From: Exiguobacterium acetylicum
GTDB taxonomy: Bacteria > Bacillota > Bacilli > Exiguobacteriales > Exiguobacteriaceae
DNA: 64,000 nucleotides
NCBI RefSeq assembly: GCF_022170825.1
Contig: NZ_CP081878.1
Location: 956,001-1,020,000, forward strand
Reading direction: 5' to 3'
The position numbers and the translations under genes were made by a program. A model generated the notes under the pieces. It worked only from the letters and a program-made list of their open reading frames with translations, did not search any database and was not told the origin of the DNA. This document shows, in pieces, positions 1 through 64,000 of the stretch (position 1 is the stretch's first letter; every line of letters begins with the position of its first letter).

Positions 1-1200
1 GGTCACCTTTATTTTACGTTGAAGGATGAACAATCACGGATGAAAGCCGTCATGTTTGCCCGGGAGGCCAGTCGAGTCAAGGCCGACGTCCGTGATGGGA
101 TGCGTGTCGTTGTCACGGCACGCTTATCCGTATACGTGTCATCCGGCGAGATGCAACTCTACGTCGAACGGATGACGGAGGATGGTGTAGGAGCGCTGTA
201 TGAGGCGTTCTCACGCTTAAAGGTAGATCTCGAGGAGCGCGGCTGGTTTGATCCAGCGATCAAGCAACCGTTACCTGCTTTTCCAGAGCGCATCGGGATC
301 ATCACGTCTCCGAAAGGAGCGGCGCTTCATGATATCGCAACGACGCTGCGTCGTCGTTATCCGCAAGCAGCCATCGTGTTCGCCCCGGTCCTTGTACAGG
401 GAGCGGATGCGGCGCCGCAAATCAGTCGTGCTATCCAGTTGATGAATGAGCATGCTGCTTGTGACGTGTTAATCATTGGTCGTGGTGGCGGTTCAATCGA
501 GGAGTTATGGGCATTCAATGAGATGTCTGTTGTGACAGCGGTGTTTGAATCACGTATTCCGATCGTTTCGGCAGTCGGGCATGAAACCGACTTTACGATT
601 AGCGATTTTGTTGCGGACGTGCGTGCTGCTACACCAACGGCAGCAGCAGAACTCGTCACACCAGAAGCAGAAGCACTCGTCCGTCGTGTCCAGGATGTAG
701 AGCGGCGTTTACAACGAACGTACTCACAACTACTTAAAAGCAAACAGGAACAAGTAGCGCGTCTTGCAACGAGCTATGGTTTGAAATCACCACGCGTCCT
801 ACTCGGACTGAAACAGGAACAATTGGACCGAGCAGAGATGTCGCTCCAAAAAGAGATCCAACATGTAGTAGCGCAAAACCGACAACAGGTGGAGCGTCTT
901 CACACACGTTTAATGAGGGTACCGGTACGTGATCGATTCGTGCAACAAAAGGCGACGATTGAACAATCGCGTCGTCGACTCGAAATTGTTCGTCGGATCT
1001 TACAATCGAAACAACAACAGGTGCGTCATGTGCTCGCGCGACTCGACTCCGTCAGTCCGACGCATGTTCTGATGCGCGGCTATACGTATGTCGAACAGGA
1101 TGGACAAATCGTTCGTTCAGCGAAGGCATTGACAGCGTCTTCGTTCGATATCCGCTTCCACGATGGAACGATTCGTGCTAAACGAGAGGATGGGGAATAA
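1..1200 (+). CDS. xseA: Exonuclease VII large subunit, 5' end cut by window edge
   Basis: Catalytic subunit of exonuclease VII, which degrades single-stranded DNA to acid-soluble oligonucleotides together with XseB. The reading frame is open from base 1, so the true start lies upstream; family members are about 450 residues and roughly 400 are visible, so most of the N-terminal OB-fold is partly missing. The conserved core is clear: an SPKGAA stretch, IIGRGGGSIEELW and the family hallmark GHETDFTISDFVAD followed by RAATPTAAAE, then a long coiled-coil-rich C-terminal half. It is followed after 2 nt by xseB, as in Bacillus. The in-frame TTG at 19 is an internal leucine, not a start. Confidence 0.97.
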   Translation, partial: GHLYFTLKDEQSRMKAVMFAREASRVKADVRDGMRVVVTARLSVYVSSGEMQLYVERMTEDGVGALYEAFSRLKVDLEERGWFDPAIKQPLPAFPERIGIITSPKGAALHDIATTLRRRYPQAAIVFAPVLVQGADAAPQISRAIQLMNEHAACDVLIIGRGGGSIEELWAFNEMSVVTAVFESRIPIVSAVGHETDFTISDFVADVRAATPTAAAELVTPEAEALVRRVQDVERRLQRTYSQLLKSKQEQVARLATSYGLKSPRVLLGLKQEQLDRAEMSLQKEIQHVVAQNRQQVERLHTRLMRVPVRDRFVQQKATIEQSRRRLEIVRRILQSKQQQVRHVLARLDSVSPTHVLMRGYTYVEQDGQIVRSAKALTASSFDIRFHDGTIRAKREDGE

Positions 1201-1202
1201 GG

Positions 1203-1424
1203 ATGGAGACGGAACAATCTTTTGAAGAAGCACTGGAACGACTAGAAGAGATCGTCACCTTACTAGAAGAGGGCGAAGCGCCTCTTGAACAAGCGATGGC
1301 TCTTTATGAAGAGGGCGTCAAGTTGACAGCTCTCTGCCAAGGAAAGTTATCTGTTGCTGAAAAAAAACTCGATCAAATCCTGGAGCAAGATGGTACGCTA
1401 CGGGAAAAAGGAGGAGCGCAATGA
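1203..1424 (+). CDS. xseB: Exonuclease VII small subunit
   Basis: Small subunit that packs on the XseA helical tail and is needed for exonuclease VII activity. The 73-residue length fits the family (about 70-80), and the sequence shows the typical SFEEALERLEEIVTLLE start and the LEQAMALYEEGVKL helix. It starts 2 nt after xseA and its last codons overlap the start of ispA by 4 nt, so translational coupling along xseA-xseB-ispA is likely. Confidence 0.97.
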   Translation: METEQSFEEALERLEEIVTLLEEGEAPLEQAMALYEEGVKLTALCQGKLSVAEKKLDQILEQDGTLREKGGAQ

Positions 1425-2290
1425 TTGCCTTGAATGAGTGGAAGACACAAGTCGAAAACAAGATGGAAGAATTCATGGAGCGACTCGATGCACCGGAGCG
1501 GTTACGCGACTCGATGCGATATTCACTCGATGCGGGAGGGAAACGGATTCGTCCAGCCTTGATTTATGCTGTACTCGATGCCTTTTCGATTGATCGTTCA
1601 AAAGGTGACGCGACTGCAGCGGCGCTTGAGATGATTCATACATACTCGCTGATTCACGATGACCTTCCAGCAATGGACGACGACGATCTCCGTCGTGGGC
1701 GTCCGACGAATCATATCGCTTTTGATGAAGCGACAGCGATTTTAGCAGGAGATGCCTTGCTCACGAACGCTTTTAGTTGTCTTCTTGAGACACCGGCTTC
1801 GCCAGAAGTGAAGCTTGCCCTTGTCGAACGGTTGACAGCAGCAGCCGGTGCTACGGGCATGGTCGGTGGTCAGCTCGACGATATGCTCGGTGAACGCGGT
1901 GGCATTAACGACGTAGCGGAGCTTGAATCGATTCATCGTCGGAAAACAGGAGCACTTCTCGTCTTTGCAGTCGAAGCGGGTGGTTTACTTGCCTCGGTCA
2001 GTTCGACGGATCTTGAACACTTACAGCAATACGGTCGTCATCTCGGCATTGCCTTCCAAATTCAAGATGACATCTTGGACGTAACGGGAGATGCCGAAAA
2101 AATCGGCAAGCCGGTTGGGAGCGACGAAGGCAACGAAAAAGCAACATATCCAAAATTACTTGGTCTTGAAGGAGCAAAACGTGCACTGACAGCCCAAGTA
2201 GAAGCAGCGGAACAGGCGATTGATGCATTATCGGTCGAAGCGACGACACTTAAGGAACTGCTCGACTTCGTGGTCAAGCGCGACCATTAA
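1421..2290 (+). CDS. ispA: Farnesyl diphosphate synthase (geranyltranstransferase)
   Basis: Condenses IPP with DMAPP and geranyl-PP to farnesyl-PP, the precursor of undecaprenyl-PP, menaquinone side chains and carotenoids. At 289 residues it has normal length. The first aspartate-rich motif is visible in HDDLPAMDDDDLRRGRP and the second in FQIQDDILD, with the KTGALL segment in between. An AGGAG ribosome-binding site precedes the ATG, which overlaps the xseB stop. A hairpin terminator follows at once, so dxs downstream is probably also transcribed from its own start. Alternative prenyl-chain lengths cannot be excluded from sequence alone, but the context is that of IspA. Confidence 0.95.
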   Translation: MIALNEWKTQVENKMEEFMERLDAPERLRDSMRYSLDAGGKRIRPALIYAVLDAFSIDRSKGDATAAALEMIHTYSLIHDDLPAMDDDDLRRGRPTNHIAFDEATAILAGDALLTNAFSCLLETPASPEVKLALVERLTAAAGATGMVGGQLDDMLGERGGINDVAELESIHRRKTGALLVFAVEAGGLLASVSSTDLEHLQQYGRHLGIAFQIQDDILDVTGDAEKIGKPVGSDEGNEKATYPKLLGLEGAKRALTAQVEAAEQAIDALSVEATTLKELLDFVVKRDH

Positions 2291-2294
2291 GTAG

Positions 2295-2320
2295 GACGAC
2301 GCATCTGCGTCGTCTTTTTC
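2295..2320 (+). terminator. Rho-independent terminator after ispA
   Basis: GACGACGCA (2295-2303) pairs perfectly with TGCGTCGTC (2306-2314), followed by five T. It closes the xseA-xseB-ispA unit before dxs. Confidence 0.85.
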
Positions 2321-2407
2321 TATGCTGACAATGGCGCTCGATAGATTGTTCTAGTACAATGTAGGGTACAAACCCTATAAGATTGTAAGGAAAAGAGGCG
2401 GTAAGGT

Positions 2408-4294
2408 ATGAAATTGACAGAAATACAGGATCCGTCATTTTTAAAGCGTATGTCGGTCTCCGAACTCGAAGTCCTCGCTGGCGACATTCGACGCTTTTTG
2501 ATTGAAGAATTAGCTACGACAGGCGGACACTTAGCACCGAATCTCGGTGTCGTCGAGTTGACGCTTGCGTTGCATCGTGAATTCAACAGTCCGAATGACA
2601 AGTTCGTCTGGGATGTCGGACACCAAGCATACGTTCATAAGATTCTCACAGGACGTGCGAGCCAGTTTGATACGCTTCGCAAGCATAAGGGACTCTGTGG
2701 GTTCCCAAAACGTAACGAGAGTGTGCATGACGTCTGGGAGACAGGACACAGCTCGACGTCCCTGTCAGCAGCAATGGGGATTGCTGTCTCGAATGAACTG
2801 AGCGGTAAGGATGATCGTGCAGTCGCGATCATTGGTGATGGTGCCTTGACAGGTGGTATGGCACTTGAAGCGTTGAATCACATCGGAGCAGAGCAACAAA
2901 ACGTCATCGTCATCTTGAACGATAACGAGATGTCGATTGCACCAAACGTTGGGGCGATGCATCAAATGCTCGGACGGATTCGTTCATCACGTAAAGTGCG
3001 TTTCGCGCAAGACGAGCTCGAGACGTTGATCAAAAAGATTCCAGTCATTGGCGGACGCCTTGAAAAAGGAAGCGAGAAATTGAAGGAAGCCGTTAAAGGT
3101 GCACTTGTTCCTGGTATGTTCTTCGAAGAGCTCGGCTTTAACTACTATGGTCCGGTCGATGGACACGATCTCAATGATTTGATCGAACAGCTCAACTACG
3201 TGAAAAAAGAAGAAGGACCTGTCCTGCTTCATGTCATCACGAAAAAAGGAAAAGGCTATCGCCCGGCAGAGTTCGATGGAGTCGGTACTTGGCACGGTCT
3301 TGGACCATACAAGATGGAGTCTGGCGAAGTCATTAAAGGGAAATCAAAAGCACCAAGTTATTCCTTTACGGTAGCGGATACGTTGACGAAGATGGCACGC
3401 GAGGATGAAAAACTGACGTTGATCACACCAGCGATGAGCGTCGGTTCAAAACTCGATTGTTTTGAAAAAGAATTTCCAGAGCGGATGTTTGACGTCGGGA
3501 TTGCGGAACAACATGCTGTTACGTTCGCAGCAGGTCAAGCGACGCAAGGCATGAAACCTGTCGTATCGATCTACTCAACATTCTTCCAACGCGCATACGA
3601 TCAACTCGTCCATGACGTCGCGCGTCAAAATCTTGACGTGACGTTTACGATTGACCGATCAGGACTCGTCGGAGCAGATGGAGAGACTCACCAAGGAGTC
3701 TTCGATATCGCCTTCATGCGCCACGTGCCGAATATTCGAATCGTCATGGCAAAAGATGAGAATGAACTGCAGCACTTGCTCTATTCTGCTGTTAAATACG
3801 AAGGACCAATCGCCGTTCGTTTCCCACGAGGTGAAGGAATCGGTGTACCAATGGATGAGACATTGCATGAAATTTCGCTTGATACATGGGAAGTCGAACG
3901 CGAAGGAACGGATGTCGCGATTCTTGCGTTCGGACCACAAGTTCAAGATGCACTCAAGATTGCGGATCTCCTAGCAGACGAACTATCGGTTCGTGTCATC
4001 AATGCCCGGACGATCAAACCGCTTGATGAGAAAATGCTGAATGCCCTTTACGCAGAAGGTATTCCACTCGTGACGCTCGAAGAAGCTGTCCTAAAAGGTG
4101 GATTCGGTTCAGCTGTCCTTGAGCATGCGAATGAGCAGGAAGCATTCCCACGTGTCAAACGCTTCGGTATTCCAGATTGGTATATCGAGCACGGCGGTGT
4201 TAATGAGTTACTTGAAGAAATCGGATTATTACCTGGACAAATCGCAGAAGAAGTACGCGCTTTTGTCAATCAAGGAAAGAAACAGAGTGTGTGA
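2408..4294 (+). CDS. dxs: 1-deoxy-D-xylulose-5-phosphate synthase
   Basis: First enzyme of the MEP isoprenoid pathway: thiamine-diphosphate-dependent condensation of pyruvate with glyceraldehyde 3-phosphate. The 628-residue length is typical. Visible are the histidine-containing [10 protein letters not shown] segment, the TPP/Mg binding motif GDGALTGG with the downstream NDN, the transketolase-like central region [13 protein letters not shown] and the [15 protein letters not shown] motif. A GGCGGTAAGG ribosome-binding region lies just before the ATG. It lies next to ispA, so this locus carries two steps of the same pathway. A possible -10 (TACAAT at 2355-2360) lies upstream but no good -35 is seen. 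Confidence 0.98.
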
Positions 4295-4300
4295 CGATTC

Positions 4301-5107
4301 ATGGAAAATGTAAAAAAAATCCGCCTCGACGTTCTTCTCGTCGAGCGCGGTTTGTTTGAAACGCGTGAAAAAGCGAAGCGGTCGATTATGGCTGGACTCG
4401 TCTTTAGCGGAACGGAACGATTAGAGAAGGCCGGTGAAAAGGTCAAATCGGATATTGATCTGCACGTCAAAGGTCAGTTGATGCCGTATGTTGGTCGCGG
4501 CGGTTTTAAGATGGAAAAGGCACTCCAAGTATTCGATTTTGATGTCACGGGTAAAACGGGTCTTGATATCGGATCGTCGACGGGTGGCTTTACGGACTGT
4601 TCCTTACAAAATGGCGCAACGCATATGTATGCGCTCGATGTTGGTTCCAATCAGCTGGACTGGAAGCTTCGCTCGGATGACCGCGTGACGGTGATGGAGA
4701 AGACGAATTTCCGGCATGCGACGCCAGACATGTTCCCAGTCGCGCCACAGTTTGCGACGATTGATGTCTCATTCATCTCGTTACGCTTAATGCTTCCTCC
4801 ACTGAAGACGATCCTCGTCGAAGGAGGAGACGTCATGGCGCTTGTAAAACCGCAATTCGAAGCGGGACGTGATGATATCGGCAAAAAAGGGATCGTGCGG
4901 GATGAGCGGATTCACATACGAGTTCTTGATGAGATGGTCGAATTCTTCATCCAGCAAGGATTTTATGTGAAGCAACTCGATTACTCGCCGATTACTGGTG
5001 GCGAGGGCAATATCGAGTTCTTGTTACATGCCCGTCTTGGTCAAGCTGGGCTTGATCCAGACGTCAATGCAACAGAGACGGTCAAGCAAGCACACGCTAG
5101 TCTTTAA
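4301..5107 (+). CDS. tlyA: TlyA family rRNA (cytidine-2'-O)-methyltransferase
   Basis: S4 RNA-binding domain at residues about 5-60 (RLDVLLVERGLFETREKAKR) followed by an FtsJ-like Rossmann methyltransferase with the SAM motif LDIGSSTGGFTDC and the aspartate-containing LDVGSNQLDWKLR. Family members methylate ribosomal RNA; older annotations call them hemolysin A, and the Bacillus orthologue is YqxC. Length 268 is normal. It starts 6 nt after dxs with a weak ribosome-binding site, suggesting coupling to dxs translation. The order dxs-tlyA-argR-recN is that of Bacillus. Confidence 0.93.
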   Translation: MENVKKIRLDVLLVERGLFETREKAKRSIMAGLVFSGTERLEKAGEKVKSDIDLHVKGQLMPYVGRGGFKMEKALQVFDFDVTGKTGLDIGSSTGGFTDCSLQNGATHMYALDVGSNQLDWKLRSDDRVTVMEKTNFRHATPDMFPVAPQFATIDVSFISLRLMLPPLKTILVEGGDVMALVKPQFEAGRDDIGKKGIVRDERIHIRVLDEMVEFFIQQGFYVKQLDYSPITGGEGNIEFLLHARLGQAGLDPDVNATETVKQAHASL

Positions 5108-5123
5108 ATGAACAGATGAAAAC

Positions 5124-5163
5124 GAAGACGGATCCGGTTGATGGGTCCGTCTTCCTTGTTGTT
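5124..5163 (+). terminator. Terminator between tlyA and argR
   Basis: GAAGACGGATCC (5124-5135) pairs with GGGTCCGTCTTC (5143-5154) with one mismatch, followed by a T-rich but interrupted tail. Some readthrough is likely. Confidence 0.7.
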
Positions 5164-5186
5164 CAGCGAGACGAAAACCGTATAAT
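5159..5186 (+). promoter_or_regulatory. Sigma-A-type promoter for argR
   Basis: TTGTTC (5159-5164) and a perfect TATAAT (5181-5186) are separated by 16 nt. It sits directly after the tlyA terminator and 75 nt before argR, so argR-recN-spo0A can be transcribed separately from dxs-tlyA. Confidence 0.65.
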
Positions 5187-5261
5187 AAAATGGCAAGCGT
5201 GGACTTTTAATGATTTATTGGATTACAATAGTAACATCGAAGAATACTGTGAGGTGCAGGA

Positions 5262-5711
5262 ATGACAAAGGGGCAACGGTTGATTAAGATTCGGGAAATC
5301 ATCACCCAATCGGAAGTAGAAACCCAGGATGAACTGGTAGATGAATTACGGAATGCAGGATATAAGGTGACACAGGCGACGGTATCGCGAGACATCAAGG
5401 AACTCCATCTCGTTAAAGTACCGTTGAATGATGGACGTTATAAATACAGCTTACCCGCCGACCAACGTTTTAACCCGCTCGGGAAATTACGACGTCTGCT
5501 TGGCGATAGCTTCATCTCGATTGATTCTGCTCAAAATCTGATTGTCATGCATGTCCTGCCTGGAAATGCGAATGCAGTCGCTGTCTTACTAGACCATTTG
5601 AGCTGGAACGAACTGCTTGGAACGGTGTGTGGGGACGATACGATCCTATTGATTGCACGAAGTGAGGACCAAGCAAAAGAAGTGACGGAACGAATCTTAG
5701 AAATGCTGTAA
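5262..5711 (+). CDS. argR: Arginine repressor ArgR/AhrC
   Basis: Hexameric arginine-responsive DNA-binding regulator that represses arginine synthesis and activates catabolism. At 149 residues it has the normal two-domain layout: N-terminal winged helix with the [17 protein letters not shown] recognition region, and C-terminal arginine-binding/oligomerisation domain containing [14 protein letters not shown]. It has a GAGGTG ribosome-binding site and its own promoter. A possible target in this window is the ARG-box-like dyad at 42134-42147 before the arginine transporter. The position between tlyA and recN is conserved in Bacilli. Confidence 0.97.
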
Positions 5712-5723
5712 GGAGTTGACAGG

Positions 5724-7430
5724 ATGCTAGCTGAATTATCGATCAAACAATTTGCGATCATTGACGAGCTACAGATCGACTTTAAAAAAGGAATGACCGT
5801 CTTGACTGGGGAAACAGGTGCCGGTAAATCGATCGTTCTCGACGCAATCGGTTTGTTGATTGGTGGACGTGGATCTTCGGAATTCGTTCGATACGGGGAA
5901 GATCGGGCGGAACTAGAAGGACTATTTCTGATTGAAGACGACCATCTCGTCTATGATCTCGCAGAAGAGTATGGCATCGATATCGAAGATGGATTGATCA
6001 TCTTACGACGTGATCTGTTCGCGACCGGGAAAAGTGTCTGTCGTGTCAACAATAAGCTGGTCACACTGACGATCTTACGTGAGTTCGGGCGTGTTCTCGT
6101 CGACATGCACGGACAACATGAACATCAGCATTTAATGGACAGTACGTATCATCAAGCGATTCTCGATGACTTCGCACAAGAGGCGATTGCACCGCTACTA
6201 CAATCCTATCAGTCGGGCTATCAAGCATACGAAGAAAAACGGATGGCTTTGCAATCGCTCGCGCAAAGTGAGCAAGAACTTGCACAACGGATTGATCTGT
6301 TATCGTTTCAGACGGAAGAGATTGAAGGGGCAAAACTTCGGGCACATGAGGAAGATGAGTTGCTCGTCGAACGAAATCGTCTTGCGAACTTCGAGAAGTT
6401 ATATGCGTCGCTTAAGACAGCGTATGATGCTCTACATGATGAGATGCGCGGTATCGATTCCGTCGGTGACGCGATGCGTGAATTGCAGCAAGCATCAAGT
6501 ATCGATGAGCAGTTTTCTCAGCAGAGTGACGCGATCGCAAGCGCTTTTTATGGACTAGAAGAAGTGGGGTACGCAATTCGAGATCAACTCGAAACACTCG
6601 AGTTCGACTCCAATCGACTTGATGAGATTGAACAGCGTTTATCGGTCTTTCAACAGTTGAAACGAAAATACGGGGCAACGATTGAGGAAGTCATCGCGTA
6701 TGGTGAGAAGATTCGAGTGGAACTCGATACGATGACGAATCGAGATGAACGGATTGAACGTTTAAAAGCCGAAGTCGAACAGCTCGAAGGCGAATTGTTT
6801 GAGATTGGTGGTCGACTCTCGCAACAACGGCGTAAAGCAGCGATTCAATTAAGTGAAGCGATTCATTTGGAGTTGCGTGAGCTTTACATGGAAAAAGCAC
6901 GGTTTGAAATTCGTTTTCTTCAGGACGGGAAGACACCGATGCTACGCAAGAACGGAATCGACCAAGTCGAGTTCTTCATCATGACGAATGCGGGAGAGCC
7001 GTTTAAATCACTTGGAAAAGTTGCGTCAGGTGGAGAATTATCTCGAATCATGCTTGGACTGAAATCGATTTTCTCACGCTCGGTCGGCGTCGCTTCCATC
7101 ATTTTCGATGAAGTCGATACGGGTGTCTCGGGTCGTGTCGCGCAAGCGATGGCTGAAAAAATCTATCGTTTGTCAGTAGACGGACAAGTGCTCTGTATCA
7201 CGCACTTACCGCAAGTCGCTTCAATGGCTGATCAACATCTGTATATTCGAAAAATCGAAGAGACGGACCGTACGACGACACAGGTCAATGTCTTGTCTCA
7301 GTCAGATCGAGGAAATGAGCTCGGACGGATGATTTCCGGTGCACATATGACGGACTTGACGTTACGTCATGCCGAAGAGTTGATGGATCAGGCGAAGATG
7401 ATGAAAGAATCGCTTAAAAATGGGGTGTAA
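5724..7430 (+). CDS. recN: DNA repair protein RecN
   Basis: SMC-like ATPase acting early at DNA double-strand breaks. Length 568 is typical. The N-terminal Walker A is GETGAGKS near residues 30-37; a central coiled coil covers roughly residues 150-370; the C-terminal head shows the signature ASGGELSRIMLGLK and the Walker B/D-loop FDEVDTGVSG. An AAGGAG site precedes the ATG. It is 12 nt after argR and only 3 nt before spo0A. In B. subtilis the sporulation protease gene spoIVB lies between recN and spo0A; here it is absent. Confidence 0.97.
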   Translation: MLAELSIKQFAIIDELQIDFKKGMTVLTGETGAGKSIVLDAIGLLIGGRGSSEFVRYGEDRAELEGLFLIEDDHLVYDLAEEYGIDIEDGLIILRRDLFATGKSVCRVNNKLVTLTILREFGRVLVDMHGQHEHQHLMDSTYHQAILDDFAQEAIAPLLQSYQSGYQAYEEKRMALQSLAQSEQELAQRIDLLSFQTEEIEGAKLRAHEEDELLVERNRLANFEKLYASLKTAYDALHDEMRGIDSVGDAMRELQQASSIDEQFSQQSDAIASAFYGLEEVGYAIRDQLETLEFDSNRLDEIEQRLSVFQQLKRKYGATIEEVIAYGEKIRVELDTMTNRDERIERLKAEVEQLEGELFEIGGRLSQQRRKAAIQLSEAIHLELRELYMEKARFEIRFLQDGKTPMLRKNGIDQVEFFIMTNAGEPFKSLGKVASGGELSRIMLGLKSIFSRSVGVASIIFDEVDTGVSGRVAQAMAEKIYRLSVDGQVLCITHLPQVASMADQHLYIRKIEETDRTTTQVNVLSQSDRGNELGRMISGAHMTDLTLRHAEELMDQAKMMKESLKNGV

Positions 7431-7433
7431 GGA

Positions 7434-8156
7434 TTGATTAAAGTCGGGATAGCAGATGATAATCGCGAAATGGTTGAATTGATTCGCCAACATATCACTG
7501 CGCAAGAAGACATGGAAGTCGTTTGCGTCGCCTACAACGGCGAGAGTTGTCTCGAAAGCATGAAAGAACATGAAGTCGACGTATTACTTCTCGACATCAT
7601 CATGCCCCATTTAGATGGGCTCGGTGTGCTCGAAGAGTTGATGAAAAAAAAGAAGAATCCTGCTGTCATCATGCTGAGTGCTTTCGGTAAGGACGAAGTC
7701 TCGCAACAGGCGGTTACCCTTGGAGCATCGTATTTCTTACTTAAACCGTTCAGTATGGATCAGCTCGTTCAAAAAATTCGTCTCGTGACGAATCAAGGAC
7801 AAGCACCGACGGTTGAAACGATTGACTTAAAAGTCGGGACGACACTCCGAGAAGTGGGGATTGCCCCGCACATCAAAGGCTTCACGTATTTAAAGGACGC
7901 GGTATTGATGGTGCTCGAACGAGAGGACTTACTCGGTTTAATTACAAAAGAACTCTATCCAACGATCGCAAAAAAACATCAAACGACAGCCTCACGCGTC
8001 GAACGAGCAATGCGTCACGCGATCAAGTCGGCTTGGAACGAAGGGATGCAACAGCACGAGCTTTTCAACGGTCGCATCGAACAAGAGAAAAGTCCGAAAA
8101 ACTCGGAATTCATCTCGTATGTGTCGAGTCATATGAATCAAGAACAATCTGGTTGA
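7434..8156 (+). CDS. spo0A: Response regulator Spo0A
   Basis: Two-domain response regulator, master regulator of sporulation and stationary-phase genes in Bacilli. The receiver (residues 1-120) has the acidic pair D8/D9, phospho-acceptor D54 in LLLDIIMPHLDG and K at FLLKPF. The C-terminal Spo0A-specific effector domain (about 130-240) keeps HIKGFTYLKDA, LYPTIAKKHQTTASRVERAMRHAIKSAW, so the DNA-reading helix is intact. At 240 residues it is shorter than the 267 of B. subtilis, mainly in the inter-domain linker. The start is TTG: the codon two before it is the recN stop, so no upstream start exists, and the GGGGTG overlapping the recN end is the ribosome-binding site. Confidence 0.95.
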   Translation: MIKVGIADDNREMVELIRQHITAQEDMEVVCVAYNGESCLESMKEHEVDVLLLDIIMPHLDGLGVLEELMKKKKNPAVIMLSAFGKDEVSQQAVTLGASYFLLKPFSMDQLVQKIRLVTNQGQAPTVETIDLKVGTTLREVGIAPHIKGFTYLKDAVLMVLEREDLLGLITKELYPTIAKKHQTTASRVERAMRHAIKSAWNEGMQQHELFNGRIEQEKSPKNSEFISYVSSHMNQEQSG

Positions 8157-8162
8157 AGCGAT

Positions 8163-8217
8163 ACACCGTCTAATCAATAGACGGTGTCAGACTGAAGACG
8201 AAGTACAGTCTTTCTCT
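8163..8217 (+). terminator. Two consecutive hairpins after spo0A
   Basis: A perfect 10-bp stem ACACCGTCTA (8163-8172)/TAGACGGTGT (8178-8187) without a T tract is followed by AGACTG (8189-8194)/CAGTCT (8206-8211) and the T-rich TTCTCTT. Together they probably end the recN-spo0A transcript. Confidence 0.65.
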
Positions 8218-8238
8218 TAATGAGGGAGGTTGTGCTTT

Positions 8239-8347
8239 TTTTGTTCATCTCGAATCGTTTTCCTGGGACAAGCATCGCGCCGCTTCACTTCGTTTCAGGG
8301 TCGCTCGTGCTTGTTTTTCCTTAGGAAGCGATTTTGAATGAACAAAA
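8239..8347. repeat. Imperfect inverted-repeat element between convergent genes
   Basis: The ends are a perfect 10-bp inverted repeat, TTTTGTTCAT (8239-8248) and ATGAACAAAA (8338-8347), extending inward with AATCG/CGATT and TTCCT/AGGAA blocks and a second nested pair ACAAGCA/TGCTTGT. No convincing reading frame is present. It may be a structured bidirectional terminator or a copy of a dispersed intergenic repeat; copy number cannot be judged from one window. Confidence 0.5.
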
Positions 8348-8406
8348 TGCTTCTTTCCTCTTTCTTCTGGTTATAAGACAACGTCCGATTAATAAACAGT
8401 GTATTT

Positions 8407-8985
8407 TTAATTCTTATTCCGCTCATAGCAAACGATCGACACACCGTTTTCAATCGTTTGGCGTTCCTTGACGTTCCACATGAGGGGAGTCATGCCTCGA
8501 TCAGGAAATAGACGTTTACCGGAACCGATGATGACAGGGTAGTGAATCAATCGAAGCTCATCAATCAAATCCGCTTGAGAAAGCGCATGAACGAGTTCAC
8601 TACTGCCCCAGACGTGAAATGGTGGACCGTCTTGTTGTTTCAAAAGCTCCAGTTCAGAGGCCGGTTGATTCAAATAGGTCGTCGGCTGCCAAAGGGCAGG
8701 TGGTGTATGACGCGTGGCGACATACTTCATAGCACGATTAGCTACTGGCCAGATATCGGCATGGAGTGGCCAATAACTCGACCATTGCTCGTATGTCTTG
8801 CGACCAAGTAAGAGGGAGCAGTCCTCATGCATCCATCCTCGAATGACCTGACCGATCTCAGGATGTTGAAATGGTGCAGTCCATCCACCATGCTTAAAAT
8901 CGTTGCTCATATCCTCCTCTTTGCCGCTCGGTGCTTGAACGACACCGTCTAAGGATAGATGTTCGAATACGATGATTTTTCGCAT
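8407..8985 (-). CDS. Dihydrofolate reductase family protein (RibD C-terminal-like)
   Basis: A 192-residue reductase-like protein of the RibD C-terminal/DHFR fold: N-terminus MRKIIVFEHLSLDGVVQAP, LLGRKTYEQWSSYW, and the C-terminal GSGKRLFPD region. Such proteins bind NADPH; the physiological substrate of this subgroup is not known. The start is set at 8985, where AAGGAGCT lies 5 nt upstream; the longer frame to 9036 lacks a ribosome-binding site. It is monocistronic and converges on spo0A. Confidence 0.85.
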   Translation of the reverse strand: MRKIIVFEHLSLDGVVQAPSGKEEDMSNDFKHGGWTAPFQHPEIGQVIRGWMHEDCSLLLGRKTYEQWSSYWPLHADIWPVANRAMKYVATRHTPPALWQPTTYLNQPASELELLKQQDGPPFHVWGSSELVHALSQADLIDELRLIHYPVIIGSGKRLFPDRGMTPLMWNVKERQTIENGVSIVCYERNKN

Positions 8986-9042
8986 ACACGAGCTCCTTTC
9001 GATTGTATTCTTCATACAGCATACCGTAGCGAGCAAAAAAGA

Positions 9043-9056
9043 TAAAAGCGTTTACA
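9043..9056. promoter_or_regulatory. Possible cre (CcpA) site upstream of the large RNA
   Basis: TAAAAGCGTTTACA matches the consensus TGWNANCGNTNWCA at 13 of 14 positions (A for G at position 2). It ends 8 nt before the -35 of the RNA promoter and also lies upstream of the divergent reductase gene, so either could be the target. Confidence 0.4.
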
Positions 9057-9064
9057 AATAAATA

Positions 9065-9092
9065 TTGCATAAACTGAAATGTTTGTTATAAT
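9065..9092 (+). promoter_or_regulatory. Strong extended -10 promoter for the large RNA
   Basis: TTGCAT (9065-9070), 16-nt spacer, TATAAT (9087-9092) with a TG extension at 9084-9085. Transcription is expected to begin near 9098-9100. Confidence 0.75.
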
Positions 9093-9097
9093 AAAGG

Positions 9098-9655
9098 TAC
9101 CAAATGATTTGGAAAGACGTCAGATGAACGTCGAGTCGACAAGGACTCCGGAAATCCTGTTGATGAACATCATCTCAGAACGCCAACTGTAAATGGCTCA
9201 AGAATGCCGGACGACATTCTCTTGGTAGAAGTCATACCAAGGTATCTTGTTCATTCTAGATGAGAAATCTCGAATGAATGGGAGCTTCCATGATTTCGAA
9301 GCTAGGGAAAAGTGGAAGGTAACGGATCGTCTAAAATGAAAAAGTACAGTTCGTGAAAAGGAGTGTTGTCTAGCAGTGATTGTTAGCAACCGAATGTTTG
9401 ACTGCTCCAAGCGGATGACATTACGCTCCACCTAGGTCCCGAGTACAGTCAGATGATGGAACTGAAACACCATTCTATCGTTAGCCCGATAGCCAGATCT
9501 GATTTCTTTCCACCTCTTCATTAAGAGGAACACCTAAGGTTTTGGAGTACACGAATAGTTCTAACTATGAGAGGAGTTCATCCGTAAGTGAAACCAATTT
9601 TATACGAGTAAAAGGTCCCGCGCTTGAAATGAGTTCAAGAGATGGGGACCTTTTT
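9098..9655 (+). ncRNA. Large structured non-coding RNA, about 557 nt, family not identified
   Basis: The stretch is delimited by a strong promoter and a strong terminator and contains no reading frame with a ribosome-binding site. Many local helices can be read directly: 9116-9120/9128-9132; 9136-9145/9155-9163 (nine pairs with one bulge); 9201-9206/9215-9220; CTTGGTA 9221-9227 with TACCAAG 9235-9241; 9250-9256/9272-9278; AGCTTC 9283-9288 with GAAGCT 9298-9303; CTATCG 9475-9480 with CGATAG 9487-9492; CCTCTT 9513-9518 with AAGAGG 9523-9528; ATAGTT 9555-9560 with AACTAT 9563-9568. It lacks the T-box, tmRNA or RNase P signatures I know. From memory, the OLE RNA of Gram-positive extremophiles is of similar size and lies near the same ispA/dxs/argR/recN/spo0A genes, so a divergent OLE-class RNA is the leading guess, not a proven assignment. 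Confidence 0.7.
9610..9655. terminator. Bidirectional terminator of the large RNA and of the DUF2627 gene
   Basis: AAAAGGTCCC (9610-9619) pairs with GGGACCTTTTT (9645-9655), enclosing an inner stem CTTGAA (9623-9628)/TTCAAG (9634-9639). A/T runs on both sides allow use on both strands; the minus-strand gene ends 7 nt beyond it. Confidence 0.85.
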
Positions 9656-9661
9656 CTGTGT

Positions 9662-9916
9662 TCATTTTTTTTGATAGCGGTCGGAGACTTTTCCACGTTT
9701 GCGATCGCGATAAAAGACATATCCTGCGACAAAACCGATGCCACCCATCGCAAGAATCAAACCGACGATACCTTGTAAGACATATACATATCCTGCATCG
9801 CCTAAGTATTTAAAGGGAACTTGAGCAATTAGAAATACGCTGTCGCGCATGAGTTTTATACCAATTGCACCGATGATACCAGGAATCAATAATGAGAGCA
9901 AACCAATGATACGCAT
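9662..9916 (-). CDS. DUF2627 family small membrane protein (YqzF-like)
   Basis: 84 residues with two membrane segments (about 3-22 and 43-66) and a basic C-terminus YRDRKRGKVSDRYQKK. The pattern LLSLLIPGIIGAIGIKLMRDSVF is that of the DUF2627 family, whose B. subtilis member YqzF is likewise next to the bkd operon. Function is unknown. It is divergent from bkdR and ends at the shared terminator of the large RNA. Confidence 0.85.
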   Translation of the reverse strand: MRIIGLLSLLIPGIIGAIGIKLMRDSVFLIAQVPFKYLGDAGYVYVLQGIVGLILAMGGIGFVAGYVFYRDRKRGKVSDRYQKK

Positions 9917-10039
9917 AGGACGCCACTCCTTTCCAAGCGTATTGTATCAAAAAATCAATCGTTCTGCGAATCGGGTTTGCTTCCCTATTTTATTCCGAGT
10001 ACGATAGAAATGTAAGCAGTTTCAAAGGGGGGGATTCAG

Positions 10040-11695
10040 ATGCATCATCTACTTGTCATCGGGGCTGGTCAAGGGGGAACAGAAGTCCTGCATGCGTTTC
10101 AACGTTCACCATTATTAACGGTCATCGGACTTGTCGATCCAAATATGGACGCGCCAGGGGTGGCGCTTGCACGTCGCGCTGAGATTCGTATCGAAACGAG
10201 CTGGTCTGCGTTCGAAGGGACAGATGTTGATTTTATCATTGACGCTACGGGAGAAAATGGCGTACTGGAACAATTGATTCATGATTTTCCAGGAGCAGCG
10301 GTTTTGCCGGGAGAATTCGTCAGAGTGTTACTCGAGCGTCTGACTGAAAAAGAGAAAATGCTCGAAGCGATCATTCATTGTACGAGTGAAGCGATTTCCG
10401 TCGCTGATCAAGACGGTCAAACGATGATGATCAATCCAGCATACACACGAATGACGGGTTTCACGGAACGGGATGTCGTCGGAAAACCGGCAAGTGCCGA
10501 CATCGGAATGCAGGACTCGGTTCATTTAAAAGTCTTGAACACGGGTGAGAATGTGCGAGATGTTCGCATGAAAATCGGACAAGATCAACGGGACATTATC
10601 GTTAATGCTGCACCTGTCATCGTCGATGGACAGGTCCGTGGTTCCGTTGGTGTCATTCGGGATATCTCAGAAATGAAAGCACTCGCAAAAGAATTAAAGG
10701 CAGCACGGCAAAAAATTCGGACGCTCGAAGCGAAGTATACATTTGATGATATCATCGCCGAAAGCGAAGCGATGCGCTTCGTCGTCGATCAAGCGAAACT
10801 TGCAGCAACGATGCCGGTCAACGTGTTGATTCGTGGTGAATCCGGAACTGGAAAAGAGTTGTTCGCGCATGCGATCCATGCGGCGAGCGAACGTAAATAT
10901 GAACAATTCGTCCGCGTCAATTGCGCGGCGATTGCGCCGACGTTACTCGAAAGTGAACTATTCGGTTACGAAGATGGAGCGTTCTCAGGAGCACGGCGTG
11001 GCGGCAAGCGCGGTTACTTCGAAGAAGCGCACGGTGGTTCGTTGTTCTTAGATGAAATTGGAGAATTACCACTTGACGTTCAAGCTAAACTGTTACGCGT
11101 ATTACAGGAAAATGAAGTCGTTCGTGTCGGTGGGACGAAAGCGATTCCAGTCGATGTCCGGATCATCGCTGCGACGAATGCGAATCTAGAAGAAAAAATC
11201 ATCATGAATGAGTTCCGAGAAGATCTCTATTACCGGATCAATCGTTTGCCAATCCACATTCCATCACTACGGGAGCGACCAGACGATATTGAACCGTTAA
11301 CGTTGCATTTGCTTCGAAAATTAAATCAGAGTTACGGACGATCCGTCGGACGGATCTCGGATGATGTGTTGATCGCGATGAAAAAACAACCGTGGAAAGG
11401 AAATGTCCGTGAACTCGAAAATGTGATCGGTCGTGCTCTGATTTTTACCGATAAAACGGAAACGGTCTTACGGAAAGGTCATCTTCAACTCGTCGTTCCA
11501 CAAACAACAAAAGTTGCAACGAGACAGAAAAAGGAAATCAAGCATTTATCAGATGAGATGTCACATGTCGAAGAGCGATTGATTCGGGAAGCGCTTACTG
11601 CTTTTAATGGCAACAAAACAGAAGCGGCGAAGCAACTCGGGATTTCACTCCGAGCACTCTATTATAAAGTGGAACGATTTAACATCTATTCGTAA
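10040..11695 (+). CDS. bkdR: Sigma-54-dependent activator BkdR
   Basis: Enhancer-binding protein expected to activate the bkd operon. Domains: an N-terminal Rossmann-like segment (residues 1-95, with VIGAGQGG at 6-13), a PAS domain (about 105-215), the AAA+ domain with Walker A GESGTGKE at 266-273, the sigma-54 contact loop GAFSGA at 313-318 (S for the usual T) and Walker B SLFLDEIGEL near 334-343, and a C-terminal Fis-type helix-turn-helix (GNKTEAAKQLGISLRALYYK). It is 551 residues. AAAGGGGGG precedes the ATG. Downstream lie dyads and a -24/-12 promoter, so regulator, site and target are contiguous. The small-molecule signal is unknown; the N-terminal fold suggests nucleotide or acyl-CoA sensing, which is inference. 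Confidence 0.92.
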   Translation: MHHLLVIGAGQGGTEVLHAFQRSPLLTVIGLVDPNMDAPGVALARRAEIRIETSWSAFEGTDVDFIIDATGENGVLEQLIHDFPGAAVLPGEFVRVLLERLTEKEKMLEAIIHCTSEAISVADQDGQTMMINPAYTRMTGFTERDVVGKPASADIGMQDSVHLKVLNTGENVRDVRMKIGQDQRDIIVNAAPVIVDGQVRGSVGVIRDISEMKALAKELKAARQKIRTLEAKYTFDDIIAESEAMRFVVDQAKLAATMPVNVLIRGESGTGKELFAHAIHAASERKYEQFVRVNCAAIAPTLLESELFGYEDGAFSGARRGGKRGYFEEAHGGSLFLDEIGELPLDVQAKLLRVLQENEVVRVGGTKAIPVDVRIIAATNANLEEKIIMNEFREDLYYRINRLPIHIPSLRERPDDIEPLTLHLLRKLNQSYGRSVGRISDDVLIAMKKQPWKGNVRELENVIGRALIFTDKTETVLRKGHLQLVVPQTTKVATRQKKEIKHLSDEMSHVEERLIREALTAFNGNKTEAAKQLGISLRALYYKVERFNIYS

Positions 11696-11697
11696 AG

Positions 11698-11725
11698 CGC
11701 AAATTTTTGCGTGCAATATATTGCA
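11698..11725 (+). promoter_or_regulatory. Tandem dyads, probable BkdR upstream activator sites
   Basis: CGCAAATTTTTGCG (11698-11711; symmetric except for the centre) is followed directly by the perfect palindrome TGCAATATATTGCA (11712-11725), with further TGCAAAA half-sites at 11731-11737 and 11741-11747. They lie 60-90 nt before the sigma-54 promoter, the normal distance for enhancer-binding proteins. Confidence 0.65.
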
Positions 11726-11785
11726 AAAAATGCAAAAGCGTGCAAAATTAAAGACGTTCTTGCTTGTCCTACCGTCTCTTTTGAT

Positions 11786-11802
11786 TTGGCACGAAAATTG
11801 CT
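11786..11802 (+). promoter_or_regulatory. Sigma-54 (-24/-12) promoter of the bkd operon
   Basis: TTGGCACGAAAATTGCT matches the consensus TGGCACG-N4-TTGCW exactly; GG at 11788-11789 and GC at 11800-11801 have the required 10-nt gap. The start would be near 11813, 27 nt before ptb. Confidence 0.93.
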
Positions 11803-11839
11803 ATTACTATTTATGTATGACAGGTAAGGGGGGAATACG

Positions 11840-12760
11840 GTGAGATTCAGTGAAATGGTCGAGCAGGCAGCTCGACTCGAAGATTCCGTCGTTGCGATTG
11901 CAGCTGCGGATGACGAGGAAGTGATGGATGCTGTCGCATTAGCAATTGAGAATGACTTAGCGCGTTTTCATTTGTTCGGGGATGCGACCCGAATCCAGCA
12001 GATGATTCAAAAACGGGCATTACGGGAGTCACAATTCGTGATTACCCATACTTCTACATCGCAAGAAGCGGCTGAACGCGCTGCTCATGCCGTTCGCAAA
12101 GGGGATGCGAGCGTGTTGATGAAAGGTCTCGTTCCGACAGCAACGTTCATGAAAGCTGTCTTGAATAAGGAAACGGGTCTACGTTCAGGGAATGTCTTGT
12201 CGCATGTCGCATTGTTTGAAGTACCAGGCCGTGAATCAGCGATCGGATTGACCGATGCAGCGATTCACATCCAACCGTCACTCGAAGACAAAGTGAAAAT
12301 CATCGAAAACGGTGTCTCCGCCTTGCGAGCGCTCGGTTACGGATTACCGAAAGTCGCAGTCTTAGCTGCCGTCGAAGTCGTTAATCCGACGATGCAAGCA
12401 ACGATTGATGCTGCTCTTTTGACACAAATGAACCGACGTGGTCAAATCAAGGATTGCCTTGTGGACGGACCACTTGCGCTCGACAATGCCGTGAATCTCG
12501 TCGCTGCACAGCAAAAAGGATTGACAGGGGACGTGGCAGGTCAAGCAGATCTACTCGTCGTCCCACAAATCGAAGTCGGGAACGTCATTTACAAATCACT
12601 GATGTACTTCGCACATGCCTCGGTTGCGGCGATTCTCGTCGGAGCACGGGCTCCGGTCGTATTGACAAGCCGTGCCGATACAGCAGAAGCAAAAATGTAC
12701 TCATTAGCCTTTGCGCTATTAAATGCTCAACAGACGAAAAAAGTGAAACAAACAACCTGA
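11840..12760 (+). CDS. ptb: Phosphate butyryltransferase
   Basis: Transfers the acyl group of butyryl-CoA or branched-chain acyl-CoA to phosphate; with Buk it turns acyl-CoA into acid and ATP. The 306 residues carry the phosphate acyltransferase fold with [26 protein letters not shown] and [10 protein letters not shown]. The start codon is GTG, 6 nt after a GGGGGG-type ribosome-binding site. First gene of the bkd operon; 13 nt separate it from bcd. In B. subtilis the gene is also first in the operon. Confidence 0.93.
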
Positions 12761-12773
12761 GGAGGAACTTAAA

Positions 12774-13898
12774 ATGGTCGAAACAAACGTAGAATCACGC
12801 TTCAGTATCTTTGAAACAATGGAGATGGAAGATTACGAACAAGTTGTTTTTTGCCACGATAAAGTATCTGGATTAAAAGCCATCATCGCGATTCATGATA
12901 CGACACTCGGTCCAGCACTTGGTGGACTTCGTATGTGGAATTATGCATCAGACGAGGAAGCATTGATTGATGCACTCCGTTTATCAAAAGGCATGACGTA
13001 TAAGAACGCAGCGGCTGGTTTGAACCTCGGTGGCGGTAAAGCTGTCATCATCGGTGATGCGAAAACACAAAAATCAGAAGCACTCTTCCGGGCATTCGGT
13101 CGTTACGTTCAGTCACTCAACGGTCGTTATATCACAGCAGAAGATGTCAACACGACGGTTGCAGACATGGACTACATCCATATGGAAACAGACTTCGTTA
13201 CAGGTGTCAGCCCGGCATTCGGATCAAGCGGGAACCCATCACCGGTTACAGCGTACGGTGTCTACCGTGGTATGAAAGCAGCAGCAAAAGAAGTCTATGG
13301 AACAGATTCACTCGGTGGCAAAACGATTGCGATCCAAGGTGTCGGTAACGTTGCTTTCAACCTGTGCCGTCATTTGCATGAAGAAGGGGCGAAGTTGATC
13401 GTCACGGACATCAACCAAGAAGCATTACAACGTGCAGAAGAAGCATTCGGTGCCTTGATTGTCGCACCAGAAGACATCTACAGCGTCGAAGCGGACATCT
13501 TTGCACCATGTGCTCTCGGTGCAACATTAAACGACGAAACGATTCCACAATTGAAAGTCAAGATCATCGCAGGTGCAGCGAATAACCAACTTAAAGAAGA
13601 TCGCCACGGTGATATGTTAGAGGAGCGCGATATCTTATACGTACCAGACTTCGTCATCAATGCCGGTGGTGTCATCAACGTTGCCGATGAACTCGACGGA
13701 TACAACCGTGACCGCGCAATGAAAAAAGTAGAACTCGTCTATGATGCTGTTACGAAAGTATTCGAAATTGCAAAACGCGACCACCTACCAACATACCGTG
13801 CGGCTGAAAAAATGGCAGAAGAGCGCATTGCAACAATGCGTAGTGCCCGCAGTCAGTTCTTGCGTCGTGATAAAAACATTCTAGGATCACGTGGCTGA
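12774..13898 (+). CDS. bcd: Leucine (branched-chain amino acid) dehydrogenase
   Basis: NAD-dependent oxidative deamination of leucine, valine and isoleucine to branched-chain 2-oxo acids, the substrates of the BKD complex encoded downstream. Glu/Leu/Phe/Val dehydrogenase family: [10 protein letters not shown], the catalytic-lysine segment [10 protein letters not shown], and the NAD site [11 protein letters not shown]. Length 374 is close to the usual 364, with about ten extra N-terminal residues. GAGGAGG lies upstream of the ATG. Confidence 0.95.
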
Positions 13899-13914
13899 TC
13901 AGAGGAGGATATCC

Positions 13915-15018
13915 ATGAGCGAACGTATTTTAACGATCAATCCCGGTTCGACGTCGACGAAGATCGGTATCTTCGAAGGAGCGAATCAGGTGTTCACAAA
14001 GACGTTACGCCATCCAGCGGAAGCGGTCGGAGGACCGCTTCCAGCGCAGCTGGAGATGCGTCGTCATGTGTTACTCGAAGTGCTAGCTGAAGAGCAGATT
14101 GATTTGAAAGCGCTTACTGCAGTTGTTGGACGTGGTGGGTTACTTCGACCACTCGTCAGCGGGACATATGCCGTCAATCGCGAGATGCGAGAAGATTTAC
14201 TCAGTGGTATTTTTGGTGTCCATGCCTCGAACCTTGGTGGACTCTTGGCAGATGAGATTGCTCGAACACTCGACATTCCGTCGTTCATCGTCGATCCGGT
14301 CGTCGTTGACGAGCTAGAGCCGATTGCACGGATTACAGGCTTACCTGAACTTGAACGAAAGAGTATTTTTCATGCCTTGAACCAAAAAGCTGTTGCCAAG
14401 CGGTACGCGAAGGAAATCGGGCGTCCGTATGAAGAATTGCGCCTAATTATCGCGCACATGGGCGGTGGCATTACGGTCGGTGTACACCAAGACGGGCGTG
14501 TCATCGATGTGAATAACGGACTTGACGGAGAAGGTCCGTTTTCACCAGAGCGGAGCGGATCGCTACCTGTTGGTCAACTAGTAGAACTATGTTATAGTAC
14601 CAAGTATAAACTTGAAGAGATGAAGCGTCTGGTCGTTGGGTCAGGCGGACTTGTCGCGCACTTGGGTACATTCGACGCGATCGAAATCGAGCGCCGAATT
14701 GAGGAAGGCGACGAAAAAGCGGCATTGTTATATGACGCGATGGCGTACCGGATCGCAAAAGAGATTGCCGGTCAAAGTGCCGTCTTGTTCGGTCAGGTCG
14801 ATGCGATCATCTTAACGGGCGGACTTGCTTATAGCGATCGGTTGACGCGTTCGATCGAAGAACGTGTCGCGCACCTTGGTCAAGTCGTACGTAGTCCTGG
14901 TGAGGATGAGTTACAGGCGCTCGCAGAAGGAGTGTTGCGTGTCTTACGTGGGGAAGAGGAAGTTAAGGAATATGGAGGCGAACCAACATGGCTAGAGAAT
15001 TCGACGTCGTTGTCCTAG
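13915..15018 (+). CDS. buk: Butyrate kinase
   Basis: Acetate/butyrate kinase family enzyme that makes ATP from (branched-chain) acyl phosphate. The N-terminus [18 protein letters not shown] has the family NPGSTSTK motif; [11 protein letters not shown], the [12 protein letters not shown] loop and the C-terminal ILTGGLAYS are present. The start is placed at 13915, 5 nt after AGAGGAGGA; an upstream in-frame ATG at 13891 would overlap bcd and has no ribosome-binding site. It overlaps lpdV by 31 nt. Confidence 0.93.
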
Positions 15019-16409
15019 GTGGTGGACCCGGTGGATATGTCGCTGCGATTCGTGCAGCGCAAGCCGGAAAGTCGGTAGCAATCGTAGAACAAGGAAAATT
15101 AGGCGGGACATGCTTACATCGTGGCTGTATCCCATCTAAAGCCTTTTTGAAATCAGCAGCAGTCTATCAGACGGTCAAACACGCTGCTACATATGGCGTG
15201 GACGTACCGGAATCGTTCTTACGATTCGAACAGGTCAAACAACGAAAACAAGAGATCGTGGATGGATTAGAAGCAGGCATTCAGCATCTGATGAAAAAAG
15301 GGAAGATTGAAGTCTTCCATGGTCGGGGTTCGATTCTTGGACCAAGTATCTTTTCACCGATGCCAGGAACGATCAGTGTCGAGCCGGAAGAGGGCGAAGG
15401 CGAATTGATCCTTCCGCGTCAATTAATTGTTGCGACTGGCTCACGTCCTCGTCCATTAAACGGACTCGCTTTTGATTCAGAGTATGTTCTCAGCTCGGAT
15501 GATGCACTCGATATGGCAGATTTACCAAAATCGATCGTCATCATCGGCGGTGGTGTCATCGGTGTCGAATGGGCTTCGATGTTGACGGATTTCGACGTCG
15601 CAGTAACGGTCGTTGAATTCAGCGACCGGATCTTACCGACGGAAGACGCAGCAGTCAGCCGGGAAGTGGCCCGTCAATTGAAAAAGCGTGGCGTTAAGAT
15701 TCATACCGGCGCCGCTGCTCAAAGCGATACGTTCCGCATGTCAGAAGACGGTGTTTCAATTGCAATCGACCGGAACGGAGAACAGACGACACTTGAAGCA
15801 GATAAGTTACTCGTCGCTATCGGTCGGATGGCGAACGTTGAAGGTATCGGGATCGAAAACACGAATATCGTCGTCGAAAATGGCTTCATCCAAGTCGATG
15901 ATCATTTCCGGACGAAGGATCAACATATTTATGCGATCGGGGATGTCATCGGTCGCTTGCAACTCGCGCATGTCGCGTCAGCAGAAGGGGTCAAAGCGGT
16001 CGAAGCGATCGTAAACGGAACGACGACACCACTGGAATATGCGTTCGTTCCACGTTGTATCTACAGCGTACCGGAAGCGGCATCGGTCGGTTTGACGGAA
16101 GACGAAGCAAAACGTGCCGGAATGGACGTCAAAGTAGGGAGCTTCTCGTTCAATGGATTAGGGAAAGCGCGAATCGAAGGAGAGGCGGCGGGCTTCATCA
16201 AGCTCGTCTCGGATGCGAAGACAGATGATCTTGTCGGTGTTCACATCGTTGGACCAAAAGCAACGGAACTGATCAGTGAAGGTGGATTAGCACTCGTACT
16301 GAATGCGACAGCATGGGAAGTCGGACAGCTCGTGCATCCGCACCCAGCCTTGTCAGAAGCATTCGGAGAAGCAGCACTTGCCGTCGACGGACTTGCGGTT
16401 CACGCCTAA
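14988..16409 (+). CDS. lpdV: Dihydrolipoyl dehydrogenase, E3 of the BKD complex
   Basis: FAD/NAD flavoprotein that reoxidises the lipoyl arm of BkdB. FAD-binding [14 protein letters not shown] at the N-terminus, redox-active disulfide C42/C47 in [16 protein letters not shown]-binding [14 protein letters not shown], and the C-terminal catalytic H452/E457 in HPHPALSE. At 473 residues it is full length. The ATG lies inside the end of buk behind GGAGGCG, so translation is probably coupled. Confidence 0.95.
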
Positions 16410-16422
16410 GGAGGAATTACGG

Positions 16423-17436
16423 ATGGAAAAGATAGAATTCAAAGAATTGGTAGAACTCGGATTAACGGAACAGGACGCGATTCACATGTTTGAAACGATG
16501 GTCCGTGCCCGTAAAATCGATGAACGGATGTGGAAGTTGAACCGGGCAGGTAAAATTCCCTTCCTCGTCTCATGTCAAGGACAAGAAGCGGCCCAAGTCG
16601 GTGCGGCATTCGCCCTTGAAAAAGGAACGGATTACATTTTGCCGTATTACCGTGACTTAGGCGTCGTCTTGCACTTCGGTCAAACGTCTCGCGATATCAT
16701 GCTATCGGCATTCGCAAAAGCAGAAGATCCGAACTCAGGTGGTCGTCAAATGCCAGGGCACTATGGTTCGCGTGCATTAAATATCGTGACAGGTTCAAGT
16801 CCAGTTACGACACAAGTACCTCATGCCGTTGGGATCGCACTGGCTGCGAAGATGCGTAAGGAACCACTCGTTGCTTACGTCTCGTTCGGAGAAGGTTCAT
16901 CAAACCAAGGGGATTTCCACGAAGGGGCAAACTTTGCTGGGATTCATAAGCTTCCTGTCATCTTGTTCTGTGAAAACAATAAATACGCGATCTCGACACC
17001 ACTCTCGAAGCAATTGTCGGCAAAACACGTTGCTGACCGAGCGATTGGTTACGGAATGCCGGGATATACGGTGGACGGCATCGATCCACTCGCTGTCTAC
17101 AAGGTCGTCAAGGAAGCGCGTGAGCGTGGATTACGGGGCGAAGGTCCGACCTTGATCGAAGTTGAAGTCGAACGTCTCGTTCCACACTCATCGGATGATG
17201 ATGATAAATCGTACCGTTCTGCTGAAGAACTTGATGCCTTAAAAGCACGTGACGGAATCAAACTTTTCCGTGCGCGTCTGATCGAAATGGGCGTTTTGAC
17301 GGAAGAATCAGCGACAGCCATCGAACAAACGATGGAAAAAGAAGTCGACGAAGCGACAGCTTATGCGGAAGCAGCAGCATACGATGCGCCAGAAAATGCA
17401 TTACGTTATGTGTACGACGAGGAGGAAACGAAATGA
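16423..17436 (+). CDS. bkdAA: Branched-chain 2-oxoacid dehydrogenase E1 alpha subunit
   Basis: Thiamine-diphosphate-dependent E1 alpha chain of the complex that decarboxylates branched-chain 2-oxo acids to the CoA starters of iso and anteiso fatty acids. 337 residues with YRDLGVVLHFG, the TPP motif SFGEGSSNQGDFHEGANFA ending near ENN, and the phosphorylation-loop-like HSSDDDDKSYR. The start is set at 16423, 7 nt after AAGGAGG; the same frame is open to 16303 but that part overlaps lpdV. It overlaps bkdAB by 4 nt. Confidence 0.95.
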   Translation: MEKIEFKELVELGLTEQDAIHMFETMVRARKIDERMWKLNRAGKIPFLVSCQGQEAAQVGAAFALEKGTDYILPYYRDLGVVLHFGQTSRDIMLSAFAKAEDPNSGGRQMPGHYGSRALNIVTGSSPVTTQVPHAVGIALAAKMRKEPLVAYVSFGEGSSNQGDFHEGANFAGIHKLPVILFCENNKYAISTPLSKQLSAKHVADRAIGYGMPGYTVDGIDPLAVYKVVKEARERGLRGEGPTLIEVEVERLVPHSSDDDDKSYRSAEELDALKARDGIKLFRARLIEMGVLTEESATAIEQTMEKEVDEATAYAEAAAYDAPENALRYVYDEEETK

Positions 17437-18416
17437 CGACGTTAAGTTTAATCGAAGCGATCAATAGTGCAATCAAAGAGGAGATGGAGCGGGACGAATC
17501 CGTCTTCATCCTCGGCGAAGATGTCGGTGTTCGGGGCGGTGTTTTCCGGGCGACACAAGGATTGCTCGAACAATTCGGAGAAGAACGCGTCATTGATGCA
17601 CCACTCGCTGAGAGTGCGATTGCCGGTGTCGGAATTGGAGCTGCGATGTACGGGATGCGTCCAATTGCTGAAATGCAATTCGCTGACTTCATCATGCCAG
17701 CGGTCAACCAAATCGTCAGTGAAGCAGCAAAAATTCGTTACCGTTCGAACAATGACTGGACGTGTCCGATCGTCATCCGCGCACCGTTTGGCGGTGGCAT
17801 TCACGGAGCACTTTATCATTCCCAATCAGTCGAGGCGATGTTCAACTCGACACCAGGTCTAAAAATCGTCATCCCGTCTAATCCATACGACGCAAAAGGA
17901 TTGCTAAAGGCAGCGATTCGTTCGAATGACCCGGTCTTGTTCTTCGAGCATAAACGTGGCTATCGCCTGTTAAAAGGGGATGTTCCGGAAGGCGACTATA
18001 CGGTCGAAATCGGTAAAGCAGACGTCAAACGTGAGGGCGAAGACGTGACGATCATCACGTACGGTCTGTGTGTCCATATGGCACTTGAGGCAGCAACGCG
18101 CCTTGAAAAAGACGGGATTGATGTTCATATCCTTGATTTACGAACTGTGTATCCGATCGACCGCGAAGCAGTCGTCGAAGCGGCGAAAAAGACGGGGAAA
18201 GTCTTGCTCGTCACGGAAGACAATAAAGAAGGTAGCGTCATGAGTGAAGTGTCGGCGATCATCGCAGAAGAAGCTTTGTTCGATCTCGATGCACCAATCG
18301 AACGACTCTGTGGTCCAGACGTCCCAGCGATGCCATACGCTCCGACGATGGAGAAGTTCTTCAACATCTCAAGTGAGAAAATTGAGGACAAAATTCGGAC
18401 GTTACACGCATACTAA
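17433..18416 (+). CDS. bkdAB: Branched-chain 2-oxoacid dehydrogenase E1 beta subunit
   Basis: Beta chain of the E1 heterotetramer. 327 residues with the typical FILGEDVGVRGGVFRAT, PLAESAIAGVGIGAA, EMQFADFIMPA and the C-terminal transketolase domain containing LDLRTVYPID. The ATGA overlap with bkdAA argues for stoichiometric, coupled translation of the two chains. Confidence 0.96.
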   Translation: MTTLSLIEAINSAIKEEMERDESVFILGEDVGVRGGVFRATQGLLEQFGEERVIDAPLAESAIAGVGIGAAMYGMRPIAEMQFADFIMPAVNQIVSEAAKIRYRSNNDWTCPIVIRAPFGGGIHGALYHSQSVEAMFNSTPGLKIVIPSNPYDAKGLLKAAIRSNDPVLFFEHKRGYRLLKGDVPEGDYTVEIGKADVKREGEDVTIITYGLCVHMALEAATRLEKDGIDVHILDLRTVYPIDREAVVEAAKKTGKVLLVTEDNKEGSVMSEVSAIIAEEALFDLDAPIERLCGPDVPAMPYAPTMEKFFNISSEKIEDKIRTLHAY

Positions 18417-18430
18417 GGGGGAACTGACCG

Positions 18431-19699
18431 ATGAAGACTGAAACACTTACGATGCCACAACTCGGGGAGAGCGTCACTGAAGGAACGATTTCGATGTGGC
18501 TCGTCAAACCGGGCGATACTGTCAAAAAATATGATCCGATTGCAGAAGTCATTACCGATAAGGTAACGGCAGAAGTTCCATCTTCGTTTGATGGTGTGAT
18601 CGAAAAACTGCTTGCAGAAGAAGGCGACACGTTGCAAGTTGGTGACGCAATCGTTACGATGCAAGTCAGTGGTGGATCAACGGAAGTTGCTGCGACAGAA
18701 CAAGAAGTACCAGCTGTTGAAGAGACGACGTCGTCTGATACATCGATGAAAAAACGCTATTCACCAGCGGTCTTGAAACTATCGAGCGAACATGGCATTG
18801 ACCTCGAACAAGTGACGGGTACAGGAGCCGGTGGCCGGATTACCCGGAAGGATCTGTTGAAACTGATTGAGTCTGGCTCTATTCCGGCGCCACAAGCAAC
18901 TGAACCAAAACCGGAAGCGCAAGCGGCTCCGGTAGCGACTCCAGCAGAAGCACCACCAGCACCAAAACGTCCAGTTAGCGCACCACAACCTACCGAAATG
19001 GGCGACATCGAGATCCCGACTGCCGGTGTACGCCAAGCGATTGCTTCGAACATGGTCCGCGCGAAACACGAAGCACCACATGCGTGGTTAATGATCGAAG
19101 TCGATGTGACGAACTTGGTCGAAGCACGTAACCGTCATAAAGATGCGTTCTTCAAACAAGAAGGGGTCAAATTGACGTTCTTGCCGTTCTTCATGAAGGC
19201 GACGGTCGAAGGATTGAAGAAACATCCAATCATGAACTCGACATGGGCGGGGGATAAGATCATTCAAAAGAAAGCGATCAACTTGTCACTTGCTGTCGCG
19301 ACGCAGGATGCTCTATTCGTACCGGTCGTCAAGAATGCGGATGAATTAAGCATCAAAGGCATCGCACGCGCGATCGATGACTTCGGGAAACGTGCACAAG
19401 CCGGTACGTTGTCGTCTGCAGAGATGCAAGGTGGGACGTTTACGGTCAATAATACGGGCTCATTCGGTTCGATTCAATCGGCGCCGATTCTTAACTTCCC
19501 GCAAGCGGCGATTCTATCTGTTGAATCGATCGTCAAGCGTCCGGTCTGGGTGAACGGCATGTTCGCAGCACGCGATATGGTTAACCTCTGTATGTCGATC
19601 GACCATCGGGTACTCGACGGACTTGTTGCCGGACAGTTCCTCCAAACCGTCAAACAAGCACTCGAATCGATTGATCCGAATCAACTTTCCTTATACTGA
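18431..19699 (+). CDS. bkdB: Branched-chain 2-oxoacid dehydrogenase E2 (lipoamide acyltransferase)
   Basis: Core of the BKD complex. One lipoyl domain (residues 1-80; lipoyl-lysine K44 in ITDKVTAEV), an E1/E3-binding domain (about 108-147, YSPAVLKLSSEHGIDL with TGAGGRITRKD), a proline/alanine-rich linker (about 150-190) and the catalytic domain ending in H392-D396 of DHRVLDG. It is the last gene of the operon. No terminator is visible before the trp promoter 11 nt downstream, so readthrough meets the trp T-box terminators. Confidence 0.96.
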   Translation: MKTETLTMPQLGESVTEGTISMWLVKPGDTVKKYDPIAEVITDKVTAEVPSSFDGVIEKLLAEEGDTLQVGDAIVTMQVSGGSTEVAATEQEVPAVEETTSSDTSMKKRYSPAVLKLSSEHGIDLEQVTGTGAGGRITRKDLLKLIESGSIPAPQATEPKPEAQAAPVATPAEAPPAPKRPVSAPQPTEMGDIEIPTAGVRQAIASNMVRAKHEAPHAWLMIEVDVTNLVEARNRHKDAFFKQEGVKLTFLPFFMKATVEGLKKHPIMNSTWAGDKIIQKKAINLSLAVATQDALFVPVVKNADELSIKGIARAIDDFGKRAQAGTLSSAEMQGGTFTVNNTGSFGSIQSAPILNFPQAAILSVESIVKRPVWVNGMFAARDMVNLCMSIDHRVLDGLVAGQFLQTVKQALESIDPNQLSLY

Positions 19700-19709
19700 A
19701 AGTTTCCAG

Positions 19710-19738
19710 TTGACAGGGAAGAAGAAGCATCGTAATAT
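19710..19738 (+). promoter_or_regulatory. Sigma-A promoter of the trp operon
   Basis: TTGACA (19710-19715), 17-nt spacer, TAATAT (19733-19738). The transcript would start near 19745 and have a leader of about 610 nt before trpE. Confidence 0.85.
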
Positions 19739-19744
19739 AAGAAT

Positions 19745-20038
19745 CAACTCAACACACGATAGCAAAGACGAAGAGAAGTAACTTGTGAAACGATTCAAGA
19801 GAGCTGATGGATGGTGCGAATCAGTATCGGGCAACAAGCGAATGGCCTTCTGAGCTTCAGACCGAATCCTTTAAGTAGGTAGTAGGCTCTGACGGGTTCC
19901 TCCCGTTATCGGGGTCGACGAATCAGGACAATGGTCCGGTTTGTTTCAAAGGGGACGGTGTCAGCATCGTCAACGAAGGTGGTACCGCGGGTCTTCCCGT
20001 CCTTCATGTTCTACATGAATGGGCGAGAAGACCCTTTT
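19745..20038 (+). promoter_or_regulatory. T-box leader 1 (tRNA-Trp specific)
   Basis: Stem I shows AGAAGTAA facing CGAATGGC, flanked by GAAG/CTTC and CTTGT/ACAAG pairs, which puts UGG (19843-19845) in the specifier position. The T-box sequence AAGGTGGTACCGCG is at 19976-19989. The terminator pairs GGGTCTT (19989-19995) with AAGACCC (20028-20034), followed by TTTT. Uncharged tRNA-Trp is expected to stabilise the antiterminator and allow readthrough. Confidence 0.93.
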
Positions 20039-20044
20039 CGTATA

Positions 20045-20334
20045 CAATCGAATCGAACAAATCGTAGAGTGAGTTAAGTAACGAGACAACATCGGCGTTT
20101 CAGAGAGCGGAAGAATGGTGCGACTTCCGTACGGCGAGGTTTCGTGAATGGTCTCATGAGAGCGTGGCTGAACGAAGAAGTAGGTCACGACGGATGCCCC
20201 CGTTATCGTAGGCTATGATGTCTCTTATTTAGACGCATCAGACAGAGTGGGAACGGTCGAACCGTTCCAATCGAGAGGTGGCACCGCGAGTTAATCGTCC
20301 TCCATGCAGCATACGCTGTGTGGAGGACTTTTTT
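20045..20334 (+). promoter_or_regulatory. T-box leader 2 (tRNA-Trp specific), in tandem
   Basis: A second complete T-box: TTAAGTAA faces TGAATGGT between the helices GTGAG/CTCAT and CGAGAC/GTTTCG, giving UGG at 20149-20151. The T-box sequence AGGTGGCACCGCG is at 20276-20288. The terminator GTCCTCCA (20297-20304)/TGGAGGAC (20321-20328) is followed by six T. No promoter is seen between the two leaders, so they act in series. Confidence 0.93.
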
Positions 20335-20356
20335 ATATTCCAGGAGGCGAACAGGG

Positions 20357-21751
20357 ATGGTTCAGACAGACACACTTATCATTGAACAACTTGAACTAAA
20401 TGGCGACGAGATGACGCCAATCATGATTTTCCAACAACTGAGTGGAACACAGAAATGTTTACTTGAAAGCTCCGCCCATACGGATCAAGGACGGTATTCA
20501 ATCATCGGTGTCGATCCGGTGGAGATGATCCGCGCAGAAGGACGAACGGTAACGCGGGAGCATTTAACAACAGGTGAACAGACACAGGAAACGGGTGACC
20601 CAGTACGGTTGATGCAACAGATGATTCTCCGGCATGGCGTCGAAGAAGACCTTCCGTTTTTAGCGGGTGGGATTGGATATGTCGGTTACGACATGATGCG
20701 CGCCTATGAGACGCTTGGTGATGTTCCAGAGCGAACGAGACAACTACCGGACGCGCTACTCGCCGTATACGACCAAATCATCCTGTTCGATCATCTCGAG
20801 CATCGTGTCCATTTGATTCAGACGTCGCTCGGTGGCATCACCGATCGTGACGTCTTACGTCAACGTTTGGCAGAACGAAAAGCGCAACTCGAGCAACCGC
20901 GAGAGCGAACAGATATCGAGCGTCCGCTTCGAGATGTCGTCTATGAACCGTTGATGGATCAAGAGACGTTTGAAGGGCTCGTTGAGCAAGCAAAGACACA
21001 TATTCGGCAAGGGGATGTCTTCCAACTGGTTCTCTCGCAACGACTCGATGCGACGTTCACGGGTGATCCGTTCCAATTTTACCGGAAGCTCCGCAAAGAT
21101 AATCCGAGTCCCTATCTCTTTTATATCGACTTAGGCGAAGCAATCGTACTTGGTGCTTCTCCTGAAAGCCTCGTCCAAGTCAAAGGAGACCGGGTGACGA
21201 CGAATCCGATTGCCGGCACACGTCGCCGGGGGAAGACGAAAGAGGAGGATGAACGGCTCGCAGAAGAGTTGCTGCACGACGAGAAAGAACGAGCAGAACA
21301 TCGAATGCTTGTCGATCTTGGACGCAACGACTTGGGACGGATTTGTCAAATCGGTACCGTTGAAGTGACACGATTGATGCAAATCGAGCGATTCAAGAAC
21401 GTCATGCATCTCGTCTCAGTCGTCGAAGGTACGTTAGCAGATGGTAAGACCGGAGCAGATGCACTCGTCTCTTGTCTCCCGGCAGGCACGGTCACAGGTG
21501 CTCCGAAAATTCGAGCGATGCAACTGATTGATCAGTATGAACAGGTCAAACGAGAAGTATATGCCGGAGCTGTTGGCTATTTTGATATCCGCGGGAATAT
21601 GGATTTTGCCCTCGCCATTCGGACGATGGTCATCAAAGATGGTGTTGCCTCCGTTCAAGCTGGTGCTGGTATCGTCTACGACTCAATTCCGCGACTTGAG
21701 TATCAGGAGACATTACACAAAGCAAAATCACTACTGGAGGTTTGGAAATGA
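20357..21751 (+). CDS. trpE: Anthranilate synthase component I
   Basis: Forms anthranilate from chorismate with the glutaminase TrpG. 464 residues; the N-terminal LLESS motif (tryptophan feedback site) is present, and the chorismate-binding domain shows NPSPYLFYIDLG, GASPESLVQV, PIAGTRRRGKT, VDLGRNDLGR and the C-terminal VQAGAGIVYDS. The ATG at 20357 has AGGAGG 9 nt upstream, just after the second T-box terminator; the frame is open further upstream but that would overlap the terminator stem. It overlaps trpG by 4 nt. Confidence 0.96.
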   Translation: MVQTDTLIIEQLELNGDEMTPIMIFQQLSGTQKCLLESSAHTDQGRYSIIGVDPVEMIRAEGRTVTREHLTTGEQTQETGDPVRLMQQMILRHGVEEDLPFLAGGIGYVGYDMMRAYETLGDVPERTRQLPDALLAVYDQIILFDHLEHRVHLIQTSLGGITDRDVLRQRLAERKAQLEQPRERTDIERPLRDVVYEPLMDQETFEGLVEQAKTHIRQGDVFQLVLSQRLDATFTGDPFQFYRKLRKDNPSPYLFYIDLGEAIVLGASPESLVQVKGDRVTTNPIAGTRRRGKTKEEDERLAEELLHDEKERAEHRMLVDLGRNDLGRICQIGTVEVTRLMQIERFKNVMHLVSVVEGTLADGKTGADALVSCLPAGTVTGAPKIRAMQLIDQYEQVKREVYAGAVGYFDIRGNMDFALAIRTMVIKDGVASVQAGAGIVYDSIPRLEYQETLHKAKSLLEVWK

Positions 21752-22314
21752 TCGTCCTGATTGATAACTATGATTCCTTTACCTATAACCTATATCAATA
21801 CGCATCGGTTTACACGGACGTTCACGTCATTCGAAACGATGCAATCAGCATAGAAGAACTACGTGAGATGAAGCCGGACGGCATCATTCTCTCACCCGGT
21901 CCCGGCCGTCCGGCTGACGCTGGCATCTGCATCGATCTGATTCGTCAATTATCCGGTCAAGTCCCGATCCTTGGCGTCTGCCTCGGACATCAAGCGATCG
22001 GAGAAGCATTCGGGGGACGTGTCGTCGAAGCACCGGTCATCATGCACGGAAAGACATCGATGATTCAACAAACCGGTCAACTCTTTCGTGAGATGACGGA
22101 AACACTAGAGGTCATGCGCTACCATTCACTGATCGTCGCGCGAAACGATTTACCGTCGGAACTCATCATCACGGCAGAAACGGAGGACCGGACGATCATG
22201 GCGCTCGAGCACAAGACACATCCGACATTCGGCATCCAGTTTCATCCGGAATCCGTCGGAACGCCTCAAGGGCAGCAGATGATTAAACGATTCATTGAAT
22301 TGACGAAGGAGTGA
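21748..22314 (+). CDS. trpG: Anthranilate synthase component II (glutamine amidotransferase)
   Basis: Class I glutaminase subunit that feeds ammonia to TrpE. 188 residues with LSPGPGRPADAG, nucleophile C78 in GVCLGHQAIG, and the catalytic histidine/glutamate in FGIQFHPESVGT. B. subtilis lacks trpG in its trp operon and uses a shared PabA elsewhere; here the gene is inside the operon. Possible dual use in folate synthesis cannot be judged. GGAGG precedes the ATG inside trpE. Confidence 0.95.
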   Translation: MIVLIDNYDSFTYNLYQYASVYTDVHVIRNDAISIEELREMKPDGIILSPGPGRPADAGICIDLIRQLSGQVPILGVCLGHQAIGEAFGGRVVEAPVIMHGKTSMIQQTGQLFREMTETLEVMRYHSLIVARNDLPSELIITAETEDRTIMALEHKTHPTFGIQFHPESVGTPQGQQMIKRFIELTKE

Positions 22315-22320
22315 CAAACG

Positions 22321-23337
22321 ATGAAAGAGACATTATTAAAATTAGCCGAAGCAAAACATTTACGATATGAAGAGATGCAACAGGCAGCACGTGAACTGTT
22401 TGCAGAAGACGTGACCGATAGCGAAATTGCTGCTTTCCTCGTTGCATTAAAAGCAAAAGGAGAGACAGCGGAAGAACTAGCGGGTCTCGCTTCAATCATG
22501 CGCGAAGTCGCACTTGACATTCCGGTCACAGGCGAGTTCATGGACAACTGTGGAACAGGCGGTGATGGTTCACAATCGTTTAACATCAGTACAACAGCTG
22601 CCTTCGTTCTTGCAGGTGCTGGCATGAAGGTCGCGAAGCACGGTAACCGGAGTGTCTCAAGTAAGACGGGGAGTGCCGATGTACTCGAAGCACTCGGTGT
22701 TTCGCTTGATGCAACACCGGAACGCTTAGCAGAGCAACTCGAGACGAACGGAATCGCCTTCTTGTTTGCGCAACGGATGCATCCACGCGTCAAGCAAATC
22801 ATGAAAGTCCGACGCGATCTACGGATTCCAACGATCTTTAACTTGATTGGTCCGTTGACGAATCCGGTTCCGCTCCAGACACAACTGTTAGGAATTTACC
22901 GGGAGGATATGCTCGAGACGATGGCGTTGACATTACATCGGCTCGGACGAAAACGGGCGATTGTCTTACACGGTGCAAACGGAATGGATGAAGCGTCGCT
23001 TGCCGGAACGAACCAACTCGTCTTACTTGACGAAGGGGAACTGATTCGTTTCAGTCTTCACCCAGAGGAAGTCGGACTGAAGACCGCACCACTTGAAGCG
23101 ATCCGCGGTGGAAGTGCGCAAGAGAATGCAGCGATTTTACTCCGTGTTCTTGGTGGAGAGACTGGTGCTTATCGTGATACCGTCTTACTGAACGCTGGGA
23201 TTGCGCTTTTTGCAGCAAATCGGGCGAAGACGATCGAAGAAGGGATTGCTCTAGCAGCAGAAAGCATCGACTCAGGACGAGCAATGGAACGATTAAATCA
23301 ACTCAGACAAATGACACGGGAGGAAGCAATCGGATGA
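22321..23337 (+). CDS. trpD: Anthranilate phosphoribosyltransferase
   Basis: Joins anthranilate to PRPP. 338 residues with the PRPP/Mg motif [36 protein letters not shown] and the family's [11 protein letters not shown]. It starts 6 nt after trpG and overlaps trpC by 4 nt. Confidence 0.97.
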
Positions 23338-24101
23338 ATATCTTAGACCGCATCATCGAAACGAAACGGACAGAAGTTCTACAATTGAAATTAAACGGGG
23401 TCAAACGAACTGAGCGTGAGGCACTGAAGCCGTCCATCGCACAGCGATTAGCAGGAACTGATTTATCCGTCATAGCGGAAATCAAACGAGCTTCACCCTC
23501 AAAAGGGGCGATCGCTCTCGACGTCGACGTCGTCGCACAGGCAAAACAATATGAAGCGAGTGGTGCCACTGTCATCTCCGTCTTGACGGACGAGACCTAT
23601 TTCAAAGGATCGATGGACGATTTAGCGGCAGTCGCTGCAGCAGTCGACATCCCCGTCCTCTGTAAGGATTTCATCATCGACCGGATTCAGATCGACCGGG
23701 CCAAAGCACATGGTGCACGATTGATTCTCTTGATCGTCGCTGCTCTCGATCAGGAAACACTTGCGGATCTACATGCATATGCGCAAGCGGAGGAGCTAGA
23801 AGTTCTTGTTGAAGTTCATAATGAAGAAGAGTTACGTCGAGCAGAGGCGATTGATGCGCAGATCATCGGCATCAACAATCGCAACTTGAAGAAGTTCGAA
23901 GTTGATTTACAGACATCGATCGGATTACTCGAACAGAAACAACCGAATGTCCGGTACATCAGTGAGAGTGGCATTAAGACGGTCGAGGAAGCACAGCGAT
24001 TACACGTGGCTGGTGCAGACGGGATTCTCGTCGGCGAGACATTGATGCGGGCAGATGATCCGCAAGCCTTCATTCGAGAAGTGAGTGGCGTTCGCGTATG
24101 A
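23334..24101 (+). CDS. trpC: Indole-3-glycerol phosphate synthase
   Basis: Cyclises the phosphoribosylanthranilate-derived carboxyphenylamino sugar phosphate. 255-residue TIM barrel with the catalytic-lysine regions [11 protein letters not shown] and [19 protein letters not shown] and YISESGIKT. It is a single-domain enzyme, not fused to TrpF, and overlaps both neighbours by 4 nt. Confidence 0.97.
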
Positions 24102-24667
24102 CACGGATTAAGTTCTGTGGTCTCCGGGAAAGAGAACATGTCGAAGCGGCAATTCACTTCGCCGATTACATTGGCTTCGTCTTTGCTAAAAGTAAACGAC
24201 AGGTCACGCTGGAGGAGGCAGCACGTCTCAGACGCGACATTCCGAGCACGATTCAAGTCGTTGGCGTGTTTGTCTCTCCGACTTATCAACAGGTGGTTGA
24301 CGCCGTCGAACAAGTCGAACTGGATCTCATTCAAATTCATGGCACCATCCCGGACGGCAAGCTACCTATTCCCGTCATTCAAGCGGTTCCGGCGACGGAT
24401 ATCGAAGAAGCACAGCAACAGACGGATTATTTGCTCGTCGACGCACCGGTTGCTGGAAGTGGCGAGACATTCGACTGGTCACAAGACATTCAAACCAATC
24501 GTCCGCTGTTCATTGCTGGCGGTTTGACAGCAGGGAACGTAGGAGAAGCAATCAGACATTATCAACCGTTCGCTGTCGATGTCTCAAGTGGCATCGAGAC
24601 GGATGGACGAAAAGATCCCATCAAAATGCAGGCATTTGCAGATGCCGTAAAGGAGAGAAAAATATGA
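24098..24667 (+). CDS. trpF: Phosphoribosylanthranilate isomerase
   Basis: Amadori rearrangement step of tryptophan synthesis. 189 residues, slightly shorter than the usual 200-215, with the N-terminal IKFCGLRE (active cysteine), [24 protein letters not shown] and the C-terminal [14 protein letters not shown]. It overlaps trpC and trpB by 4 nt each. Confidence 0.95.
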
Positions 24668-25860
24668 GCTACGCACAACCGGATACACTAGGGCAATACG
24701 GTAAATATGGTGGTCGTTATATCCCGGAAACATTGATGCACGCAGTGATTGAACTCGAGGAAGCATATGCAGAAGTGAAGGAGGATCCAGCGTTTCAAAC
24801 ACGGATGGATGAATTGCTGAAAGAATACGTTGGGCGTGAGACACCACTTTATTTCGCGGAACATTTGACAAAAACAGTGGGTGGCGCAAAAATCTACTTG
24901 AAACGAGAAGACTTGAATCATACGGGTGCGCACAAAATCAACAATACGATCGGACAAGCATTACTAGCTGAGCGAATGGGTAAACGGAAAATCGTTGCCG
25001 AGACCGGTGCAGGGCAACACGGTGTTGCAACAGCAACGGTCTGTGCCTTACTCGATCTCGAATGTGTCATCTTCATGGGGGAAGAGGATGTCCGGCGCCA
25101 GGAACTGAACGTCTTCCGGATGGAGTTGCTCGGAGCAACCGTTATCCCAGTCACACAAGGGAGTCGGACACTTAAAGATGCCGTCAACGAGGCACTTCGC
25201 TACTGGGTCAAACACGTTGACGATACGCACTACTTGATGGGATCCGTTCTCGGACCACATCCGTTCCCGCAACTCGTTCGTGATTTCCAAGCTGTCATCG
25301 GAAAAGAGACGCGTCGTCAAATTATCGAAAAAGAAGGGCGTCTGCCAGAGGCAATCGTCGCGTGTGTTGGCGGTGGCAGTAATGCGATCGGGATGTTCCA
25401 TCCGTTCATCGATGATACGGACGTGGAATTGTACGGGATCGAAGCAGCCGGAAGTGGTGTTGAGACGGATAAACACGCAGCGACGATGACAAAAGGAGAG
25501 GTCGGAGTCTTGCACGGATCGATGATGTATCTCTTACAGGATGCACACGGTCAAGTCCAAGAAGCGCACTCGATCTCAGCAGGACTCGATTATCCAGGTG
25601 TTGGACCAGAGCATAGTTTGCTCAAAGATATCGGCCGCGTTAAATATGAAGCCGTGACCGATGAACAAGCACTCGAAGCACTTCAGCTGTTGAGCCGCAA
25701 GGAAGGAATCATCCCGGCACTCGAATCAGCACACGCGATCGCCTACGCGACTCAACTCGCTGCAGAGATGGACAAAGAAGAGATTCTCGTCATCTGCTTA
25801 TCAGGACGGGGCGACAAAGATGTCGTCACTGTTCGAAACGCACTAAAGGGGGAAGCATGA
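24664..25860 (+). CDS. trpB: Tryptophan synthase beta chain
   Basis: PLP enzyme joining indole and serine. 398 residues with [12 protein letters not shown]-lysine K91 in HTGAHKINN, the phosphate-binding loop [10 protein letters not shown], and [12 protein letters not shown]. This is the TrpB1 type that pairs with TrpA, which follows in overlapping order. Confidence 0.98.
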
Positions 25861-26642
25861 TGCGATTAGAAACAGCGATTCGTACCGTTACAAGCAAAGG
25901 CGAAAAAGCCTTCATCCCGTACGTCATGGGGGGAGATGGAGGGATTGATCAACTCCCAGAAATTTTGGCGTTCCTCGCTGAATCTGGTGCAACAGCGATT
26001 GAAGTCGGCGTTCCGTTTTCGGATCCTGTCGCTGATGGTCCAGTCATTCAAGAAGCTGGACTTCGTGCTTTAGAAGCAAACGTTGGACTAAAGGACGTGC
26101 TCGATGCAGTCCGGATTGCCCGTCAGACCGTCGATGTTCCAATCGTCTTGATGACGTATTTGAATCCGATTTTCCGGTATGGTTTAACGGCGTTTTTAGC
26201 GACATGTCGCGAAGTCGGTGTCGACGGATTGATCATTCCTGACCTCCCACTTGAGCAGAGCGAACAGTTCTTTGAACAAGAAGACAAGTCAGATATCGCA
26301 CTCGTTCAACTCGTCTCCTTGACGAGTCCGATGGAACGGATCCAAAAGATTGCCGATAAAAGCGAAGGATTCCTTTATGCGGTCACAGTCAACGGGACAA
26401 CAGGCGGACAGACGACGTTTGATACGACACTTGAAGACCATTTAGCGAACGTCGCAGCCCATAGTCCGGTACCGGTCCTTGCCGGGTTCGGAATTAGTAC
26501 ACCGGAACACGTCAAACAATTGAGTCGACCGGTTTCTGGTGTCATCGTCGGCAGTAAGATTGTCGACTTGCTCCATCAGGACGATCGCGAGACAATTAAA
26601 CAATTAATGGTAGCACGCCTTGCGACAACTCCGTCACATTAA
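25857..26642 (+). CDS. trpA: Tryptophan synthase alpha chain
   Basis: Cleaves indole-3-glycerol phosphate and channels indole to TrpB. 261 residues; catalytic E49 ([11 protein letters not shown]) and D60 (PVADGP) are both present, as are [17 protein letters not shown] and the phosphate site near GFGIST. ATG at 25857 overlaps the trpB stop; the next ATG at 25860 is equally possible. Last gene of the operon. Confidence 0.97.
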
Positions 26643-26645
26643 TAA

Positions 26646-26679
26646 AAACAGCGGATGATCATCTGATCATCCGCTGTTT
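26646..26679. terminator. Terminator after trpA, usable on both strands
   Basis: A perfect 16-bp stem AAACAGCGGATGATCA (26646-26661)/TGATCATCCGCTGTTT (26664-26679). It lies between the converging trpA and GNAT genes. Confidence 0.85.
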
Positions 26680-26695
26680 AGTGTCTAATTTAATA

Positions 26696-27166
26696 TCATT
26701 TTTGAGTGAGTGGCTTTTGCAAACTCGTATACAGCGGCTCAAATCCGAGTTCTTCGTAAAACGTTGCAGCCCGGTCGTTGACTGACCAGACATTCAAGCG
26801 AACAGCATCGACCTTTCGCTCGAGTGCGTGTTCTTCTGCAGCTTGCATTAACTGGCGACCGATTCCCGACGAACGATGGGAAGAAGTGACACCGACGTCA
26901 GTGATGTTCAAAATCCGAACAGGCGTAAACCGGTCGGGTTTTGATGCCGTCCACTTGCCAAACAAGTAACCAATGAGTTTTTCTCCGTCGAGCGCTGTCA
27001 GACAGAGGTGTTGTTCTGCTTCTACGATCTGACTTAAAGACTCCAGTGAGTACGGTGTCGTTACATCTGGGTGAAAGTGAGGCGACAACCGCTTATGATG
27101 CTCGAATGTCTCAGCCGTCAGTGTAAGCAGGGCAGAGAGGTCTGAAGTGCGGCTCATGCGGATCAT
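26696..27166 (-). CDS. GNAT family N-acetyltransferase
   Basis: 156 residues with the acetyl-CoA binding segment VTSSHRSSGIGRQLMQAAEEHA and the C-terminal NDRAATFYEELGFEPL, a typical single-domain GNAT. The substrate is unknown. The start is placed at 27166, with GGAGTG 8 nt upstream and 16 nt after the PBP stop; the open frame to 27226 would run into the PBP gene. Probably cotranscribed with the PBP. Confidence 0.85.
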   Translation of the reverse strand: MIRMSRTSDLSALLTLTAETFEHHKRLSPHFHPDVTTPYSLESLSQIVEAEQHLCLTALDGEKLIGYLFGKWTASKPDRFTPVRILNITDVGVTSSHRSSGIGRQLMQAAEEHALERKVDAVRLNVWSVNDRAATFYEELGFEPLYTSLQKPLTQK

Positions 27167-27182
27167 TACGAGATCACTCCAA

Positions 27183-29156
27183 TCATCGATTTTGTTTGAG
27201 TACTTCGGCGACGAGTCCAGAAACATACGGACTACCGCGATCTTCTTTTTCGACTGACTCGATCATGATGGCAACGAGGAGATCTTTTTTGTCGTTGTCA
27301 TAGCCGACGAAGAAGCCATTTTCTTTGCCGTCGGTTTCACCTGCTTTTTTCAATTCTGCCGTACCAGTCTTACCGGCAACATCAACTTCCTTGATGTCAG
27401 CGGGGAGCGTGTAGCCGTTATGAACGACATCATAGAGATCATTACGGATCATCTTCGCATCGTCTGCATCGAGTAGATCCTTCTTAAAGACTTGCTTCGT
27501 TTTTTCTTCTTGTAAGAGCGTCGGACGATAGATTGTTCCATCCGTCAGGAAAATTTCATACATCGACGCTAAGTGTAGAATATTTGTCAACATCTGACCT
27601 TGTCCGTAAGACGTGTCCATCAGCTGTCCATCAGAAGAAATTGTGCCGTCGTTTGAGATCTGTGAGGCACGTAACGGATACGCAAACGGTAGCTTTTCAC
27701 CGTATCCGAGCGCTTCAAGACCAGACGTAAACGCCTTTGTTCCGACTTGTTCGAGTGTCGAACGGGCGAAGTAGATGTTGTCGGAATAGACGAGTGCATT
27801 ATGCAGATTGACCGGACCCGGTGTCTCATGAATGCGGGTGACGTTAAAGCCATCAATTTTATTCTTCAGTCCGTTGATCGTATAGGATTTTTCGGGATCG
27901 AGTGTTCCACTCTTCAATCCGACAGCGGCTGTTAACGGTTTTTGAGTCGAACCAGGTGCAAAGGCACTCGTGAATCGGTTCAACAAGGGCTGATCCGGAT
28001 CCTGCGTCAGCTCATCGAGCCGTGCTTGCGAGATTCCTGACATGAATTCAGAAGGATCAAAGCCAGGAGAACTGAGTAAGACACGTGTTTCACCGGTCCG
28101 CGGATCAATCGCTGATGCTGTTCCGGGATCATCCTGCATCGTGTCATAGGTTTTTTTCTGAAGATCAGCATTAATCGTCAACGCAATATCTTCGCCATCC
28201 GTCGGTTTCGTTTCGGCAACGGTAACGCTTGAACCGTCCTTTTTCTGTAAGGTGATCGTCGCACCTGCTTTACCACGTAAGCGATCATCAAGTACTTGTT
28301 CAAGCCCGCGTTTGCCGACTTGTTCGCCAGCTTGGATTTGATTTTTCGATTCTTTAATCTCGTCTGCTGTTGCAGAACCGATATATCCAATCAAATGAGA
28401 CGCTGCCTTACCAAGCGGATACGTTCGGACTTCTGTCTCTTTGACGCTGATTCCAGAGATGTTACGCAGTTTATCAACCGTTGCTTCGTCGGTCAGCGTT
28501 TTGAGCGGAACGAATTGTCCATCTTTGACCCAACTCGCCTTTAAGGAATCTTCGACCGAAGAGGTCGGGCGGTCGAGCAATTCGGCGACTTGTGCGACGT
28601 CTTTTAATTGCCCGGCTGTCGCGCCGACTTCATATCCCTTGCCGGAGGTCGCGAGCGGTTTATCGTTTGCGTCAAGTAAATCACCACGTTTGCCTTCGAC
28701 GGTTTGTAGTTGGACTTTGTCGTCCTTTTTAAAATCCTTTAGGACAAAAGAAGTATCCCAGTCGATAAACCAGTTTTCGGTCTCACCTTGTTTTTCGAAT
28801 GTCAATGGAACTTGTTTATCGTATGCGACGGATCCTGCAATCGTATCAAATGAGATTTGGACGGGAAGAGACGCTTTTTTGTCATCCGTCGCTTCCTCTG
28901 CTTTTTTTCGCTCGACGGATAACTTTTTAATATCAAGCGATTTCGATAATTGTTTCGTCCGCTCGATAAATTCTTTTTTACCGTATTCTTTTTTAGTAGC
29001 CGCACTCGCATACGTATACATCTTATCGTAATCTTGTTTTTCCCAAAGTTTGATGTAGGCATCAAGCCGTTCTTCTGGTGTTGGTTGATCTTGACAAGCA
29101 GCAAGTAAGGTCACACCAAACGTTGCGGATAAAAGAAGGGGGATCGTTCGTTTCAT
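27183..29156 (-). CDS. Lipoprotein penicillin-binding protein, class B with MecA N-terminal domain (PBP3/PbpC-like)
   Basis: Peptidoglycan transpeptidase anchored outside the cell. The N-terminus MKRTIPLLL with LLAAC gives a lipoprotein signal; then an NTF2-like MecA_N domain (about 30-150), a PBP dimerisation domain (about 160-330) and the transpeptidase domain with active serine in GSTQK, SDN in YSDNIYF and KTG in AGKTGTAEL. 657 residues. The start at 29156 has GGAGGTG 8 nt upstream. Class B PBPs of this layout often have low beta-lactam affinity, which is family knowledge, not shown here. Confidence 0.92.
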   Translation of the reverse strand: MKRTIPLLLSATFGVTLLAACQDQPTPEERLDAYIKLWEKQDYDKMYTYASAATKKEYGKKEFIERTKQLSKSLDIKKLSVERKKAEEATDDKKASLPVQISFDTIAGSVAYDKQVPLTFEKQGETENWFIDWDTSFVLKDFKKDDKVQLQTVEGKRGDLLDANDKPLATSGKGYEVGATAGQLKDVAQVAELLDRPTSSVEDSLKASWVKDGQFVPLKTLTDEATVDKLRNISGISVKETEVRTYPLGKAASHLIGYIGSATADEIKESKNQIQAGEQVGKRGLEQVLDDRLRGKAGATITLQKKDGSSVTVAETKPTDGEDIALTINADLQKKTYDTMQDDPGTASAIDPRTGETRVLLSSPGFDPSEFMSGISQARLDELTQDPDQPLLNRFTSAFAPGSTQKPLTAAVGLKSGTLDPEKSYTINGLKNKIDGFNVTRIHETPGPVNLHNALVYSDNIYFARSTLEQVGTKAFTSGLEALGYGEKLPFAYPLRASQISNDGTISSDGQLMDTSYGQGQMLTNILHLASMYEIFLTDGTIYRPTLLQEEKTKQVFKKDLLDADDAKMIRNDLYDVVHNGYTLPADIKEVDVAGKTGTAELKKAGETDGKENGFFVGYDNDKKDLLVAIMIESVEKEDRGSPYVSGLVAEVLKQNR

Positions 29157-29231
29157 GTGCTTCACCTCCATTATGGATTAGACTCATAATCATACCGTAC
29201 CACTCCTGTCAGTAGATTTCATCTGAAACAC

Positions 29232-29261
29232 AAAAACGGACTTCTCGTGATGAGAAGTCCG
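29232..29261 (-). terminator. Terminator of the M23 endopeptidase gene
   Basis: On the minus strand a 10-bp stem (arms 29237-29246 and 29252-29261) is followed by five T (29232-29236). Confidence 0.85.
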
Positions 29262-29272
29262 GGGAATCAAGC

Positions 29273-29989
29273 TTAGTTGAAGTAATTGAGTGGATTGACG
29301 CTATTTGCAGCAGATGTTCCGCTATAAACATAAGATCCGCGATGCATCTCGAAGTGGAGGTGAGCACCGAACGCATTTCCTGTTGCGCCAATCGTACCGA
29401 TTTTCGAACCTTTAGCAATCGTTTGTCCGACTGAGACAGAGCGACTGTTCAAGTGTGCATACACCGTCGTATATTGGATGCCATTAACGGTATGTGTCAT
29501 CATGACATGATTGCCGTACGCCCCGTAATAACGAGATGTGATGACTTTTCCGGCAGCTGATGCGTAAACAGGTGTACCCGTTGGAGCGCCGATATCGATA
29601 CCGTTGTGGAACGTATAACCGTAAACACCACTTGCAGCACCGTATCCTTGTGTGATCGGACCGCTTGCTGGACGCGAGAAACCAGTCGTTGCTTTTGTTG
29701 AAGTCGTCGTGCTGTATTTTTTGACATATGTAGATGAGACGTAGCGTGCATAACCACCATAAGAAATTTTCGTCCATGATCCGGAAACACCGAGATAATT
29801 GAACGTTTGTCCTGTATTGACGCTACCCACTACTTTATAAGCTGTTGACGGACCTGTTCGGACGCGAAGACCGTCTGCAAGAACCTTAACTTTATATGTT
29901 GTAGCTGCCTCGACTTTTGAAGCACTTGTTGTCGCAAAACCTGAAACTACCAAAGCTGTCATTGTCATTGTTGTAAGTAATCGTTTCAT
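29273..29989 (-). CDS. Secreted M23 endopeptidase with SH3b domain
   Basis: 238 residues: signal peptide ending near SKVEA, a bacterial SH3 domain (about 32-92, LRVRTGPSTAYKVVG) and a LytM/M23 metallopeptidase domain (about 100-235) with zinc ligands in HNGIDIG and HLHFE. Enzymes of this type cut peptide cross-bridges in peptidoglycan. Its own terminator and the 240-nt AT-rich upstream gap suggest a monocistronic, regulated gene next to the PBP gene. Confidence 0.92.
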   Translation of the reverse strand: MKRLLTTMTMTALVVSGFATTSASKVEAATTYKVKVLADGLRVRTGPSTAYKVVGSVNTGQTFNYLGVSGSWTKISYGGYARYVSSTYVKKYSTTTSTKATTGFSRPASGPITQGYGAASGVYGYTFHNGIDIGAPTGTPVYASAAGKVITSRYYGAYGNHVMMTHTVNGIQYTTVYAHLNSRSVSVGQTIAKGSKIGTIGATGNAFGAHLHFEMHRGSYVYSGTSAANSVNPLNYFN

Positions 29990-30188
29990 TAAGAGTAATT
30001 CCTCCTTAAAAATCTAAAGCGACAGAAGTTGAACATTACAAAATTGTAAGAATTTATGTATATTTATTTATTTTAAAGAATGATTTTTCGCCTGAGATGA
30101 TTATAGCATCGTCAATAACACGAAAATATTTCAAATATGTTTCAAAATTACGCTTTGTTAACATATATTGTAATGGATTAATAAGTAA

Positions 30189-30219
30189 AAAAAGAACTGA
30201 CAAGAAGTCAGTTCTTTTT
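30189..30219. terminator. Terminator of the lipid kinase gene
   Basis: AAAAAGAACTGAC (30189-30201) pairs with GTCAGTTCTTTTT (30207-30219), with A/T runs on both sides. The adjacent 29990-30188 stretch is AT-rich and shows no gene. Confidence 0.85.
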
Positions 30220-30233
30220 ACGAACATATACCG

Positions 30234-31127
30234 TCAATCAGCAGAAGATGGTGAAAACACAGTTAAATGTTGAGGAAGTACTTCGACAGTCACGGGAACG
30301 TGACCCGCTGTATCACCATCGGCATTAATCGGCAATTCTTCTTTCGAACGGATTTCGACGCGTGTCGTCGTGAAATGCTCGATTTGATCTGCTTTTGACA
30401 ATCCTCCGGTGATGAGTTTTGGCAATGCTTGAAGCGCATCAAAGAAGCCAAGCTTCGTAATGATGAAACCGTGCAGTAGCCCGTCATCGACTTTTGCGTC
30501 TTCTGCAAACGATTCGAAGCCGCCAACGGAATTCGTCAAGGCGATGATGAGCAAGTGTGCTTCTCCGTCGAACTGCTTCTCAGCAGAGTCGATTTCAATT
30601 GGATAAGGACTATGATCTTTAAAGGCTTTCAGACCTTCAATGAAATAGGCAACCGATCCAAGCGATGTCTTTTGTTCGACGCTCACCTCTTCGACGGCTT
30701 CTGCGATCAGACCAACGGCGATGACGTTCATGAAATAGTGGTCATCGTATTTACCGATATCGAGCGGTCGAGCAGGAGCTTCTGCTAGAATCTGGATCGC
30801 CTCTTCTGGATCAGTCGGTATGTGTAAAGCGCGTGATAAATCGTTCACGGTTCCGAGTGGTACGATGCCAAGAGTTGGGCGATGTTGTTGCTCGGCGATT
30901 CCTGTGATGACCTCATTGACTGTACCGTCACCGCCCATGGCGATGACAGCATCATATTTTGACTTAGCAGCATGACGTGCGAATTCCGTCGCATCATGTT
31001 CTTTTTCCGTGAATCGAACATCGACGGTTTGAAAACGAGTAGCAAGCGTTTCTTCAGCAAAAGATGCGTGCTTTTTTCCGAGTTCTTTACCAGACGACGG
31101 ATTGATGATCAGCATGACTTGAGACAA
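30234..31127 (-). CDS. Diacylglycerol kinase-like lipid kinase (YegS/BmrU family)
   Basis: 297 residues with the family N-terminus VMLIINPSSGK, the nucleotide-binding AMGGDGTVNEVITG, LGTVNDLSRAL and the C-terminal beta-sandwich domain ending in INADGD. It probably phosphorylates diacylglycerol or a similar lipid at the membrane; DagK of B. subtilis serves lipoteichoic acid turnover. The start is TTG at 31127: AAGGAGG lies 6-7 nt upstream, whereas the ATG at 31115 is too far from it. Confidence 0.88.
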   Translation of the reverse strand: MSQVMLIINPSSGKELGKKHASFAEETLATRFQTVDVRFTEKEHDATEFARHAAKSKYDAVIAMGGDGTVNEVITGIAEQQHRPTLGIVPLGTVNDLSRALHIPTDPEEAIQILAEAPARPLDIGKYDDHYFMNVIAVGLIAEAVEEVSVEQKTSLGSVAYFIEGLKAFKDHSPYPIEIDSAEKQFDGEAHLLIIALTNSVGGFESFAEDAKVDDGLLHGFIITKLGFFDALQALPKLITGGLSKADQIEHFTTTRVEIRSKEELPINADGDTAGHVPVTVEVLPQHLTVFSPSSAD

Positions 31128-31202
31128 GATGAATTCCTCCTTCAGGACAATCTGTTGACTTTTTCCCTGTCCACCTAAAACATAATCTACTTGTTGCATA
31201 AT

Positions 31203-31237
31203 AAAACACCGAGTAGGCACAAAAGGCATACTCGGTG
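31203..31237 (-). terminator. Terminator of the alanine symporter gene
   Basis: Arms 31207-31215 and 31229-31237 form a 9-bp stem (CACCGAGTA/TACTCGGTG); on the minus strand it is followed by TTTTAT. Confidence 0.8.
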
Positions 31238-31258
31238 CTAAGGATCATGATTCAAATT

Positions 31259-32722
31259 TTACTGTGACGGTGGAACTTCACCAGCAGCAGGACGAGCTTC
31301 TTCTTCGACATCCCAACACTCCGTATTTTCAATACCGAGTGCTTTGGCTGAGAAGACAGGATCGAGTCCCTGTTTCCGTTGATCCTGGTAGTCTTTGATG
31401 ACTTTGAGGGCAATACCGCTTAAGAGAAGGATCGCCGTCATATTGATCAATGTCATGCCTGCCATGAATAAATCGGCGAAGCTCCATACCATACCGAGGC
31501 TAAGAACAGATCCGATGAAGACGAAGCCCATTGTCGCAATACGGAAACCGAAGACGGCTGCCGGACTTTGTTTGATAAATTCAATGTTCGTCTCTCCATA
31601 GTAGTAACTACCGACGATTGAGCTGAACGCGAACAAGAAGACACTGAGTGCGATGAATGGTGGAGCAATCGCACCGAATTCCTCAGAAAGTGCATTTTGC
31701 AACATGCCGATCCCTTCGCCATTTCCAGCAGCATAACTATCACTGAGGAGAATGATCGTTGCTGTCGCTGTACAGACGATCAACGTATCAAGGAATACAC
31801 CAAGTGTTTGCAAGAAACCTTGTTTGGCTGGGTGCGAAACTTCAGCAGCAGCGGCAGCGTTCGGAGCAGACCCCATCCCGGCTTCATTCGAGAACAATCC
31901 ACGTTTGACACCGAGTGAAATCGCAGCACCGACCGATCCACCGAACGCTTGCTCGATCCCAAATGCACTTTTGAAAATCATTGCGAATACACCAGGAAGC
32001 TCAGTGAGATTCGTAACGACGACATAAAGGGCAGCAATCAAGTAGAGTCCAGCCATGACAGGAACGACGATCGCAGAAAACTTCGCGACACGGTGGACAC
32101 CACCAAAGATGACGAGTCCTGTCAAGACGACAAGTACAGCACCAACGACAGCTGTATTGATACCAAATGCATTGTCAAAAGCAGCGGCAATCGTGTTTGA
32201 TTGAACGGAGTTGAAGATAAGACCGAATGTGACGGCAATTAAAATCGCAAAGACGATTCCAAGAACACGGTTTTTCAAGCCTTTTTCGATGTAGTAGGCA
32301 GGACCCCCACGGTAAGCATTCGATTTCGTATCGCGTACTTTATAGACTTGAGCAAGTGTACTTTCGATGAGCGCTGTCGCACCACCGAGGAGAGCAACTA
32401 TCCACATCCAGAAGACGGCACCTGGTCCGCCAAGTGTGACGGCAATCGTGACACCAGCAAGGTTACCAGTACCGATTCGAGTTGCAGCACCGATAAAGAA
32501 CGACTGGAGAGAAGTGATACTTTCCCCTTTATCATCTGTTGTTTGTTCACTTTTATCGAGCGTGACGCGGAACATCTCTTTTAAGTAAGTGAATTGGATG
32601 AAGCCAGTTCGGATTGTGAAGTAGATCCCGCCGCCGATCAATACGGCAATTAGTACATATGACCATAAAATGTTGTTGGCGTAATCGACACTTCCTTGAA
32701 TGACTTGCTGAATGGCGTTCAT
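31259..32722 (-). CDS. Alanine/glycine:sodium symporter (AgcS family)
   Basis: 487-residue membrane carrier with about 10-11 hydrophobic segments. Family signatures visible are GNLAGVTIAVTLGGPGAVFWMWI, YKVRDTKSNAYRGGPAYYIEKGLK and SNEAGMGSAPNAAAAAEVSHPAKQG. It takes up alanine or glycine with Na+; B. subtilis members are AlsT/GlnT. GGGAGG precedes the ATG and a good promoter lies upstream. Monocistronic. Confidence 0.95.
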   Translation of the reverse strand: MNAIQQVIQGSVDYANNILWSYVLIAVLIGGGIYFTIRTGFIQFTYLKEMFRVTLDKSEQTTDDKGESITSLQSFFIGAATRIGTGNLAGVTIAVTLGGPGAVFWMWIVALLGGATALIESTLAQVYKVRDTKSNAYRGGPAYYIEKGLKNRVLGIVFAILIAVTFGLIFNSVQSNTIAAAFDNAFGINTAVVGAVLVVLTGLVIFGGVHRVAKFSAIVVPVMAGLYLIAALYVVVTNLTELPGVFAMIFKSAFGIEQAFGGSVGAAISLGVKRGLFSNEAGMGSAPNAAAAAEVSHPAKQGFLQTLGVFLDTLIVCTATATIILLSDSYAAGNGEGIGMLQNALSEEFGAIAPPFIALSVFLFAFSSIVGSYYYGETNIEFIKQSPAAVFGFRIATMGFVFIGSVLSLGMVWSFADLFMAGMTLINMTAILLLSGIALKVIKDYQDQRKQGLDPVFSAKALGIENTECWDVEEEARPAAGEVPPSQ

Positions 32723-32765
32723 GATGGTGTATTCCTCCCAAAGAATAATAAAAGCTATACGCTAA

Positions 32766-32793
32766 ATTATACGAATTTTCTGATAATATGCAA
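32766..32793 (-). promoter_or_regulatory. Promoter of the alanine symporter gene
   Basis: Minus strand: TTGCAT (32793-32788), 16-nt spacer, TATAAT (32771-32766), 43 nt before the start codon. Confidence 0.7.
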
Positions 32794-32868
32794 CAACAAA
32801 ATAAAATTAAATTTTAAAATTTAATAAAGTTAGCTAAATGACAATAAATAGAGAGTCTGAAAAAACAC

Positions 32869-32901
32869 AAAAAACTGTCACTCTCTAATTCAGAGTGACA
32901 G
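32869..32901 (-). terminator. Terminator of the ABC-F gene
   Basis: Arms 32875-32884 and 32892-32901 form a perfect 10-bp stem (CTGTCACTCT/AGAGTGACAG), followed on the minus strand by TTTTTT. Confidence 0.85.
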
Positions 32902-32916
32902 CCAAATAAAAACGAA

Positions 32917-34710
32917 TTATCCATATTGCAGTAACTGTTCGTACAGGTCATCGAGTTGCTGTTGGATGGCCTTAGAAACCGTGTCAGTCGAGCCTTCACG
33001 CTTTGCTAATTTTCGCTCGAGCCGCTCAATCTGTACTTCTAACTCGTTTTGCGACAGACGCTTTGGTGTGACTACTTTGATGGAAGAAGGCGTAACTAAC
33101 TCAGTACGCTTCTTTTGAGCATACGTATACGTACCATGATAACGCGTCAGACCGTTTTCGAGCCAAAGGATCTGGGGGAAGAGACGATTCAAGAAATAGC
33201 GATCGTGCGAGACCGCAATCAGTGTTCCAGAAAAATTTTCGAGTGCTTCTTCAAGTGTTTCTCTTGATTCAATATCTAAATGATTCGTTGGCTCATCAAG
33301 AATCAATACGTTGATTGACGAATGAACGAGGACGGCTAGCTGCAGTCGAACGCGCTCTCCGCCGCTTAGTGACAAAACAGACCGGAAGACAGTCGGTCCA
33401 AAGAACAAGAACCGGGCAAGAATGTGACGGGCTTTTGCTTCCGGAACGGCAATCCGGTCTCTGAACCAGTCAATCAATCGAGCGTCCTCTTCGTAATGAG
33501 CGTGTTGGGATAAATACCCGACATGATTCGATGGTCCACGCGTGAGTGTGCCCGCGTCCGGTGATAATTCGTCAAGTAGTAGTGATAGTAATGTCGACTT
33601 TCCGCTGCCGTTCGTTCCAACAATCGCAATTCGATCCTGGACCATGATTTCAAACGAAATCGCATCAAAAAGTTGTCGCGTCTCGTAAGCAAAAGACAGT
33701 GCTTCGGCTCGAAAGACGACTTGGCTCGTGTGATCGGTAGAGGAGAAGGAGATGTCAGCGGTTTTGGCTTCGAGTTGTGGTCGTTTAATCCTTTCAATCC
33801 GCTCGAGTGCCCGTTCCATCGATTTCGCTTTACGGAACAGCTTCTCACTCGGTGGAGATGCTTCGTTCGCCCATTGTCGAAGTCGACGAATCGCTTCTTT
33901 CATCTTCTTGATTTTTTTCTGCTGCTCCTGATACGCATGGAACTGTTCGAGCAGACGACGTTCTCTCTCGACGACGAACGCACTGTAATTGCCTGCGTAA
34001 GATGTCAGCTCGCCATCCTCAAGTTCAATGATTGAAGTGACGACAGCATCTAAGAACACTCGGTCGTGAGAGACGAGTAGAACCGTTCCTGTATAGTCCC
34101 GTAAAAACTGCTCCAGCCATTCAACGGCAGCTAAATCGAGATGGTTCGTTGGCTCGTCAAGAATGAGGAGATTCGGTTTCATCAGCAACATACGACCGAG
34201 ACAAATCTTCGTCTGCTCACCGCCGCTTAGCTGATGGAAGGGGCGAGTGAGTAACGGACGGAGATGTAATCCTTTCACCATGCGCTCAATCTTCGAGTCG
34301 AGTAGATAACCATCTTTTTGTTCGAATGCATTCGTCGCTTCCGCATATCGCACGAGTAACGCCTCAAGATCGTCTGGTGCTGTCGCCATCAATTGTTCCA
34401 ACTGTTGCATCCGAGAACGGATCGAGAGGATGTCTTCAAACGCCGTCCATAGGACGTCGAGTCCCGTCATCGTCTCACTATATACAGGAAGTTGTTCCAA
34501 GTAGCCGATCGTCAAACCACTCTTTTGATAGATGACACCACCGTCCGGCTGGTCGAGGCGAGCAAGCAGACGGAGTAATGTCGTTTTACCACTCCCGTTT
34601 CGTCCGATCAGACCGACACGATCGTGTTCGTTTAAGAAGAGGGAAACGTCCGTTAAGATCGTTTCGCCTCCGAATTGTTTTGTCAGGTGTTGAATGTCGC
34701 AAATCATCAT
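32917..34710 (-). CDS. ABC-F family ATPase
   Basis: 597-residue soluble protein with two ABC domains and no membrane segment: Walker A GRNGSGKT and GTNGSGKS, signatures LSGGEQTKICLGR and LSGGERVRLQLA, Walker B LILDEPTNHLD in both halves. The charged linker between them (about 230-310) is the P-site tRNA interaction motif region, and a coiled-coil C-terminus (about 540-597) follows. ABC-F proteins act on the ribosome, either as translation factors or as antibiotic-resistance ribosome protectors. Which class this is cannot be settled by eye, but the leader peptide and attenuator upstream favour drug- or stalling-induced expression. The tandem ATGs at 34710 and 34707 are both behind AAAGGATC. 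Confidence 0.9.
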   Translation of the reverse strand: MMICDIQHLTKQFGGETILTDVSLFLNEHDRVGLIGRNGSGKTTLLRLLARLDQPDGGVIYQKSGLTIGYLEQLPVYSETMTGLDVLWTAFEDILSIRSRMQQLEQLMATAPDDLEALLVRYAEATNAFEQKDGYLLDSKIERMVKGLHLRPLLTRPFHQLSGGEQTKICLGRMLLMKPNLLILDEPTNHLDLAAVEWLEQFLRDYTGTVLLVSHDRVFLDAVVTSIIELEDGELTSYAGNYSAFVVERERRLLEQFHAYQEQQKKIKKMKEAIRRLRQWANEASPPSEKLFRKAKSMERALERIERIKRPQLEAKTADISFSSTDHTSQVVFRAEALSFAYETRQLFDAISFEIMVQDRIAIVGTNGSGKSTLLSLLLDELSPDAGTLTRGPSNHVGYLSQHAHYEEDARLIDWFRDRIAVPEAKARHILARFLFFGPTVFRSVLSLSGGERVRLQLAVLVHSSINVLILDEPTNHLDIESRETLEEALENFSGTLIAVSHDRYFLNRLFPQILWLENGLTRYHGTYTYAQKKRTELVTPSSIKVVTPKRLSQNELEVQIERLERKLAKREGSTDTVSKAIQQQLDDLYEQLLQYG

Positions 34711-34736
34711 AATCAGTTGATCCTTTCGCGCGCATC

Positions 34737-34767
34737 AAAAAAAGGAGAGCGCAAATAGCACTCTCCC
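34737..34767 (-). terminator. Attenuator terminator upstream of the ABC-F gene
   Basis: Minus strand: stem GGAGAGTGC/GCGCTCTCC (arms 34766-34758 and 34752-34744, one G-T pair) followed by seven T (34743-34737), 27 nt before the start codon. Because it lies between promoter and gene it must be regulated or leaky. Confidence 0.85.
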
Positions 34768-34932
34768 TAGTGTGTGAAAGATGCGCTTTGCTGTATTTTT
34801 CATTCATGAAGTTCTAAAAAAGGGCAGACGGGTGCCTTAGAACGCCATTCCATGAAAAATCGCGCGCAACAGATATAATTGTTCCATCAACCAGTGTTTG
34901 CACGCGGCAAAGTCCATCTTTTCACACCACCT
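34768..34932 (-). promoter_or_regulatory. Attenuation leader of the ABC-F gene, alternative pairings
   Basis: The uORF ribosome-binding/start region (minus strand GTGTGAAAAGATG, 34928-34916) is complementary, with one bulged A, to CATCTTTCACAC (34782-34771) just before the terminator. A second helix joins GTTCTAA at the uORF end to TTAGAAC 24 nt later. GCGCATC before the terminator can pair with GATGCGC after it. Ribosome occupancy of the uORF would change these pairings. Confidence 0.65.
34837..34917 (-). CDS. Leader peptide, 26 residues
   Basis: Short ORF with a good AGGTGG ribosome-binding site 9 nt upstream of its ATG: MDFAACKHWLMEQLYLLRAI then FHGMAF and stop. It lies between a likely promoter (minus strand CTGACA 34971-34966; TTGTAT 34948-34943) and the attenuator. 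Its position is that of stalling peptides before ABC-F and other resistance genes; no similarity to a known leader peptide was recognised. Confidence 0.7.
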   Translation of the reverse strand: MDFAACKHWLMEQLYLLRAIFHGMAF

Positions 34933-34986
34933 TTCATTTCAGATACAATCAGTTTACCATTATTTTGTCAGATGAGAAAGTCTGAA

Positions 34987-35868
34987 TTATTTGAATACCC
35001 CAGCAATTGAGCTGAAGAAATCACTCAGACCATCAAATAATTTAGCGAAGAAACCTTTTGTCTCCTCAGACGTTGCAAACGCATGGATATCTTGACCCGC
35101 ATTTTTCAGTCCACTCTCGATTTGTCCCCAGTTGATGTTCGCTTGCTCCATTTGATTGAACAGATTCGTCAATCGATCCATCTGTGCGTCAGACAATTGG
35201 ATGTTGTTGTTTTGAATGACTTGGACGATTAGATTTTCAATCTCGACTTTAGTTTCCGGTTTTTGATTCGCGATCTCAGCCTTGATCTCATTCATCAAGT
35301 CAGCGACTTTATCCGTTCCGACCGTCTTCCCGACGTCAGATGTGACCGATAATTCTTGCTGTGCTAAATCTTTCCGTTCGTCAGTCAGCTTGATTCCAGT
35401 CTCGGCAGAAGTTTGATCATAGGCTTTCATGATTCCTGTTAGTGCCGATGTTCCGGTCACTTTATAAGGAGAAGTGATTGTGATGTCGGCATCTTTGACA
35501 CCCGCCGTGACGAGAGCGTTCAAGTACATATCTTTTGTGACCCACGTGATGTTTTCCGTCGCAACGGAAAGCCCGTCCCCTTTTTCCGTCAATTCGATTT
35601 TAGCGGATGAATACATGTTGCCGCCTTTTTGCGACTGTGGAATGTTTTTCCCGAGATATTTTTCTTCGTCGGCAGAGGTTGCGATGATCGGCGTGATGCC
35701 TTCCGGTGCATTAAGACGTGAAAGCACCCAATCCTTATCTTTTGCGCCGAGCGACTCACCGAGTGTGACGATCGTCTTATCGACGACTTGCTCGGCAGAT
35801 GCTGCTGTCGGGAGTAATAAAGCAGAAGCGATAACGGCTGACGCCATGATTTTTGTTGGTGTATGCAT
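34987..35868 (-). CDS. Secreted DUF1002 protein (YpuA-like)
   Basis: 293 residues with a signal peptide (MHTPTKIMASAVIASALLLP, cleavage after ASAEQ region) and the DUF1002 fold: TLGESLGAKDK, STYSS-type central region and repeated helical C-terminal part rich in Q and N. Function is unknown. The start is at 35868 with GGAGG 8 nt upstream. A single gene with no close partner on its strand. Confidence 0.85.
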   Translation of the reverse strand: MHTPTKIMASAVIASALLLPTAASAEQVVDKTIVTLGESLGAKDKDWVLSRLNAPEGITPIIATSADEEKYLGKNIPQSQKGGNMYSSAKIELTEKGDGLSVATENITWVTKDMYLNALVTAGVKDADITITSPYKVTGTSALTGIMKAYDQTSAETGIKLTDERKDLAQQELSVTSDVGKTVGTDKVADLMNEIKAEIANQKPETKVEIENLIVQVIQNNNIQLSDAQMDRLTNLFNQMEQANINWGQIESGLKNAGQDIHAFATSEETKGFFAKLFDGLSDFFSSIAGVFK

Positions 35869-36018
35869 AATGAAATCCTCCAATTGTAAGTAACAGAATG
35901 AATTATAGTATCAGGTACTAAAGTTAGTGTACGAGAATGAAAGAAGTTCGGAATCGGTCTGTAGATGGAGACGGCATCCGCCTTCTGACACTTCATAGTA
36001 TAGCGAAAAGAGGACAAC

Positions 36019-36046
36019 TTGACTTCCGTTTTCAGCATGCTATAGT
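36019..36046 (+). promoter_or_regulatory. Promoter of the TPP riboswitch-tenA unit
   Basis: TTGACT (36019-36024), 16-nt spacer, TATAGT (36041-36046); start expected near 36053, just before the aptamer. Confidence 0.75.
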
Positions 36047-36065
36047 GGATTTGAATCGAATAATG

Positions 36066-36158
36066 ACCACTAGGGGAGTCGGTAGACCGACTGAGACGAA
36101 CGAAGACGTTCGGACCCTTTGAACCTGATTAAGTTCGTACTTACGGAGGGAAGTGGCG
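36066..36158 (+). promoter_or_regulatory. TPP (THI-box) riboswitch aptamer
   Basis: The conserved cores are present: CACTAGGGGAGTC, the CTGAGA loop (ACTGAGACGAACG), GGACCCTTTGAACCTGAT and GGAGGGAAGTGG. It senses thiamine pyrophosphate and controls tenA by termination. Confidence 0.97.
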
Positions 36159-36177
36159 TCAAGTCTTGTTCTTCTTG

Positions 36178-36211
36178 CGCCATGCCCGTGTATTTCGGGG
36201 TGGTGTTTTTT
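36178..36211 (+). terminator. Riboswitch expression-platform terminator
   Basis: CGCCA+CCCG (36178-36188) pairs with CGGG+TGGTG (36196-36205), followed by six T. It ends 30 nt before tenA. Confidence 0.75.
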
Positions 36212-36241
36212 CGTTTCATAAAAAACGAGGAGGATGAGATT

Positions 36242-36937
36242 ATGACATTCACACAAGAAATCAAGCAGGCGGCACAAGCGTACTGGGATAGTAGTTTTAC
36301 GCACCCATTCGTACAAGGAATCGGGGAAGGGACGTTACCACTCTCGAAATTTCGACATTATGTCATGCAAGATGCGTATTACTTAAAACACTTTGCGAAG
36401 ATTCAAGCGAAGGCAGCGTCAAAAGCAGACGACTTTGCGACGATCGCAACACTTGCCGAGCACGCGACTTCGACATATGGGGCAGAACTGAGCCTGCACC
36501 AATCATTTTTTGAGCCGCTCGGTATTACGGAAGCAGACCTAGAAGCATTCGAACCGGCACCGACGGCATATGCTTACGTCTCACACATGCATCATGCGAG
36601 CGAGGGGACACTCGGTGAGACGATTGCTGCCATCTTGCCATGTTACTGGTTGTATTACGAAGTCGGTCAACAGTTACTGACGTGTACGCCAGAAGAAAAA
36701 ATCTATCAGCAATGGATTGACACGTATAGTTCGGAATGGTTCGAAAAGGTCGTCTTTGAGCAGATTGCACGGCTCGATGCTTTGGCTGAACAAGCCAGTC
36801 CTACGGAACGCGAACGCATGAAACGGCATTTCGTGACGAGCTGTTATTATGAGTTGCTGTTTTGGCATATGGGATGGACAGAAGAAACATTCACGTCTGT
36901 GTACGAGACGATTCCGGCGCGAACAGTATCTTCCTAA
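36242..36937 (+). CDS. tenA: Thiaminase II / aminopyrimidine aminohydrolase TenA
   Basis: Hydrolyses aminopyrimidine breakdown products of thiamine to the HMP precursor (salvage). 231 residues; the all-helical family features HPFVQGIGEGTLPLSKFRHYVMQDAYYL and the active cysteine in ILPCYWLYYEVGQQL are present. The start at 36242 has GAGGAGG upstream. Here it is the only gene under the riboswitch; tenI and thiOSGF do not follow, so other thiamine genes must be elsewhere. Confidence 0.95.
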   Translation: MTFTQEIKQAAQAYWDSSFTHPFVQGIGEGTLPLSKFRHYVMQDAYYLKHFAKIQAKAASKADDFATIATLAEHATSTYGAELSLHQSFFEPLGITEADLEAFEPAPTAYAYVSHMHHASEGTLGETIAAILPCYWLYYEVGQQLLTCTPEEKIYQQWIDTYSSEWFEKVVFEQIARLDALAEQASPTERERMKRHFVTSCYYELLFWHMGWTEETFTSVYETIPARTVSS

Positions 36938-36988
36938 ACGGTTAGATGGTAGAATTAGGTATATCATTTAGCGGAAGTAGGGATTGGA

Positions 36989-37297
36989 ATGGAAACCATC
37001 GTCATTTTGCTGGTCATTATCGCGGCCTATGTCGTGCAACGAATGCTTGGAAAAGCGAACGTTAGATTTGCTGGATACATCATCCCCATATTGATGACGG
37101 TGTATGGTACATATGCTACCATCTGGAATTTGAAGGTGACGTTCCAGTTCGAATTTAGCATCGGTAGCTTCATTTCAACTGTCATAATGATTGTCATTTA
37201 TGGTCTGCTGATCTACTCACTTTACCGCGTCTACCAGCGTGCGAAAGCAGAAGCTGAATACCCGTATCAATCGTTAAAAGACCGAAGCATCCTTTAA
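36989..37297 (+). CDS. Small membrane protein, unknown function
   Basis: 102 residues with three predicted membrane segments (about 3-20, 27-47 and 58-80) and a charged C-terminal tail YQRAKAEAEYPYQSLKDRSIL. No family recognised. GGAATGG lies before the ATG. It follows tenA by 50 nt and its last codons form the left arm of the terminator. Confidence 0.7.
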   Translation: METIVILLVIIAAYVVQRMLGKANVRFAGYIIPILMTVYGTYATIWNLKVTFQFEFSIGSFISTVIMIVIYGLLIYSLYRVYQRAKAEAEYPYQSLKDRSIL

Positions 37298-37315
37298 GGA
37301 GCTTCGGTCTTTTGG
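37277..37315. terminator. Bidirectional terminator between converging genes
   Basis: AAAGACCGAAGC (37277-37288) pairs perfectly with GCTTCGGTCTTT (37301-37312). It overlaps the end of the small membrane protein gene and also serves the glycosidase on the other strand. Confidence 0.88.
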
Positions 37316-37327
37316 TGTATTGTGCCA

Positions 37328-39244
37328 TCATTTCTTCCAATTTTTAAAGCCGTCACCGAATTCGAGATGGAGTTGATCGGTAAAGGCACCGTTCTGAAAG
37401 ACTGGCACATCAACAGGTAACGTACCACGCGGCTTAAACGTTCCGAAGATTGCGCGAATACCTGCCGGGAGATTCGGTCCTGCGGATTTTAAGTTACCAG
37501 CTTCAGAGTCCGGTCCGTTCGGATCTCCTTTAAACCCATAGACGAGGACATGTGCCGGTGCATCGGGTTGAACGGCGACATCATATGGATTACGTAGGCT
37601 GAGTAAGACAGACGGAATATCTGCTTGTTTCGCATAGCGGAAGATCGAAGCCGGAATCGCTTGTTCTGGTGCGGTGGATAGCAGTTTAGCACTCGTATTG
37701 ACGTTTGAGCCGACAATGATGTAATCTGCTGCATCGAGTTGCGCTCGAAGGATTGGATTTTGTTCAAGTGGTAGCGTAGTAGCTGAGTAATTCGCTGTCG
37801 TTACGTGCCAGTTCCGATTCTTTGGTAGGGATGCGATCGTCTTTTTCATGCTGTCCGTCTGATCCGTTGCTGGGGCGATCACGAGGACATGTGCATTCTT
37901 TTTCGGTTTGAACGGTAACGTCCGCTGATCATTTTTCACGAGCGTGACAGCAGCTTCCGTCATCGCGCGTTCTTTAGCTTTATGGTCAGGACTACCGACG
38001 ACCTGATTCGCTTGTGCGAGTTTATCTGCTAGCGATGTCGTATCCGTCGTACCGTTCCAAATTCCGCGCTCTGCCTTTAGCGTCAGAATCCGTTCAACCG
38101 ATTGATCAATCCGTTCTTCCGAGAGACGACCGTCTTTGACCGCAGCAATCACATCCTTGAAAATCTGATCGAGTTTTGCGACATCCTGCTCGGAACGAAG
38201 AATCGTCGGCATGAGGGCGATGTCGACACCAGCGTCAAAAGTTTTTAAGACAGCTTCTGATTCTGTAAAGTTATCGACGATCGCCTGCATATTCAACGCG
38301 TCCGTAATGACGATACCATCGTAGCCAAGTTTTTCGCGAAGCACACCTGTGATGACATCATCCGACAACGTCGCAGGTAAAGGGAAGGTGCCGTTTTTTG
38401 ACGTGACGACTTCGGATTCGATTTGCGGCATTCCGATGTGTCCTGTCATGATCATATCGATGTCTTCAGCGATCGCTCGCTTGAAAGGCACGAGTTCGAC
38501 TTGTTCTAGCTCCTGAAGGGAGCGATCAACGACCGGTAAGCCATAGTGAGAATCGGTTGCGGTATCGCCGTGACCTGGGAAGTGTTTGGCAGTTGCTGCG
38601 ACGCCTTCATCCTGAATGCCCTTCATTAGTGCGGAACCGAGTGTGCCGACGAGCTCCGGATCACTTGAGAACGAACGGACACCAATGACCGGATTTGCAG
38701 GATTACTATTGACGTCAAGATCTGGACCGAAGTTGACATTGATGCCGAGCGCCTGTAGTTCGGAACCGATGATGTGACCAGCGTCATTGGCATAGTTGCT
38801 ACTCCGGGTTGCACCTAACGCCATATTGCCGGGTAAGTTCGTTCCTGTTCCAAGGCGAGTGACGATACCGCCTTCTTGGTCAATCGTGACGAAGAGCGGA
38901 ATATCGTTACTAGCGTCCTGTTTGACGACTTCTTGCAGATCATGGACGAGTTTCGTCGTCTGTTCAGTTTCACTGACGTTCTCAGCAAACAAGATGACGC
39001 CACCTAAATCATAGCGATCGATGATGTTTGCGACTTCTGGAGCAAGGGATGTATGATTACTTCCATTCCACTGCCGGAAGTCCGGCATGATCATCTGTCC
39101 GATTTTTTGCTCGAGTGTCATCGCGTCAATCTTTTGATTGATCCGCTCTGTTGATGATTCTGTCGCTGCCATGACAGGCAAACTACTTGAGACGAGTACT
39201 GCTGCAAGTCCGGCTGTTAACGTGAACTGACCGATTTTTTTCAT
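37328..39244 (-). CDS. Secreted beta-N-acetylhexosaminidase, GH3 family (NagZ type)
   Basis: 638 residues: signal peptide (MKKIGQFTLTAGLAAVLVSS, cleavage after VMAA), GH3 barrel with IDQEGGIVTRL, the NagZ hallmark KHFPGHGDTATDSHYGLP and nucleophile region VITDALNMQAI, and a C-terminal alpha/beta domain. Extracellular members remove GlcNAc from muropeptides during cell-wall recovery; in B. subtilis the gene partners NamZ, which is not seen here. A cre site lies upstream, fitting carbon-catabolite control of a salvage enzyme. Confidence 0.92.
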   Translation of the reverse strand: MKKIGQFTLTAGLAAVLVSSSLPVMAATESSTERINQKIDAMTLEQKIGQMIMPDFRQWNGSNHTSLAPEVANIIDRYDLGGVILFAENVSETEQTTKLVHDLQEVVKQDASNDIPLFVTIDQEGGIVTRLGTGTNLPGNMALGATRSSNYANDAGHIIGSELQALGINVNFGPDLDVNSNPANPVIGVRSFSSDPELVGTLGSALMKGIQDEGVAATAKHFPGHGDTATDSHYGLPVVDRSLQELEQVELVPFKRAIAEDIDMIMTGHIGMPQIESEVVTSKNGTFPLPATLSDDVITGVLREKLGYDGIVITDALNMQAIVDNFTESEAVLKTFDAGVDIALMPTILRSEQDVAKLDQIFKDVIAAVKDGRLSEERIDQSVERILTLKAERGIWNGTTDTTSLADKLAQANQVVGSPDHKAKERAMTEAAVTLVKNDQRTLPFKPKKNAHVLVIAPATDQTDSMKKTIASLPKNRNWHVTTANYSATTLPLEQNPILRAQLDAADYIIVGSNVNTSAKLLSTAPEQAIPASIFRYAKQADIPSVLLSLRNPYDVAVQPDAPAHVLVYGFKGDPNGPDSEAGNLKSAGPNLPAGIRAIFGTFKPRGTLPVDVPVFQNGAFTDQLHLEFGDGFKNWKK

Positions 39245-39335
39245 GGTGTACGTCCTCCTCTAGGCAAATCATGACTAGAATTCTTTTCAATACGGACAGT
39301 ATAGCAAGGGGATTTTTTTAAAACAATATTTTATT

Positions 39336-39349
39336 TGTAAACGATTACA
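39336..39349 (-). promoter_or_regulatory. cre (CcpA) site upstream of the NagZ-type gene
   Basis: Read on the minus strand, TGTAATCGTTTACA matches TGWNANCGNTNWCA at every defined position. It lies about 92 nt before the start codon. Confidence 0.75.
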
Positions 39350-39394
39350 ATTTAAAATAAGTTTCATTTAAGTTTTCGATCATATCGAATTGAA

Positions 39395-39430
39395 CAAAAA
39401 AAGCGACTCCCCTGAAGAGGAATCACTTTT
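39395..39430 (-). terminator. Terminator of spo0M
   Basis: Minus strand: GTGATTCC/GGAGTCGC stem (arms 39426-39419 and 39410-39403, two G-T pairs) followed by seven T. Confidence 0.75.
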
Positions 39431-39449
39431 AAGTAACTCAATTTATCAA

Positions 39450-40223
39450 TCAGCTATAGCGTTCCACGATGCTCGTCAGCTGACGTTCGACGAACGACTG
39501 ATCTTGTAGTTCACTATTTGATAGACGCTGTTTGATCATCGACTCATCTGCACCAGCCATTTCACTGAATAATGATCCGAGACTGTGCGCACGACGGTCG
39601 ACTTGGACGATCAAATCAATCCCTGAGCTATCTTGGAGCATGATGATCTCGATCTCATCTAGTTTATGAGCGTAGTGTGTATTGCGTGCTGAATACTCAA
39701 GTTCCTGGGCAATCGGTAACTCTTTGCGGAACCGTCCTGGTAACTTTTCCGTGTCGGCTTTCTTCAATCGGAAGCCAAGTGATTCCATCGCATTTAAGAC
39801 CGTCGCTTGGTAACGGTTCGCTTCGACGATGACAGCGTCACGGTCTGACGGATCAACGGCTTGTGCGATATCAAGACCCGTCTCGATCCATGATTTCGAC
39901 TGGCTGACAGAGAGTGGCGTATTCAGCGGAACACGTAATGTAAAAGGAATTTCCCGCTCGACACCCGCTTCGATCGTGAACTTCGCTTCGTTAAGGGCAA
40001 ATCGATCCAGTGTGAACGTCGTAAATGTCGTACTATCATTAACCTCTTGCTTGTACTGGGTGTTGAACTCAAGGTAAATCCGGTCAATCTCTTGATCGAC
40101 GTTTCCGCCTTTGATATGGACGACACCGTGGATTTGACCGCCTGGTTCGCACCGGTCATCCGTTAAGCGTGTATCGACCGTTGCGGCACCGATTCCGATT
40201 TGTGAGAGAATTTTTTTGAACAT
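39450..40223 (-). CDS. spo0M: Spo0M (sporulation-control protein) family
   Basis: 257 residues with the arrestin-like beta-sandwich family features: MFKKILSQIGIGAATVDTRL, GGQIHGVVHIKGGNVDQ, and a C-terminal helical tail. In B. subtilis Spo0M affects phosphorelay output and cell division, but homologues are common in non-sporulating bacteria and the biochemical role is unclear. AAAGGAGGAAT precedes the ATG. Monocistronic. Confidence 0.92.
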   Translation of the reverse strand: MFKKILSQIGIGAATVDTRLTDDRCEPGGQIHGVVHIKGGNVDQEIDRIYLEFNTQYKQEVNDSTTFTTFTLDRFALNEAKFTIEAGVEREIPFTLRVPLNTPLSVSQSKSWIETGLDIAQAVDPSDRDAVIVEANRYQATVLNAMESLGFRLKKADTEKLPGRFRKELPIAQELEYSARNTHYAHKLDEIEIIMLQDSSGIDLIVQVDRRAHSLGSLFSEMAGADESMIKQRLSNSELQDQSFVERQLTSIVERYS

Positions 40224-40270
40224 GATGAATTCCTCCTTTTAGTTACGTACGAATGATAAAGCGTGTAAAC

Positions 40271-40299
40271 TTGTCGAACGGGAACGAATTTGCTACAGT
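40271..40299 (+). promoter_or_regulatory. Promoter of the methyltransferase gene
   Basis: TTGTCG (40271-40276), 17-nt spacer, TACAGT (40294-40299). Its position inside the longer open frame supports the GTG start at 40334. Confidence 0.55.
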
Positions 40300-40333
40300 T
40301 TCGAAAGAACATCAGAAAAGGACGGGACGACTA

Positions 40334-41518
40334 GTGGAACTACATGAATTAAAAGCGAGCCTTGCCTCGCAAATCACGCAAGGAACACTGATCCATGCAA
40401 CGATGAGTAATCCGCGCCAAAAATCAAATGATCTCCGACGAATCAAAGTAAAACCGATTCTATTAAGAGATACGGTGATGATGCAGGTTGAGTTTCAATT
40501 TGAACGCGTTATGAAGCATGAAAATATTTTAATCGAAGATTTCATCGGTCGACTCGACGATTTGTTTGCAGAATTCCGGCAATTCCTCTTCCGTTTTGAA
40601 GAAGAGGAGTGGCAATTCCAGCTTTCGAAAAAGATGAAGGTTGCGATCAAGACGTCGAAAAAAGAGCCGATGAAAGCTCTGTTGTCGCACGATCGAAAAA
40701 AAACCTATCTATTAGAAGATGGTGTACCGGTTCCATTCTTGATCCGTCTTGGCGTCATGACGGAAGCGGGGCAGGTCAAAAAACAGAAGTACGATAAGTT
40801 CAAGCAAATCAATCGCTTCCTTGAATTCGTCGAGGATAGCATCGCTGCTTTACCAAAAGGAAAAAAACTTCGGATCTTGGACTTCGGGTGCGGGAAGTCG
40901 TATTTGACGTTTGCCCTCTATTATTATTTAAAAGTCGTCAAAGGATTCGACCTTGAAGTCACAGGACTTGATCTAAAGAAGGAAGTCATCGAAGAATGTT
41001 CGCAAATTGCGCATGATCTTAATTATACTGATTTGACCTTCCGCGTCGGGGACGTCCATGATTATACCGGTGAGACGGAAGTCGACTTGATGGTGACGCT
41101 TCACGCCTGTGATGTCGCGACAGACGTTGCCCTTGCACGAGCTGTTGACTGGAATGCATCAGTCATTCTGAGCGTACCGTGCTGCCAAAAGGAATTGAAC
41201 CGTCAACTCGATTGTTTTCCGCTTGACGTCATGTTGCAACATGGATTGATCAAAGAGAAATTTGCATCGCTTGCTACGGATTCGTTACGAGCGGAATTAC
41301 TGACGCTCGTCGGGTATGAAGCACAATTACTCGAATTCATCGATCTCGAGCATACACCGAAGAATGTCTTGATTCGGGCATACAAACAAAACAAGCGACC
41401 AACGGAAGAGAAAATTGACCGTTATATCGCTTTCCGTGATCTGTTGCATGCTCGACCGTTTTTAGAAAATGAATTGAGCGACAGACTTGGACAGATTTCA
41501 CCGAAACTCGTACAATAA
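40334..41518 (+). CDS. Class I SAM-dependent methyltransferase, substrate unknown
   Basis: 394 residues. The C-terminal half is a Rossmann methyltransferase with motif I RILDFGCGKSYLTFALYYYL, motif II VTGLDLKKEV and VTLHACDVATD, followed by SVPCCQKELNRQ, which is typical of the family that includes yeast-to-bacteria Methyltransf_32 proteins. The N-terminal part (about 1-150) resembles an RNA-binding module but no motif is decisive. The GTG at 40334 has AAAAGGA about 11 nt upstream; the frame is open to ATG 40253, which has no ribosome-binding site. Confidence 0.8.
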   Translation: MELHELKASLASQITQGTLIHATMSNPRQKSNDLRRIKVKPILLRDTVMMQVEFQFERVMKHENILIEDFIGRLDDLFAEFRQFLFRFEEEEWQFQLSKKMKVAIKTSKKEPMKALLSHDRKKTYLLEDGVPVPFLIRLGVMTEAGQVKKQKYDKFKQINRFLEFVEDSIAALPKGKKLRILDFGCGKSYLTFALYYYLKVVKGFDLEVTGLDLKKEVIEECSQIAHDLNYTDLTFRVGDVHDYTGETEVDLMVTLHACDVATDVALARAVDWNASVILSVPCCQKELNRQLDCFPLDVMLQHGLIKEKFASLATDSLRAELLTLVGYEAQLLEFIDLEHTPKNVLIRAYKQNKRPTEEKIDRYIAFRDLLHARPFLENELSDRLGQISPKLVQ

Positions 41519-41548
41519 GAAGGAGAACGAATCAAAGGAGGCAATACG

Positions 41549-41974
41549 ATGGATTTCCAAATGTATTTTGAAGATGTCGTCCAAACAGCCCGCAAAGAAG
41601 CAAACGCTGCTGGATTTGAAGAATTAACGACGCCAGAGAGCGTGGATGAAGCAATGAAACGCGAAGGGCTAACACTCGTCCTTGTCAATTCAGTATGTGG
41701 ATGTGCTGGCGGGATCGCCCGTCCTGCTGCAGCGTACGTCAACCGGAAAGAGGGCATCAAGCCTGATCATTTCGTTACAGTATTTGCTGGACAAGATCGC
41801 GAAGCAACAGACCGAGCACGTGAGTACTTCGAAGGATACCCACCTTCATCTCCATCATTTGCGTTAATGCAAGATGGAAACATTCTCTCGATGGTTGAGC
41901 GGTTCGACATCGAGTCATTCACGGCAGAAGAAGTCGTCGAGAAACTCGAATCATTGATTGAAATTTACGCATAA
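41549..41974 (+). CDS. Bacilliredoxin (BrxA/BrxB, YphP/YqiW family)
   Basis: 141-residue thioredoxin-fold protein with the family CGC motif in [15 protein letters not shown]. Bacilliredoxins remove bacillithiol from protein mixed disulfides. In B. subtilis the yqiW (brxB) gene lies beside bkdB; here the homologue is about 22 kb away, after the methyltransferase gene. AAAGGAGG precedes the ATG. Confidence 0.95.
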
Positions 41975-41978
41975 GCGA

Positions 41979-42008
41979 AGAAGACTCCTGAAAAGGGGTC
42001 TTTTTTTT
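41979..42008 (+). terminator. Terminator after the bacilliredoxin gene
   Basis: AAGACTCC/GGGGTCTT stem with a TGAAAA loop, followed by a run of T. Confidence 0.85.
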
Positions 42009-42044
42009 GTAAATTCATAAGTCTAGCATAATAAAAATGAAGTT

Positions 42045-42058
42045 TGAAAGCGTTTGCA
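42045..42058 (+). promoter_or_regulatory. Possible cre site upstream of artP
   Basis: TGAAAGCGTTTGCA fits the cre consensus except for G at the W position before CA. About 200 nt before artP. Confidence 0.45.
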
Positions 42059-42133
42059 AAAATGTATAAAAAGTCATTTATGCATGAATTATGAATAGAA
42101 AATGAAAATATTTTATATATTTATGCTTTACAG

Positions 42134-42147
42134 TGAATAAATATTCG
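42134..42147 (+). promoter_or_regulatory. ARG-box-like dyad upstream of artP
   Basis: TGAATAAATATTCG closely follows the ArgR/AhrC box TGAATWWWWATTCA (one deviation); a weaker ATGAATTATGAAT lies about 50 nt upstream. ArgR is encoded at 5262-5711. Confidence 0.6.
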
Positions 42148-42261
42148 TATATCCTAAAAGCAATAGAACAGTTCAGGCTTTTCGGTATTGAATTGGACAT
42201 ACACATAAGTCATACTATTGTTAAAGTTCTGACGATTGAGCGTTGGAAGGGGAAAACTCGA

Positions 42262-43035
42262 ATGAAAAAATTATTAGCAACGGCAATGGCAGGCATCCTG
42301 GCGGTCACGATGGCAGCATGTGGCGCATCGGAAGAATCAACAGGTGGATCAAGTAACAGCGATAAAGTGTTGACGATGGGAACGTCAGCGGATTACTTCC
42401 CATTTGAATACATCGATACGAAAAAGGGAGAAGACATCGTCGGGTTCGACGTTGCCATCGCGAAGGAAGTCACCAAGAATCTTGGATATGACTTGAAAAT
42501 CGAAGACATGGAGTTCGGTAGCTTACTAGGTGCCCTTAGCTCAGGTCGTGTTGATTTCGTCATGGCAGGGATGACACCAACGGAAGAACGGAAGAAAAAC
42601 GCCGACTTCACAGATATCTACTTCGAATCGAAGAACTTGGTCATGACAAAAGATAAAGCGATCAGTTCAGAAGATGAACTCAAAGGTAAAAAAATCGGTG
42701 TCCAGCTTGGTTCAATCCAAGAGGGACTTGCGAAAGATCGTTTCAAGGATAGTGAAGCCGTTCCATTGAACAAAATTCCAGAAATCATTCAAGAGTTAAA
42801 TACTGGTCGAATCGATGCCCTCATTATCGAGGACGCAGTTGCTGTTAAATACATGGATCAAGATGCATCTCTGAAAACGTACCAAATCGAAGAGGATGGT
42901 CCAGCTGGTTCAGCGATTGCCTTCAAAAAAGGAGATAAGATGCGTGACGATTTCAACAAAGAGCTGAAGAAGATGATCGACAGTGGTGAAATCGATAAAT
43001 TAGCAGAAGAATGGTTCCAAAAAGAAGCAAAATAA
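42262..43035 (+). CDS. artP: Arginine ABC transporter substrate-binding lipoprotein (ArtP-like)
   Basis: 257 residues: lipoprotein signal (MKKLLATAMAGILAVTMAAC) and a type 3 periplasmic-binding fold with LTMGTSADYFPFEY, DIVGFDVAIAKEV, AGMTPTEERKKNADFTDIYF and KIGVQLGSIQEG, all close to B. subtilis ArtP (YqiX). Arginine is therefore the likely ligand, supported by the ARG-box-like site upstream. The start is 42262 behind GGAAGGGG; the frame is open to 42133 but that would include the operator. Confidence 0.88.
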   Translation: MKKLLATAMAGILAVTMAACGASEESTGGSSNSDKVLTMGTSADYFPFEYIDTKKGEDIVGFDVAIAKEVTKNLGYDLKIEDMEFGSLLGALSSGRVDFVMAGMTPTEERKKNADFTDIYFESKNLVMTKDKAISSEDELKGKKIGVQLGSIQEGLAKDRFKDSEAVPLNKIPEIIQELNTGRIDALIIEDAVAVKYMDQDASLKTYQIEEDGPAGSAIAFKKGDKMRDDFNKELKKMIDSGEIDKLAEEWFQKEAK

Positions 43036-43047
43036 GTCAAGTGCATG

Positions 43048-43073
43048 GGGGTGGGGGTAACCTCATCCCTTTT
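43048..43073 (+). terminator. Attenuating hairpin between artP and artQ
   Basis: GGGGTGGGG (43048-43056) pairs with CCTCATCCC (43061-43069) around a loop of four (GTAA), followed by only four T. Such partial terminators give more binding protein than permease. Confidence 0.65.
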
Positions 43074-43095
43074 GTGCGACGTTAGGAGATTGATT

Positions 43096-43752
43096 ATGAT
43101 AGACTTTACAAAGATTCAAGATTCAATTCCATATATTCTCGAGGGAATTCCGGTCCTCTTCCAAGTCGTCATCGTCGCGGCGATCTCCGGGATGCTGATC
43201 GGAATTGTCGTCGCGGCACTGAAAATCACGAAGAGTCGCTTCATCCGTTTCATTGGACATGCGTACACAGCAATTTTCCGGGGAACCCCATTGATCTTGC
43301 AACTCGCGATCGTCCACTTCGGTCTACCGCAATTGACAGGGTATGTCACGACAGGGTACCAATCGGCAATCATCGCCTTCTCCTTGAACTCCGGAGCTTA
43401 TATTTCGGAAATCATTCGGGCAGGGATTCAAGCTGTTGATCGTGGGCAATGGGAAGCAGCGGATGCACTCGGTATTTCGTATTTCAAACAACTACGTTCG
43501 ATCATTTTGCCGCAAGCCTTTAAAAATATCCTTCCTGCGATCATGAACGAATTGATCACGTTGACGAAGGAATCGGCACTCGTCTCGACGGTCGGTGTTC
43601 TTGATGTCATGCGTCGCGCTCAAATCGTCGGAGGAGAAAAGGCGATTTATTTCGAACCGTTATTGTTTGCCGGATTCGTCTATTTTGTTCTCGTCATGGG
43701 ATTGAGCTTGATAGGCCAACAAGTCGAAAAAGCTATGAGAAAGAGTGGGTAA
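43096..43752 (+). CDS. artQ: Arginine ABC transporter permease (ArtQ-like)
   Basis: 218 residues of the HisMQ/GlnP type with five membrane segments; [20 protein letters not shown] and the cytoplasmic EAA loop [22 protein letters not shown] are clear. The start at 43096 has TTAGGAG 7 nt upstream. A single permease gene suggests a homodimer, as in B. subtilis ArtPQR. Confidence 0.92.
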
Positions 43753-43756
43753 TCAG

Positions 43757-44488
43757 ATGGAACCTATGATCCAAGTCACCGATTTGCATAAGCAGTTCGG
43801 AAAATTAGAAGTATTAAAAGGTATCTCGACGACGGTTACGCGCGGAGAAGTCGTCGCTGTCATCGGACCGTCGGGGTCTGGTAAATCAACATTCTTGCGT
43901 TGCATCAACTTACTTGAACAACCAACGAGTGGGACGATCATCGTCGACGGTTTCGAATTGACGAAACCAAAAGCGAACATCTCAAAAGCACGTCAGAACA
44001 TCGGGATGGTTTTCCAACAATTTAACTTGTTCCCGCATAAGTCTGTCCTCGATAATCTGACGTATGCACCAATCAACGTGCTCGGTATCTCAAAGGACGA
44101 AGCGATCAAACGAGCGGAAACGTTACTTGATCGTGTCGGTCTAGCCGAAAAACGCGATAATTATCCGAATCAGTTGTCAGGTGGGCAAAAACAACGGGTC
44201 GCGATCGCACGTGCCCTTGCGATGGAACCAAATGTCATGTTGTTTGATGAACCAACGTCAGCGCTTGACCCGGAGATGGTCAACGAAGTGCTTGACGTCA
44301 TGAAGCAACTTGCTGAAAGTGGGATGACGATGGTCATCGTTACGCACGAGATGGGCTTTGCAAAAGAAGTCGCCGATCGTGTCCTGTTCCTCGATGAAGG
44401 GATTCTGATGGAAGAAGGTTCACCGGTTGAACTCTTCGACAATCCGAAAACAGACCGAGCGAAAAAGTTCCTCGAAAAAGTTTTATGA
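43757..44488 (+). CDS. artR: Arginine ABC transporter ATPase (ArtR-like)
   Basis: 243 residues of the polar amino acid ABC ATPase family: Walker [11 protein letters not shown]-loop [10 protein letters not shown], signature [15 protein letters not shown], Walker [15 protein letters not shown] and H-loop VTHEMGFA. It follows artQ by 4 nt; the ATG at 43757 is chosen over GTG 43745 because the latter lies inside artQ. A terminator follows. Confidence 0.93.
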
Positions 44489-44496
44489 TGACAGTG

Positions 44497-44525
44497 CGCT
44501 AACTCTGAAAAGGGTTAGCGTTTTT
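44497..44525 (+). terminator. Terminator of artPQR
   Basis: CGCTAACTC (44497-44505) pairs with GGGTTAGCG (44512-44520), followed by TTTTT. Confidence 0.88.
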
Positions 44526-44553
44526 CGGTTTTTAGTATAGAGGGGGAAGATTG

Positions 44554-45090
44554 ATGAAAAAATTACTTGAAGGTCATCATACTCGTCTGACGCGTTTTCA
44601 ATCGGAAGATACCGAAGTGATGCAGCGTTTGCTTGACGATGCGACGTTTGCTCGTCAGTTCAGTGCGACACCATTCCGTCATTTGTCGACGGACAAAATT
44701 GAACAGATGATGGCGACGGATGCACCGGAGACATTCCGATTTGCGATTCGTAATTTTGAAGATGAGCGGATGATCGGCGTCATTGCACTAGAAGATATTC
44801 TATTTACACATGGAACGGCATGGCTGATGATTGGTATCGATCCGGATTGCGAAGGACAAGGATATGCGACGGATGCCATGGAGACACTGCTTGAGTATGC
44901 CTTCTTAGAGCTGAATTTGTACCGGATTCAATTGACGGTCTTTGATTATAATACGCGTGCGATTGAATTATATGAACGGCTTGGTTTCGCCCAGGAAGGG
45001 AGATACCGATCTTTTTTGCGGCGAGACGGAGAGCGGCATGATATGTTACTTTACGGATTACTTGAACCAGAATGGAGGGGACGACAATGA
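44554..45090 (+). CDS. GNAT family N-acetyltransferase (RimJ/RimL type)
   Basis: 178 residues; LMIGIDPDCEGQGYATDAMETLLEYAF is the acetyl-CoA binding region and ELYERLGFAQEGRYRS the C-terminal motif of the RimJ/RimL subfamily. Substrate unknown. AGGGGGAA precedes the ATG at 44554. Overlaps the HD gene by 4 nt, so the two are one operon. Confidence 0.88.
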   Translation: MKKLLEGHHTRLTRFQSEDTEVMQRLLDDATFARQFSATPFRHLSTDKIEQMMATDAPETFRFAIRNFEDERMIGVIALEDILFTHGTAWLMIGIDPDCEGQGYATDAMETLLEYAFLELNLYRIQLTVFDYNTRAIELYERLGFAQEGRYRSFLRRDGERHDMLLYGLLEPEWRGRQ

Positions 45091-45698
45091 TTCAAGAAAC
45101 GGAAATCTTCGTCCGGTCGTTTCACGCGACGGACTTTTCAGGTCATGATTATGCCCATATCGAACGGGTTCGCCGTTTAGCGTTACATATTGCTAAACAA
45201 GAAGGTGGGAATATTCGGATCATCGAACTAGCGGCTCTACTTCATGATGTAGCAGATAGCAAACTCGGGGGAACGGCAGAAACGGTCGCCACGTTTTTGC
45301 AAGGAAAGGTGACAGAGGAAGAACAAGAACAGATTCTAGCCATCATTACGAGCCTGTCGTATAAAGATGGCACACGCCCACCGATCGAGACGATCGAAGG
45401 TCAGATCGTTCAGGATGCCGACCGCCTTGATGCGATTGGCGCAATCGGAATTGCCCGCACGTTTCAGTTCGCCGGTCGGTTCGGGGAGCCGATGCATGTA
45501 CCTGGACTCGCACCGCGAGAGCCTGGTGACCGAACCGGGGAGACGAGTGCCTTGAATCATTTTGAAGAGAAGCTATTTCGACTCAAAGATTTAATGAATA
45601 CGAAAACGGCACGTCAGTTAGCCGAGGAGCGTCATCGCTATATGGAAGAGTTCGTTGCACGGTTCAAAGAAGAGTGGGATGGTTCGACAGATAGCTGA
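45087..45698 (+). CDS. HD-domain phosphohydrolase
   Basis: 203 residues with the metal ligands of an HD domain: HDYAHIERVRRLA, ELAALLHDVADSK and VQDADRLDAIGAIGIART. This layout matches the YedJ/uncharacterised HD hydrolase family; the substrate is unknown. The start is ATG 45087 (GGAGGGG upstream), overlapping the GNAT stop. Confidence 0.88.
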   Translation: MIQETEIFVRSFHATDFSGHDYAHIERVRRLALHIAKQEGGNIRIIELAALLHDVADSKLGGTAETVATFLQGKVTEEEQEQILAIITSLSYKDGTRPPIETIEGQIVQDADRLDAIGAIGIARTFQFAGRFGEPMHVPGLAPREPGDRTGETSALNHFEEKLFRLKDLMNTKTARQLAEERHRYMEEFVARFKEEWDGSTDS

Positions 45699-45720
45699 AG
45701 ACTTGTTTTCGAAATGACTA

Positions 45721-45772
45721 AAAAACAATGCGCATTTTCCGATTAAGCTTACGGAAAATGCGCATTGTTTTT
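45721..45772. terminator. Long bidirectional terminator
   Basis: A perfect 21-bp inverted repeat (45721-45741 and 45752-45772) with A and T runs at the ends, between the converging HD and ZIP genes. Confidence 0.92.
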
Positions 45773-45776
45773 GTCT

Positions 45777-46490
45777 TTAACTGAGGATGATCGCTGTAAT
45801 CAGACCGAGTGCTGCGAATAGACCAACGATCGCCCCACCTTCTTCGTGGGCTTCCGGCATCATCGTCGAGGCGAGCATCGCGATGATCCCACCGCTTGCA
45901 AATCCACCAATCATCGCAAACTGCATGTCTGGAAGTTCGGAGAGAATCGTATAACCGGCAAGAGAAGCGAGGGCAGAGATCAACCAGACGACTCCCCACA
46001 TCAATAGTACTTGTTTCTTCGAAAAACCGTCTTTTCGTAAGCCCGTCGTACTCGATAAACCTTCTGGGATGTTACTGACGAAAATCGCTGCAACGAGGGC
46101 GGCGCTGACATTTCCGGATAACAGACTGGCACCGATCATGATTGATTCCGGAATGGCATCAAGAATCGTCCCGAAGAAAATCGCTGTTCCTGTTCCTTCA
46201 TTCCCACCAGATGAGCGTTTCCGCTTACTCGCGCCGCGTGACGAAACGAATAGGTCAAAACCAGTGAAGACGAGTGCCCCGACGATAAAGGAAATCGCAA
46301 CGACAAGCGTCGTTGATTTCTTTAATGCTTCATCGAGTAACTCGAATGTCGCTGCACCAATTAAGATACCGGTCCCAAACGACATGATGTAACCGATCAG
46401 TCGTTGTTTTAGCGGTAAGTATAATCCAAACAGAGCGCCGATCACAACGGCACCACCTGCTAGCGCTCCCCAACCGAACGCTTCCCACAT
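45777..46490 (-). CDS. ZIP family metal transporter
   Basis: 237 residues, about seven to eight membrane segments. The ZIP metal-site helices are visible as GTILDAIPESIMIGASL and FVSNIPEGLSSTTGLR, with a charged cytoplasmic loop SSRGASKRKRSSGGNEG before them. Likely imports a divalent metal such as zinc; specificity is not readable. AAGGAGGCG precedes the ATG. Confidence 0.92.
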   Translation of the reverse strand: MWEAFGWGALAGGAVVIGALFGLYLPLKQRLIGYIMSFGTGILIGAATFELLDEALKKSTTLVVAISFIVGALVFTGFDLFVSSRGASKRKRSSGGNEGTGTAIFFGTILDAIPESIMIGASLLSGNVSAALVAAIFVSNIPEGLSSTTGLRKDGFSKKQVLLMWGVVWLISALASLAGYTILSELPDMQFAMIGGFASGGIIAMLASTMMPEAHEEGGAIVGLFAALGLITAIILS

Positions 46491-46579
46491 ACGATCGCCT
46501 CCTTCTTGTCCTTTCTACCTGTTCTAGATAATTCATAAACATAGCGAAAAGAAAGAAAAATAGTTCGAGACGAATGCAA

Positions 46580-46766
46580 GGGGCTGACTCAAAAAAAGAA
46601 TGTCGCGTCTTTTCACGCCCTTTTCTCAGGCGAGACACAAGCTAGTTTTCCTGCTTCATTCAAGCAGGAAAACTAGCTTGTTCGTCTCTGACAGCGCAAA
46701 AATGCGCTTTTTCCTGTAGGAGTGGCGTGAAACGCGTCATTCTTATCTTTGTGGAGACTGACTACT
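46580..46766. repeat. Large palindromic intergenic element
   Basis: Nested symmetry across about 187 bp. Centre: a perfect 20-bp stem (46637-46656 with 46662-46681, loop CATTC), extended by GAGAC/GTCTC (46632-46636/46684-46688). Outer arm: AAGAATG, CGCGT, TTCACGCC (46597-46619) opposite GGCGTGAAA, CGCGT, CATTCTT (46723-46743). A side hairpin GCGCAAAAATGCGC lies at 46694-46707. Outer ends GGGGCTGACTC and GAGACTGACTAC are also roughly symmetric. No ORF. The region 46491-46579 shows nothing else recognisable. It may be a dispersed repeat or MITE-like relic and probably ends transcription of the SDR gene. Confidence 0.75.
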
Positions 46767-46787
46767 TAAGTCATTAAATCTCAATCA

Positions 46788-47552
46788 TCAGAACGGTTGT
46801 TTATTTAACCAATGACCACCGTCAAGAGCGATACATTCTCCGTTTAGGTAGCGGGCTTGATCCGATACCATCCAGGTAGCGAGCGTTGCGATCTCTTCCG
46901 GTGTACCGAATCGACCGAGCGGCACGTTGCGACGAATCCGTTCTGCGTGTTCTGGTGATAAAGCGAGTTTGTCAGCACCACCTGTCCGTTCGATTGGTCC
47001 CGGACTGATAGCGTTGACACGGGCTTGATATTTATAACCCCACTCGACGGCAAGCGTTCGTGTCAAGTTCAGAACGCCAGCTTTCGCTGCAGCACTCGGA
47101 GCGACACCGACACCTGCCTGCCAGGCATAAGAAGCGACGATATTGACGATTTGTCCACCAACGACCTGATCTTCTTGCCAGCCTTTGACCAGCGCATGAC
47201 AGCAGTTGAAGGTTCCGTTGAGGACGATGTCGATGACGGTCTTCCACCCATTCGGTGATAACTCGTCGGTTGGACAGATAAAATTCCCGGCAGCATTGTT
47301 GATCAATGCCTCAAGACGACCGAATCGTTCGCGTGCTTGATTGACAGCTGCGAGACAAGCATCTGCGTCACGAACATCCATCTGAATCGTCAAGTGTTCG
47401 CCGTGAATCTGCCCTAATGCTTCATCCATGAGTTGCAAGCGTTCCGCGTCCCGTCCCGTAACGACGACATTCCATCCGGCTTCCTTTAAGGCGAGCGCCA
47501 TCGCTTTCCCCATTCCGTTCGTTCCACCCGTCACCATGATTGTTTGTGTCAT
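46788..47552 (-). CDS. SDR oxidoreductase, probable 2,4-dienoyl-CoA reductase (FadH-like)
   Basis: 254-residue classical-type short-chain dehydrogenase: TGGTNGMGKAMA cofactor site, NNAAGNF, and the PGPIERTGGADKL region found in B. subtilis FadH and peroxisomal decr proteins. As in that family, the usual Tyr of YxxxK is replaced (APSAAAKAGV). It would reduce dienoyl-CoA during degradation of unsaturated fatty acids; a FadR-like box directly upstream supports this. The start is 47552 (AAAGGAGG upstream). Confidence 0.88.
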   Translation of the reverse strand: MTQTIMVTGGTNGMGKAMALALKEAGWNVVVTGRDAERLQLMDEALGQIHGEHLTIQMDVRDADACLAAVNQARERFGRLEALINNAAGNFICPTDELSPNGWKTVIDIVLNGTFNCCHALVKGWQEDQVVGGQIVNIVASYAWQAGVGVAPSAAAKAGVLNLTRTLAVEWGYKYQARVNAISPGPIERTGGADKLALSPEHAERIRRNVPLGRFGTPEEIATLATWMVSDQARYLNGECIALDGGHWLNKQPF

Positions 47553-47573
47553 ATTGATTCCTCCTTTATGTAA

Positions 47574-47591
47574 TGAATGAACAACCATTCA
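47574..47591 (-). promoter_or_regulatory. FadR-type operator upstream of the dienoyl-CoA reductase gene
   Basis: TGAATGAACAACCATTCA is an 18-bp dyad with perfect TGAATG/CATTCA arms, close to the Bacillus FadR box TGAATGAMTANTCATTCA. It lies 22 nt before the start codon. Confidence 0.75.
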
Positions 47592-47603
47592 TATTCTTTA
47601 TTC

Positions 47604-47633
47604 AAAAAAGAAGGAGCGAACTCCTTCTTTTTT
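47604..47633. terminator. Terminator of ppaC
   Basis: AAAAAAGAAGGAG (47604-47616) pairs with CTCCTTCTTTTTT (47621-47633), loop CGAA; symmetric A/T runs. Confidence 0.88.
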
Positions 47634-47636
47634 TGC

Positions 47637-48572
47637 TTATTGTGTTGCAAGAGCTGTATCTGTTAAGACAGGAACGACTTGTTTTTTGCGAGAGACGACA
47701 CCTTCGAGGTAGACGAGGTTGTTCGTCGCTTCAAGACCGTAGGCACGTTCGACGAGATTCGCTTCTTTCCCGAGGACGAGTCCAACAGAGTTGTTCGTCA
47801 AGATATCCGTGACGATGAAGACGAATAGATCAAGACCTTTTGCAAGGATGACTTCGTTGATCGCTGTTTCGAGTTCTTCTTGGCGAAGCAAGACTTCAGC
47901 TGTATCAACTGTATTGACTTGAGCGATTTCGACTTTGAGTGTGCCCATCGTGAACTCTTTCGCGTCAAGTGAAATCAATTCTGGAACGGTTTTCTTCGAG
48001 AGATCCGCTCCAGCTTTGAGCATCTCAAGACCGTAGACGTTTGCATCGACACCAGCGATTTCTGCGAGTTCACGTGCTGCGATGATATCTTGCTCCGTGC
48101 AAGTCGGTGATTTGAACAGAAGCGAGTCAGAAATGATTGCTGATAGCATTAGACCAGCGATTTCTGGTTTGATCGCAACACCGTGTTCCTTATAGAGCTT
48201 GTTGAGGATCGTTGCCGTACAACCGACTGGTTCTGCTCGGTAATAGACAGGATCTGATGTTTCGAAGTTTGCGATCCGGTGATGGTCGATGACTTCCGTT
48301 ACGGTAACGGCATCGATATCGTTCGCACTTTGTTGACGTTCGTTGTGATCGACTAAGATGACGTGTGACGCTTCTGTTGCCACTTCTGTCACTAGACGTG
48401 GTGCTGATACTTTGAACGTATCGAGTGCGAATAACGTTTCATCATTCATTTCACCAAGACGGATGGCTTCGGCATTGACACCGAGTGCCTTCTTTAATTC
48501 TGCATAAGCAATTGCCGATGTGATCGTATCGGTATCAGGATTTTTGTGACCAAATACTAAAACTTTTTCCAT
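47637..48572 (-). CDS. ppaC: Manganese-dependent inorganic pyrophosphatase
   Basis: Family II (DHH) pyrophosphatase, 311 residues. Metal-binding motifs [20 protein letters not shown] and IDHHRIANF, and the C-terminal DHHA2 domain with [16 protein letters not shown]. It removes PPi made in biosynthesis. The start is 48572 with GAGGAG upstream. Monocistronic. Confidence 0.97.
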
Positions 48573-48629
48573 GACGTGTTCACTCCTCAATGATTGTTGT
48601 CTCGCCCTATAGTGTATCATATCTCTGAT

Positions 48630-49706
48630 TTAGAAAGCGTTCATTTTCACCATGATACCAGCGATTTTTTCACTCCAAAAAGGGTCAGACGCGTAAAAGA
48701 CGTTCATCCCTTTTTGTTTGTTTCCGAGGTAGGCGCCACGGTAATAGCGACCATCCCGATCGAGATAGTCGTTTGCGATGAAACGACCAGTTTGCTGGAT
48801 CGAGTCCGTCAAGGATTTATAGACAGTTGCATCTTCTCCTGGTGCGGAATCTGTCGCATTGACACCAAACAGGTTATTTTTCTCCCGGGCAATCTCAGAC
48901 CGCCCATAATCGGATTCGTGGATGGCGTGTGCAAGCAGATAAGCAGCGTTAACCCGATATTTCTTTTCAACGGATTTGAAAACTTTCCCTTTACCGATCA
49001 AGGGGCTGTCCGGTGCTTGATCCTTGATGAATGCGTCGAGTTGTTTGGCGCTGAGCCGCGTCGGTTTCGTCAAATCACGCGTTAGTGTCTTCGATTCAAC
49101 ATATTTCGTCGTCCGAGACGTCGCGTTCGTCGCTTCACCAGCGACAATCAATCCACCGAGCCCACTGTCCGCAACGATATAGTGAAGGAGGCGATCGCCC
49201 TTCGTCTGATAGTAGGATGCGTTCGAGACACGTTCTGCAGGGAACGGGCGTAAGCGATCTGTTGGTACATGACCAGTCACACCGGCAATGCTGACGCGAC
49301 TCGTCTTTTCCCCGAACTCAAGCAACTGGACGCGTGTTCCGGAAGCGACGTAGGTGAGTCGTTTTTTTAAATCAGCATCGCGATGAATCGACAGAATACC
49401 GCGATCGTCGACGATTCCAGTACCTTGTCCACCGAGGTAGACATAACGATCATCTGACGAACGTTTGACAGCACCTTGTTCTCCCGCATGCGTCTTCGCT
49501 TCCGCAAACGTCTGGAAGTCTTGTTCGCTAATCTTACCCTTGTCATATCGTTCTGCCGTGTACGGTGCCGGTGGTGTTAAGACGGTCTTCGGCTCATCAC
49601 GGAGCCAAAAGAATAAGAGAACGCCGATGAGAAAGAAGAAAAGTAATCCTTTTAGTGAACCGGTCCGGCGCACTGGGCGACCGGGACGGATAGTGCGTGT
49701 TGTCAA
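48630..49706 (-). CDS. Membrane-anchored N-acetylglucosaminidase (GH73-like)
   Basis: 358 residues: one N-terminal membrane anchor (GLLFFFLIGVLLFFWL, about 19-34), a long extracellular region with an SH3-like part (about 130-165) and a C-terminal glucosaminidase domain (about 205-358) with YLLAHAIHESDYGRSEIAREKNNLFG (catalytic glutamate in HES) and FWSEKIAGIM. It probably cleaves GlcNAc-MurNAc bonds of peptidoglycan. The start is TTG at 49706 behind AAAGGACG; no ATG alternative precedes the anchor. Confidence 0.85.
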   Translation of the reverse strand: MTTRTIRPGRPVRRTGSLKGLLFFFLIGVLLFFWLRDEPKTVLTPPAPYTAERYDKGKISEQDFQTFAEAKTHAGEQGAVKRSSDDRYVYLGGQGTGIVDDRGILSIHRDADLKKRLTYVASGTRVQLLEFGEKTSRVSIAGVTGHVPTDRLRPFPAERVSNASYYQTKGDRLLHYIVADSGLGGLIVAGEATNATSRTTKYVESKTLTRDLTKPTRLSAKQLDAFIKDQAPDSPLIGKGKVFKSVEKKYRVNAAYLLAHAIHESDYGRSEIAREKNNLFGVNATDSAPGEDATVYKSLTDSIQQTGRFIANDYLDRDGRYYRGAYLGNKQKGMNVFYASDPFWSEKIAGIMVKMNAF

Positions 49707-49791
49707 AGAAAATCACGTCCTTTAAAAAGCAATGGACATTCGTGTCCAACGTAGGTAGTCTAACAAAGAAAAACAAAAGGGGGTGAACCTG

Positions 49792-50745
49792 TTGCAAATC
49801 GGTTATCGCACGCTGAAGACAGCAGTCGCTGCTGCGCTCGCGATGTGGATCGCAGAACAGCTCAAGCTCGACTATTACGTCTTCGCTGCCATCATCGCCA
49901 TCTTGAGCATCCAATCGACACGAAAGAAGACGTTTCGGTCTTCTTACGAACGCATCATGGCATCATTACTTGCCATCGTGCTCGGATTCATTCTATTCGA
50001 GGTCATCGGCTATCGTCCGGTGACGTTATTGATCTATTTCATTTTATTCCTTCCCTCCGTTCAACGCCTCCGACTTCAGGACGGCTTCATCACGAGTGTC
50101 GTCATTCTGACACATTTGTATACGGAACGTCAGCTCAACGCGCACATCCTGTTAAATGAATCCTTATTGCTTGGCATTGGAGTCGGTGTCGGATTGCTTG
50201 TCAACATGTACATGCCAAGTCTCGATTTGTTGATTGACGACCGCCGAGAAAAGATTGATCAACGGATCGCTGCCTTATTCTTCGAAGTCGCCGCTGCGAT
50301 CGAGACAGGGCGGGTCAATCATCATGCGTTGACGCTTGACGAGACAGAACGTCTGTTACGTGAAGGAAAGGATGCCGCCTTAAAACGGATGGGAAACGCA
50401 ATCGGTCGTCGGAACGATGATGAAGATTATGCCTACTTCCGGATGCGCGAACAACAATTCGAGTTACTGCGCGGTATCGTCCATCATGCCGAGGAACTCG
50501 TCCTCGTCGTCGAAGAAGGAAAAAAAGTCGCCGACTTCTTTCGGACGATTGGTGACAATGTCCGACCTGAAGCCGACGCAATGGTGTACATTTCAGAACT
50601 AGAGGCATTATTGACACGTTTTCGTGCCTCTGCCTTACCCGTCACGCGGGAAGAGTTCGAGGTCCGCTCTGCCTTACTGCACATGCTACAAGAAGCGGAG
50701 CAATATTTACGTTTAAAACAACGCTACGTCAATCAAAAGAAATAA
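49792..50745 (+). CDS. Aromatic acid exporter family membrane protein (YqjA-like)
   Basis: 317 residues: N-terminal half with about four to five membrane segments (IGYRTLKTAVAAALAMWIAE, YYVFAAIIAILSIQSTRKKT, TLLIYFILFLPSV, LGIGVGVGLLVN) and a C-terminal cytoplasmic helical domain, the ArAE/FUSC-related layout of B. subtilis YqjA. Substrate unknown. The start is TTG at 49792 because AAAGGGGGTG ends 6 nt before it; the GTG inside that sequence is not usable. Confidence 0.8.
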   Translation: MQIGYRTLKTAVAAALAMWIAEQLKLDYYVFAAIIAILSIQSTRKKTFRSSYERIMASLLAIVLGFILFEVIGYRPVTLLIYFILFLPSVQRLRLQDGFITSVVILTHLYTERQLNAHILLNESLLLGIGVGVGLLVNMYMPSLDLLIDDRREKIDQRIAALFFEVAAAIETGRVNHHALTLDETERLLREGKDAALKRMGNAIGRRNDDEDYAYFRMREQQFELLRGIVHHAEELVLVVEEGKKVADFFRTIGDNVRPEADAMVYISELEALLTRFRASALPVTREEFEVRSALLHMLQEAEQYLRLKQRYVNQKK

Positions 50746-50840
50746 AACATCGTCGAGGCGAACGTACCAATCAGGAAGATCGCTAAAATCCCGATCGTCG
50801 TCCATTTGATGATGCGTTGTTGTTTCGATGGTTTTGCCAT
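50733..50840 (-). CDS. 35-residue single-pass membrane protein (Prli42/DUF4044-like)
   Basis: Small ORF MAKPSKQQRIIKWTTIGILA then IFLIGTFASTMFYFF: basic N-terminus followed by one membrane helix. GAGGAG lies about 11 nt upstream. Size and layout resemble the stressosome anchor Prli42 and DUF4044 miniproteins; identity is a suggestion. It converges with and overlaps the last 13 nt of the YqjA-like gene. Confidence 0.6.
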   Translation of the reverse strand: MAKPSKQQRIIKWTTIGILAIFLIGTFASTMFYFF

Positions 50841-50977
50841 ATCGTCATTGACTCCTCTCTCGTATCGACTGATTACTGCCATTGTACAAACAACCTTTCA
50901 GAAGTGCAAATGACGATGGGGATGGTATACTAAAAAAGCGCTAGTGGATTGAAACATATTAGGAGGAGGGTTTTGTC

Positions 50978-52102
50978 ATGGTCAATGAACAACGCGTATT
51001 AGATACGTTTTTAGAACTTGTCCAGATCGATTCGGAATCAAAAGAGGAGGCACGCATTTGTGCCCATTTGAAAAAAACGTTCGAGGATCTCGGATGTGAT
51101 GTGTTCGAGGATGACGCTTCATCCAAGACGGAACATAAAGGAAACAATTTAATCGTCACGCTTCCGGCAACGAAAGACGGCGTCGATAAAATTTATTTCA
51201 CTTCCCATATGGATACGGTATTCCCGGGTCAAGGCATTAAACCGATCATCGAGGACGGTTACGTCAAGACGGACGGCACAACGATTCTTGGGGCAGACGA
51301 TAAAACAGGTCTCGCATCTCTGATCGAACTCGTGCATGTATTGAATGAAACGAAACAACCTCACGGAAAAATTCAGTTCGTCATCACAGTCGGTGAAGAA
51401 TCTGGACTCGTCGGTGCGATGGTTCTTGATCCATCAAAAATCGATGCCGATTACGGTTTTGCACTCGATTCAGATGGAAAAGTCGGAGACATCATCACGG
51501 CTGCCCCAACACAAGCAAAAGTCAATGCGAAGATTTTCGGGAAAACAGCTCACGCTGGTGTAGCACCGGAAAAAGGTGTCTCGGCGATTACGATTGCTTC
51601 GAAAGCGATCGCGAAGATGCCGCTCGGTCGAATCGATGAAGAGACGACGGCGAACATCGGCCGATTCAGCGGTGGTGGTCCATCGACGAACATCGTTTGC
51701 GATTATGTCGAAATCTTTGCTGAAGCACGGTCACTCGTCGCTCCAAAGATGGAAGCACAGACAGAGAAGATGAAAGCGGCGTTTGAAGAAGCGGCAGCAG
51801 AGCTTGGCGGTCGCGCTGAAGTCGAAGTCAAAGTCATGTACCCAGGCTTCAAGTTCGAGGATGGAGATCAAGTCGTTGAAGTCGCGAAAGCAGCGATCAC
51901 TCAACTCGGACGGACACCACGTCTCTTACATTCTGGTGGCGGATCAGATGCCAACGTCATCGCTGGTTTTGGTATCCCAACGGTCAACTTGGCTGTCGGA
52001 TATGAAGATATCCACACGACAAATGAGAAGATGCCAATCGAAGAACTCGTCAAAACAGCGGAACTTTGCGTGACGTTAGTCGATTACATCACGAACAAAT
52101 AA
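50978..52102 (+). CDS. M20 family tripeptidase-like peptidase (PepT/YqjE-like)
   Basis: Di-zinc exopeptidase of the peptidase T-like family. 374 residues with metal ligands in FTSHMDTVFPG, LGADDKTGLASL, VGEESGLVG and the C-terminal STNEK-type region DIHTTNEKMP; the dimerisation domain includes GKTAHAGVAPEKGVSA. AGGAGGAGG precedes the ATG. Gene neighbourhood again matches the yqj region of B. subtilis. Confidence 0.92.
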   Translation: MVNEQRVLDTFLELVQIDSESKEEARICAHLKKTFEDLGCDVFEDDASSKTEHKGNNLIVTLPATKDGVDKIYFTSHMDTVFPGQGIKPIIEDGYVKTDGTTILGADDKTGLASLIELVHVLNETKQPHGKIQFVITVGEESGLVGAMVLDPSKIDADYGFALDSDGKVGDIITAAPTQAKVNAKIFGKTAHAGVAPEKGVSAITIASKAIAKMPLGRIDEETTANIGRFSGGGPSTNIVCDYVEIFAEARSLVAPKMEAQTEKMKAAFEEAAAELGGRAEVEVKVMYPGFKFEDGDQVVEVAKAAITQLGRTPRLLHSGGGSDANVIAGFGIPTVNLAVGYEDIHTTNEKMPIEELVKTAELCVTLVDYITNK

Positions 52103-52117
52103 GCTGATGAAACACAA

Positions 52118-52152
52118 AAAAGAGTGTACCGCAACATTGCGGTACACTCTTT
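52118..52152. terminator. Terminator between converging genes
   Basis: AAAGAGTGTACCGCAA (52119-52134) pairs perfectly with TTGCGGTACACTCTTT (52137-52152). It ends the peptidase gene and, on the other strand, the sigma-region-like small gene. Confidence 0.9.
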
Positions 52153-52164
52153 ATCATTGTACGA

Positions 52165-52344
52165 TTAAACTACTTGAGGACGATCAACATATTCCATAGA
52201 CTCTAGAACGAGTTCTTCTGTACATAATAAGGTCGAAGCGATTTCATCAATTTGAATCGACTTTCCGTATTTTTGCCGATAACTCTCGTTCAGTTTGCGG
52301 GCTTCCCGGACGATGCGGGTATAGGTCCGTTCAATTTTAGTCAT
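52165..52344 (-). CDS. 59-residue protein resembling sigma factor region 3
   Basis: MTKIERTYTRIVREARKLNE continues SYRQKYGKSIQIDEIASTLL and CTEELVLESMEYVDRPQ. The pattern of a first helix, then YGKSIQIDEIAS (compare the usual GRSPTIEEIA) and a helix ending EELVLESM, is that of region 3 of sigma-70 proteins of the SigB/sporulation type, but no region 2 or 4 is present. The ATG at 52344 has GGAAGGTGG 8 nt upstream, and a terminator follows, so it looks like a real gene rather than a remnant. Function unknown. Confidence 0.7.
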   Translation of the reverse strand: MTKIERTYTRIVREARKLNESYRQKYGKSIQIDEIASTLLCTEELVLESMEYVDRPQVV

Positions 52345-52452
52345 GGAAAAAACCACCTTCCAAATCTGAATAGGTACAGTTTACCATGCTTCACCGGATG
52401 AAAGGTGTATTTTGTGTATAAAAAATGCTAATTTTACGAAAAGGGGAAAAAG

Positions 52453-53358
52453 ATGGAATTTTATTTTTTAGGGACAGGAGCCGGTATGCCGTCGAAACAA
52501 CGGAACGTCACATCGATTGCCTTGTTACACCCCAAAATGACGTGGTTGTTCGATTGTGGCGAGGCGACGCAGCATCAAATCTTACACAGTCCGATTAAAC
52601 CACGTAAAGTCAATGCGATTTTCATTACCCACCTGCATGGGGACCATATCTTTGGACTGCCTGGTTTCATCAGTACAAGAGCGGCGCTAGAAGGAACGAC
52701 ACCGCTCACGATCTATGGACCGACTGGGATTAAAGAATGGATGGACGCGACATTACGCATCACAGGGACGTATTTGCGATACCCGCTGCGGATCATTGAA
52801 GTCGAGGATGGTCAAACCTACGAACAGGATGGATTTCTCATTACCGCGCGCCTGCTCGAACACCGTTTTTCAGCGTTCGGATATCGACTAGAAGGACCAG
52901 AGGAACGAGGAGCGTTACGTGTTGATGCGCTAAAAGCACTAGGCGTACCATCTGGTCCACTCTATCGCCGAATCACACTCGAAGAAACATTTGAATTCGA
53001 TGGTACGATCTATGCGTCGTCGGACTTTTTAGAAGCACCAAAACCAGGGATCAAACTGGCCGTTCTTGGTGATACGATGCCATGCGAAGCGGCGATTGAA
53101 CTCGCGCGAGACGTCGATGTGTTAGTGCATGAGGCGACGTTTGCAGACAGTGAAGTCGAACACGCCGGACGCTTCGGGCACTCGACCGCCCGTCAGGCAG
53201 CCGAAATCGCGGATGCGGCACAGGCAAAAAAACTTCTGTTGACGCATGTATCCGCCCGTTATGTCGATCAAGAAGAAGTACTGGAGCAAGAGGCGCGAGA
53301 AGTATTCGCGAACAGTCATCTCATGAATGATCACCGGGTCGTCCCGGTCAAAGGATAG
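52453..53358 (+). CDS. rnz: Ribonuclease Z
   Basis: tRNA 3'-processing endonuclease, metallo-beta-lactamase fold. 301 residues with GTGAGMPSKQRNVTS, zinc motif FITHLHGDHIFGLPG, the substrate-clamp (flexible arm) region around GPLYRRI and VHEATFADSE, GHSTARQAAEIA and LLTHVSARY. The next gene starts 3 nt later, so rnz probably heads the operon running to 57204. Confidence 0.96.
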   Translation: MEFYFLGTGAGMPSKQRNVTSIALLHPKMTWLFDCGEATQHQILHSPIKPRKVNAIFITHLHGDHIFGLPGFISTRAALEGTTPLTIYGPTGIKEWMDATLRITGTYLRYPLRIIEVEDGQTYEQDGFLITARLLEHRFSAFGYRLEGPEERGALRVDALKALGVPSGPLYRRITLEETFEFDGTIYASSDFLEAPKPGIKLAVLGDTMPCEAAIELARDVDVLVHEATFADSEVEHAGRFGHSTARQAAEIADAAQAKKLLLTHVSARYVDQEEVLEQEAREVFANSHLMNDHRVVPVKG

Positions 53359-53361
53359 GCG

Positions 53362-54258
53362 ATGGACTTTCTCATTTTATGGGCGCTCTTTTTACTGGCT
53401 GCTAGCGGATTAGGCTTTTTACTCGAGCGCCGGACAGAAAAAGAAAAATATTTGTACATGAAGTTCATTTTTTATGCGTGTCTCGGTGCTGTGTCATTTC
53501 CCGTTTATGATATTCAGCTACCGCTCGGCATCATTATTTTCTTGATCGTCCTGCACCCCAAAAAGAACTCGCGTTATAAACGCTATATGGCACTCTTTGG
53601 ATTCCTGTTCTTCTTATTCCAACTCTTTCTCGGACCGTTTGACGCTGGGATGTTGCGGGAAGAAACGCAACAGATTGGTCGCGTGACAATCACGGATGAT
53701 TCATTTGACAGTTTTCTCGCACAAGTCGAACGACGTGTCGGGGAAGAGGGGCTACGCATGGAACAAAGTCAGTTGATGTTTGATCGCGGTGGAAATCTCC
53801 GAAATGCTTCGTTTGAGATGCTCGTTCAAACACCGAAACGTTTCATTCGATATGATGTCAGTTATCAGGAATTGACAGGTACGATCTCCTATCGACCGCG
53901 TGAAGAGTTGACGACAAAATCCCTGACCTCGTACTATCAAAAGTTGATCGATGCTGAACAATCGTTTGAAATGTTACGAAAGCTCTCGATTCACGAAATT
54001 TTACACGATTCGAAAACACCATACATCGAGATGGATCTCGATGGTCTATACGAAACATTCAGTCTGCAAGATGCGACAGTCTTTTTGATTGATGACAAAG
54101 GGAAACTGATTCCGTATGTCAATACCGGAGACGATGTTTTAGCGAATGCGATCCGTTTGACGTATTACCGTTCTGACGGTCAATCACTTCGAGATAAAAC
54201 CATTCTTTTATACAATTACAGCTTTGAGACATCAAGGCGAAAAGGAGTCGTACGATGA
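53362..54258 (+). CDS. Membrane protein of unknown function
   Basis: 298 residues: three or four hydrophobic segments in the first 100 residues (FLILWALFLLAASGLGFLL, FIFYACLGAVSFPVY, LGIIIFLIVLHP, ALFGFLFFLFQLFLGPF), then a soluble region (about 105-298) without recognised motif. It starts 3 nt after rnz and overlaps the DUF4430 lipoprotein gene by 4 nt, which ties it to the ECF transporter operon. Confidence 0.75.
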   Translation: MDFLILWALFLLAASGLGFLLERRTEKEKYLYMKFIFYACLGAVSFPVYDIQLPLGIIIFLIVLHPKKNSRYKRYMALFGFLFFLFQLFLGPFDAGMLREETQQIGRVTITDDSFDSFLAQVERRVGEEGLRMEQSQLMFDRGGNLRNASFEMLVQTPKRFIRYDVSYQELTGTISYRPREELTTKSLTSYYQKLIDAEQSFEMLRKLSIHEILHDSKTPYIEMDLDGLYETFSLQDATVFLIDDKGKLIPYVNTGDDVLANAIRLTYYRSDGQSLRDKTILLYNYSFETSRRKGVVR

Positions 54259-54659
54259 AAAAATGGCTATTTGCCGCAAGTATCGTGTTACTTGCCGGTT
54301 GTGCAGAAGCAAAAGAGGAGCAACAAACAGCGTCATGTGACGCGGAAGTCAAAGTATCGGTCGTCGATCATGTTAAGGATAAGACGTTGTTTGATAAAGA
54401 CGTTTGTCTTAATAAAGAAGACACGGCACTTGATGCGCTCGAAGACACGACACTCGATGTCGTCAAAACAGGTAAAGGTGAGATGGCATACGTCACGGCA
54501 GTCGATGGGATTCGTGAAAAGTCAGCTGGTGCAGGAAGTGGCTGGGTTTTCGGTGTCAATGGAAAACCGGGTGAAGTCGGTGCCGGAAGTTATGAACTGA
54601 AAAAAGGAGATCGTCTCGAATGGCGATTTGAAAAAGATGCAATGGCTTATTTTGAGTAA
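54255..54659 (+). CDS. DUF4430 lipoprotein, putative ligand-binding partner of an ECF transporter
   Basis: 134 residues: lipoprotein signal MKKWLFAASIVLLAGC, then a small beta domain with TALDALEDTTLDV, GAGSGWVFGVNGKPGEVGAGSYELKKGDRLEWRF. DUF4430 corresponds to the C-terminal domain of transcobalamin-type corrinoid binders, and such proteins are encoded with ECF transporters. Here it is followed directly by T, A and S components, so a role in capturing a corrinoid or similar cofactor outside the membrane is inferred, not shown. Confidence 0.85.
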   Translation: MKKWLFAASIVLLAGCAEAKEEQQTASCDAEVKVSVVDHVKDKTLFDKDVCLNKEDTALDALEDTTLDVVKTGKGEMAYVTAVDGIREKSAGAGSGWVFGVNGKPGEVGAGSYELKKGDRLEWRFEKDAMAYFE

Positions 54660-55356
54660 ACCAGAACGGGAGCGACTTCACCCAGTGAACGTCGCTCTCT
54701 TTTTCATCGGGATGATCATGATTCCTTTCGTCCTCACACACGACCAAACGACCATCGTCGTCTATCATCTACTGCTCTTTTTATTCGTTCAAGAACGAAA
54801 TGTCTTTCGTTATTTAGTCCTTCCAGCTCTTTATGCGGTCATGATGTGTGTGCCGCTTTTGTATGGAGCGAGTATCGACACGGTGGCAATCTATGAGACG
54901 ACGATTCAGGTGACGCTATTCGTCACTTCGAGTCAATGGATCTTCACATTGGTTCGACTCGATCAGATGGGACCATTATTTCGTTTTTTACCCCGATTGA
55001 CGCGGTTGACAGGTATGGTGCTGGCGTTAATTCCGTCTTTCCTACGAACTTGGCCGGAAGTCAAGATGAGTCATCCGGATGCGTCGCTTGCTGTTCGACT
55101 AGAGCGGATGGCGGCCTATCATATTATACCGATCGAAGCGGCACCGTCTCGCTTAAGACCGGTAGCGAGTCGTGATGTGCAGACCGGGGTACTGCTCACG
55201 ATTAGTTTAGTGCTCTGTTTTACACCATGGGCAATCATTACGGCGATTGCTTTACCGGTATCGTTATTATTTACGAAAGGGGGAATCCGGGATGCCTATC
55301 ATGTATACCGACACCGATCGAGAAGAACGTTTACGACGACAGGCAAACGAACATGA
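54637..55356 (+). CDS. ECF transporter T component-like membrane protein (divergent CbiQ type)
   Basis: 239 residues with about five to six membrane segments (VNVALFFIGMIMIPFVL, VVYHLLLFLFVQ, YLVLPALYAVMMCVPLL, TIQVTLFVTSSQWIFTL, GVLLTISLVLCFTPWAI). The two Ala-Arg coupling motifs of canonical EcfT are not obvious; LTGMVLALIPSFLRTWPEV may correspond to the first coupling helix. ATG 54637 or TTG 54628 are possible starts, both overlapping the lipoprotein gene; it overlaps the ATPase gene by 65 nt. The role is assigned mainly by context. Confidence 0.65.
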   Translation: MQWLILSKPERERLHPVNVALFFIGMIMIPFVLTHDQTTIVVYHLLLFLFVQERNVFRYLVLPALYAVMMCVPLLYGASIDTVAIYETTIQVTLFVTSSQWIFTLVRLDQMGPLFRFLPRLTRLTGMVLALIPSFLRTWPEVKMSHPDASLAVRLERMAAYHIIPIEAAPSRLRPVASRDVQTGVLLTISLVLCFTPWAIITAIALPVSLLFTKGGIRDAYHVYRHRSRRTFTTTGKRT

Positions 55357-56245
55357 ACAAGCTGTTTTGACACCAGAGCGACTACTACATGGACGTGTCC
55401 GGGATCTTCTCGCTACCGTTTCTTTGTTTCGGGCAGGAGAACTCGCGACCTTGCTAGGACTAGAAGCTTTTTTTGAAGCCGAGTCGAGTGAACTCTCATC
55501 CGGAGAACAACAGCTCGTTGCGCTCGGTCATGCCTTGTCTTCGTCACCAAAGACCCTGTTCTTGTCGGAACCATTTCTGTTTCTTGATCATGTCCGGCGG
55601 AAGCGATTGATGGGATTGCTTGAAGAAATCGAACGACGGTTTGATTGTCAAATTCATTGTTCGATGACGAGACAATCCGACCTCTCGCGTACGAGTGAAC
55701 CGGTCGAAACGACAGGACGTCTCTTAGACTGGATTGAGAACGTCCAGCACCGTTATCCGCTACAGGCGCGTTATGCACTCGTGACAGGGAAATTATCGTT
55801 TCATCAAGGTGAACGGATTGCGATCGTCGGTGCAAATGGAAGTGGGAAATCGACGTTACTACGGCTTGTACTCGGAGTTGAGCGACCGCTATACGGCAAA
55901 GTCCGGCGTTCGGGGCAGACGCATTATGTACCAGCGCATCCGATGCTCGCACCACTAAATGACCGAAGCGGTAGTTTTGCGACGCAAAAAAAACGTCTTT
56001 TAGACGAGATCGATTGGTGCAAGGACAGCTATTACTTTGATGAACCGACGGCTGGTCTTGAGGATCCAGCGCGGATGGCTTTCATCGATTCGTGGAAGAT
56101 GAGTCCGGCGGCACTCATCGTCATGGCGACACATGATCCAGCCCTGATCCGCGCAGCGCAGCGGATCATCTATCTCGTACACGGAGAAATTGCCTTTGAC
56201 GGACCAACGGAGCAATTTTTACAGGAAAGCCGGCTATTTGTATGA
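55292..56245 (+). CDS. Fused, partly degenerate ECF-type double ABC ATPase
   Basis: 317 residues, far shorter than a normal double ABC ATPase (about 480-570). The N-half lacks the Walker A region but keeps a signature-like ELSSGEQQLVALGHAL and Walker B TLFLSEPFLFLD. The C-half (from about residue 165) has Walker A IVGANGSGKSTLL, Walker B YYFDEPTAGLEDP and H-loop MATHDPAL but no LSGGQ signature and an altered Q-loop (HYVPAHP). In an ABC dimer one site needs Walker A of one half and the signature of the other, so this chain can build exactly one composite site. The start at 55292 has AAAGGGGGAA upstream. Confidence 0.8.
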   Translation: MPIMYTDTDREERLRRQANEHEQAVLTPERLLHGRVRDLLATVSLFRAGELATLLGLEAFFEAESSELSSGEQQLVALGHALSSSPKTLFLSEPFLFLDHVRRKRLMGLLEEIERRFDCQIHCSMTRQSDLSRTSEPVETTGRLLDWIENVQHRYPLQARYALVTGKLSFHQGERIAIVGANGSGKSTLLRLVLGVERPLYGKVRRSGQTHYVPAHPMLAPLNDRSGSFATQKKRLLDEIDWCKDSYYFDEPTAGLEDPARMAFIDSWKMSPAALIVMATHDPALIRAAQRIIYLVHGEIAFDGPTEQFLQESRLFV

Positions 56246-56805
56246 TCGTAACAACGATTCTGATCGTTTGTCTGTTCTTGATCATCTTTGAAAAACTGCC
56301 GATGACAGATCAGCGATTACGATTCATTGCCATCATCACGGCAGCGGCAATCGTCGGACGATTGTTGTTCTCCAGTTTGCCGAACATTCAGCCGGCAACG
56401 GCTCTCATTTTATTAGTAGCCGTATTCGTCCATCCGGTCGTCGGTGCCATTTCTGGGATGCTTGTCGTCGTATTGACAAGTTTGTTTCTCGGAAGCGGTC
56501 CGTTCGTTCTCTTTCAGGCGCTAGCGTATGCAACCATCGCTAGTCTAGGATTCGTTCCGTTTCTTCGTTACCGGATTGTATTGACTGGATATGGATTTCT
56601 CGCTGGTTTCTTATACGGATGGGTAAGTAACCTCGGGTTCTTAGTACTGACCGACTTTTCGTGGCAAGCTTTCTTCACCTTACTCGTGACCGGAGGAACG
56701 TTTGATTTGCTACACGGATTCAGTAACGCCATTTTCATTTGGATATTGTTTCCGATTTTTTTACGAATTATGCATTCATTCGATGAAAAGAGGGGTACAG
56801 AATAG
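56242..56805 (+). CDS. ECF transporter S component (substrate-specific)
   Basis: 187 residues, six hydrophobic segments. The stretch VGRLLFSSLPNIQPATALIL then HPVVGAISGMLVVVLTSLFLGSGPFVLFQALAYA is typical of S components of the CbrT-like group, several of which occur with DUF4430 proteins and carry cobalamin or its precursors. The 4-nt overlap with the ATPase gene supports one complex. Substrate unproven; no cobalamin riboswitch was seen upstream. Confidence 0.82.
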   Translation: MIVTTILIVCLFLIIFEKLPMTDQRLRFIAIITAAAIVGRLLFSSLPNIQPATALILLVAVFVHPVVGAISGMLVVVLTSLFLGSGPFVLFQALAYATIASLGFVPFLRYRIVLTGYGFLAGFLYGWVSNLGFLVLTDFSWQAFFTLLVTGGTFDLLHGFSNAIFIWILFPIFLRIMHSFDEKRGTE

Positions 56806-56832
56806 TAACATACCGAACAGGAGGGAAGGCAT

Positions 56833-57204
56833 ATGCTGGGATCATCGATTTCGCTTGCTTATGTCGTCATGTTGCTCATCGTCTCGAGTGTCGGCTTAGT
56901 GTTTGGCAGTATTCTGTTGATGAAAGGTACGATTAGAGGACGTTACGCTGCTTGTTACTTACTCGCTGCTGCTATTTTCCCAAGCGCCATGTTGATTACC
57001 TCATCAGAAGGATTACTATGGCAACATTTACGATTCGAGAGTTCATGGTTCCTCGCGATTGTCTCCTGGCTACTCGTCTTATCGACGGGCTACATCGTCT
57101 CGATTACGGGTGCGCTCGTCATTCGTTATCTGTACCGCTACACGACGACCTTTGATCGCGTTAAACGGTACGCGACGCGACGGTTTCGTCATCACGAAGC
57201 GTAA
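56833..57204 (+). CDS. Membrane protein of unknown function, last gene of the ECF operon
   Basis: 123 residues with three membrane segments (about 6-30, 42-58, 74-100) and a basic C-terminus FDRVKRYATRRFRHHEA. No family recognised. GGAGGGAAGG precedes the ATG and a terminator follows, so it is likely cotranscribed with the transporter genes. Confidence 0.65.
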   Translation: MLGSSISLAYVVMLLIVSSVGLVFGSILLMKGTIRGRYAACYLLAAAIFPSAMLITSSEGLLWQHLRFESSWFLAIVSWLLVLSTGYIVSITGALVIRYLYRYTTTFDRVKRYATRRFRHHEA

Positions 57205-57205
57205 A

Positions 57206-57247
57206 CAAAAATACGGAAGAACCAGATGTCTGGCTCTTCCGTATTTT
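57206..57247. terminator. Bidirectional terminator after the ECF operon
   Basis: AAAAATACGGAAGA pairs with TCTTCCGTATTTTT, with an inner CCAGA/TCTGG stem; T run on + and A run for the opposing SDR gene. Confidence 0.9.
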
Positions 57248-58063
57248 TTATGAATTCGCGTACAGGAGATCTTCTTCTGTCGAGGACTCTTGCTGGCGAG
57301 CAGGGTCCTGGATCCGACCAGTTACTTCCGTCAGGAGACGGCGTGGCAAGAGACGAGATAAGGAAACCATGGCGCGGTTGCTCGCACCTGGAACGACGAC
57401 ACGGCGACCTTTGAGCATGCCACGATACCCTGCGAATGCGACGAGGTGCGACGGCATACTCTTGAACGGGAGCGTGATGTTCGCTCGATCGAAGAAGTTC
57501 GTATCAGTCGGTCCCGGACAGAGGCAGGTTACGCTGACACCCGAGCCATCGACTTCCGTTGCGAGTGCTTCGGAGAACGAGAGGACATAGGCTTTCGTCG
57601 CATAATACACACTCATGTAAGGTCCTGGCATGAAGGCGGCAACGGATGCGACATTCAAGATGCGTCCGAAGCCACGTTCGACCATCCCTGGTAAGAGTCG
57701 TTTCGTCAGGTCCGTCAAAGCGACGACGTTGACTTGGATTGAGTTAATATCTTCCGTTGGGTCAATTTCAGCAAACCGTCCCGACGTAGCGAAGCCGGCA
57801 TTGTTGAACAATAGATCAACTGTTAGCTCTTGCTCCTCTAAGTACTGCACAAGGTGATCAACACTATCGTGTAGTGATAAATCAGCAGCGAATACATAGA
57901 CTTTGATCTGATACCGTTTTTCGAGAACTTGTTGTAGTTCTTTCAGTTTCTTTTCATTGCGGGCAACGAGTACGCAATCAAAACCATCTCGCGCTGCGAG
58001 GACAGCGAGATCGAGTCCGATTCCACCCGATGCACCAGTAATCAGTGCCGTTTTTCGTAACAT
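57248..58063 (-). CDS. SDR family oxidoreductase (YqjQ/DltE-like)
   Basis: 271 residues, short-chain dehydrogenase: TGASGGIGLDLA cofactor site, NNAGFATSG, catalytic S of NVASVAAFMPGPYMSVYYATKAYV with YxxxK (YYATK), and CPGPTDTNF. Substrate unknown. The start is placed at 58063, where GGAGG lies 8 nt upstream; the frame stays open to 58360 across the MFS promoter region, which is not coding for this protein. Another yqj-type neighbour. Confidence 0.88.
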   Translation of the reverse strand: MLRKTALITGASGGIGLDLAVLAARDGFDCVLVARNEKKLKELQQVLEKRYQIKVYVFAADLSLHDSVDHLVQYLEEQELTVDLLFNNAGFATSGRFAEIDPTEDINSIQVNVVALTDLTKRLLPGMVERGFGRILNVASVAAFMPGPYMSVYYATKAYVLSFSEALATEVDGSGVSVTCLCPGPTDTNFFDRANITLPFKSMPSHLVAFAGYRGMLKGRRVVVPGASNRAMVSLSRLLPRRLLTEVTGRIQDPARQQESSTEEDLLYANS

Positions 58064-58162
58064 AGGACATTCCTCCATTCGAAATCGTGAATCTGAGTCT
58101 AGTGTATACCATTCCATACCGTTCCCGCGAATCCTGTCTCGTAAGCATTTACTTTTCTTATC

Positions 58163-58177
58163 ACTGGTCCAACCAGT
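58163..58177. promoter_or_regulatory. Palindromic operator-like site before the MFS gene
   Basis: ACTGGTCCAACCAGT is a dyad with perfect ACTGGT/ACCAGT arms. A possible -10 TATGAT begins at its last base (58177-58182). It lies between divergent SDR and MFS genes; the cognate regulator is not in the window. Confidence 0.5.
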
Positions 58178-58208
58178 ATGATAGAACTGGAGAGAGGAAG
58201 TGGAAGGG

Positions 58209-59669
58209 ATGAGGAAAAAAGTAACCGTCGCGTTGTTGCTCGCGACGTTTTTAGCCGCGATCGAGGGGACGATCGTTGCAACGGCAACACCTGTCATGGC
58301 AAGTGAGCTGAACGGGGCAAAATTAGTCAGTTGGATCTTTGCTGGATTCTTGCTATTCATGGCTGTCTCGACGCCGATTTACGGGAAAATGGCCGATTTA
58401 TATGGACGAAAACGTGTCCTGTTATTCGGAATTGGTGTCTTCACAGTAGCATCACTAGCGTGTGGACTTGCTCAATCGATGGAGATGTTAATCGTCTTCC
58501 GTGCCGTTCAAGGGATTGGGGCAGGGGCCGTGTTGCCGATTGCAATGACGATCATCGGTGATTTGTATACATATGAAGAACGCGGGAAAATCCAAGGCGT
58601 ACTCAGTGCTGTTTGGGGAATTTCCGGTGTCGCCGGACCACTTGTCGGTGGGTTCCTTGTGGAATCACTCTCATGGCGCTACATCTTCTTATTGAACGTA
58701 CCGTTTGCGTTATTGTCCTTTTTCATGATTGTCGTGTACTACAAAGAGACCGTCCGTGAAACGGATCGGAAAATCGATTACCGAGGTGCGTTACTGTTTG
58801 CGCTCGGGATGAGTGCGTTTCTGTACGGCTTATTATCAGGCAGTGAATCGGAGACATTCTTGCGTCCGATCATCTTAGCCAGCTTTTTCATTAGTTTTGT
58901 TTTACTGTTTACGTTTTATCGGGTTGAGAAAAAGGCGAGCGACCCGCTGTTGCCGCCAGCGGTCATTCGCCATCCGGTCATTCTCGTGATTAACTTGGCA
59001 GTCTTCTTTTCGGCCTGGGTGCTCGTCTCGATGTCAGCGTACATTCCGATCTTTGCGCAAGGCGTGCTCGGAAAGAGTCCGACCGAAGCTGGGTTCATGT
59101 TGATGCCACTGTCACTGTTTTGGACATTAACGGCGATCATCGGTGGACGTACGATTGGTGTCGCTTCACCCCGGTACCGGACGATGACCGGGATGGGACT
59201 GCTAATCGTCGGGACGACGATTTTATCGTTGATTACGCGCGAATCAAGTGATGTCTTCATTTATCTTGCTGTTTCACTGATCGGAATCGGCTTTGGTCTC
59301 TCGCAACCGGTCTTCATGGTTGTACTCCAGACGTCCGTCGATTGGTCCCTTCGCGGATCAGCAACCGCCGTTAACTCGTTCTTGAGCACGACAGGGCAGA
59401 CGCTTGGTGTCGCGATCTTTGGTACGATCTTCAACCTATCGATCCTTCGTTCGTTTGCTGCATCAGATAAGCTCTCGGAGTATGCGATTGATCCGTTCTT
59501 CCAATCCAGTACGGCAAAAACGTTCGGACAAGACGTACAATATGCTGCGGAAGTGGCATTAGCACATGGATTACGCTACGTCTTCATCGGTGGTATTCTC
59601 TGTGCCGTCCTTGCATTTATGATGACATGGCGATTACCGAAAGTCCGACCGGAAGACCCTCGTTCATAA
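58209..59669 (+). CDS. MFS drug exporter, DHA2 (14-helix) family
   Basis: 486 residues with about 14 membrane segments. Motif A PIYGKMADLYGRKRVLL, motif C-like GISGVAGPLVGGFLVESLSWRYIFLLN and the N-terminal IEGTIVATATPVM mark the EmrB/QacA drug:proton antiporters. Substrate unknown. The ATG at 58209 has AGGAAG 9 nt upstream. Confidence 0.92.
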   Translation: MRKKVTVALLLATFLAAIEGTIVATATPVMASELNGAKLVSWIFAGFLLFMAVSTPIYGKMADLYGRKRVLLFGIGVFTVASLACGLAQSMEMLIVFRAVQGIGAGAVLPIAMTIIGDLYTYEERGKIQGVLSAVWGISGVAGPLVGGFLVESLSWRYIFLLNVPFALLSFFMIVVYYKETVRETDRKIDYRGALLFALGMSAFLYGLLSGSESETFLRPIILASFFISFVLLFTFYRVEKKASDPLLPPAVIRHPVILVINLAVFFSAWVLVSMSAYIPIFAQGVLGKSPTEAGFMLMPLSLFWTLTAIIGGRTIGVASPRYRTMTGMGLLIVGTTILSLITRESSDVFIYLAVSLIGIGFGLSQPVFMVVLQTSVDWSLRGSATAVNSFLSTTGQTLGVAIFGTIFNLSILRSFAASDKLSEYAIDPFFQSSTAKTFGQDVQYAAEVALAHGLRYVFIGGILCAVLAFMMTWRLPKVRPEDPRS

Positions 59670-59671
59670 TG

Positions 59672-59710
59672 AAAAAGCGGACCAAGATGATAGCCATCTG
59701 GTCCGCTTTT
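59672..59710. terminator. Bidirectional terminator between MFS and EamA genes
   Basis: AAAAGCGGACCA (59673-59684) pairs with TGGTCCGCTTTT (59699-59710), with inner GATG/CATC. Confidence 0.9.
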
Positions 59711-59714
59711 GTCG

Positions 59715-60608
59715 TTAAGAGTGACTAGTCGCACTCTCTTGTTGCGCAATCTGTTCACGAATGTCGCGTTCATTGCGTCGGAGAAATAATCCGATCCCAA
59801 TCAACAGTAAAGCGGCACCTGTGATTTGAATCCACGTCAACGTTTCATCAAACAGATAATAACCGAAAATCATACCCCAGACGGCTTCACCGAGGATGGT
59901 GATGCTGACGATGCTCGCGCTGACACGAGCGAGTGCCCAGTTGAATAAATTGTGACCAAGCAACGTCGGGAAGACGGCGAGGAGGATATAAAGCCACCAG
60001 TCCTGTTGGAACGCGGCAACAAGGTTCGTTGATTGAATCAATGACAACAAGAGTAAGACAATTGACGCGACGGCATAGACACCGAACGAATAAAGGTTTG
60101 TTGAGACACTCGTCCGGACGTGTTGACCGAGCAACCAATAACCAGCGACGAGAATCGTTGCGAGTAAAGCAAGACCGTCTCCAATCAAGGCGCGCATGCC
60201 GACAGCGATATCCCCGTAGGCGACCAGTCCACCACCGAATAAGGCGACGGCGACGAACAAAAGTGCCTTACGTGATGGATGTTGTTTGAAAAACAACGCG
60301 TTACCTGCAAGAACGAAAATCGGACTAGCGGTCACGAAGAGCGTCGAGCTCGCAACTGTCGTATAATCAAGAGAGAGGAACCATAGCCAAAAATGACCGG
60401 CGAGCAAAACGCCACTTAGTAGCATGTGTCGAATCGTCGACGAACTGAGTTGCAACAGTTCCTTCAATCGAATGAGTGGAAGCAACAACAAGGTCGAGAA
60501 TAACATGCGGTAAAAGGCGACAGCCTCAATCGGGGTCTCCGCCCACTTGACGAAGATTGCCGATGTTGAAATAAAGAATAAAGCCATGAATAACGTAAAA
60601 TAGGGCAT
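59715..60608 (-). CDS. EamA/DMT family transporter
   Basis: 297 residues, ten membrane segments in two EamA repeats (first: STSAIFVKWAETPIEAVAFYRML; second: LLGHNLFNWALARVSASIVSI with EAVWGMIFGYYLFDETLTW). Probably a metabolite exporter; substrate unknown. The start at 60608 has GGAGGTAC upstream. Confidence 0.92.
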   Translation of the reverse strand: MPYFTLFMALFFISTSAIFVKWAETPIEAVAFYRMLFSTLLLLPLIRLKELLQLSSSTIRHMLLSGVLLAGHFWLWFLSLDYTTVASSTLFVTASPIFVLAGNALFFKQHPSRKALLFVAVALFGGGLVAYGDIAVGMRALIGDGLALLATILVAGYWLLGQHVRTSVSTNLYSFGVYAVASIVLLLLSLIQSTNLVAAFQQDWWLYILLAVFPTLLGHNLFNWALARVSASIVSITILGEAVWGMIFGYYLFDETLTWIQITGAALLLIGIGLFLRRNERDIREQIAQQESATSHS

Positions 60609-60652
60609 GGGTACCTCCACATGTCTGAAGTAAGGAAATGAGGGTGAAGCGT

Positions 60653-62770
60653 GTGCAATTGATCATTGCTGAAAAACCAAAACAAGCTGAAAAATTGGCA
60701 GCCCCGTATCCGTCCGTGAAACGAGACGGCTACATTGAAATCAAACCGTGTGATCGATTTCCGCAAGGAGCAAAACTCGCCTATGCGGTCGGGCACTTGT
60801 GCGAACTCCAGGAGCCGGCGCATTACGACGCTAAATGGAAACGATGGAACTACGACCATTTGCCGATCATCCCGGAACGATTTGATTACCGACTAGCAAA
60901 GGGCAAGAGTAAACCGTATCAAGTCATCAAAAAATTATTAAACGAGCGGACGACGACTTCCATCATTATAGCATCGGATGCCGAGCGAGAGGGAGAGGCA
61001 ATCGTCCGATTGATTTTACGTCTCGCAAACAATGCGAAACCACTACAACGACTCTGGATTTCTAGTTTAACGCCGCAAGCCGTCGATCATGGTTTTGCGA
61101 ATCTACTTGATGGTAAGGAAACGGAGAACATTTTCCATGAAGCGATGAGTCGTGCTTGCGCCGACTGGTTGATTGGGATGAATGCATCCCGTGCTTATAC
61201 AACGTTACTGAAGAAGAAAGGCATCGCCGACGTCTTTTCGCTCGGACGGGTCCAAACACCGACGCTTGCCTTGATCGTCGAGCGGGAAAAACAGATCGAG
61301 AATTTTCAACCGGAGACATATTATGAAGTCGAAGCAGATTTTACACGTTACAAAGGGAAATACATCAATGCGAAGAAACAGACGAAACTGAGTGACCGAG
61401 AGCAGGCCCAAGCGATCGTCGATCGGACGAAAGGAACAGGCATCGTCGCCTCGATCGAGAAAAAACGGCAAACGGAACGTCCACCGTTCTGGTTTAGTTT
61501 GTCACTTTTGCAAACGGAAGCGAGTCGACGCTTTGGACTCGGTGCCAAAGAGACGCTCGATATCGCGCAAAAGCTCTACATTCGCGGCTGGATCAGTTAT
61601 CCGCGAACAGATTCGTCTTTCGTGACAAAAGAGGAAGCAGGTCAGTTTCCGATTATCCTCGATCGGTTATTGAAACAAGCGGAGTATAGTCCAATCAAGA
61701 ATGTTTTGACGAACAATCCGGCAAACGATAAACGCTATGTCAATCCGGCGAAGGTTAGCGACCACTATGCGATCATTCCGACAGAAGAAGCAGGTGCCGT
61801 CGCTAAGTTATCCGGTCGTGATGCCCAAGTCTATGATTTAATCGTCCGACGTTTTCTAGCAGCATTTGCACCGGACGCTGTCTCGGAAAAAACGGAAATC
61901 GTGACGGCGCGTGAGACGGATCGTTTCCTGACACGCGGTAGTCGAACGATTGATCCGGGCTTTAAACAGGTATTGCAAATCGAATCGAAAGAAGTCGAAT
62001 TGCCAGCTGTTGAAAAAGGACAAGAGATGCCAATTAAAAGCTGTCGTCTGCTCGAGAAACAAACGGAGCCACCGAAACGCTACACGGAAGGGACACTGAT
62101 CCTCGGCATGAAGACAGCTGGTAAGTTGCTAGAGGATGAACTGCAAGCAATCATGAAGGAAGTCGAAGGGCTTGGAACGGAAGCGACCCGTGCTGGGATC
62201 ATCGATGGATTAAAACGACGTGAGTATATCAAACTCGTCAAAAAAGAGATTCATCCGACACCAAAAGGTCGAATATTGATCGATGCCGTGACGGGAAGCA
62301 TCCTTGCCTCACCGGAAATGACAGCGAAGTGGGAGAGCCGTCTTGAACAGATTGGAAAAGGCGAAGCATCTGCCGCCCAGTTCATTGAACAGGCGAAAAA
62401 ATTGTCGGAGCATCTCGTCGTCGATGCGAAACAACGGATCGAGCAACTCGCTGTTGATCCAACGCAAGTTAAAAGCAAGTCACCGCGGGGAGCGACGAAT
62501 CGCCCGGTCGGTCCATGTCCACTGTGCCAGTCAGCAGTGCTTGATCGTGGGAAGTTTTATGGCTGTAGTGGCTATCAAAAAAACAACTGTGGTTTTACAT
62601 TACCGAAAACAATTCTAGGTGCCCGATTGACACAAACGGAAGTTAAAAAAGTACTCGTTGGTCAGAAGACGAAGCCGCTCGAGATGAAAAAGAATGCGCG
62701 TCAGTTCAAGGCGATGCTCTATCTCGAACGCGATCAATTAAAATTCGAATTTACGAAAGGGGAAGACTGA
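60653..62770 (+). CDS. topB: DNA topoisomerase III
   Basis: Type IA topoisomerase. TOPRIM domain with IIAEKPKQAEKLA and SDAEREGEAIVRLI, catalytic core with SLGRVQTPTLALIVERE and active tyrosine Y316 in SYPRTDSSF, and one C-terminal zinc ribbon CPLCQSAVLDRGKFYGCSGYQKNNCGF. 705 residues from GTG 60653, chosen because AGGGTG ends 6 nt before it; ATG 60638 is in frame but lacks a properly spaced site. Overlaps the next gene by 1 nt. Confidence 0.96.
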   Translation: MQLIIAEKPKQAEKLAAPYPSVKRDGYIEIKPCDRFPQGAKLAYAVGHLCELQEPAHYDAKWKRWNYDHLPIIPERFDYRLAKGKSKPYQVIKKLLNERTTTSIIIASDAEREGEAIVRLILRLANNAKPLQRLWISSLTPQAVDHGFANLLDGKETENIFHEAMSRACADWLIGMNASRAYTTLLKKKGIADVFSLGRVQTPTLALIVEREKQIENFQPETYYEVEADFTRYKGKYINAKKQTKLSDREQAQAIVDRTKGTGIVASIEKKRQTERPPFWFSLSLLQTEASRRFGLGAKETLDIAQKLYIRGWISYPRTDSSFVTKEEAGQFPIILDRLLKQAEYSPIKNVLTNNPANDKRYVNPAKVSDHYAIIPTEEAGAVAKLSGRDAQVYDLIVRRFLAAFAPDAVSEKTEIVTARETDRFLTRGSRTIDPGFKQVLQIESKEVELPAVEKGQEMPIKSCRLLEKQTEPPKRYTEGTLILGMKTAGKLLEDELQAIMKEVEGLGTEATRAGIIDGLKRREYIKLVKKEIHPTPKGRILIDAVTGSILASPEMTAKWESRLEQIGKGEASAAQFIEQAKKLSEHLVVDAKQRIEQLAVDPTQVKSKSPRGATNRPVGPCPLCQSAVLDRGKFYGCSGYQKNNCGFTLPKTILGARLTQTEVKKVLVGQKTKPLEMKKNARQFKAMLYLERDQLKFEFTKGED

Positions 62771-63186
62771 TGCAATACGAACTGATCCAAAATCAAACGT
62801 TTCGTCCCGTCTTTGAAAGACTTTTGCAGGAAGGACGCCGCTTGACGGTCTGGTTTCCGGACCATATCGAAGTACAGTCGGCGGAAGGGCTCGTCGAAGA
62901 AGCAGAAGAACTGTTCGGTGTGACAGCAGAAGTGATTGACGATCCACAATCGTTCGGTAAGCATATTTTACTTCCGTATTTGACGGAAGTCGAACACCGG
63001 GAAGATGGATTCATTCGCTACGAAGCTGAATTGACGGAAGAGTTACGTCACCTCGTGCGCGAATTGACGTTGCCGATGTTGACGGAAGGCGATTTCGAAG
63101 TGTTATATTCGTATCAAATCGAGACGGAGACAGAACGCTTTTACGTCGAAGATTGGTTTCAAGCGGAATTACAAAAAATTACCTAA
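62770..63186 (+). CDS. Protein of unknown function, coupled to topB
   Basis: 138 residues, acidic and mostly hydrophilic, no signal or membrane segment. It contains no motif I recognise; LTVWFPDHIEVQSAEGLVEEAEELFG and HLVRELTLPMLTEGDFEVLYSY suggest an alpha/beta fold. Its ATG overlaps the topB stop and AAAGGGGAA lies upstream, so it is translated with topB. Confidence 0.75.
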   Translation: MQYELIQNQTFRPVFERLLQEGRRLTVWFPDHIEVQSAEGLVEEAEELFGVTAEVIDDPQSFGKHILLPYLTEVEHREDGFIRYEAELTEELRHLVRELTLPMLTEGDFEVLYSYQIETETERFYVEDWFQAELQKIT

Positions 63187-63261
63187 CGAGATGAAACTTT
63201 CTGGAATAAGATGACGTAGGACAAGTTATCGTCATCATCCTATTCAGTTGGAGGGTTCATC

Positions 63262-63714
63262 ATGTTCACACTAGCATTTTTGGGGGACGAGTTCGGAGAC
63301 GAAAGCCTTCTCACGATTGCCCCGCTCTTCATCAGTGTTGTCTTTTTTCTGCTCATTGGGTTCTTTATCTACGCCTTGATTTCAAATGCGTCAAAGGGAA
63401 TTTCAACGAAGTCAGTGACGACTCGATTGCGTGAGCATGCAGCGCGTCTTGTTAGTCCGGATGAATCGGATGCGCAGAATTACGTTGCTTACTTAGAAAC
63501 GTTGACGAGCTTTCCAATCGAAAAGACGAATCTCGAACCGTTACGGATTGCGACCGGTATCTTAAGGCTGGTTCAGGGGACGGATCAGATTTCCGAAACG
63601 ACTAAAAAACAAGTCGTCGCCCAGTACTTACGACTCGGCATCTTGGATGCGGATCATTTAGCGGACGAACAGCCCGTCCGGAGCCATAGTCATAGCCATC
63701 ACCATCATCATTAA
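63262..63714 (+). CDS. Membrane protein of unknown function with histidine-rich tail
   Basis: 150 residues: one membrane segment (about 17-43, LTIAPLFISVVFFLLIGFFIYALI), then a soluble part and a C-terminal tail SHSHSHHHHH after residue 140. The tail could bind metal, which is inference. GGAGG precedes the ATG. No family recognised. Confidence 0.75.
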   Translation: MFTLAFLGDEFGDESLLTIAPLFISVVFFLLIGFFIYALISNASKGISTKSVTTRLREHAARLVSPDESDAQNYVAYLETLTSFPIEKTNLEPLRIATGILRLVQGTDQISETTKKQVVAQYLRLGILDADHLADEQPVRSHSHSHHHHH

Positions 63715-63740
63715 AAAGAGTCCTGAGGGGCTCTTTTTTT
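63713..63740 (+). terminator. Terminator after the histidine-tail gene
   Basis: AAAAGAGTCC pairs with GGGGCTCTTTT around TGA, followed by more T. The following 63741-63920 shows no gene; it holds AT-rich, promoter-like sequence. Confidence 0.82.
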
Positions 63741-63920
63741 GTAGAAACGGTCGAATTTTGACATCTAATTGTCATATACAACGATTTAGATTAAAGTTGT
63801 ATGAAAATGAAATCTTTTTGAGCAGAATACTGTGTATCGTCTGAAAAAAGTTTACAATGAATGGACGGGAATACCTTTATTGCTGGATATGGATAAAGGG
63901 AAAGGAGTTGAATTCCTCCA

Positions 63921-64000
63921 ATGAAAACATGGCTTAATCGAACGATTGGACGTCAAATCATGTCCGCGTTTTATGTGATTTTTTTGACACTGCTCTTAAC
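63921..64000 (+). CDS. N-terminus of a membrane receptor or sensor, cut by window edge
   Basis: Only 26 codons are visible: MKTWLNRTIGRQIMSAFYVI then FLTLLL, a short basic cytoplasmic start and the beginning of a membrane helix, as in methyl-accepting chemotaxis proteins or histidine kinases. AAAGGAG precedes the ATG by 11 nt; GGAG in it can pair with CTCC next to the start. Confidence 0.55.
   Translation, partial: MKTWLNRTIGRQIMSAFYVIFLTLLL

Follow-up and report, generated by a model that had tools for sequence, protein, structure and literature searches.

A stretch at positions 9098-9655 on the plus strand of the window (the whole 64,000-nucleotide stretch of Exiguobacterium acetylicum DNA analyzed here) carries an independent transcription unit composed of a promoter, a folded body and an intrinsic terminator. 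Our data point, with moderate confidence for the statement as a whole, to a stand-alone gene for a new, family-restricted large structured noncoding RNA that acts in trans, likely as the core or scaffold of a ribonucleoprotein. That this is a genuine structured RNA gene distinct from OLE RNA is, taken alone, very likely and, granted such a gene, the scaffold or ribonucleoprotein mode is rather probable. Computational analysis established conservation, synteny, a secondary structure with one pseudoknot, the lack of a common open reading frame and the absence of the OLE features tested; from these we infer transcription, action in trans and a ribonucleoprotein scaffold role. The locus combines what is expected of a large structured noncoding RNA, having its own transcription signals, no common reading frame and compensatory change in its helices.

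The unit and its flanking signals are as follows.
9098-9655, plus strand: whole RNA gene, with a predicted transcript of ~555 nt and predicted 5′ and 3′ ends
9065-9092, plus strand: sigma-A-type promoter, with -35 TTGCAT at 9065-9070, a 16-nt spacer and an extended -10 TGTTATAAT that includes TATAAT at 9087-9092
9610-9655, plus strand: intrinsic terminator AAAAGGUCCC...GGGGACCUUUUU, with an interrupted stem and T5 at the end

An earlier note on this DNA had proposed an extended -10 promoter and a strong terminator at these positions, and comparison with homologous loci bears out both: the promoter letters TTGCA and TATAAT are invariant in all 37 aligned loci, and the terminator ends in T5, keeps AAAAGGU, CUUGAAAUGA and UCAAG invariant across the same loci and lies in a stretch (9606-9655) with a folding energy of -20.6 kcal/mol (z -4.4). 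A simple promoter scan missed the promoter, whose TTGCAT agrees with the -35 consensus at only three of six positions, and a simple terminator scan missed the terminator, whose interrupted stem falls outside the limits of that scan. These signals suggest that the RNA would be transcribed as a discrete molecule from its own promoter. The body between promoter and terminator spans ~510 nt in the window, and the length before the terminator ranges from ~480 to 710 nt across loci. The terminator region (9610-9662) has A4 and T5 on either side and lies just ahead of the stop codon of a convergent gene, and with the A run before its stem it may also end transcription of that gene on the other strand. 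The hairpin inside it (CTTGAAATGA..TCAAG) hardly varies, beyond the apparent need of a plain terminator.

The RNA was found in all 38 genomes of the Exiguobacterium family by a family-wide DNA search. In a first set of 61 genomes it was present in 37, comprising every member of its own genus (19/19) and of a sister genus (18/18), and absent by DNA search from all 24 other members of the class. Similarity to the RNA of the window spans nearly the full length in all 37 extracted loci, split into two pieces in six of them. We built covariance models of a 5′ domain (R1) and a 3′ domain (R2). At the level of the order, where the 38 genomes equal the family in number, each genome had one strong R2 match, and the RNA has a single match in its own genome. 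Of 299 class genomes, R2 matched 27, every one of them a family member, and none of the other 272, and R1 matched one of 398 phylum genomes, its own, though both searches used stricter Infernal filters, with which very distant relatives may be lost. A core pattern occurred in 39 stretches among genome contigs, 25 of them from Exiguobacterium; the 14 others matched neither R1 nor R2 at E<=1 (positive control: a locus from E. sibiricum, L047), and we roughly estimate that ~14 matches to this pattern would be expected by chance. Viral contigs held no match to the core pattern, and plasmids held none to the RNA of the window. As far as searched, then, the RNA is confined to the Exiguobacterium family.

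Weak second R2 matches (E 0.014-0.048) were seen in three genomes of the own genus (G001:C1:542658-542752, G016:C1:538733-538827 and G015:C5:134270-134364), with none at that level in the genome of the window; these are either chance matches or a fragmentary paralogue. In one genome of the sister genus, 31 bases at a second site (G027:C1:259054-259084) match the promoter and the first RNA bases at 90%.

The genomic position of the RNA is equally constant. In all 37 extracted loci it lies just upstream of a convergent DUF2627 gene on the opposite strand, with a sigma-54 activator gene beyond (both by family assignment), which we take to be yqzF and bkdR, respectively. Upstream, 36 of 37 loci have spo0A in the same orientation as the RNA, at distances of up to ~900 bp, and the block ispA-dxs-tlyA-argR-recN-spo0A is nearby in the window. 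Between spo0A and the RNA, the window has a gene with a RibD_C domain (8407-8994, opposite strand) that occurs in only nine of 37 loci; it was probably inserted recently, without disrupting the RNA. Among 30 yqzF loci from elsewhere in the class (the best 30 of 180 matching genomes, none of them from the Exiguobacterium family), matches to spo0A, yqzF and bkdR occurred together in ten, and the 30 loci gave no R1 match and a single R2 match (E=0.58), which is not convincing. Since the order spo0A/yqzF/bkdR exists elsewhere in the class with no convincing match to the RNA, its neighbor genes are ancestral. In the two of these loci whose reading frames we read (L113 and L123), the spo0A-yqzF interval (682-1416 and 761-1486, respectively) holds a gene that by eye resembles a glycerophosphodiester phosphodiesterase. 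The window also contains two tandem T-box leaders (19756-20007 and 20056-20305, 48 bp apart) and a TPP riboswitch (36062-36168).

Conservation of the RNA stands out against the divergence of its surroundings. Fourfold-degenerate sites are near saturation between the two genera (33% identical in bkdR, 31% in spo0A); homologous columns of the RNA are 62-65% identical in four cross-genus pairs, or ~30% if genus-specific blocks, which occupy separate columns, are counted as mismatches, and the RNase P RNA is 77-81% identical in four pairs. Invariant runs of at least five letters across the 37 loci include AAAAGGAGTGTTGTC (15 letters), TCTTCATTAAGA (12) and CTTGAAATGA (10), together with TCATCTC, TTCTTTC, TCATCCG, AGATGA and GGATG. 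We take this block conservation as a sign of purifying selection on a transcript. The two genera differ in architecture at 9221-9285 and at 9371-9412.

A linker within the RNA has been expanded by a tandem array of the AAGCAAGACC type in six loci of the own genus (L013-L018), with 7-18 unit matches in five of them and a diverged array in the sixth; the array in L017 counts 19.1 copies (1308-1498 of that locus), and the RNA body in these loci reaches 628-711 nt. In the E. sibiricum record, the spacing between R1 and R2 is ~195 nt longer than in the window. The linker repeat could be tolerated as a peripheral arm.

The structural model, given here by position in the window, joins local hairpins with long-range helices and a pseudoknot (sequence pairs in brackets are alternative forms of the same helix).
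9100-9112, plus strand: P1 hairpin CCAAA/UUUGG, its inner pair A-U in one genus and G-C in the other
9116-9132, plus strand: P2 hairpin GACG/CGUC (AGCG/CGCU in the sister genus) with loop UCAGAUGAA; two pairs changed on both sides, paired in 37/37, with AGAUGA of the loop (9122-9127) invariant
9135-9164, plus strand: P3, a variable stem with a conserved CCGG loop and double changes within and between genera
9170-9176, plus strand: invariant UCAUCUC, with complementarity to AGAUGA in the loop of P2 (a hypothetical pairing)
9182-9197, plus strand: P4 hairpin GCCA/UGGC (or GCUA/UAGC) with double changes, in one pair within both genera and in another within the own genus
9201-9220, plus strand: P5 hairpin AGAAUG/CAUUCU (or GAGGUG/CAUCUC), all six pairs in 37/37
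9209-9214, plus strand: PK1 5′ strand, the P5 loop GGACGA, pairing with 9327-9332
9221-9285, plus strand: peripheral domain that differs by genus, with hairpins at 9221-9241 and 9250-9278 here and others in the sister genus
9286-9317, plus strand: P8, a long hairpin with conserved loop GAAGCUAG; inner four pairs in 37/37, and seven of ten pairs with double changes within a genus
9327-9332, plus strand: PK1 3′ strand UCGUCU, in the linker after P8, pairing with 9209-9214
9333-9347, plus strand: variable linker, site of the AAGCAAGACC-type array, expanded in six loci
9356-9370, plus strand: invariant core AAAAGGAGUGUUGUC, the longest invariant block, which holds the Shine-Dalgarno-like AAAAGGAG
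9365-9390, plus strand: hairpin GUUG(U)CUAGCA/UGUUAG CAAC of the own genus, with 71.8% of cells paired over both genera and a different pairing predicted in the sister genus
9413-9417, plus strand: invariant GGAUG, with a possible long-range partner CAUCC at 9579-9583 (helix predicted in the sister-genus fold)
9426-9437, plus strand: P10 5′ strand, partner of 9532-9547, with double changes between and within genera
9449-9502, plus strand: P11 (9449-9454 with 9497-9502) and an inner hairpin (9475-9492), three pairs with fixed double changes
9504-9510, plus strand: invariant UUCUUUC, unpaired in the model
9513-9528, plus strand: P12 hairpin CCUCUUCAUUAAGAGG, one fixed double change and all pairs in 37/37
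9532-9547, plus strand: P10 3′ strand, partner of 9426-9437
9577-9592, plus strand: P13 hairpin UUCA/UGAA (or AUCA/UGAU), loop UCCGUA, one fixed double change; holds invariant UCAUCCG at 9578-9584

The earlier note had described the stretch as structured, and both folding energy and comparison across genera agree. With its terminator the RNA folds better than chance (z -4.61), and without it six sequences, the window's own included, gave z of -2.05 to -3.58. Folds obtained within each genus and segments compared by eye were merged by hand into a single structure-guided alignment (36 distinct rows, 73 homologous pairs), and statistics from it, like the helix scan below, lean towards the model because structure was in mind when it was built. 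On this alignment 95.6% of cells were canonical; with partner columns re-dealt intact, the figure was 38.8% (maximum 52.3%). Double changes occurred in 39 of 73 pairs against a null mean of 8.5 (maximum 22 of 5000), many of them representing one event each, as only two genera are compared; the 13 pairs in which both positions carry fixed differences all stayed canonical. Two genus-specific helices (9249-9277 and one hairpin of the sister genus) lie outside the 73-pair count. On an unguided MAFFT alignment of 33 of the 37 loci, with a projected structure of 108 pairs, 84.3% of cells were paired versus 74.2% in shuffles and 34-45% with slid partners, and 50 of 108 pairs had double changes versus a shuffle mean of 36.5 (0/500 as high) and 8-17 for slid partners; further pair types (103) did not exceed those of shuffles (105.0; 397/500 as high).

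A helix scan of the merged alignment placed P5, which had the most double changes, P10, P2 and PK1 at ranks 1-4 of 37; rank 5 (9217-9220 with 9305-9308) and, in the own genus alone, rank 2 (9400-9403 with 9538-9541) lie outside the model. Five of the six PK1 pairs form in 37/37 loci and the sixth in 28/37, with double changes in three; the unguided alignment, in which the genera are not aligned at these columns, showed no double change in PK1. P3 is paired in 28-37 of 37 cells per pair on the merged alignment and in only 56.1% of cells on the unguided one, and the single-sequence minimum-energy fold lacks it, though the alignment supports it. The covariation test on orthologous spo0A-bkdR regions that the earlier note had suggested yielded compensatory changes that keep the helices and mostly negative mutual information. 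Against a simulated phylogeny, mutual information gave no pairs in the sister genus and two in the own genus (E<=0.5), one of them non-canonical; on the merged alignment it gave 0/72 proposed pairs with a uniform null and 6/72 with a rate-weighted null, and its top two pairs lay outside the model. This weak signal probably reflects data that consist of two clades. Three further pairings (AGAUGA with UCAUCU, GGAUG with CAUCC, and CGGA in the P3 loop with UCCG in the P13 loop) form no part of the model because invariant columns cannot covary and, by a rough estimate, matches of this length do not clearly exceed chance.

The earlier note had offered two identities, a divergent OLE RNA in an unusual setting or a distinct large RNA, of which our data support the latter. 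The two RNAs are alike in being large (OLE is ~600 nt), with many helices and conserved loops, in belonging to Bacillota and in having ispA, dxs, argR, recN and spo0A within ~10 kb; here the whole block ispA-dxs-tlyA-argR-recN-spo0A is nearby. That the host genus is known from extreme habitats, as the abstract of PMC10837837 states, also speaks for OLE. However, the search with the OLE covariance model (RF01071) that the note had proposed gave no match at E<=10 in 8950-9750 or in the whole genome, and a search of the homologous loci L019, L020 and L032 with Rfam at E<=5 did not bring up OLE. By a search with the stricter Infernal filters, OLE RNAs scored 451.6-578.5 bits in 68 of 299 class genomes (gathering score 50 bits), with two more weak matches (22.9 and 21.2 bits), so that OLE presence in the class is nearly all-or-none; none of these 70 genomes belongs to the Exiguobacterium family. 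OLE RNA is membrane-localized and binds OapA, OapB and OapC. The absence of the OLE partner OapA, which the note had remarked on for the window, extends to all 19 genomes of the own genus, with positive controls working; a single query found OapA in none of three family genomes (one from the sister genus) versus four of four OLE genomes.

The locus differs as well. In the two OLE loci that we read (L086 and L092), by eye and position, OLE lies between an ispA-like and an OapA-like gene, in keeping with the usual place of OLE between ispA and oapA. Our RNA does not occupy this place: ispA and dxs are adjacent in the window (ispA ends at 2290, dxs starts at 2408), and their 117-bp gap leaves no room for an insert such as OLE. 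The shared gene neighborhood is most likely ordinary synteny rather than an OLE site. The 81 7-mers conserved in 12 OLE sequences and the 46 conserved in the 37 RNA loci have none in common, one conserved 6-mer (GATGAA) is shared, and nhmmer found no match between OLE and the RNA in either direction. With covariance model, partner, locus and conserved blocks all failing, we reject OLE identity; this reading, almost surely wrong, is already refuted at the levels of sequence, partner and locus tested, and only a common three-dimensional fold could revive it.

Other catalogued families fared no better. Rfam at E<=10 and ARAGORN found no T-box, tmRNA or RNase P in the RNA stretch, in agreement with the earlier note, and RNase P RNA lies elsewhere in all six family genomes tested, the window's own included. 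The remaining Rfam matches in the region were three at chance level (a miRNA, a snoRNA and a lncRNA, E 7.9-9.9), and the three homologous loci gave three at E<=5 (E 0.47-1.9), far below gathering and all outside the RNA. Matching no family tested in sequence or structure, the RNA probably constitutes a new family.

The note's statement that the stretch lacks a credible reading frame held for the nine sequences (of 37) whose frames are listed, with two partial exceptions: no frame is common to both genera, the longest frames vary by species, and a simple pattern search found nothing resembling a Shine-Dalgarno sequence for any of those listed. A small conserved protein encoded by the RNA would explain the invariant Shine-Dalgarno-like AAAAGGAG, the frame start MF(V/G)IIKVPN common to four listed own-genus sequences and the similar FDFTMDG stretch that ends frames in four of five listed sister-genus sequences (L025, L030, L032 and L035). 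Yet the own-genus frame begins inside the promoter, ahead of the predicted transcript start, and varies from 37 to 83 aa; the FDFTMDG stretch is missing from the frames listed for the own genus and L020; no listed frame has a Shine-Dalgarno-like match; and compensatory changes follow helices. We consider an mRNA extremely unlikely. Only slightly less so is a cis-regulatory leader or 3′ UTR element, such as a riboswitch or attenuator of a neighboring gene. That the RNA follows spo0A in the same orientation in 36/37 loci would fit such an element, but the RNA has a promoter and terminator of its own, spo0A lies up to ~900 bp away with the opposite-strand RibD_C gene between them in 9/37 loci, and downstream yqzF comes first, in the opposite orientation, and bkdR begins only 385 bp beyond the terminator (as measured in the window).

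A doubtful, though by no means far-fetched, alternative is a multi-hairpin regulatory RNA that acts mainly by base pairing with mRNAs, in which exposed UUCUUUC, a CUUC hairpin or the Shine-Dalgarno-like AAAAGGAG would mask or mimic ribosome-binding sites. Its model would be RNAIII of S. aureus, which we take to be a stand-alone multi-hairpin RNA of ~500 nt and thus similar to the RNA here in build and size; unlike RNAIII, our RNA has no Rfam match, no consistent open reading frame and no agr genes among the neighbors identified. The invariant blocks, among them UUCUUUC, rich in pyrimidines, and AAAAGGAG, rich in purines, are compatible with mRNA pairing, but structured loops and the pseudoknot are conserved and internal helices are kept despite near-saturated silent sites, and a mainly antisense regulator would presumably need such structure less. 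We prefer a ribonucleoprotein core to an antisense regulator because the loops, the pseudoknot and the long-range helices P10 and P11 have all been kept, while antisense action needs mainly seeds. As a ribonucleoprotein core, the RNA would start at its own promoter, stop at its own terminator and fold into a set of helices (P1-P13) that one or more pseudoknots hold together and in which evolvable helices would hold the invariant segments AGAUGA, UCAUCUC, AAAAGGAGUGUUGUC, GGAUG, UUCUUUC and UCAUCCG. These segments may contact protein or RNA partners, and the folded RNA would act in trans, most likely as the core or scaffold of the complex; the AAAAGGAG block could conceivably contact the 3′ end of 16S rRNA. 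The neighboring genes do not point to a partner, as the spo0A-yqzF-bkdR loci outside the family (10 of the 30 yqzF loci read) had no convincing match to the RNA.

According to PMC11332333, bacteria have few large noncoding RNAs, and where a function has been established the task is a major one. The nearest published analogy that we saw, in size and obscurity, is a 520-nt lncRNA of Lactobacillus salivarius, which the abstract of PMC5643018 describes as megaplasmid-borne and present in 34 of 45 genomes of one species. Like the RNA here it is lineage-restricted, ~500 nt long and of function not known; unlike it, the RNA here is in 38/38 family genomes and syntenic in 37 loci rather than megaplasmid-borne and strain-variable. 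GOLLD and ROOL, introduced in the abstract of PMC12286853 as large ornate bacterial RNAs, share its large size, but our RNA has no Rfam match at E<=10 and no viral-contig or plasmid match, and it is fixed beside yqzF in 37/37 loci. Our literature search found no paper on a structured noncoding RNA or an OLE RNA of Exiguobacterium, and papers on Exiguobacterium small RNAs, Rfam families and intergenic transcription, most of them surveyed by title and PMC5399880 by passages, gave no pointer to this one. The available passages of a study with bulk prediction of Exiguobacterium small RNAs (PMC10837837) name no such RNA, and a term search in the main text of two surveys of structured RNAs (PMC8632094 and PMC11109978) found no mention of Exiguobacterium. 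As a kind, the RNA joins the large bacterial RNAs of role not known.

These results caution against naming an RNA OLE by its neighborhood, as a large RNA of another kind can occur in this gene block too. A family-wide RNA of ~0.5 kb that is syntenic and has no Rfam match and no outside relative found offers a clean new target: with a fixed locus, a short gene and its own flanking signals, deletion should be easy, and the two diverged genera supply ready-made compensatory variants for structure probing. For the family itself, a bolder and unlikely reading of the sequence data is that the RNA may be an essential or near-essential, family-wide ribonucleoprotein core, possibly catalytic and retained in all examined species of a genus reportedly found from permafrost to hot springs, that would have arisen on the family's branch at the site where the two other class loci read (L113 and L123) have the glycerophosphodiesterase-like gene.
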